DNA from: Candidatus Yanofskyibacteriota bacterium
GTDB lineage: Bacteria; Patescibacteriota; Minisyncoccia; Minisyncoccales; UBA10102
Assembly (NCBI GenBank): GCA_030688685.1
Contig: JAUYJF010000036.1
Location: 1-32,784 of the forward strand
Reading direction: 5' to 3'
Length of the DNA: 32,784 nt
The notes beneath the pieces are model-generated. The model saw only the letters and a list, made by a program, of their open reading frames with translations, searched no databases and was not told where the DNA came from. A program made the translations under genes and the position numbers. Below, piece after piece: positions 1 to 32,784 of the stretch (position 1 is the stretch's first letter; each line of letters opens with the position of its first letter).

Positions 1-3000
1 TTGAAGCTGCCCCATAGGTCTGGGCATTGGTGGCGGTATACGTCGGCTGCAGAATATCAACCCAGGCAGCATGGGTGATATTTGTTGCTAAAGGAGCAGT
101 ATCGTTTAGGGTTACGTTGGCAAAGTGCATGGCTCCACCAAGGTTGGCAACCCGTGTTCTCCCATTTGTCCCCAAGCCTGTTGAACCGGCATCAATCCAA
201 ATTCCTACAGATGCTAAGTTTGCATCCGCTGCAAGCTGTCCAAACCTAACATTATTCTGTGCGCCATCTACAACGAAAGTATCATCTACATCGTTTGACT
301 CAACCCTGAAATCAATGTCTGAACCTGCTTCGTTGAAGACAATAGTCTTGGCAGAACCGTCAAACCTCAAGTACTCCCACGAGTTACCAGAGCCGTCATT
401 GAGGAACCATGCCATGTCGCCTGAAGCTGTTATATTACTCGTAAGAAGAGAATTGGCTGGGGTTGCCGCGGTAACAGGAGTGCCTATGAGAACATTTGTT
501 AAGGCAGTGTTGGCGTTCAAGGCAGTGGAGCGGTTAATCATAGCAATATCTCCATCTGCTCCGAACTGCTGAATCACATCATCTTGGAGATTAAGAGTGC
601 CATCAAACCTGCTTGTTCCCGCGTCCACCCAGAGAGCGTAGTTGTTGCTGGCTTCGGTTGCCGCTCCTGAAATATACAAAGAAGCGGAATTCGTTGGAGT
701 AAGGCTTCCTACGGTAATATTGGGTTCATCTATAGCTAAACCATACACTGCGGTGGCTCCTGTGTTGGTGGTAATGGCATTGGTGTTGTCAATAAGCATT
801 CGCTGGGTAACCGCAGTAACCGTTCTGGCTGCTCCGTCCACCGAGATTTGGCCTGCCGGGTTAATGGTGGGAGTACGCAGTTGGGTTGTCTGAAATGCGC
901 CCGAATAAACTTCAAATCCACTATCCGGGCTTGTTGTTGCCCGAAGGGATATAGAGTCAACGCTAAGTCCAATCTTGAGAGTATCATTAGTACTTGTTCC
1001 CCACCCAAAGAGAGTCCGGTCAGCGTCGTTGGCGTTGTTGCGTCCCACAATTGCCTGGCCGTGAGGAATGCGGATAAGTCCTGTGGTTGCGGGAGTGGTG
1101 CCCAACTGTAAATCGCCATCCAGTCGGGTTAAGCCCGCGTCCACCCAGAGGGCGTAGTTTGCTGTGCTCCCTTCGGTGGGAGCTGAAGGGATATACAGTG
1201 TGACCCCATAATTCAACGTTCCTGTCGCAGTGATGTTTGGTTCGTCCACACGCAAGCTAGCATAGATATTGCTTGTGCCAGCAGGAATTGTCACCGCACT
1301 TGAGTTCGCGATGTTCACTCTTGAACCCGAATCATTGGCAACGATAGTGTGCGCTGGCGGATTGACAGTGAGATAGACGCTGGAAACAGCTGTGGCACCA
1401 AAACTGTGCGCCCCAACGCCACTAAAGAGACCAGCGTCCATAATATATGAGTTTACGTTGGTGTCCGACTCAATCCTGAAATCAATGTCTGCTCCTTGTT
1501 CATTGAACACCACTGAGGTTCCCGCGGTAGTGGAGAGTATGTGAGAGTTTCCTACCGCAAACTGCCCGTTCACAGAAAGGTTCTGCCAGAACTGAGCTGA
1601 CCCCCCTACTTCCAATGTTCCATTGGAAAGAATGTTTCCCGCGTACAGCGTGGAATTCGCGGATCCCAGAGAGGAATCAGAGGTGCCGTCTCCAATGGTT
1701 CGCCCCGTGAGTCCCATAAGGTCAAGGTTTGCCGCACAGGAAACTCTGGCAACAGAGGCGTAGGAGACATCCGTTGAAGCGGAGCCGGAAACACTTCCTC
1801 CAAAGAGATACACATAGCCATTTACAATAACGGAGCGGTGAGCGAATCGGGTCGCGGGGAGAACTGTTGTGGTAGCCCAAGCGCCTGTGGTTCCGTCCGC
1901 GTTGAGCCGCGCGGCATATACTGTGGTCTGTCCTTCAGAAAGAAGCCCTCCAATCGCGTAGACATACCCGTTTGCCACCACCGAGCTGTGCACGGCTCTC
2001 GCAGCGGGCAAGGCTTCTGTAGTGGACCAAGACCCTACGGTTCCATCCGCGTTGAGCTTTGCGTAGTACACCGTGGTCTGCGAAGCGCCAAGGTCGTTGG
2101 CTCCTCCAATCACATACACATACCCGTTTGCCACCACAGATGAGTGATAATATCTGACAGCAGGCAAGGCTTCTGTGGTAGACCAGCTGCCCACAGTTCC
2201 ATCAGGGTTAAGCTTTGCGTAGTACACGGTATCTTTAGCAGTGTTGTCCTCTGACCCTCCAATGACGTACACATAGCCATTTGCCACCACAGATGAGTGA
2301 TACTGTCTTGTTTCCGCCAGAGCTGTGGTTGTGCCCCAAGACCCTACAGTTCCATCAGAATTCAGCTTTGCGTAATATACAGTATCTCTCGCGGCTGCAC
2401 CGGTATGCCCCCCGATGGTATATATGTACCCGTTCGCTATGACCGACGAATGAATATTTCTCGCTTCCGGAAGCACTGTCGTGGAGGCCCAGGACGCAAG
2501 AGTTCCATCTGTCTTCACCCTTGCGTAGTACACGGTAGTGGCGACAGTACCCGCTCCATTATCCCCTCCAATCACATACACATATCCATTCGCGGTAACC
2601 GCGGAAGCATACTGCCTCGCAAGCGCGAGAGCTTCTGTGGCAGACCATGATCCTATGTCTCCTGTGGTGGTTGCAAGTAAGGTATCTCCGGAACTCCCGG
2701 TGATGGAAACAGCGCCGGCTGGATCTATGGTTAAGTTACCGGTGCTCGTGCTAATAGTGGCAGCTTGATCAAAGGACATTGTGGACACGTTTTGCCATTC
2801 TGCTGTACCGGTTGTCCCAAGATTCCCGGGAAGCCACAGGCGTGTCAGTGCGGCTGCGCCATCTACCCGCGTGCTCCGGAGTTCGACGGCTCCAGTTGAA
2901 GCATGAGTGTCCCCATAGAGAACAATCTCCCCAGCTTTTGTTGCCCCATTACTTCCCCCGGTAATACGCATAAAACTATCTTCCTGATTTGTTGAGAGAA

Positions 3001-6000
3001 CAGCTTCGCCATTTGCTGTAGTGTCCAATATTACCTGGCCGTCAAATCTGCTTACTCCCGCGTCCACCCAGAGGGAGTAGTTGCCCGTGCTTGCTTCAGT
3101 TGGAGCTGCGGCTATATATAAGGAGGCTGCGTTTGTGACTCCCGCAGTTCCAATGGTAATGTTTGGCTCATCCACATACAAAGATGTGACCAAGGCGTGG
3201 GTTCCTGATGCTGCCGTGGTTAAAGCGTTGGTGTTTTCAACCATGAGACGGTGCAGGTTTTGATTGACCACAACAGTTGCTGCCGCGTTGTCAACAATGA
3301 GGCTTCCTCCTGAGTCCCCAGTTGAAGTGACGGTCAACGCTCCTGTGGAAGCTAGAGCAAAGTCCGTGTAGTCTGTCGCGGAACCATTCGCGTCATTGTA
3401 GGTCATTCTGAGGATATCTCCCGTACCATGGTTGATTTCAAGACGGGCGTCCGGGGCAGTCGTCCCGATGCCCACATTGCCTGAACTCCTAATGACCATT
3501 CTTGTGCCGCTGTCTTCAGCGCCTGCTGCAGTAGTTTGGAACAGCAAGGAACCTGGCATGACGTTGGCCTCAACAGTGCCGTCTACTTGAGCCCTGATCT
3601 TGGCCGCGACAGAACGCAGATCATTTCCATCAGATCCATACCAAGTAATATCTCCAAGAGACATGGTATCAACTACAGCGCCAGCACTGCCAACCGTATT
3701 AGTATTGCTTTTCAAAAACGCGAGATTGGCGCTTTCCCACCAGAACGTTGGATTGGCGCTTGAATCCTTAAAGGTGGCCAGCAGGAGAGTAGAGTCTGCC
3801 CTACCGCCGCCAATAACTTGCGCCTCTGGAACTAGTGCTGTTGAACCACCGCCATCAGAGATCGTTATCTGCGCTGAATGGCCAACAACCAACCCATTTG
3901 CGTTTGCGATGTGGAAATCGCCCCCGTCAATGGTTAGAGCATTGCTTGCGTGAGTCAGCGTCACGTCTCCATTGTTGAAGTTCACCACAGCTCCCGAAGC
4001 CAAGAAGAGGTCAGACCACATGAGGGAGGAGGTGCCTAAGGCATTGCCGTCAGAGGCTGCGGGAGAAAGAGCTGTGGCGGTAAGGGTAAGTTCGTCTGCC
4101 CCATTGACTTGGATATAGGAGGTAGCTGCTGCGAATCTCAGTCTGTCATTCCCTAATGCGATAGCTGACCCAGCTTCCGATTGAATATACAGCCTGGCGT
4201 CTCCTGCCGCCGTATCTATAGAGTAGATACCGACGTGATCAGCTAACGCAGGAGCGGATCCTCCTCCGTTGGCAAGAAGGATTTGGTAGTTTCCTGTGGT
4301 GCCTGCTGTTTGGGCTTCAGCATAGAATCCTGAGGCATTCACAGCTGCTCCTCCGGTGAGGGCGCGGAAGGCAGAGGAGTGGGTGAGGGTAGTATCGGCT
4401 CCACTAATCGGACTTGTTGCAGCAACGCCAGCGGCCTTGTTGTAGGCAGCGCTAGCGCCGCCAGCGCCGAGAGTCATGGCATCGACTCCCAAGTATGCCC
4501 ACAGGCCAGTCTGAGCGTTAGTGGAGACCACAACCTGAGTAGAGGCCACGAGTGCCAGACCTCTGACAACTGACGCAACATCGCCAGTGACTTTAGACGT
4601 AGCGGGCGGGATAAAACGAGCCAGGTCAGTACCGCCAGAGCCAACGCTCGCGCTGCCATGCAGCCGAAAGAGGTCATTTGTGCCCAGTGCAGTCCCGGAA
4701 GAAATTAGAAATGGGTCTTGGCTTACTGAGTTATCAACGCCCAGGACGTAACTATTACCGCCTGGAATAGTGAGACGAAGTTGAGGATCACCGGTTGAGG
4801 TAGTTCCTCCCACCGCAATATCCACAATGGAGTGAGAAGCGGCAGCGGCGTTGCTTGTGTTCTGCACAAGGAGCGTGGTGTTATCAGTGGAGTTAGCACC
4901 CGTTAGAGAGAAGGATTGCCCTGTCCAAGTAGTGGCGCTTGTTGCCGCTCCAACCGCAAGAGTGGTTGCCGCTCCTCCAATATTCAGAGTGGTAACATCG
5001 GCGTTAATGAGATTGAACGTTCCTCCCACGCTCGCGGTTAAGTCTCCTCCTTGGATATCCAAGTCTCCGTCCAATCGCGTGTTTCCCGCGTCTACCCAGA
5101 GGGCGTAGTTGCCTGTGCTTGCTTCTGTGGGAGCACGCTGAATATACAAGGTCGCTGCATTAGTGACGCCCGCCGTACCAATAGTGATATTTGGTTCGTC
5201 CAAAGTTAAACTGGCTACAAGCGCATGTGTTCCAGAAGCCGCTGTAGTGAGCGCACTGTTATTGTCTATAAAGACCCTATGAAAATCCTCGTTTGCATCT
5301 ATAGTAGTTGCCGGACCATCGACTAACAGAAATCTCCCCACGCCAGTTCCGGGGGCCGATCCAATTCCTACCGCATTTTCCCCACCATCCACAAACAGAA
5401 TGATAGTGTCATCTCCAATTAAGACATCTGCTCCTGCCGCGGCAGAAAGGGTGAGGTTGCCCGTCGTGGTGCTGATGGTCTGAGCCTGCTGGAACTGGAA
5501 CTCTCCTGTTCCCGCAAGCGTGAGGTCGGTGCCGTCAAAGGCAATGTCCCAGTCCTGGCCCGCTCCCAGGACTAATCCAATATCGTCTGCTGCTAATTGG
5601 AGGTCTCCATCAAACCTGCTGGTTCCCGCGTCCACCCAGAGGGCGTAAGCATTGTCTATGGTTGTGTTTGCTCCGGCCGCCGCGGCGCCTTGGATGTATA
5701 TAGTTGCGGCTGAAGTTAATGTTTGGTTCGCGTTGGCTCCAGCGAACGTGGGGATGCCAAAGAAGGAACCCGCGCTCACGGCAAGGGTGGTGGGGTCAGC
5801 GTTGGTCTGGGTGAGGGTGTCTGCCGGAACATGGAGAATGCGTCCTACTGAGGTTACTCCGGCTCGGTTCACTTCCCCTCCGTTCAGAGTAAGGAAGCCT
5901 CCCGCGGTGACGGCTCCTCCAAGACCCATGCTGTCGGTGCCAGCGTCCACCACAAACATGTTGGCGTTGTTGTCGCCTTCTATCCCGAAATCATAATCAT

Positions 6001-9000
6001 TGCCTGGCTCATTAAATACTACGCCAGAAGAACTAAAGTCAGCTCTGCTTGTCCCTTCAGCTTCCGTGGTTGCCCCTGTACGTAAAACTAAGTTTCCGGC
6101 GGCAGAATCCACTACGAAGTTTCCTGAAGAATCTCCTTTGAGCGCGCCCGATAGCGTAGAAGTATCTGTATAAATCCATATCGGAGCCTGAGCTGCATCA
6201 CTTATTAATTCAATAAATGGATCAGTTACTCCGCTCGTTGTTCCCGTTACTCTAAAAGCACCTGAATTTTGCGATAATGTAACCGTAGAACTGGCTAATT
6301 GTAAGTCTCCGTCCAATCGCGTGTTTCCCGCGTCCACCCAGAGGGAGTAGGCAGTGCCAATGGACACGTTCGTGGAAGCTGCGGGAGCTCCCGCGATGTA
6401 GTGGGTGGCAGCATTCGTCAAGGTAAGAGTTGCATTGTCGTTGGTAATGGTTGGAATACCTAGCGCACTTAAAGCCCAGATTGCGTTGGTTCCAGAAACA
6501 TTATCGTAATTGATGGTATCTGCCGGGATATTGAACACCCCTACCGCAGACGCCGCCGTCCTCGTAAAGGCTCCTGGGGTTACCTCCAGCACAGACCCAT
6601 CAGTGGCTGCAGCTCCAATACCCACCGCTCCCTGAGAGTCAATCCGGACACGCTCCGTAACTACAGCGGCACCATCGGAAGTGGTGAGGAAAGAGATGCG
6701 ACCAGGCACGTCATTAGCGCCAGGCTCTCCGTCGATATTGAAGGCTATGGAAGCTACCTGAGAGACGTAATCGGTGCCGTCGTCTGCATAGCCGGTGAGG
6801 TATCCTACGGCATCCCCATTTTGCACGATACCAAAGGATCCAATCGTTGCGCTGCGGGACTTGAGCACAATGAATTCATTCGCTGCGCCATCGGCGCTCC
6901 ACCGGCCAGTCATAATGGCGCCCTCAGCTCCCGTGTCTAGCGATTGAACTTCTGGAATGTAGCTACCCACTGCTATTTGGGATGAATGGCCAACAACCAA
7001 CCCATTAGCGTTTGCGATAAACACATCTCCTCCCGCGATCGTCAACGCGTTCGAGGCATGAGTGAGCGTCACATCCCCCTCGTTAAAGTTAATGACTCCT
7101 CCAGAAGCAAGGAACAGGTCACTCCAGGCAGTGCCAGATACTCCCAACCCTCCTCCGTCATCTCCTCCGGGAACAACGCTTCCCGTGCCTGCTACTTGAG
7201 GGTCAATAACCAAGTTGGTGCCGTCATAGTAGATGTCTGCGTCCTGCCCTGCTCCAAATACCAGAGATGTGCTATCTCCGAGAATCTGGATTTCCCCGTC
7301 AAACCTGCTTACTCCCGCGTCCACCCAGAGGGAGTAGGCAGTGCCAATGGACACGTTCGTGGAAGCTGCGGGAGCTCCCGCGATGTAGTGGGTGGCAGCA
7401 TTCGTCAAGGTAAGAGTTGCATTGTCGTTGGTGAGGGTCTGTATACCTATGGCTTGAGCAGCCCAGATGGCATTGGTTCCCAAGGCGTTGTCGTAGTTAA
7501 TGGTGTCTGCTGGAATATTGAATGCTCCTACTGATGTGACTGCTGTTCTTGTAACTGCTCCGGGGGTAATCTCAAAGATACTGCCGTCTGAAGCTGCAGC
7601 TCCAATGCCTACAGAATCAAGCCCAGCGTCCAGAGTGAACAGGTTTGCGCCATTATTTGATTCAATCTTAAAATCAATGTCTGCTCCGGTTTCATTAAAG
7701 ACAACCGCCTCTCCGGTGTTCATGGAAAGAATATGGTGGACGTTTGTTCCGTCTCCAAAAGATATGACTCCGTCTGTGGTATTGAGAATAACCTCCCCAT
7801 TGCTCAGCCGAATGTCTGCTGTTCCAATAGTCCCTCCAATGTCCAAGCCGTAATCAAGGGTGCCTGCTGTTTGGAATCCAATGGAGCTTGCGGAAGTCCC
7901 CCCGTCTTTCAGGGTAATGAGCACTCCGGTCTGGTTGCCGGAAGATGTATCAGGAACCGTGATGTTGGAAGAGAAGTCAAGATCCAAACCAACGAATGCT
8001 CCCGTTTGCGTGATAGCATGCGTTGCGTTTTGGCCGTAGTTTACAAGAGACCCTGAGGTAAACGTTTCATTAACCCCTGAAACCTGAGAGAACAGAGAAA
8101 TGGGATAGTTGAACACGAAGTTGTTGTCGTATCCAACAACCCTGCCGGCATCTCCGGCAGCCGACCACTGCATCACAGCGTTAATGGGAGCCGTGCCAAC
8201 CGAGAAAGCAAGAGACGCGATTTCAGCGTTGTTTGTCGCGTTGTCAGAATTAATAAGCCAGGTTGCCGCCTCCGTACTCCCGGACGTCAGCGTTCCTTCA
8301 ATATTGGTGGCATTTACGTTTGTGAAGTACCCTGTCGCCCACACCTTGGAGGCAGACCCCAGGTCGTGCGCGTTGGTGGTTTCAGGAACAATGTTGGAAT
8401 CTACCACGCCCGTAAAGGTAATGGTGTCAGACGCGGCATCTCCCAGCACAACGGAACCCTCCGTGGTAGTCAGCCCTGACACCGTGAGGTTTCCGGTGAC
8501 ATTTACATTCCCATCAAACCGAGCGTTTCCAGAATCAACCCACAAGGCATACGCGTTCGTAATGGTTGCCGGTCCATCTCCCCCTCCCGTGGGAGATCCC
8601 GCTATGTATACGGTTGCCGCGTTATCAATTGTTAAACCGGAACCCGCGGAATAGGTTGGAGCCCCAATATGCACCAAGTTAAACCCGGTAGCTGTGGTAA
8701 TGTTGGTTGCTCCCGTAAGAGTAATGGTGTCTCCCTCTACTTGAAAAGCATCCAAGGTAGCTGAAGCTCCGGAAGCTACGGTCTGGGCGGTATCTATGGT
8801 TAATTGCGTGGCCGCGTCTATCGTCAACGCTCCTGTCGTGGTACTCATGGTGGTGGCTTGCTGGAACGCGAGAGAATTCGCGGAAAGAATAAGAGCGGAG
8901 TTCGCGGCTCCCACATTTAGGGTTGTGGCGGCCCCCGCGAAGTTCACGGTGGTGGCGGTGTCATTCACCAAGTCAAAGGTTTCCAAGATAGTAGAGATGG

Positions 9001-11572
9001 TTCCCCCGTCAGCCGCAATGAGTCCTTGGAAGGTAGCGGTGCCCTCCATGAGCACATCACCTGAAAACGTGGCTTCTCCATCAACAGAAATATCACTTTG
9101 AGCTGTGATGTTGCTGGAAACAATGAGGTTTCCCGCGGGGGACAGGGTGAGAGTGCCCGCGCTTGTGCTTATGGTATGGGCTCCAATGAATCGGAAGTCG
9201 GCAACTCCTCCTCTTTGCCAACGCACATCCGGAGCAACACCGTCTCCAGAAGCAATGCCCATTGTCCCCACAAGCGAGAGCGTGTCATCAATATTAGAAG
9301 CAGTCCCAATGCCAACCCTGCCTGTGGAAGTTTGCACGTACAATTGGTTGGTGTTCACGACAAAGTTCCCTGTCGTGGCAAGAGAGATATTGAGGCTGCT
9401 TCCTGACGCGGGCTGAAGAGTCAACGCTCCCGCTGAGGTGCTCACCGTATGAGCGCCAATAAATTGCAAGTTTGCCGCGCCTCCGCGTTGGAAACGAACA
9501 TCGGGAGCCGTTCCGTCCGCTTCCGAAATTCCGAAAGTTCCAACAAGAGAGAAGGTGTCGTCTATATTGGAAGCAGTGCCCAATCCAACATTTCCATCAA
9601 TTGCCATATACAAGCCAACGTTATCACCGGTGCGAACCTGCAGAGGCCGCACCGTGCCCGTACCTCCCGCGACAGACTGAAGAATGGCTACATTATCTGT
9701 GTAGCCCAGCCTGGTGGCGGAAAAGTTCGTGGCGTCCGCTTGCTCGTAGATACGAAGAGATCCCGGGCCAAGATATGCATCCTGCCAACGGGCAGTAGGA
9801 GAACCGAGGTCGTATACGTTATCTGTTTGAGGAGTAATATGGCCATCCGCGGTAAGAGCGGAAGACTCAATACCTCCAACAGCCAAAGAACCCAGCGTGA
9901 GTGTCCCTGATATGGTGGTGTCTCCGGAAATAAGGGTGTCGTTATTAATAGTAAGCGCTGTGCCTGTCGCGCTTAGGGTAACAGGTTTCTCAAAGGTAGC
10001 TGACGAAGAAAAGGTTGAAACAGCTTTTACATGCAATACGTCGCTCGCGTTCGTTCCAAGAAACGTATCTCCCCCGGAAGAAAGTGATCTTCCAACAGAA
10101 AGATCGTGGGATATTCCCAGAGACTGAAAACTTCCATGCCCCTCAAATACGTTAGAGCCGGATATATACACTGTATCCCCAATTCGCTGGACTATGGTCG
10201 TGCCCTCCCCTGCCGGTCCCGCGAGACCGCGCTCTCCCGCGGGACCTTGGGGACCTGCGGGACCCTGAGGCCCGCCCCCCCCTCGGGGCCCTGGAGGTCC
10301 TTGAGGGCCGGGAATGCCGCCTAATCTCCGAATCTGAAACAGCTCTGACTCAAATTCCGCGATTCTTTCCTGCAGCTCTTGCGTGCCAAGTTCCGCCTGA
10401 GGAATTTCGCCAAGATCAGGATCGGACTGCCAGGGAGCGGTAACAAATCTTTTCACGCTCTGGAAAGGCACAAGAACATACTCAATCCCTTGGGTAATGC
10501 CTCCTTTTGTTTCCTCAATTTGCTCTTGGATAAAGGCGACAGACCCATCTTTGGATCGCGCGGTGGTTTCCGTGATGCGGGAAACAAGAGGCGTAATGGG
10601 TTCTGTGAGAACCCCAATGCCATCCCCCATGCGTTTTGTATCTCTCCTCAGAATGCCGCTCACTTGTATGTTCGCGTCGCGATACAGCCCAGAAAGCGCG
10701 AGAAAGTCCTCTTGCAAATTTTTCTCAAGAGAGTTGTTCGCGTTCGTATAGAAGCCCGCTACGCGTTCCAGCGCCGCGCGACTCCCCTCATGAAGAAGGG
10801 CTGTGGCCAGATGGGGAGATTGCGCCCCGTAGGAGAACCCTCCTGCAAACGATTGGATGCGCGCGTGGAGATATTCCGCGGAATTTTTTACGGAATCCCG
10901 AGCGATTTCCGGCTGAGTGACCGCAAAAGAAAATCCATTTCCAAATTCATTTACGCTCTCGTGAACAAACTGCGCGGCCTGCCAGATTTGAGAATCAAAT
11001 GATTCTGCACCCGTAACAAGCGCGGCGTCCGCGCGAGAAAGAACCTGGGAAAATCCTTTCTCAAAATCATTGGAGAATATCGCTGCTCCCTCAGAGAAAC
11101 GAATCGCTGTTCGCGCGCCCGCGGTTTTCAAATCATCTTTAAGGTTCTGAAATGACTCGCTCATCGCCGCTGACATATCCTGCCATCCGTCTTTTCCAAA
11201 AGCAGATCCTGAAACCGCAAAGAGCACAAGCACAGCAACGGTAGCCGCCATTCTAAGATTCAAAAAAGAAAAGCGAGGCGCGACAAACTGCTCAACATAC
11301 TCTATAGGCAAGTTTTCCGGAGGAGCAACAAACTTTCCTCCGAATACTTCTTCCGGTAAAGCGTTTTTCTTCGCGTGTCCGTTTGTTTTGTATTCTTCTG
11401 TCTGACGAACGTACTCGGCAATCCACTCTTTTGCGGTAAACCAATTTCTCCCGACTTTCTGGGATTTGAGTTTTCCTTGGCGAGCACGCAGAGACAAATA
11501 CTCTTGCGTGTATTGGCAATGTTTCGCTGCTTCGCAAAGAGAAATGAGTTGTATTGCGTGATCGTCTTTCAT
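1..11572 (-). CDS. Giant repeat-rich cell-surface protein, C-terminus truncated by the window edge (>=3857 codons): N-terminal HTH, TM segment, coiled region, collagen-like tract, repeats, kelch-like block
   Basis: Reverse-strand frame with codon low coordinates = 2 mod 3. Starts ATG 11570-11572 (MKDDHAIQLISLCEAAKHCQYTQEYLSLRARQGKLKSQKVGRNWFTAKEW...) and reads open to the window edge (...QPTYTATNAQTYGAAS at ~2-60). Frame was spot-checked at several places. It has no stop in the window, which explains its absence from the ORF track. Confidence 0.87.
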   Translation of the reverse strand, partial: MKDDHAIQLISLCEAAKHCQYTQEYLSLRARQGKLKSQKVGRNWFTAKEWIAEYVRQTEEYKTNGHAKKNALPEEVFGGKFVAPPENLPIEYVEQFVAPRFSFLNLRMAATVAVLVLFAVSGSAFGKDGWQDMSAAMSESFQNLKDDLKTAGARTAIRFSEGAAIFSNDFEKGFSQVLSRADAALVTGAESFDSQIWQAAQFVHESVNEFGNGFSFAVTQPEIARDSVKNSAEYLHARIQSFAGGFSYGAQSPHLATALLHEGSRAALERVAGFYTNANNSLEKNLQEDFLALSGLYRDANIQVSGILRRDTKRMGDGIGVLTEPITPLVSRITETTARSKDGSVAFIQEQIEETKGGITQGIEYVLVPFQSVKRFVTAPWQSDPDLGEIPQAELGTQELQERIAEFESELFQIRRLGGIPGPQGPPGPRGGGGPQGPAGPQGPAGERGLAGPAGEGTTIVQRIGDTVYISGSNVFEGHGSFQSLGISHDLSVGRSLSSGGDTFLGTNASDVLHVKAVSTFSSSATFEKPVTLSATGTALTINNDTLISGDTTISGTLTLGSLAVGGIESSALTADGHITPQTDNVYDLGSPTARWQDAYLGPGSLRIYEQADATNFSATRLGYTDNVAILQSVAGGTGTVRPLQVRTGDNVGLYMAIDGNVGLGTASNIDDTFSLVGTFGISEADGTAPDVRFQRGGAANLQFIGAHTVSTSAGALTLQPASGSSLNISLATTGNFVVNTNQLYVQTSTGRVGIGTASNIDDTLSLVGTMGIASGDGVAPDVRWQRGGVADFRFIGAHTISTSAGTLTLSPAGNLIVSSNITAQSDISVDGEATFSGDVLMEGTATFQGLIAADGGTISTILETFDLVNDTATTVNFAGAATTLNVGAANSALILSANSLAFQQATTMSTTTGALTIDAATQLTIDTAQTVASGASATLDAFQVEGDTITLTGATNITTATGFNLVHIGAPTYSAGSGLTIDNAATVYIAGSPTGGGDGPATITNAYALWVDSGNARFDGNVNVTGNLTVSGLTTTEGSVVLGDAASDTITFTGVVDSNIVPETTNAHDLGSASKVWATGYFTNVNATNIEGTLTSGSTEAATWLINSDNATNNAEIASLAFSVGTAPINAVMQWSAAGDAGRVVGYDNNFVFNYPISLFSQVSGVNETFTSGSLVNYGQNATHAITQTGAFVGLDLDFSSNITVPDTSSGNQTGVLITLKDGGTSASSIGFQTAGTLDYGLDIGGTIGTADIRLSNGEVILNTTDGVISFGDGTNVHHILSMNTGEAVVFNETGADIDFKIESNNGANLFTLDAGLDSVGIGAAASDGSIFEITPGAVTRTAVTSVGAFNIPADTINYDNALGTNAIWAAQAIGIQTLTNDNATLTLTNAATHYIAGAPAASTNVSIGTAYSLWVDAGVSRFDGEIQILGDSTSLVFGAGQDADIYYDGTNLVIDPQVAGTGSVVPGGDDGGGLGVSGTAWSDLFLASGGVINFNEGDVTLTHASNALTIAGGDVFIANANGLVVGHSSQIAVGSYIPEVQSLDTGAEGAIMTGRWSADGAANEFIVLKSRSATIGSFGIVQNGDAVGYLTGYADDGTDYVSQVASIAFNIDGEPGANDVPGRISFLTTSDGAAVVTERVRIDSQGAVGIGAAATDGSVLEVTPGAFTRTAASAVGVFNIPADTINYDNVSGTNAIWALSALGIPTITNDNATLTLTNAATHYIAGAPAASTNVSIGTAYSLWVDAGNTRLDGDLQLASSTVTLSQNSGAFRVTGTTSGVTDPFIELISDAAQAPIWIYTDTSTLSGALKGDSSGNFVVDSAAGNLVLRTGATTEAEGTSRADFSSSGVVFNEPGNDYDFGIEGDNNANMFVVDAGTDSMGLGGAVTAGGFLTLNGGEVNRAGVTSVGRILHVPADTLTQTNADPTTLAVSAGSFFGIPTFAGANANQTLTSAATIYIQGAAAAGANTTIDNAYALWVDAGTSRFDGDLQLAADDIGLVLGAGQDWDIAFDGTDLTLAGTGEFQFQQAQTISTTTGNLTLSAAAGADVLIGDDTIILFVDGGENAVGIGSAPGTGVGRFLLVDGPATTIDANEDFHRVFIDNNSALTTAASGTHALVASLTLDEPNITIGTAGVTNAATLYIQRAPTEASTGNYALWVDAGNTRLDGDLDIQGGDLTASVGGTFNLINADVTTLNIGGAATTLAVGAATSATTWTGQSFSLTGANSTDNTTLLVQNTSNAAAASHSIVDIAVGGTTSTGDPQLRLTIPGGNSYVLGVDNSVSQDPFLISSGTALGTNDLFRLHGSASVGSGGTDLARFIPPATSKVTGDVASVVRGLALVASTQVVVSTNAQTGLWAYLGVDAMTLGAGGASAAYNKAAGVAATSPISGADTTLTHSSAFRALTGGAAVNASGFYAEAQTAGTTGNYQILLANGGGSAPALADHVGIYSIDTAAGDARLYIQSEAGSAIALGNDRLRFAAATSYIQVNGADELTLTATALSPAASDGNALGTSSLMWSDLFLASGAVVNFNNGDVTLTHASNALTIDGGDFHIANANGLVVGHSAQITISDGGGSTALVPEAQVIGGGRADSTLLLATFKDSSANPTFWWESANLAFLKSNTNTVGSAGAVVDTMSLGDITWYGSDGNDLRSVAAKIRAQVDGTVEANVMPGSLLFQTTAAGAEDSGTRMVIRSSGNVGIGTTAPDARLEINHGTGDILRMTYNDANGSATDYTDFALASTGALTVTSTGDSGGSLIVDNAAATVVVNQNLHRLMVENTNALTTAASGTHALVTSLYVDEPNITIGTAGVTNAASLYIAAAPTEASTGNYSLWVDAGVSRFDGQVILDTTANGEAVLSTNQEDSFMRITGGSNGATKAGEIVLYGDTHASTGAVELRSTRVDGAAALTRLWLPGNLGTTGTAEWQNVSTMSFDQAATISTSTGNLTIDPAGAVSITGSSGDTLLATTTGDIGSWSATEALALARQYASAVTANGYVYVIGGDNGAGTVATTVYYARVKTDGTLASWASTTVLPEARNIHSSVIANGYIYTIGGHTGAAARDTVYYAKLNSDGTVGSWGTTTALAETRQYHSSVVANGYVYVIGGSEDNTAKDTVYYAKLNPDGTVGSWSTTEALPAVRYYHSSVVANGYVYVIGGANDLGASQTTVYYAKLNADGTVGSWSTTEALPAARAVHSSVVANGYVYAIGGLLSEGQTTVYAARLNADGTTGAWATTTVLPATRFAHRSVIVNGYVYLFGGSVSGSASTDVSYASVARVSCAANLDLMGLTGRTIGDGTSDSSLGSANSTLYAGNILSNGTLEVGGSAQFWQNLSVNGQFAVGNSHILSTTAGTSVVFNEQGADIDFRIESDTNVNSYIMDAGLFSGVGAHSFGATAVSSVYLTVNPPAHTIVANDSGSRVNIANSSAVTIPAGTSNIYASLRVDEPNITATGTLNYGVTLYIPSAPTEGSTANYALWVDAGLTRLDGDLQLGTTPATTGLIRIPHGQAIVGRNNANDADRTLFGWGTSTNDTLKIGLSVDSISLRATTSPDSGFEVYSGAFQTTQLRTPTINPAGQISVDGAARTVTAVTQRMLIDNTNAITTNTGATAVYGLAIDEPNITVGSLTPTNSASLYISGAATEASNNYALWVDAGTSRFDGTLNLQDDVIQQFGADGDIAMINRSTALNANTALTNVLIGTPVTAATPANSLLTSNITASGDMAWFLNDGSGNSWEYLRFDGSAKTIVFNEAGSDIDFRVESNDVDDTFVVDGAQNNVRFGQLAADANLASVGIWIDAGSTGLGTNGRTRVANLGGAMHFANVTLNDTAPLATNITHAAWVDILQPTYTATNAQTYGAAS
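1745..2670 (-). repeat. Six tandem kelch-like units (~51 aa, ~153 bp each) inside the giant ORF
   Basis: Repeated GSWSTTEALPAARxxHSSVVANGYVYVIGG...TVYYAKLNADGTV units; DNA periodicity ~153 bp with unit landmarks near 1809, 1963, 2119, 2271, 2423 and 2577. Confidence 0.85.
6326..6445 (-). repeat. Copy 1 of a 120-bp identical in-frame repeat
   Basis: tcccgcgtccacccagagggagtaggcagtgccaatggacacg...gcattgtcgttggt, identical to 7313-7432 by direct reading. Confidence 0.85.
7313..7432 (-). repeat. Copy 2 of a 120-bp identical in-frame repeat
   Basis: Identical to 6326-6445; offset 987 bp (329 codons). Confidence 0.85.
10202..10318 (-). repeat. Collagen-like Gly-X-Y tract, 13 triplets
   Basis: Minus translation GIP GPQ GPP GPR GGG GPQ GPA GPQ GPA GER GLA GPA GEG, in frame with the giant ORF. 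Confidence 0.9.
11200..11268 (-). other. Predicted transmembrane segment of the giant protein (approximate bounds)
   Basis: LNLRMAATVAVLVLFAVSGSAFG, a hydrophobic stretch after a basic/aromatic region. Confidence 0.65.
11393..11572 (-). other. N-terminal helix-turn-helix (excisionase/MerR-like, HTH_17-like) domain of the giant protein
   Basis: ISLCEAAKHCQYTQEYLSLRARQGKLKSQKVGRNWFTAKEWIAEYV matches the pattern of excisionase-type winged HTH domains (L.EAA...G.s..yl..l...GKLka.KvGr.W.....W...Y). Confidence 0.7.
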
Positions 11573-11608
11573 TTGACAAGCACCCGAGAATGCGCTACAA
11601 AAATAATA

Positions 11609-11666
11609 CAAAATCCCCAACAAATTCTTGAGGTTTTCGACGGCCCCGGGAAGTGAGGGGATTTTG
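11609..11666 (-). promoter_or_regulatory. 5' leader inverted repeat (10-bp perfect arms) upstream of the giant ORF
   Basis: caaaatcccc 11609-11618 versus ggggattttg 11657-11666. Confidence 0.5.
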
Positions 11667-11689
11667 TTTTCAAAAAAAACTCTTATTTA

Positions 11690-11782
11690 CTGTATCGGTT
11701 ATCTTGTCCGATACACGTTATACTATTATCTTTCAAGTAAAAACCCCCGTCAAGGGGGTTAGACTGTGAATAACCGATACAG
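11690..11782. repeat. 13-bp perfect inverted repeat enclosing the rodA terminator, with a third 7-bp arm between
   Basis: ctgtatcggttat 11690-11702; ataaccgatacag 11770-11782; additional ccgatac 11708-11714. Confidence 0.8.
11737..11760 (-). terminator. Rho-independent terminator downstream of rodA
   Basis: Minus strand AACCCCC-TTGAC-GGGGGTT followed by TTTTAC; 7-bp stem 11742-11760, just after the rodA stop at 11788. Confidence 0.85.
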
Positions 11783-11787
11783 CCCCG

Positions 11788-12879
11788 TTAATGGGTGTGA
11801 ATGCTCTGGAGAATCCCCAATCCCGCATATGTGAGAATAAGAGAGGACCCTCCGTAGCTTACGAGAGGCAGGGGCAACCCCGCGATAGGCAGTAATCCAA
11901 GGTTCATGCCAATATTGACCGCGAACTGCACAACAAGGAGGCACGCAATACCGGTGGCAAAGAGGCGGGGAAAGTTATTCTTGGCATGAATGCCAATACT
12001 CAGGATTCTCCCCGTAAGGATAATAAAGAGGGTAAAGAGTGCGAAAACCCCAAGAAACCCGAATTCCTCGGCTATAGCGGCAAAAATAAAGTCCGTCTGA
12101 GGCTCTGAAAGGAAGCTATGCTGGGTCTGCGTGCCTTTCCCAAAGCCAGCCCCGAGTAATCCGCCATTTCCAATGGCGATTTTTGACTGAAGTTGGCTCC
12201 AGCCAATGCCAAAAGGGTCCAATTCCGGCTCTAAGAAGGCAAAAATACGGTCTTTTTGGTAATCATGCATAAAAAAGGTCCACCCGAGCGCGACAATGAG
12301 AATGCCCATACCAACAAGAGCAAGAAAATGGCGGATCTTTATTCCCGAAACAAGAAGAAGGGTAATCCAAAGGATAACAAGCAGCATTGCCGTACCCAGA
12401 TCTGGCTGAAAGAAAACAAACGCAATTGGAATGGCAAAATAGAGCCCAGATAAGATAATATGTTGAATCCGATACATCTCAATATGGCGAAAAGAGAAGA
12501 ATTTTGCCATTAAAACTATCAGAATTAGCTTTACATACTCTATCGGATCCACCGATATTTCCCATATTCTAAACCATCGTTTTGTTCCCCGAACTTCATG
12601 AGCAAAGAAGAATAATCCAAGGAGGGCAGCAATACCAATGCCGTAGAGTAGAAGGATCAAAAAAGGCTCATTTTTTAAAAGTCGCCAGTCAAAAAAAGAA
12701 AGGGCAACCATACAAAGCAAACCAATACTAAGAAATATCGCCTGTTTGGTAAAATTTGAGAAGTCGCCATTACTTAAAGAAGAACTATAGAGCGACAAAA
12801 GGCCAATTCCTGAAAGGAGAAGCGCTGATCCAACTATAACGAGATCAAAGCGCATAATATGCCGGAGTATTGAGCTCAT
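11788..12879 (-). CDS. rodA: Rod shape-determining protein RodA (SEDS family)
   Basis: Multi-TM; motifs GNGGLLGAGFGKGTQTQHSFLSEPQTDFIFAAIAEEFGFLG and GMNLGLLPIAGLPLPLVSYGGSSLI are typical of RodA. Confidence 0.92.
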   Translation of the reverse strand: MSSILRHIMRFDLVIVGSALLLSGIGLLSLYSSSLSNGDFSNFTKQAIFLSIGLLCMVALSFFDWRLLKNEPFLILLLYGIGIAALLGLFFFAHEVRGTKRWFRIWEISVDPIEYVKLILIVLMAKFFSFRHIEMYRIQHIILSGLYFAIPIAFVFFQPDLGTAMLLVILWITLLLVSGIKIRHFLALVGMGILIVALGWTFFMHDYQKDRIFAFLEPELDPFGIGWSQLQSKIAIGNGGLLGAGFGKGTQTQHSFLSEPQTDFIFAAIAEEFGFLGVFALFTLFIILTGRILSIGIHAKNNFPRLFATGIACLLVVQFAVNIGMNLGLLPIAGLPLPLVSYGGSSLILTYAGLGILQSIHTH

Positions 12880-12885
12880 ATATTT

Positions 12886-12891
12886 ACTATA
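12886..12891 (-). promoter_or_regulatory. -10 box of a putative leaderless rodA promoter (TATAGT-N6-ATG)
   Basis: Reverse strand TATAGT AAATAT ATG. Confidence 0.5.
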
Positions 12892-12892
12892 A

Positions 12893-12904
12893 CGATATCA
12901 CACA
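12893..12904. repeat. Left copy of a 12-bp direct repeat flanking RAYT1
   Basis: cgatatcacaca, identical to 13705-13716. Confidence 0.75.
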
Positions 12905-12921
12905 TGATGTTTAACATCGTT

Positions 12922-13650
12922 TTATTCTAGAAAAAGCTTAGAATGTACCGCTTTTTTCCTTTGATAGTCCCGGTTAAACTCTTTTAGGTAGGAACTTGTG
13001 TTGTGGAAATAATCCACTCCCAGTAATTGGCGGAGATTCGCCTTACTCGTGCTGGAAATGATGTGTGACTCCCTGCCCTGAAAGAGATCTTGAAAACTTG
13101 AGAATGGGTAGCTGTGGAGGAACTCTAGAGCGGTCTTTACATCATCTAACCCCTCCTCTGTCCAGTTTGGCTGGTATGCTTCAAGAACACCCCGTATATT
13201 GATATGTCGCACGATCTCATTAAGCTGCTTTGCGTGACGAATGGGCAGAGCGCGAAAGCGACTCTCAAAAAGGGTCCCTCTGCGTTTATGTTTCATATTG
13301 AAGTACTTAGAGAAACCAATATTCAACTTCTGCATAAACTTTGAGAGGCCAGACTCTGTAGTAGGAATAACTCCCAGATGGTAATGGTCTTGAGCAAGCG
13401 AAAAGCTGAAGATCTGCACAAGCGGATCATGCTCTTGAATAATATATCTATCGGGGAACGGACTCCCCTCCAAGAGATTCCGCGCGAGCTTTGAAACATC
13501 CGTCCGGTAGATATTAAAAGCGGGTTTGCCGGTATTTGAAGCAAACATCTGCACAATAAAACGCGAGCGATCTTGTTCTGTGCCAAAGACAGGTTTCCCG
13601 TCTACCGCTCTACTCACTACATGATGTGGTTTTTTATCTTGAGCTCTCAT
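12922..13650 (-). CDS. REP-associated tyrosine transposase-like protein (Y1 / IS200-like family), RAYT1
   Basis: Y1_Tnp-like: MRAQDKKPHHVVSRAVDGKPVF, FSLAQDHYHLGVIP (HxH-like), NMKHKRRGTLFESRFRA, ISTSKANLRQLLG. Start moved to 13650 from the track's 13713 because MRAQ follows TATACT-N6-ATG. Confidence 0.85.
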   Translation of the reverse strand: MRAQDKKPHHVVSRAVDGKPVFGTEQDRSRFIVQMFASNTGKPAFNIYRTDVSKLARNLLEGSPFPDRYIIQEHDPLVQIFSFSLAQDHYHLGVIPTTESGLSKFMQKLNIGFSKYFNMKHKRRGTLFESRFRALPIRHAKQLNEIVRHINIRGVLEAYQPNWTEEGLDDVKTALEFLHSYPFSSFQDLFQGRESHIISSTSKANLRQLLGVDYFHNTSSYLKEFNRDYQRKKAVHSKLFLE

Positions 13651-13656
13651 GGGTTC

Positions 13657-13662
13657 AGTATA
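13657..13662 (-). promoter_or_regulatory. -10 box of a putative leaderless RAYT1 promoter (TATACT-N6-ATG)
   Basis: Reverse strand TATACT GAACCC ATG. Confidence 0.5.
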
Positions 13663-13680
13663 CGACAGCAAAAACAATAA

Positions 13681-13698
13681 TACCACCTCAGGGTGGTA
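13681..13698. repeat. Hairpin TACCACC-TCAG-GGTGGTA upstream of RAYT1
   Basis: 7-bp perfect arms with a 4-nt loop. Confidence 0.8.
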
Positions 13699-13704
13699 AA
13701 CAAG

Positions 13705-13716
13705 CGATATCACACA
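13705..13716. repeat. Right copy of a 12-bp direct repeat flanking RAYT1
   Basis: cgatatcacaca. Confidence 0.75.
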
Positions 13717-13722
13717 CCGTTG

Positions 13723-15869
<2,147 letters not shown>

Positions 15870-15887
15870 CTATCCTGAAACATATTC

Positions 15888-16382
15888 CTAGCGGGCAACT
15901 TCAACTTTTCGTTTGCTTCCATGAAAATCCCCTGTGGAAGCGGCGCAGTAGTTATCTGAGACACAGGATCCTGCTCCCGAGAGAGCCACTTCCAGGTCAT
16001 AAGAAGCATCATTTTGCAGCTCCCGGGCGGACGCGGGAACCGCTTCTATCGCCCTCCTGATACACTCTACCGGGTCGTCTGGACCCTCATCGCCATTGCA
16101 GCTTCCATGGGAAAAACTGGGGTTGCTTGTTGCCGCATAAAGGCAATCCATACGAGATTCCTCGTCCTGAATGAGCGTGCAGCTATCAATCATCATGATC
16201 CTTTCAATGCCGGCTTCAGCGGCGGAGAAGGCGACAACAGATTGGCCGATGCCGCGAAGAATGTTCAGCTGCCCCACCAGGATGCTTGAAGCTCCGGCGG
16301 CAATACCCAGTAAAACCGCCATCAGGATAACCGCAATATATATGGAAGCGCCTTTTTGGTATTTTATACGCATACGGTTCAT
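15888..16382 (-). CDS. PilX-like minor pilin / pilus assembly protein
   Basis: KGASIYIAVILMAVLLGIAAGASSILVGQL N-terminal helix with AAEAGIERI; last gene of the minor-pilin cluster. Confidence 0.7.
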   Translation of the reverse strand: MNRMRIKYQKGASIYIAVILMAVLLGIAAGASSILVGQLNILRGIGQSVVAFSAAEAGIERIMMIDSCTLIQDEESRMDCLYAATSNPSFSHGSCNGDEGPDDPVECIRRAIEAVPASARELQNDASYDLEVALSGAGSCVSDNYCAASTGDFHGSKRKVEVAR

Positions 16383-16936
16383 TCTTGAATATCAAACCTT
16401 CTTTGGGAAATCGTGGTTTGCAGATAGAGAACATGCTGGGATTCAGGACCTGTCCCTTGAGCCTTTCCTATGATGGAAAATGAAACTCTCGGCTGCAGGG
16501 TGTCGCTTTGAGACGCGCCCAAAAGGGCGAATTTCAATCCCTCAACATACACTTCCTTTGGCGTAAGAGGCGTACTTTGTCCTCCCACGGTTCGCTCTCT
16601 GATCTGATTCTCTTCCAGAAAAAACTCCTTGCATAGCCCCGCGGCATTGATGAACCTGATTCCGTTTTCCCCCAGCGGCTCGTAGTTTATTCCATGAGAA
16701 GAAAGGCAGGCGGGGCTGTTTAATTCTTTCTGCGCTCCCCGAAGAGCGCGGCTCATGTATTCTGCTGAAAAGGACAGGCGATCAACCAAGGGTTCCGCGG
16801 CAAGGGTTTCTCGTTGGAATGAAAGAGCGGAAATAAAAAAGTTAGCCGCAACTCCTCCCATAAAAGCAAAAAGCGCCATTCCGACCAGAAGCTCTACCAG
16901 CGTAAATCCTTTTTGGAGATATGAATGTTTTTTCAT
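16379..16936 (-). CDS. PilW-like prepilin
   Basis: QKGFTLVELLVGMALFAFMGGVAANFF class III signal. Confidence 0.8.
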   Translation of the reverse strand: MKKHSYLQKGFTLVELLVGMALFAFMGGVAANFFISALSFQRETLAAEPLVDRLSFSAEYMSRALRGAQKELNSPACLSSHGINYEPLGENGIRFINAAGLCKEFFLEENQIRERTVGGQSTPLTPKEVYVEGLKFALLGASQSDTLQPRVSFSIIGKAQGTGPESQHVLYLQTTISQRRFDIQE

Positions 16937-17436
16937 AGGGGAGGCTCAATCCAGTTATAGAGCTCTGTGTATGCTTCCACGTCATATTCCTGTCCTTTTT
17001 CTTCCCAGAACACTGCCACAGAGATCCGCATCACTCCTTCATCTTGCGTTACGGTGATCACCCTGCGAAACCCAGAGCTCGCGGGGGAATCGCCATACAA
17101 GTAAAATCCCTCTTCAGCATCAAAGGCAAGATACGCCGCGGCGAGAGCTGGGGAGAGCTGGGCGTCTTGGTAATCCGCGCCGCATCCTCCTTCGCACCCT
17201 TCCAGCCCTTCATCCCAGGAGCCGCCCTGCGCGCGCATTTTCAGAAAATTGGAATCGCGGATATTTCTCACGATCTCAATGCCTTCCTGCGCAAGGTAGG
17301 AAGCTGTGAGCTGGGACTTTACGAATGAACCTGAGGAACTCACCCCTGTTGCCAGCACAAAGGCAGCCCCAGCTCCCATCGTAAGGACAAACAGCGCGAC
17401 AAGAACCTCAATGATGCTAAAGCCTCTGTGTGTCAT
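16933..17436 (-). CDS. PilV-like prepilin
   Basis: HRGFSIIEVLVALFVLTMGAGAAFVLA; AQEGIEIVRNIRDSNFL. Confidence 0.8.
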   Translation of the reverse strand: MTHRGFSIIEVLVALFVLTMGAGAAFVLATGVSSSGSFVKSQLTASYLAQEGIEIVRNIRDSNFLKMRAQGGSWDEGLEGCEGGCGADYQDAQLSPALAAAYLAFDAEEGFYLYGDSPASSGFRRVITVTQDEGVMRISVAVFWEEKGQEYDVEAYTELYNWIEPPL

Positions 17437-17957
17437 TGCACTTCAATGGTTCCCGTGGGATATACGGTAATTATTCTTGTATCGCCTTCTTCTCCTGATT
17501 GGAGGGTTATTTCTGCGGATCCTACCGTCATTTCAAACCCGTTCACGTATACCTTAGGTTCTGGAGGAGTGAACATAACAGAAAATGGGCTCTCTATAAC
17601 CGTAGTCTTCTGTTCTAAGAAAACTGTCCGCAGAACCGCGTCCGTCCCCGCCTCGTAGGTTCTGCTCCCGTCACAGTCCCCGAAGAGAACGTAGGATTCC
17701 GCGGGTACAGAGGGGAAAGAGATCCCATACCCTGTGATAGAGCCTGAACCACACGGGCTTTCAAGCTGGGAAACATCTGTTTGCGCCCGCAAAGCAAGTT
17801 CGGATGCGCGTCGGATATCCTGAGCAAGCTTTTGGGTCGCTCTCTGAAGAGCCAGGGAGTCCTGTCCCTGTCGCCAGCTGAGAACCATAACCGTGCTTAC
17901 CATTCCAATAACTGTGATCACGACCAACAGTTCTATGAGCGTAAATCCCTTGCTCAT
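17433..17957 (-). CDS. FimT/GspH-like prepilin
   Basis: SKGFTLIELLVVITVIGMVSTVMVLSWR; LAQDIRRASELALRAQT. Confidence 0.8.
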   Translation of the reverse strand: MSKGFTLIELLVVITVIGMVSTVMVLSWRQGQDSLALQRATQKLAQDIRRASELALRAQTDVSQLESPCGSGSITGYGISFPSVPAESYVLFGDCDGSRTYEAGTDAVLRTVFLEQKTTVIESPFSVMFTPPEPKVYVNGFEMTVGSAEITLQSGEEGDTRIITVYPTGTIEVQ

Positions 17958-17960
17958 GAA

Positions 17961-19205
17961 TTAGAAGGGAGATATCTCCCGCCAGAATGGGAACGGAAAC
18001 TGGGGGTTTATCGTATAGGACTGAGCATCTTGGCGCCCCGCGCTATCCTGGACTTCTAAACGAATCACGTTGCTCCCGCTTCCGATTTGCGTTGACGCTG
18101 ACGCGGTGTTCGCAAAGATATTTCCGTTTAATTGCCACTCATAGGTCGTCAGAGAAGCGCCCTCAGAAGGAAGAGAAAGATTGCCAGCGTCAACCGCGCG
18201 CAGATAGACAAGCTCTCCCTGGCTTATGACCCCAGAAAGCGTAGGGCACGCAACCCACGTTTGCTCATCCAAGGAACATTCAAAATCGGCATGCGTATCC
18301 TGCTTAATCCGAATATCCTGTACCTCTGAAGTATCGGTCGCCCCGCTCTGGTTCTCCACCCGGAGCTGAGCCGGGTAGGTGCCGGGCGCGCTCGGACTGG
18401 AAACCGTCCAATCACATACCCCATCACAGGGGAAATGCTCAATAGTGTTGATGATCCAGTAAGAATCCTTTACCCGATTGGGACCTGCGACAGGAGTTGA
18501 ATCATTGATGAGTTTTAGTTCTCCCGCAAACCCCTCGCATGAACCTTCACAGTGAAATGCCGCGCTCACGCTTCCTCCCCCAGACGACACTTTATAATTT
18601 GACTGCTCACAGTCCTCTCCCGCGTTCCCGCAATTGAAGCTTATCCATCCTACTACGTCGGAACCCCACGCCCATCCTTCAAATTCCCCCGTGTTTATAT
18701 TGTATGTTACTCCGTATGACGGACCAGAATCCGAGGGATGATTCCGCAGCTTGATCCATCCATCCCATCCTCCGGAATTGGAACCAGGGCCAGAAGACGC
18801 GCAGGGGATTTCATCGCACGCGGCCAGAGCGCGCGCCCATCCCCGCACGTCCCCATTCTGCTGGATCTGAGCGAGATGAGTTGAATAGGAGTACTGCCCC
18901 GGCGGAGCCCCTGTCTCGCTCCGGTTAAAACTAATCCAGCCAATTCCTGAAGACCACGCGTACCCTGAAAACCGGTCCGTGTTAGGATCAACGTGAACTC
19001 CGTAGTTGCTTTCCGCGCAGGAGTCCCCGTCTGTGCAGTTAAAACTGATCCATCCAATATTTGAAGACCACGCGTATCCTGACACATTGTCTGAGGAGCT
19101 TGCTTCTGCCTCATAAGGCTGCTCTTGCACAAAGAGAAAACCAGCGTATAAGCCAGCGGCTCCCACTGCCGCAAAGAGGATATGATGGAGGATAGGGTTT
19201 CGCAT
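17961..19205 (-). CDS. Surface protein with GYAWSSNIGWISFN repeats
   Basis: Signal-like N-terminus; repeats SGYAWSSNIGWISFNC, SGYAWSSGIGWISFNR, EGWAWGSDVVGWISFNC; PKD/Ig-like C-terminal region. Confidence 0.75.
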   Translation of the reverse strand: MRNPILHHILFAAVGAAGLYAGFLFVQEQPYEAEASSSDNVSGYAWSSNIGWISFNCTDGDSCAESNYGVHVDPNTDRFSGYAWSSGIGWISFNRSETGAPPGQYSYSTHLAQIQQNGDVRGWARALAACDEIPCASSGPGSNSGGWDGWIKLRNHPSDSGPSYGVTYNINTGEFEGWAWGSDVVGWISFNCGNAGEDCEQSNYKVSSGGGSVSAAFHCEGSCEGFAGELKLINDSTPVAGPNRVKDSYWIINTIEHFPCDGVCDWTVSSPSAPGTYPAQLRVENQSGATDTSEVQDIRIKQDTHADFECSLDEQTWVACPTLSGVISQGELVYLRAVDAGNLSLPSEGASLTTYEWQLNGNIFANTASASTQIGSGSNVIRLEVQDSAGRQDAQSYTINPQFPFPFWREISPF

Positions 19206-19213
19206 ATTGTCCT

Positions 19214-19242
19214 ATTATACCAAAAGCATACTCTGATACCAA
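19214..19242 (-). promoter_or_regulatory. Promoter of the GWISFN surface-protein gene (TTGGTA-N17-TATAAT-N8-ATG)
   Basis: -10 19214-19219, -35 19237-19242; lies inside the 3' end of pilD. Confidence 0.55.
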
Positions 19243-19994
19243 TCAAAAATATCTTTTCCCCACAAGAGCGCGAAAAAAGTTCCCGCGATAAGGAAGGGAC
19301 CGAAGGGAATCTCGCTTCTGAGTGCTTTTTTCTTTCTCCCGACAAGAGTTATTCCGACAAAAGCTCCTGAAAAGAACGCAAAGAACAAGGCTACAAGAAG
19401 AGAAGGCCAGCTAAGAAACAATCCCATGAAGAAGGCGAGTTTTACATCGCCAAACCCCATGGCACGTCCTTTTGAGAGCGCGTATATGAGGAAGAAGAAA
19501 AACGCTGCCCCAAGAGCGCTTGCCGCAAGATGTGCCCATTCTCCATGGGAAAGCGGCCAAGATTCAAAAAAGCGCCAGAGGAGAGCAAGCCCGATCGCAG
19601 GATACAAGAGTACGTCCGGAATGAGCATGTGCTTGAGGTCATAGAGAAAAATCGCAGCCAGAAGAGTTACGATCCCGAAAAGAACCACAATCTGAGGAAA
19701 ACTGAGGGAGATTACGTGTATATACAAAAGAAGAAAAAGAAGGCCGGTGGCAAACTCCACAATTGGGTATTGCAAGGAGATCGTACTCTTACAGGAGCGG
19801 CACTTCCCCCTCAGGAGTAAAAAGCTTATGAAGGGAATTAGATCTGTCCAGGAAAGCTGCTGGCCGCATTGTGGACATTGCGATCTCCCCAGCAAGGATC
19901 TGCCATGCTCTAAGCGAAACACGAGCGCGTTTACAAAGCTGCCCGCGGACAAACCAACTCCAAAAATCATTCCTACCCAAAATAATTCAAACAT
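19215..19994 (-). CDS. pilD: Prepilin peptidase (A24 family)
   Basis: SFVNALVFRLEHGRSLLGRSQCPQCGQQLSWTDLIPFISFLLLRGKCRSC, FLYDLKHMLIPD, GRAMGFGDVKLAFFMGLFL. Start MFELF at 19994 preceded by TATAGT-N6. Confidence 0.93.
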   Translation of the reverse strand: MFELFWVGMIFGVGLSAGSFVNALVFRLEHGRSLLGRSQCPQCGQQLSWTDLIPFISFLLLRGKCRSCKSTISLQYPIVEFATGLLFLLLYIHVISLSFPQIVVLFGIVTLLAAIFLYDLKHMLIPDVLLYPAIGLALLWRFFESWPLSHGEWAHLAASALGAAFFFFLIYALSKGRAMGFGDVKLAFFMGLFLSWPSLLVALFFAFFSGAFVGITLVGRKKKALRSEIPFGPFLIAGTFFALLWGKDIFDWYQSMLLV

Positions 19995-20000
19995 TCGTCT

Positions 20001-20029
20001 ACTATATCCCGTTCCTTGCCTTTTGTCCT
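20001..20029 (-). promoter_or_regulatory. Putative leaderless pilD promoter (AGGACA-N17-TATAGT-N6-ATG)
   Basis: -10 rc of actata 20001-20006; -35-like AGGACA rc of 20024-20029. Confidence 0.5.
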
Positions 20030-20037
20030 CATCCAAA

Positions 20038-20066
20038 CCCCCTTACACCCCGGGGGTGTAAGGGGG
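20038..20066. repeat. Left REP-like palindrome of RAYT2
   Basis: CCCCCTTACACCCC-G-GGGGTGTAAGGGGG, 14-bp perfect arms. Confidence 0.92.
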
Positions 20067-20091
20067 TGAGAAGGTTTGAGCACAAGGCCAG

Positions 20092-20763
20092 TCACTCTAA
20101 CGCAATTTTCTTGATCTTTGCAAGCTCTCGCTGATAACCAGCGCGATCATCAACAAACGCTTGATAAGCGGAGGGCTGCTCATTAATAAAATCTCGGAAA
20201 TCACACAGGGGATGGGAAATTCCTTCTGGTGCTGTGTATTCGCCATATGAAGAATATTGCCATTGATGCGCGTTTTCTACGAGGCCCGCGCTTACCGGGT
20301 TAAGGTGTACATATCTACTGAGATGGAGTAGTTGTTCGTCCGAATCCACTGGGACGTTTTTGAATCGACTTTCCCAGAGAGGTCCTTTACGCTTATGTTT
20401 TGTATTAAAGTAGCGAGCGTACGCATTAAGTATGTTGCCCATAGCTATTGCTATGCCGTTGTCCCGAAGCTGCCTTAAAACAAGGTGAACATGTGTGGGC
20501 ATACAACAGTAAGCGATAGCCTGAATCAACTTAGTTTCTTCATTGACCAGTTCTTTTAGACACTTCTCAAAACCTTCTTCCTGCACAATAGAAAGATTAG
20601 TAAATTGAGAAAACTTTGGAAGGTTTCCTTTATAAGAAAAGAATCGGATTATCTGCATCATGCGTTGATACTCCACATCTGAACTGAAAATCTGATAACC
20701 GGCAATACTTTTATTCATTACATGATACACATTACCGGTAATGATGGGATTTTTTCGCTGCAT
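20092..20763 (-). CDS. REP-associated tyrosine transposase (Y1 / IS200-like), RAYT2
   Basis: GNVYHVMNKSIAGYQIF, AYCCMPTHVHLVLRQ (HVH), YFNTKHKRKGPLWESRFK, RYVHLNPVSAGLVENAHQWQYSSYGEY are hallmark RAYT motifs. Confidence 0.95.
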   Translation of the reverse strand: MQRKNPIITGNVYHVMNKSIAGYQIFSSDVEYQRMMQIIRFFSYKGNLPKFSQFTNLSIVQEEGFEKCLKELVNEETKLIQAIAYCCMPTHVHLVLRQLRDNGIAIAMGNILNAYARYFNTKHKRKGPLWESRFKNVPVDSDEQLLHLSRYVHLNPVSAGLVENAHQWQYSSYGEYTAPEGISHPLCDFRDFINEQPSAYQAFVDDRAGYQRELAKIKKIALE

Positions 20764-20769
20764 ATTGTG

Positions 20770-20775
20770 ATTATA
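20770..20775 (-). promoter_or_regulatory. -10 box of a putative leaderless RAYT2 promoter (TATAAT-N6-ATG)
   Basis: Reverse strand TATAAT CACAAT ATG, directly abutting the palindrome. Confidence 0.6.
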
Positions 20776-20804
20776 CCACCTTACACCCCCGGGGTGTAAG
20801 GTGG
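20776..20804. repeat. Right REP-like palindrome of RAYT2
   Basis: CCACCTTACACCCC-C-GGGGTGTAAGGTGG, 14-bp perfect arms; differs from the left copy by paired changes. Confidence 0.92.
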
Positions 20805-20826
20805 GTGTAAAGTCTCCTTCCTGGAC

Positions 20827-20854
20827 AAAAAGAAACTCCCGCTCAAAACGGGAG
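20827..20854 (-). terminator. Rho-independent terminator of the pilin gene
   Basis: Minus strand CTCCCG-TTTTGAG-CGGGAG followed by TTTCTTTTT. Confidence 0.8.
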
Positions 20855-20890
20855 GTCCTTTATGAAACTGCTGTCGCGTATCGCGTAAAC

Positions 20891-21346
20891 TTATGGTGAG
20901 AGTGGGTTGCAATTGGTTCCAAGCGTTGGCGCGGCATCTGAGGTCCGCTTTCCGGTTGCGCGAGGATTTGCGACAAAATAGACCACGTTCGGAGCTGTTG
21001 CTGCTTCTTCCAGGGTCGCGTATGCGCAGTATTCCTGCGTGTTTCCGGTGTTATCTACCCACGCGTATGGGGTGGACGTTGGGGACGCAGGAAAGACAGG
21101 GAATTCGGGCAGCAAGATAGTCGCCACCGCGCCGATGTTTGCCGCTGCCGGGTACGCGCCATTCCCTCTTGTATTGTAGAAGAGTTCTGATGCTTTTCCG
21201 ATCGCCTGAATTTCCGCGATTTGCCTCGCGTCTCGCGCGGAAGAACGCGCTCCTCCCAAAGAAACCAACACAATACCGGAGAGAATTCCAATAATCGCGA
21301 TTACCACCAATAACTCAATGAGCGTAAATCCTTTCTGTTGGTTCAT
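20891..21346 (-). CDS. pilA: Major type IV pilin-like protein
   Basis: MNQQKGFTLIELLVVIAIIGILSGIVLVSLGGARSSARDARQIAEIQAIGKASELFYN; start at 21346 rather than 21397. Confidence 0.88.
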   Translation of the reverse strand: MNQQKGFTLIELLVVIAIIGILSGIVLVSLGGARSSARDARQIAEIQAIGKASELFYNTRGNGAYPAAANIGAVATILLPEFPVFPASPTSTPYAWVDNTGNTQEYCAYATLEEAATAPNVVYFVANPRATGKRTSDAAPTLGTNCNPLSP

Positions 21347-21395
21347 AGTATTGAATGTTATGTTATCAGCACGACCTTTGAAACATGATTGATTC

Positions 21396-21424
21396 ATTAT
21401 AGAGCGTGTTCAAGAAATGTACAA
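21396..21424 (-). promoter_or_regulatory. Pilin promoter TTGTAC-N17-TATAAT
   Basis: -10 rc of 21396-21401, -35 rc of 21419-21424; predicted leader ~40 nt. Confidence 0.6.
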
Positions 21425-21434
21425 TCCACAAGAG

Positions 21435-22637
21435 CTAGAATGAAATTGCTTGATACAGTGGAAGGAGCAATGAAGCCATAAGCCCCCCAACTGAAACTCC
21501 AAGAACCACGATAAGAGCTGGCTCAAGGAGTCCTATAAAGGAAGTGATGGTGCGCTCCACTTCCTTCTGGTAAAACCCCACCACATTGGAGAGTACTTGG
21601 TCCAAAGCTCCCGACTTCTCTCCCACAAAAACCATCTGGGTAAACAGAGGGGGAAACTCGCGCGGGTGCTCCTTGAGAAGCGTTGAAATGCGTTCTCCCC
21701 GCTTTACTCCTTCTTGCGCAGAAAGAATAAGCTCCTTGTATACTTCATTTCCCACAATATTCGCTGTAATCTCCAGCGCTTGTACAATGGGAATTCCTCC
21801 TGAAACCAGGGTTGAGAGGTTCTCCGCGAAACGCGTAAGGTAGATCATGCGCAGGAACGATCCCACGAGAGGGACTTTGAGCGCGTATATCCCAAAGAAC
21901 CGCTTGCCTTCGGGCGTTTTCAAGTAGCGTAGAAGGAACACAATGCTCCCACCGCCCACAAAAAGGAACAGCCACCAAAATGTTCGCACGATTTCCGTAA
22001 ACCGCGCGAGAGCCTGCGTTATCGCGGGAAGCTCTCCCCCGGCATCCACGATCACCTTCGTAATATTGGGCACCACAAAGAACATCATCATGAACAGCAC
22101 GGAACCCGCGATAAAGACGACGAACGCGGGGTACACGAATGCCCCCTTCACCTTGCTGTTGAGCTCGTATTCCCGTTCTTCATGCTGAGCCAGGTATTCA
22201 AGAACATCAGACAACTTCCCCGATGCCTCAGCTGACTTCACCATATTAATAAAAAACGAGGAAAACGCGTCAGGATATCGGGAAAGGGCCTGCGAAAGAG
22301 CCACTCCCGCTTCCACATCCTGGGACATGGTGAGAAGCTTTTCCTTGAAATTCTTGTTCCCCGTCTGCTGAGCTGTGGCCTGCAATGCTTCAATCAGGGG
22401 AACCTCCGCCTTGAACATGATGGCGAGTTGGCGCGCAAAGATCATGATTTCTTTCCGCGAGACCCCGCTGAAGATTTCAATCTTGCGCGAAAAGAGCGAA
22501 GATGCCTCTCCCTCAAGAACAGTCACATAGAGCCCGTAGCGGTCAAGAATCTGAAGAGCGGCATCCCGTGAGGATGCCTCAACAACTCCTGATTGCGCCT
22601 GGCCTTCATTGTTCCGTGCCTGGTACTGAAATTTCAT
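21435..22637 (-). CDS. pilC: Type IV pilus inner-membrane platform protein
   Basis: T2SSF family: FARQLAIMFKAEVPLIEALQA, RFAENLSTLVSGGIPIVQALEITANIVGN, MVFVGEKSGALDQVLSNVVGFYQKEVE. Confidence 0.95.
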   Translation of the reverse strand: MKFQYQARNNEGQAQSGVVEASSRDAALQILDRYGLYVTVLEGEASSLFSRKIEIFSGVSRKEIMIFARQLAIMFKAEVPLIEALQATAQQTGNKNFKEKLLTMSQDVEAGVALSQALSRYPDAFSSFFINMVKSAEASGKLSDVLEYLAQHEEREYELNSKVKGAFVYPAFVVFIAGSVLFMMMFFVVPNITKVIVDAGGELPAITQALARFTEIVRTFWWLFLFVGGGSIVFLLRYLKTPEGKRFFGIYALKVPLVGSFLRMIYLTRFAENLSTLVSGGIPIVQALEITANIVGNEVYKELILSAQEGVKRGERISTLLKEHPREFPPLFTQMVFVGEKSGALDQVLSNVVGFYQKEVERTITSFIGLLEPALIVVLGVSVGGLMASLLLPLYQAISF

Positions 22638-22643
22638 GAAATA

Positions 22644-22724
22644 GTAGTAAGTATTGAGTAGTAAGTAGTACGTGTGAATCTTCTGTATTCTGCTGCTTTC
22701 TACTTCCTACATACTACTTTCTAC
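22644..22724. repeat. Imperfect inverted repeat of GTAGTAAGTA-type units between pilT and pilC
   Basis: 22644-22668 versus 22700-22724: 20 of 25 positions complementary. Confidence 0.7.
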
Positions 22725-22731
22725 ATGCTTT

Positions 22732-23802
22732 TTACCGGGTGAGGGCACGCAATTCAGAAGGATTCAAGGAGAAGGAAAGCGCGTGTTCCAGCGAAATTTC
22801 CCGGGTTTTCACAAGATTTGAGAGAGCCCGATTCAGGGACATCATGCCACGCTCAGCTGATGTTTCAATAACCAGAGGCAGTTCGTGAATCTTATTCTCC
22901 CGAATGAGGTTTGCGACCGCCGCATTATTGAACATAATCTCCACCGCAGGCACCAGTCCCCCCTGGAGGCGGGGAATAAGGCGCTGGGATACCACCCCTA
23001 GGAGAGATCCTGAAAGCTGCGCGCGCACCTGGCTCTGTTGGTCCGCGGGGAAAGAATCCACGATCCGGTGAATAGTCTGCGCAGCTGAGTTTGTGTGGAG
23101 CGTCGCAAATACCAGATGCCCCGTTTCAGCAGCGGTAATGGCAGTGGAGATAGTTTCAGGATCCCGCATTTCCCCCACCATAATCACGTCCGGGTCCTGG
23201 CGGAACGTGGCGCGGAGCGCTGAAGCAAAACTGTGCGTGTCCTGATTTACTTCCCGCTGGTCCACAAGCGCCTTGTCGTCTTGAAATACGTATTCAATAG
23301 GGTCTTCAATGGTAATAATGTGGGTTCCTCGGGTACGGTTTATTTCATCAATGATAGCCGCCAGCGTGGTGGATTTCCCATGTCCTGAAGGACCGGTAAT
23401 CAGCACAAACCCTTGGGTCGCTTTCGCGAATTCATGGAGTATAGGGGGAAGACTGAGTTCCTCCAGATTCCGAATCTTCGCGGGAATGAGGCGGAGAACC
23501 GCAGAGAGTACCCCTCGCTGGAAAAACACATTGACGCGAAACCGGGCTTCTTCATTGAATTCATAGGAAAAATCTATTCCCAGGTCTTTCGCGAGGCGTT
23601 CTTTTTTCGGCTCATCAAGAAGCTGAAAGATGGTCTCTTGAAGAGATTCCCGCTCAAATACGGGATATTTGACCAGAGGAACCAGGGATCCTGCGATACG
23701 AAGCACGGGAGGATGGCCGAGCGAAAGGTGGATATCCGAAGCCTGCTCCTGAATGGCGAGTAAGAGGAGATCCTGAACTGAAGAGACAGATGATTGAGCC
23801 AT
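22732..23802 (-). CDS. pilT: Twitching motility ATPase
   Basis: Walker A GPSGHGKSTT, GEMRDPETISTAITAAETGHLVFATLHTNSAAQTI. Confidence 0.95.
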   Translation of the reverse strand: MAQSSVSSVQDLLLLAIQEQASDIHLSLGHPPVLRIAGSLVPLVKYPVFERESLQETIFQLLDEPKKERLAKDLGIDFSYEFNEEARFRVNVFFQRGVLSAVLRLIPAKIRNLEELSLPPILHEFAKATQGFVLITGPSGHGKSTTLAAIIDEINRTRGTHIITIEDPIEYVFQDDKALVDQREVNQDTHSFASALRATFRQDPDVIMVGEMRDPETISTAITAAETGHLVFATLHTNSAAQTIHRIVDSFPADQQSQVRAQLSGSLLGVVSQRLIPRLQGGLVPAVEIMFNNAAVANLIRENKIHELPLVIETSAERGMMSLNRALSNLVKTREISLEHALSFSLNPSELRALTR

Positions 23803-23804
23803 AA

Positions 23805-24164
23805 TTATGAAAAAAGGGTTTCTAATTCTTCAACAACTTGGGAAGGCGTAAAGTGAGCTTTGATCAGATACTTGTCAACACCCAATTCCATGGCCCGCTT
23901 GATTTCTTCTTTCTGGCCGAGATTGGAGAGCACGAGAATCTTGGGACGGGCGCCTGCCCCCCGTATTGCCTCCAGCACTTCCCACCCGTCTTTCCGGGGA
24001 AGCACCAGGTCTAAAATCATAACATCCGGAGTTTCCTGCTGAAGGGCGCGAATCGCTTTTTCTCCATCCTGCGCAATGTGCACTTCATATCCTGATGCTT
24101 TGAGTTTGGTTTGGTAGATTTCGATCAAAAGCGGATCGTCCTCCACAAGAAGAATGCGTTTCAT
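23805..24164 (-). CDS. Single-domain CheY-like response regulator
   Basis: ILLVEDDPLLIEIYQ, DVMILDLVLPRKDGWEVL, LVLSNL, KYLIKAHF. Confidence 0.92.
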   Translation of the reverse strand: MKRILLVEDDPLLIEIYQTKLKASGYEVHIAQDGEKAIRALQQETPDVMILDLVLPRKDGWEVLEAIRGAGARPKILVLSNLGQKEEIKRAMELGVDKYLIKAHFTPSQVVEELETLFS

Positions 24165-24180
24165 AAGGTTTTCCTCTATT

Positions 24181-25908
24181 CTACTGGTTTTCCGCGGTTG
24201 CGCGCAATACTTCCTCTATGGTTGTTATTCCCTCCAGCACCTTTTTGATTCCATCCTGGCGCATGTTCAACATATTCTGGCGTTCCGCTTCCTTCTGAAT
24301 TTCGTGTTCTGAAGGTTTTTCCAGAATAATCCCGGCCAGCTCTTCTGTCATCACAAGCACCTCAAATACGCCAATGCGCCCCGCGTACCCTGTTGTCCCG
24401 CACGCGTCGCATCCTTTCGGCTCAAAGATGGTGCCTCGCGCGATCTGCGGCTCCATTTCTTTGCGCACATATTCTGGCAAAGAGGCGACTTCCCGATCCA
24501 GAAGCCCTTGGATCGCTTTCTTTGGTTTTACCTCTTCTTTGCATTCTTCGCACAGACGCCGCACCAGGCGCTGGGCGAGTCCGGCTGACAAAGTCGCGGG
24601 AAGCAGGTACCTGTCCACGCCCATGTCAACGAGACGGGGAATAATCCCAATAGCATTATTCGTGTGAAGCGTTGAGAGGACCAGGTGTCCGGTGAGGGCG
24701 GCGTGGATGGCGAGGGAAGCGGTCTCCGCGTCCCTCACCTCTCCAACCATAATGATATCCGGATCCTGCCGAAGAATTTCCCGAAGCCCCTGAGCGAAAT
24801 CGTATCCAATCTCCGGCTGTACCTGGGATTGATTCACCCCCTGAATAACATACTCTACCGGGTCTTCCAGGGATACGATGTTCACGTTCGTCTTATTCAG
24901 AGACCTCAAAACGGCATAGAGCGTGGTTGTCTTTCCAGATCCCGTGGGCCCTGTGGCAAAGAGAAGCCCATAGGGAGCTTTTGCCGCCTCCTTGATCTTC
25001 TCTAGGGCAACACCTTCCAGGCCCAGCTGTTCAAAATCTTTGAGTCCTGTTTCAGGGTCAAGAACCCGAATCACGACTTTTTCTCCCATTGCCGTAGGAA
25101 GCGTAGAAACACGAAAATCAATGGCCTTTCCTTCAATGGTCGTAGAGAACCGCCCTCCCTGCGGAATGCGGGTTTCATCAATACGCATATCCGCGAGAAT
25201 TTTCACGCGCGCGACAATGGCGGCATGCGCCTTGAGCGGAAGGACCAGGGAAGCGTGGAGCTGTCCCATGAACCGAAAGCGCACCCGCAGATCCTTTTTG
25301 GTGGGCTCAATATGAATGTCAGACGCCTTGCCCTCCACGGCATTTCGAAGAACGACTGCCACCATCTTGGTAATAGGGGCTTCTTCCACAAGACGGGAGA
25401 GTTCCGCTGTTGAAGGAACGTTCTTTTTTTCCTTCGCGATATCCTCCTGCAATTCTTCAAGCGCCTGCTCCACTTCCTGTTTTGCGTCACGCTTTCTCCG
25501 CATGAGCGCGTCAAAGGTTTTGGGGGATATGAGAACAATGGCGTAGGAAAAATTCCCTTGACGGGCCAAAAACTGAAGGGCTTCCCGCGCCTTGACATCT
25601 TCTGGGTACACCATGCCGATTTCCAGCTTTCCCTTTTCCTCTTTCAAGGGAACCATGGAGTAGTATTTGGCGGATTCTTCCGGGATAAGATCCAAAACAG
25701 AACCGGGAATATCTTCTCCCTTTACGTTTCTGATCGGGATGTTGAGCGCCTCCCCTTTGTATTGAAACAGCGTTTCTTCATCTAGAATGTTTTCTTCAAT
25801 AATAAAAGTCTCAACGGGCCGGCTTTCAGTGGCAGCCCGCGACCGCAAAGCCGCTGCTTTTTCCTGGTCAAGAACGTTTTTTTGAATCAGAACGGAAAGA
25901 AGGTCCAT
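24181..25908 (-). CDS. pilB: Type IV pilus extension ATPase (PilB/GspE)
   Basis: GPTGSGKTTTLYAVL, RQDPDIIMVGEVRDAETASLAIHAALTGHLVLSTLHTN, CEEC...CDAC zinc motif, T2SSE_N domain. Confidence 0.95.
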   Translation of the reverse strand: MDLLSVLIQKNVLDQEKAAALRSRAATESRPVETFIIEENILDEETLFQYKGEALNIPIRNVKGEDIPGSVLDLIPEESAKYYSMVPLKEEKGKLEIGMVYPEDVKAREALQFLARQGNFSYAIVLISPKTFDALMRRKRDAKQEVEQALEELQEDIAKEKKNVPSTAELSRLVEEAPITKMVAVVLRNAVEGKASDIHIEPTKKDLRVRFRFMGQLHASLVLPLKAHAAIVARVKILADMRIDETRIPQGGRFSTTIEGKAIDFRVSTLPTAMGEKVVIRVLDPETGLKDFEQLGLEGVALEKIKEAAKAPYGLLFATGPTGSGKTTTLYAVLRSLNKTNVNIVSLEDPVEYVIQGVNQSQVQPEIGYDFAQGLREILRQDPDIIMVGEVRDAETASLAIHAALTGHLVLSTLHTNNAIGIIPRLVDMGVDRYLLPATLSAGLAQRLVRRLCEECKEEVKPKKAIQGLLDREVASLPEYVRKEMEPQIARGTIFEPKGCDACGTTGYAGRIGVFEVLVMTEELAGIILEKPSEHEIQKEAERQNMLNMRQDGIKKVLEGITTIEEVLRATAENQ

Positions 25909-25912
25909 AGGA

Positions 25913-26200
25913 TCAAGGGGAAAGCGGCGCGAAAGGATTATTCCGCCCTACTTGTTCTGGCAATGGAATAGGGTCCGGGGGGGTTCTGAGTGTTTCAAAG
26001 ATCGGATTTTCAAACACAGAAAAGTTAATGTTCACCTGCCTGAGTTCGCTTTCACTCGCGACCGGAAAGGAAACGGGCAAGGAAGACGGCGCGCGGAAAA
26101 ACCCGGCCCATACAACAACTCCGATCACGGCAACAAGAATACCCAGAACGATGGTGAGTACGCGCTGACGCTTTTTTTGCTGACTGAGAAGCTGTTCCAT
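25913..26200 (-). CDS. Small single-TM pilus-operon protein
   Basis: 95 aa, TM VLTIVLGILVAVIGVVVWAGFF, C-terminal VGRNNPFAPL; positioned between pilO and pilB. Confidence 0.65.
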   Translation of the reverse strand: MEQLLSQQKKRQRVLTIVLGILVAVIGVVVWAGFFRAPSSLPVSFPVASESELRQVNINFSVFENPIFETLRTPPDPIPLPEQVGRNNPFAPLSP

Positions 26201-26210
26201 GGTTTATGTA

Positions 26211-26762
26211 TTAGTAGGAATAGGCTTTTGCGGTAATTTGGAAATTGAATTGCTCGCCTGTCGTTTCTGCTGTTTGTCTGGAATCTGAAGCAAATTGAAT
26301 GGAATCAATTTCAAGAAATCTGGATGAGGCGTGGATGTTGTTTACGAATATTTTGAGATCCTCGTATGATCCCGTAAAAGAGAAAGAAACGCTCACTGCC
26401 CGAAGAGTTGTTCCGGCGGTTCCTTGGGCTTTTTCGGCTTCCGTGGTGGTTGCTGACTGAAATGTGCCGCCGGATTCCGCGGCTAAGGCCTGCATTCTGC
26501 TGTACAAAAGAGGGAGAGAAAGCTCATCGGGGAGCGCCTCGTGGATCTGGGCCAGTTTTCCCTCGTGTTCTGAAAGTCGCTCTCGGAGATGGGAAAGCTG
26601 GGCGAGGTACTGCTCCCGATTTCTCAGATCAATTCCCCTTCTCTCCGCGTCTTGCGTGGCGAACTCAAACTGCTGGTACTGAGGCCAACCCCAGAAGAAT
26701 CCGGCAAGAGCCGATACAACAAGGAGAGCTATGATAAAGAGTGGCTGATTGATAAAATTCAT
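26211..26762 (-). CDS. pilO: PilO-like pilus assembly protein
   Basis: N-terminal TM, coiled coil, VSVSFSFTGSYEDLKIFVNNIHASSRFLEIDSIQF. Confidence 0.75.
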   Translation of the reverse strand: MNFINQPLFIIALLVVSALAGFFWGWPQYQQFEFATQDAERRGIDLRNREQYLAQLSHLRERLSEHEGKLAQIHEALPDELSLPLLYSRMQALAAESGGTFQSATTTEAEKAQGTAGTTLRAVSVSFSFTGSYEDLKIFVNNIHASSRFLEIDSIQFASDSRQTAETTGEQFNFQITAKAYSY

Positions 26763-27289
26763 AGAGAAGAGAAGATGCGCGCGGGGAGCGTTATTACTGC
26801 GGCAAACTCCACGGTTCCGTTTTCTTGAAGCGAAAAGCTGGAAATTTCAATGGCGCTGATATCCTCATGCGTCTTAAAAATCTGAAGTTGCTGCTCTAAG
26901 GGAATGAATCCCGCGGCTCTTCCTGAAACTTGGACTGTTCGGTCTGCCGCGCGCACATCCACCGAAGTAAAGATAACCTGCGGATGCACGGCATCCTCAA
27001 GGACGCGAAAAGCCCCAAGAAGATTTTTGCGCTGGGAAAGGAGACTCGAGAAGTCGTCGGTTTTGCGTTTTGCCCTGAGAACATCCTGTTCCAGCGCTCG
27101 TTCTTCAGGGGTGGTAATCGCCGTCAGCTGTCTTTCAAGATCCGCTCCTCTCTTTTCCGCCTCCGACGCAAGGGAAGTAAACACGAGCCCCACCCCGAGC
27201 GTGGCGAGCAGAATAAGGATAGCGCCAAAAAACAGAGCTCTCCCCAGAAGAGAATCCCTTGCGTGTTCTTTTGGTATGATGTCCATCAT
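26759..27289 (-). CDS. pilN: PilN-like pilus assembly protein
   Basis: N-terminal TM with coiled coil and ferredoxin-like region; located between pilM and pilO. Confidence 0.7.
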   Translation of the reverse strand: MMDIIPKEHARDSLLGRALFFGAILILLATLGVGLVFTSLASEAEKRGADLERQLTAITTPEERALEQDVLRAKRKTDDFSSLLSQRKNLLGAFRVLEDAVHPQVIFTSVDVRAADRTVQVSGRAAGFIPLEQQLQIFKTHEDISAIEISSFSLQENGTVEFAAVITLPARIFSSL

Positions 27290-27291
27290 GG

Positions 27292-28347
27292 TTATTCAAT
27301 GCCTTTGAGCGCCATGCCTACCGCTACCGCGTACGAAGGCCCGAGCGCGGAAAGCACGTCTTCTAAAACAGGGGGGGTAAAAATATCACCAAAGGCATCC
27401 AGAATTTCCGCGCGTATTCCCATGTTCTTTTCCATATATTCCCGGAATCCCGGGAGCACGGCCGTGCCTCCTGTAAGTATAACACGCTCAATGGGATTTG
27501 CCGTGCTTTGCTGGAACTGCCGAGACACCTTTTGGATCTCCAGCACAATGAGATCCAAGAGCGGAGCAAGAACCCGTGCCTGCAGCGCGTCACGCAATCC
27601 CTTGCTCCTTTTTTCCCGCTCCGCGGCATCATAAGGAATTGAGAGCGATTCTGAGAGGCGGGCAGTCAGGCTGTTTCCCGAGGATTCAATGCTGTGGGAT
27701 AAATGAACCATCTTGCCTGAAACAACGCTTACGGTGGTTGATTGCGCTCCTATATCCACGAGGATAACGGCTTTTTTGGTGGTAATCTGAGCTGCTCGCA
27801 GCAATCCGAATACTTCAGCTTCCATGCCAATGAGCTGGATCTTGGCAAGACGGGCGATTTCCTGATACTGATTCAGCGCTTCTGTGGGAACAGCGACCAA
27901 AAGCACTTTCAAGGGAGTTTTCTGCCCAATCTTTCCTTCCAGAAGCTGCCAATCGTACACCACTTCTGAAATAGGGACGGGGATATGGCGCCTCGCCTCA
28001 AAACGCACGGCATCCGGCAGTTCCTCCTTTGTCATGGGAGGAAGTTCAAAATTCGTAAAGAAAGTGGCAAATGCCGGGATGGAGAATGCCGCTTTTCGGG
28101 ACTCCATCTTCGCTTCCTGAATCACGCCGCGGAGCGCGCGCGCCACATCTTCGCTTGAAAGAAGGAGGCTATTCTTTTCAAACGTGCGAAAGGGTTTTTC
28201 GTACAGTGCCTTTGCTTCCATCTCGCCATAGTTTTTCAGCGTCTTGCGATACCCCCACTTTGAGAGCTCCACTACTTTGAGCGACGAGGTCCCGATATCC
28301 ACTCCCAAAGAAACTTTGGGAACCAATTGAAAAGATCCAAAAATCAT
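27292..28347 (-). CDS. pilM: Pilus assembly ATPase-like protein PilM
   Basis: VSLGVDIGTSSLKVVELSK, AVILVDIGAQSTTVSVV, VILTGGTAVLPGF. Confidence 0.93.
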   Translation of the reverse strand: MIFGSFQLVPKVSLGVDIGTSSLKVVELSKWGYRKTLKNYGEMEAKALYEKPFRTFEKNSLLLSSEDVARALRGVIQEAKMESRKAAFSIPAFATFFTNFELPPMTKEELPDAVRFEARRHIPVPISEVVYDWQLLEGKIGQKTPLKVLLVAVPTEALNQYQEIARLAKIQLIGMEAEVFGLLRAAQITTKKAVILVDIGAQSTTVSVVSGKMVHLSHSIESSGNSLTARLSESLSIPYDAAEREKRSKGLRDALQARVLAPLLDLIVLEIQKVSRQFQQSTANPIERVILTGGTAVLPGFREYMEKNMGIRAEILDAFGDIFTPPVLEDVLSALGPSYAVAVGMALKGIE

Positions 28348-28554
28348 TGGTAGTATATCACATTAATACGCGTGCTCACCATGCAAGTTTTCCCCATATT
28401 GTATTATTCCATCATACTGCATTCGCGCACAAATAAAAATGCCTTTCTTAGGAAAGACAGAATATTGAAACTCAACTTCGCTTGTCATGGTAGCGGATTT
28501 ATCACGCCATAGCCGCAGCGTAAGCTTTCATAGAACCCGACTTCGCTAAAGCTA

Positions 28555-28564
28555 CGTCGCGACG
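28555..28564. repeat. 10-bp perfect palindrome CGTCGCGACG within an outer CTTCG...CGAAG inverted repeat
   Basis: cttcg 28541-28545 pairs with cgaag 28563-28567; cgtcgcgacg 28555-28564. Confidence 0.7.
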
Positions 28565-28566
28565 AA

Positions 28567-28586
28567 GGCGGAGGAGGTGGGATTCG
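28567..28586 (-). pseudogene. tRNA-Ser-like 3'-end remnant
   Basis: Reverse strand CGAATCCCACCTCCTCCGCC resembles T-loop/T-stem, acceptor 3' strand and discriminator G; no body of a tRNA is attached. Confidence 0.45.
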
Positions 28587-28648
28587 GGGTATCATTCGAT
28601 ACCCCGCCCTATCGCCCTGTCATTCGACAGGGTAAAAATGATAGGGCG
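28585..28648. repeat. Nested hairpin block with two TCATTCGA-loop palindromes
   Basis: CGGGGTATC-ATTC-GATACCCCG (28585-28606); CGCCCTATC(28605-28613)...GATAGGGCG(28640-28648) enclosing CCCTGTC-ATTC-GACAGGG (28615-28632). Confidence 0.9.
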
Positions 28649-28660
28649 AACCCTCCAATG

Positions 28661-28744
28661 CGGAGGAAGCAGGACTCGAACCTGCAAGGGATTTCTCCCA
28701 CCTGTTTTCAAGACAGGGCCCTTACCAATTAGGGTTATTCCTCC
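28661..28744 (-). tRNA. tRNA-Ser(UGA)
   Basis: GGAGGAA...TTCCTCC-G; anticodon loop CTTGAAA; long variable arm; T-loop TTCGAGT; no encoded CCA. Confidence 0.93.
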
Positions 28745-28750
28745 GTAATG

Positions 28751-28836
28751 CGGTGGGTGCAGGATTTGAACCTGCGGAGGGTTTTGAAGCCCTCACGGGT
28801 TAGCAACCCGCTGCATTACCGCTCTGCCAACCCACC
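28751..28836 (-). tRNA. tRNA-Ser(GCU)
   Basis: GGTGGGT...ACCCACC-G; anticodon loop TTGCTAA; long variable arm. Confidence 0.93.
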
Positions 28837-28849
28837 AGGCGATAATAAT

Positions 28850-28878
28850 AGTATAAGCAGAAATCCTTGAAAAATCAA
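28850..28878 (-). promoter_or_regulatory. Promoter of the tRNA-Ser pair (TTGATT-N17-TATACT)
   Basis: -35 rc of aatcaa 28873-28878; -10 rc of agtata 28850-28855. Confidence 0.6.
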
Positions 28879-28895
28879 CCAAAAAGCGCTATGCT
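28867..28895 (+). promoter_or_regulatory. Promoter of tRNA-Arg/recG (TTGAAA-N17-TATGCT)
   Basis: -35 28867-28872, -10 28890-28895. Confidence 0.65.
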
Positions 28896-28906
28896 GTATT
28901 TACCCA

Positions 28907-28978
28907 GCTCCCGTAGTTTAACGGACAGAACGGAGGCTTGCGGAGCCTTTGATGGAGGTTCGATTCCTCCCGGGAGCA
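28907..28978 (+). tRNA. tRNA-Arg(GCG)
   Basis: GCTCCCG...CGGGAGC-A; anticodon stem GAGGC/GCCTT with loop TTGCGGA; T-arm GGAGG-TTCGATT-CCTCC. Confidence 0.88.
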
Positions 28979-28989
28979 CAACACGTTCT

Positions 28990-31092
28990 ATGACTCTCTC
29001 TACCCCTCTTTCTGAAATCCCGCGGGTAGGATCCGTGCATCAGAAGCGTTTGAAAAAACTGGGGATCACCACCGTACGCGATCTTCTTTTTTATTTCCCC
29101 CGCACTTACGAGGATTGGACCCAGGTTGTACCTATTTGCGACGTGCGGGAAGAGAGCTTCGCGTGTGTTCGCGGAACCGTACTGGAAACACATCACGCGC
29201 GGACATTCAAGAAGCGCATGAGCGTTACCAACGCTCTTATTCAGGATGGAACAGGCGCCCTGCGCGTTGTTTGGTTTAACCAGTCCTGGTTGGCTGACAC
29301 TCTCAAAAAAGGAGAAGAGTTCATGTTCGCGGGAAAAGTATCGCGGGATAAAGAAGGGATTCACCTTGCAAGCCCCTCCTACGAAAAGGTTTCAGAGAAA
29401 CCCTTGATTCATACCGGAAGAATTGTGCCTGTGTACCAGGAAACCGCCGGAATATCTTCAAAATTCCTGCGCTCCCTTATCTTTCCCCTCCTGCGCACGG
29501 TAAGCGTTGAGCAGGACACGCTTCCTGAATTCATACGCGAAGAAAAAAACTTCCCCCGCCTGCAGGAGGCGATCTTTTCCCTGCATTTTCCTGAATCCTC
29601 AAAACACGCCGCGGCGGCCCAGGAACGCATAGCGTTTGAGGAGCTGTTCTCCATCGTGCTTTTTATGATTTCAGAGCGCAAGAAGATAGCAAAAGAAAAA
29701 TCCCCCAGAATCCCTTTTGACGCAGATCTTATAAAGAGATTCGTGGAAAAACTCCCTTTCCAATTGACCGATCACCAAAAAAAAGCTGCCTGGCATATCT
29801 TAAAAGACATGGAAAATCCCCGCCCCATGAACCGGCTTCTCCAAGGAGACGTGGGATCCGGAAAAACCGTGGTCGCAGCCATAGCGGCCCTTTCGTGCGC
29901 GAAAGCAGGCAAACAAGCCGTGTTCATGGCCCCGACAGAAATCCTGGCTCAGCAGCACTTCAAAACCATAAGCTCTCTCTTGTCCCCTTTTCGCCTGAAG
30001 ATTGCCCTGCTTACCGGGAAAACAGATGTATGGACTTCACCGAAACTTCCAAAAGAACCCATTGAGATTTCCCGCAAAAAACTTCTTGAAAAAGTGCGGG
30101 AGGGGGATATGCAGGTGGTGATCGGAACACAAACGCTGATTCAAGACAAGATGAAATTCGCGAATCTTGGCCTTATCGTGCTGGATGAACAGCATCGCTT
30201 TGGAGTCAGGCAGAGAGCCCACCTGCAAACTACAGGCTACAAACTACAGACCCCCCTGGTCCCTCACCTTCTTTCCATGACTGCGACCCCCATACCCCGC
30301 ACCCTCGCGCTCACCTTGTACGGGGACTTGGATCTTACCCTTATTTCAGAGCTTCCAAAAGGGCGCAAGGCAGTAACAACCAGAATCGTTCCGCCGGAAG
30401 AACGGAAACAAGCCTATGAATTCATTGCAAAAGAAATGCAAAAGGGACGGCAGGTCTTTGTGATCTGTCCCCGTATTGAAGTTACAGAAGGGAAAAACCA
30501 CCTTGAAATGAAAACCGTGAAAGAGGAATACGAAAAACTCTCCAAGGATATATTCCCTTCCTTTCGTGTGGAAATGCTTCACGGAAAGATGCAGCAGAAA
30601 GAAAAAGAGCGCGTCATGGACAGGTTTAAAAGAGGAAAGATAGACATGCTCGTGTCTACTTCCGTGGTGGAAGTTGGCGTAGATATTCCCAACGCGGCCG
30701 TCATGCTGATTGAAGGGGCGGAGCGCTTTGGCTTGGCCCAGCTTCATCAGTTCAGAGGACGCGTGGGGCGGGGAGAGCATCAGTCGTATTGTCTCCTTTT
30801 TACTGACTCAGGATCCCCAAAGACAAAGGAGCGCCTGGCTGCTATTCAGGAAACAGCTTCGGGGTTCACGCTCGCGGAGCGCGACCTTGCGCTCCGCGGA
30901 CCGGGAGATCTTGCCGGAGTAAAGCAGTGGGGATTCCCGGATTTTGCCATGCGGAGCTTAACAAACCTGAAGCTCGTGGAACAGGCGCGGGAATACGCGA
31001 ATAAAATCCTTGATGAAGATATTTCCCTTACAAAATACCCTTCTGTGAAGAAGAAGCTGGGAGAAATGGCAAAGCGTCTTCATCTTGAGTAG
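28990..31092 (+). CDS. recG: ATP-dependent DNA helicase RecG
   Basis: LLQGDVGSGKTVVA, LDEQHRFGVRQR, MTATPIPRTLALT, GRVGRGEHQSYCLL. Start at ATG 28990; the track's 28867 start reads through the promoter and tRNA-Arg. Confidence 0.95.
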   Translation: MTLSTPLSEIPRVGSVHQKRLKKLGITTVRDLLFYFPRTYEDWTQVVPICDVREESFACVRGTVLETHHARTFKKRMSVTNALIQDGTGALRVVWFNQSWLADTLKKGEEFMFAGKVSRDKEGIHLASPSYEKVSEKPLIHTGRIVPVYQETAGISSKFLRSLIFPLLRTVSVEQDTLPEFIREEKNFPRLQEAIFSLHFPESSKHAAAAQERIAFEELFSIVLFMISERKKIAKEKSPRIPFDADLIKRFVEKLPFQLTDHQKKAAWHILKDMENPRPMNRLLQGDVGSGKTVVAAIAALSCAKAGKQAVFMAPTEILAQQHFKTISSLLSPFRLKIALLTGKTDVWTSPKLPKEPIEISRKKLLEKVREGDMQVVIGTQTLIQDKMKFANLGLIVLDEQHRFGVRQRAHLQTTGYKLQTPLVPHLLSMTATPIPRTLALTLYGDLDLTLISELPKGRKAVTTRIVPPEERKQAYEFIAKEMQKGRQVFVICPRIEVTEGKNHLEMKTVKEEYEKLSKDIFPSFRVEMLHGKMQQKEKERVMDRFKRGKIDMLVSTSVVEVGVDIPNAAVMLIEGAERFGLAQLHQFRGRVGRGEHQSYCLLFTDSGSPKTKERLAAIQETASGFTLAERDLALRGPGDLAGVKQWGFPDFAMRSLTNLKLVEQAREYANKILDEDISLTKYPSVKKKLGEMAKRLHLE

Positions 31093-32641
31093 CTTTCCTG
31101 TATTTTGGCGTTGACCAGAACCCAAGGTATTTGCCCAACATCAAGCGTGTTTGCGCTTCCAAAGCGGGGAAAGAAGCAAAAAGCATGATAAAAGGCAGGA
31201 GAAACCACTGAAGCACAAGAAAGAGCTTCTTGCGTTTTTGCACTCCTCCGTCCTTGGGCACGAGCAAGATGGTCAGAAACATGGATCCAATCATGCCAAC
31301 CATGGCAAAACGCAGCGTAATGCTCACAAACCGAGGGAGATTATAGGAGGCGAGAGAATCTGAGAACTGGCTTCCTCCCAGCACAAGCGGGAGCCAGCCC
31401 AGCAAAAAGATGAGAACGGAGGCCGTAGCCCACGACCAGAAGCCGAAGATATGTTCTATCTCATAAGAGATCGCCTTTGATAGGGGGATGTTTCTGTTTT
31501 TCCAAAACCCAAACAGAGAGTATGGAATATTTTCTGTTCCGTATGCCCATCTTCTCTGCTGCTTGAATATGTTTTGGATTGTTTTTACAAGCGTTGGAGC
31601 AGCATTCGCGTCCATGGAAATTGGATAGGAAATGGGCTGCACCCGGTAATCCCCGTCGTATCGGAACAGGCACTGCCAAAAGATCCGGGAATCCTCAGAA
31701 ACCACATTCGGCTGGTGGAGCCCCACGTCCACAAGCGCCCGAAAACTCATGGAGTGGGACGAGAAGGTAATGAGCCGCTCTGGCCTCTGTTGGTTCATCA
31801 TGTGCCAGAAGGTGGAATTGAACGCGAAAATCCTGGATATGGCGGACGCATCCCATACATTATTGAGAAACACGGGAACAGGCTGGAAAGAGACGCGGAG
31901 AGGACGAGCTGTAGTGAGGATGTGGTGCGTAAGGCAGGAAAAGTATTGAGGCCCCACAACCGTGTCAGCGTCCAGGGAAGTAACAAAGACGCTTTCATAA
32001 GGTATCTTCATCTGATCAATAAGCTCTTGGGCGCGCCGTGCCGCCCATGCTTCATTTGATCCTTTTCCCGGAATCTCGCCCGGAATATCCGCGGGGTGCA
32101 CAGTCACTACAAAATTGAGGAAATCATTCCTGAATTCTTGCCTGAGGGTTTCTGCGATGTTTCTTGCCTCTTGCCCCGCGCGTTCTTCAATTCCAAGAAC
32201 CACAATCATGTGGTTTTTGGGATAGTTGTTCTGCCGCAAGGCGCGAAGGCTCTCGCGCAGTATGGGAAGAGATTCATTGTACGTGGGCAGAAGGACAAGA
32301 TGATGCATATCGCTCCATGCGGGAAGCGGGAGCGTATACCGGTCTTTGGGAAGTTCCTGAAGCTTTTGAACCCATTCTATCTTTTCGTTCTTTCGCATCT
32401 GCCGGAAGGAAGCCGCGAGGTGAATGCTGAGGTACACCAGGCGAAACACCCAATACATAACAAACACAACAATGAGAAATGCCGTCGCGACAGGAAACAG
32501 CCAAGCTCCAAGAACCCCCAGAAGGATAGTCCCCCAAGAAAGCGCCCCGGGAAATATTTCCAAGACCCGATAGATCGCGCGCTCTTTTGGATCCTCAAGT
32601 TCTGAATATCGAGAAATCCTTTGGTAGTACGGAACAGACAT
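31028..32641 (-). CDS. Membrane glycosyltransferase family 2 (cellulose synthase-like)
   Basis: LLPTYNESLPILRESLRAL, VTSLDADTVVG, QQRRWAYG (Q-x-x-RW), multiple TM segments. Confidence 0.88.
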   Translation of the reverse strand: MSVPYYQRISRYSELEDPKERAIYRVLEIFPGALSWGTILLGVLGAWLFPVATAFLIVVFVMYWVFRLVYLSIHLAASFRQMRKNEKIEWVQKLQELPKDRYTLPLPAWSDMHHLVLLPTYNESLPILRESLRALRQNNYPKNHMIVVLGIEERAGQEARNIAETLRQEFRNDFLNFVVTVHPADIPGEIPGKGSNEAWAARRAQELIDQMKIPYESVFVTSLDADTVVGPQYFSCLTHHILTTARPLRVSFQPVPVFLNNVWDASAISRIFAFNSTFWHMMNQQRPERLITFSSHSMSFRALVDVGLHQPNVVSEDSRIFWQCLFRYDGDYRVQPISYPISMDANAAPTLVKTIQNIFKQQRRWAYGTENIPYSLFGFWKNRNIPLSKAISYEIEHIFGFWSWATASVLIFLLGWLPLVLGGSQFSDSLASYNLPRFVSITLRFAMVGMIGSMFLTILLVPKDGGVQKRKKLFLVLQWFLLPFIMLFASFPALEAQTRLMLGKYLGFWSTPKYRKATQDEDALPFLPASSSQKGIL

Positions 32642-32649
32642 AATGGAAG

Positions 32650-32721
32650 TAGCCCCAAGGGGAATCGAACCCCTATTTACACCGTGAAAGGGTGATGTCC
32701 TAACCGTTAGACGATGGGGCC
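32650..32721 (-). tRNA. tRNA-Glu(UUC)
   Basis: GGCCCCA...TGGGGCT-A; anticodon loop CTTTCAC; T-loop TTCGATT. Confidence 0.93.
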
Positions 32722-32784
32722 TTACCGTTCATATTATACAGAAAAAGAGCCGATGTTCAAGCTCTGTGCGAAACCTCTGTTCTG

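Follow-up and report, generated by a model that had tools for sequence, protein, structure and literature searches.

The window analysed here, a 32,784-nucleotide stretch of a Candidatus Yanofskyibacteriota genome (contig JAUYJF010000036.1), contains an intact Y1/HUH transposase gene, RAYT2, that lies between genes for a pilA-like pilin and the prepilin peptidase PilD in the order pilA, Y1 gene, pilD, with all three on the minus strand and with a palindrome on either side of RAYT2 (Table 1). The origin in Patescibacteria that the preliminary description had thought probable is consistent with the distribution of RAYT2 protein relatives, which are found mainly in that group, and with the 64-69% DNA identity of some conserved genes of the source genome to Patescibacteria.

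Table 1. Features of the RAYT2 locus and of a second Y1 gene in the window (strand. = none assigned)
Feature	Position	Strand	Remarks
pilD, prepilin peptidase	19215..19994	-	Pfam A24_N_bact and Peptidase_A24; downstream neighbour
Downstream palindrome	20037..20067	.	31 nt; arms of 15; 1-nt centre, C on gene strand
RAYT2, Y1/HUH transposase	20095..20763	-	223 codons; stop codon 20092-20094; Pfam Y1_Tnp, E 1.2e-7
Putative extended -10, TGG-TATAAT	20770..20778	-	its TGG ends the upstream palindrome; read from the sequence
Upstream palindrome	20776..20804	.	29 nt; arms of 14; 1-nt centre, G on gene strand
Third half-site, GGTGTAA	20804..20810	+	abuts outer side of upstream palindrome
pilA intrinsic terminator	20836..20854	-	terminator scan; just outside the element
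pilA-like pilin	20891..21358	-	Pfam N_methyl; upstream neighbour
Second Y1 gene	12922..13713	-	REPIN directly upstream
REPIN of second Y1 gene	13723..13765		CCTAAACC-A-GGTTTAAGCAA/TTGCTTAAACC-T-GGTTTAGG

The 223-aa RAYT2 protein carries an HVH motif (H91, H93) and a tyrosine motif, YVHLNP (Y151), all three residues occupying columns that are invariant in the 21 sequences of the alignment with relatives. By motifs, Pfam and fold, RAYT2 possesses the HUH and single catalytic tyrosine core of the RAYT/TnpAREP proteins. Its Y...NP tyrosine signature is that of class 2, and YVHLNP together with a WE motif fits, within this class, the published signature of subclass 2.1 (Y[IV]HLNP and W[EQ]), although the HUH motif reads THVH where subclass 2.1 has NHVH. 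The sole family match in NCBIfam is REP_Tyr_transpos, with a score of 62.5 bits that does not reach the equivalog cut-off of 80. An AlphaFold model of the protein (pLDDT 87) finds its best PDB fold match in 4er8, the E. coli TnpAREP-REP hairpin complex (E 4.9e-7), ahead of ISDra2 and IS608; a sequence search of the PDB with the single protein returned no match, while a profile search led to 4er8. The C-terminus is helical in the model, and Pfam finds no HTH there. A protein search across the class, at E 1e-30, yielded only one distant relative.

Both palindromes are perfect, and they are distinguished by a single stem pair, C-G versus A-T, and by their central letters; since the stem difference falls at a paired position, palindromy is kept. 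Such a pair of perfect palindromes with compensating differences had been described previously, and the description is borne out: the right-hand copy lies exactly where it had been placed, and one compensated pair is confirmed, while the left-hand copy is correctly located but longer than reported, having one pair more on each side. Their common core, TTACACCCC-N-GGGGTGTAA, occurs twice in the window against an expectation of 0.00 (up to 3 mismatches). Neither copy has GT[AG]G, the canonical 5' foot of a REP hairpin: the upstream one has GTGG at its 3' end only, paired with CCAC, and the downstream one reads CCCCC/GGGGG. The two palindromes are inverted relative to each other, an orientation which, given their near-perfect symmetry, is readable from the centre letter alone. 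Complementary centres hold at RAYT2, in several relatives and in three of the four palindrome doublets of the relative G003, considered below; as a general rule of orientation they were rejected, many other pairs having identical centres.

Genes of this type are widespread among related bacteria. Of 25 genomes of the same family, 18 carry them, and most of these genes are flanked by near-identical palindromes whose sequences are quite different between genes; a scan of public genomes added 80 further related loci, mostly from Patescibacteria. At the 66 loci with both flanks present, nearly all from Patescibacteria, a 12-nt word is common to both flanks in 47 cases, as compared to 4 of 1320 control windows, and a matching palindrome pair in 25, as compared to 0 of 1320; the controls were shifted within the same contigs, so that composition is controlled and relatedness among the loci is not. 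About a third of the 66 loci have no detectable flank word in common. Conversely, G009 contains a lone palindrome and no Y1 gene detected with the RAYT2 protein as query, and some relatives are alike in this. As far as such sequence comparisons go, the association of Y1 gene and palindrome is the rule and not an accident.

Consistent with the view that the palindromes belong with RAYT2, as the preliminary description had it, palindrome similarity tracks protein similarity across the 48 genes with a recognisable palindrome (Mantel r 0.40, equalled in 0 of 5000 permutations). The proteins closest to RAYT2, those of G003 (69%), G590 (46%) and L067 (38%), are all accompanied by CACCC-type palindromes, namely TCGCACCCC, TACACCC-GC-GGGGTGTA and TTACACCCC-AA-GGGTGTAA, respectively. 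Moreover, among 15 copies with the same core from five genomes, compensatory changes on both sides of the stem occur at pairs 7, 8, 9, 10 and 12, the six innermost pairs being fixed by the search pattern and thus uninformative on compensation. Together with the pair counts, these data indicate that Y1 gene and palindromes are cognate partners that co-evolve.

The upstream palindrome also appears to form part of the RAYT2 promoter. On the gene strand it is directly followed by TATAAT, and with only 6 nt separating the putative extended -10 from the ATG, a transcript with almost no leader is predicted; a strict sigma-70 scan found no -35/-10 pair for RAYT2. Among relatives, 20 of 66 upstream flanks contain the -35 word TTGACA, as compared to 49 of 1320 controls, and in those from Microgenomates a half-site of the palindrome, TTGACACC, located a few nucleotides after it, provides a perfect -35 word. 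The G003 copy repeats the arrangement of palindrome and half-site seen upstream of RAYT2. Since the upstream palindrome overlaps the probable promoter, a palindrome-binding RAYT2 product would probably cover it, and autorepression is predicted.

The position of RAYT2 between pilA and pilD, proposed earlier to reflect an insertion, was compared with the same junction in relatives. In 12 of these the two genes are adjacent with no Y1 gene between them, at spacings of 8-272 nt, as compared to a gap of 896 nt at the RAYT2 locus, of which 768 nt run from palindrome to palindrome and 128 are left. Because of this difference, the palindrome-RAYT2-palindrome unit is, on the evidence of gene order, an insertion, with approximate boundaries and target site, as the relatives are too diverged for the spacers to be aligned and none of those with an empty site is close enough. 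RAYT2-type genes occupy different loci in different genera; in G003, the pilA-pilD spacer is empty and a RAYT2 orthologue, 69% identical, is located elsewhere (L007), adjoining a serine-protease-like gene. The pilA-pilD spacer seems permissive for REP elements, because several relatives carry other REPIN-like elements in it, with TTATCCACA-type spacers (G015, L039; G024, L046; G002, L048; G012, L056).

An outer 8-bp inverted repeat, which had been suggested to mark wider limits of the element, exists in the sequence but was rejected as a boundary. A match of this length between two random 60-nt windows of the sequence has a chance of about 4%, the arms lie at unequal distances from the palindromes (about 9 versus 18 nt), and the right arm is located where the T-tract of the pilA terminator ends.

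With respect to copy number, the RAYT2 palindrome presents two different pictures. In its own 694-kb genome, the core occurs only twice (up to 2 mismatches), as the two flanking copies, and neither further copies nor REPIN/BIME doublets were found; with just these two sites, it does not qualify as a dispersed REP or BIME in that genome. In G003, by contrast, 11 copies of CACCCC-N-GGGGTG are present as compared to 0 of a reversed-pattern control, and RAYT2-type palindromes have become amplified and dispersed across the genome. Eight of the 11 form four doublets, 23-31 nt apart, and in three of these a G-centred copy is followed by a C-centred one, with opposite centre letters, as in a REPIN (PMC3116915). 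Two doublets are situated in frame within genes, one in pilD (L158:12834-12880) and one in a nifS-like gene (L160:13446-13490), adding about 20-25 residues and leaving the frame unbroken; REPs in frame inside genes were already known (PMC3733652, PMC6006769). Thus, the REP-RAYT, BIME-like configuration claimed in the preliminary description stands in so far as dispersed REPIN-like doublets exist in G003, and does not stand with respect to the source genome, which has two copies and no GT[AG]G. Judged by that genome alone, which offers no further copies, the claim would fail; it is the dispersal in G003 that rescues it.

Palindromes inside open reading frames were also observed in other genomes: TTACACCCC-type palindromes lie within pheT-like and other frames in G472 (L165 and L166), and in G348 a TTACACCCC-type doublet lies inside an Rrf2-like frame adjoining a cysteine desulfurase (L170). 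The whole G003 genome contains 130 palindromes with arms of at least 10 in 558 kb, as compared to 3 in a Markov-shuffled copy, a density per 100 kb of 23, with 5.4 for the source genome and 7.8 for G009, which is Y1-free by query with the RAYT2 protein.

Several further elements were encountered. The second Y1 gene of the window, unlike RAYT2, has dispersed REPs in its own genome, as the core of its REPIN, TAAACC-N-GGTTTA, occurs nine times at seven places. In another type of REP, present in G000 and G003 (for example L248:7449, L245:4546 and L195:2150), the hairpin is immediately adjoined by TTATCCACA, a perfect DnaA-box-like word; its reverse strand, TGTGGATAA, contains GTGG, and in G003 the word abuts a palindrome in 12 of 20 cases, as compared to 1 of 27 for six shuffled control words. 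G000 also contains an orphan palindrome family with no assigned Y1 gene, CTTGTCC-N-GGACAAG, represented by six copies at four places (L207:56, L215:837, L237:9221-9260 and L253:1726-1765), including two REPIN-like doublets. Finally, over about the first 10000 positions of the window, the listed plus-strand frames are numerous and overlap, and complete minus-strand frames are nearly missing from the list; a single very large, repetitive gene on the minus strand that continues beyond the contig end probably accounts for this.

By definition, RAYTs lie between two inverted REPs whose head is GT(A/G)G (PMC2817692). Like RAYT/TnpAREP systems (PMC2817692, PMC3116915, PMC6006769), the unit described here has its Y1 gene enclosed between co-evolving hairpin palindromes in which pairing is kept by compensatory changes, with doublets in a relative and 4er8 as best fold; unlike them, it has perfect, odd palindromes with a 1-nt centre and no GT[AG]G foot, lacks dispersed copies in its own genome, and in the relative has doublets that are intragenic and in frame. 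TIRtrons, whose flanking repeats are unrelated to GTAG REPs and in some cases self-complementary (PMC3733652), are like RAYT2 in this, but the GGGGWSAS of many, not all, TIRtron members is unmatched by the RAYT2 palindrome (GGGGTGTA). TIRYT/TIRtron elements correspond mostly to Quentin subclass 2.1, reported to be without REPs (PMC6006769), from which RAYT2 departs in the REPIN-like dispersal in its relative; for the C-terminal HTH of that subclass, Pfam gives no match in RAYT2, and the modelled C-terminus is helical. Because both GT[AG]G and GGGGWSAS are absent and a relative displays REPIN-like spread, we place the unit, on its sequence features, between REPtron and TIRtron, as a variant without the foot that works like REP-RAYT and resembles TIRtrons most.

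The layout of the unit, its association with palindromes at related loci, the co-evolution of palindrome and protein, the insertion at pilA-pilD, the dispersal in G003, and the fold and catalytic residues of the protein together make it likely that the unit is REPtron/TIRtron-like, a single-copy gene for a Y1 (HUH) single-strand DNA nuclease bracketed by palindromes that its own product recognises. For RAYT2 itself, we infer that the protein binds and cleaves the hairpins, that the unit is still mobile and that the promoter is autoregulated. Each palindrome would fold into a hairpin when single-stranded, as on the lagging strand, and a dimer of the nuclease would bind both hairpins, cut near their feet with its tyrosine and join the strands, reactions which may once have brought the whole unit into the pilA-pilD spacer. 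In relatives, the nuclease would copy REPINs, pairs of hairpins lacking the gene, to new sites, and RAYT2 probably also represses its own gene via the upstream palindrome over the promoter.

Among other explanations, the one to be taken most seriously, though we regard it as unlikely, is that RAYT2 is a domesticated nuclease, an immobile gene with a host function whose palindromes serve mainly as double-stranded operators (the upstream copy, on the promoter) and as an mRNA-end hairpin. The presence of just two palindromes in the genome, the abutment of the upstream one on TATAAT, the overlap of TTGACA and half-site in relatives and the single gene copy per locus would all suit such a role, but it is at odds with the different loci occupied in different genera and the insertion at pilA-pilD, with the conservation of the downstream palindrome as well, and with the dispersed doublets of G003.

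Two other readings are far less probable. Were the palindromes plain bidirectional transcription terminators that flank the gene by coincidence, GC-rich hairpins next to a stop codon or between genes would be expected, as is observed; yet they have no T-tract, are missed by a terminator scan that does call the terminator of pilA, occur inside open reading frames in G003, and track the Y1 protein in their similarity, making this account very improbable. Slighter still is the chance of an ordinary IS200/IS605 insertion sequence with subterminal hairpins. The Y1/HUH fold common to the IS608 and ISDra2 transposases and the hairpins at both ends are points of likeness, but RAYT2 has the tyrosine motif Y...NP in place of Y...Q, is present in single copy with no second near-identical one found, adjoins no tnpB, and has palindromes at its two ends that are near-identical and perfect.

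The REPtron/TIRtron-like reading bears upon where such systems occur. Y1 genes are found preferentially in big genomes (Quentin et al., PMC6006769), and REP-RAYT systems have been described mainly in larger genomes, whereas here they are common in reduced genomes of 0.5-0.7 Mb, one of which carries many palindrome families; in the literature searched, which left most subscription journals outside its scope, no paper on REPs in Patescibacteria was found. A more speculative proposal, which we put forward tentatively, is that Patescibacteria harbour a distinct REP-RAYT branch, characterised by foot-less perfect palindromes and an adjacent half-site that doubles as a transposase promoter element, and seeding in-frame REPINs in core genes of streamlined genomes. 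The type of REP described here lacks the GT[AG]G foot thought to be central to recognition, and within the family, diverged transposases and their palindromes form natural pairs on which the evolution of hairpin recognition can be tested. On the reading that we prefer, a REP-like system of selfish repeats operates in ultra-small bacterial genomes.
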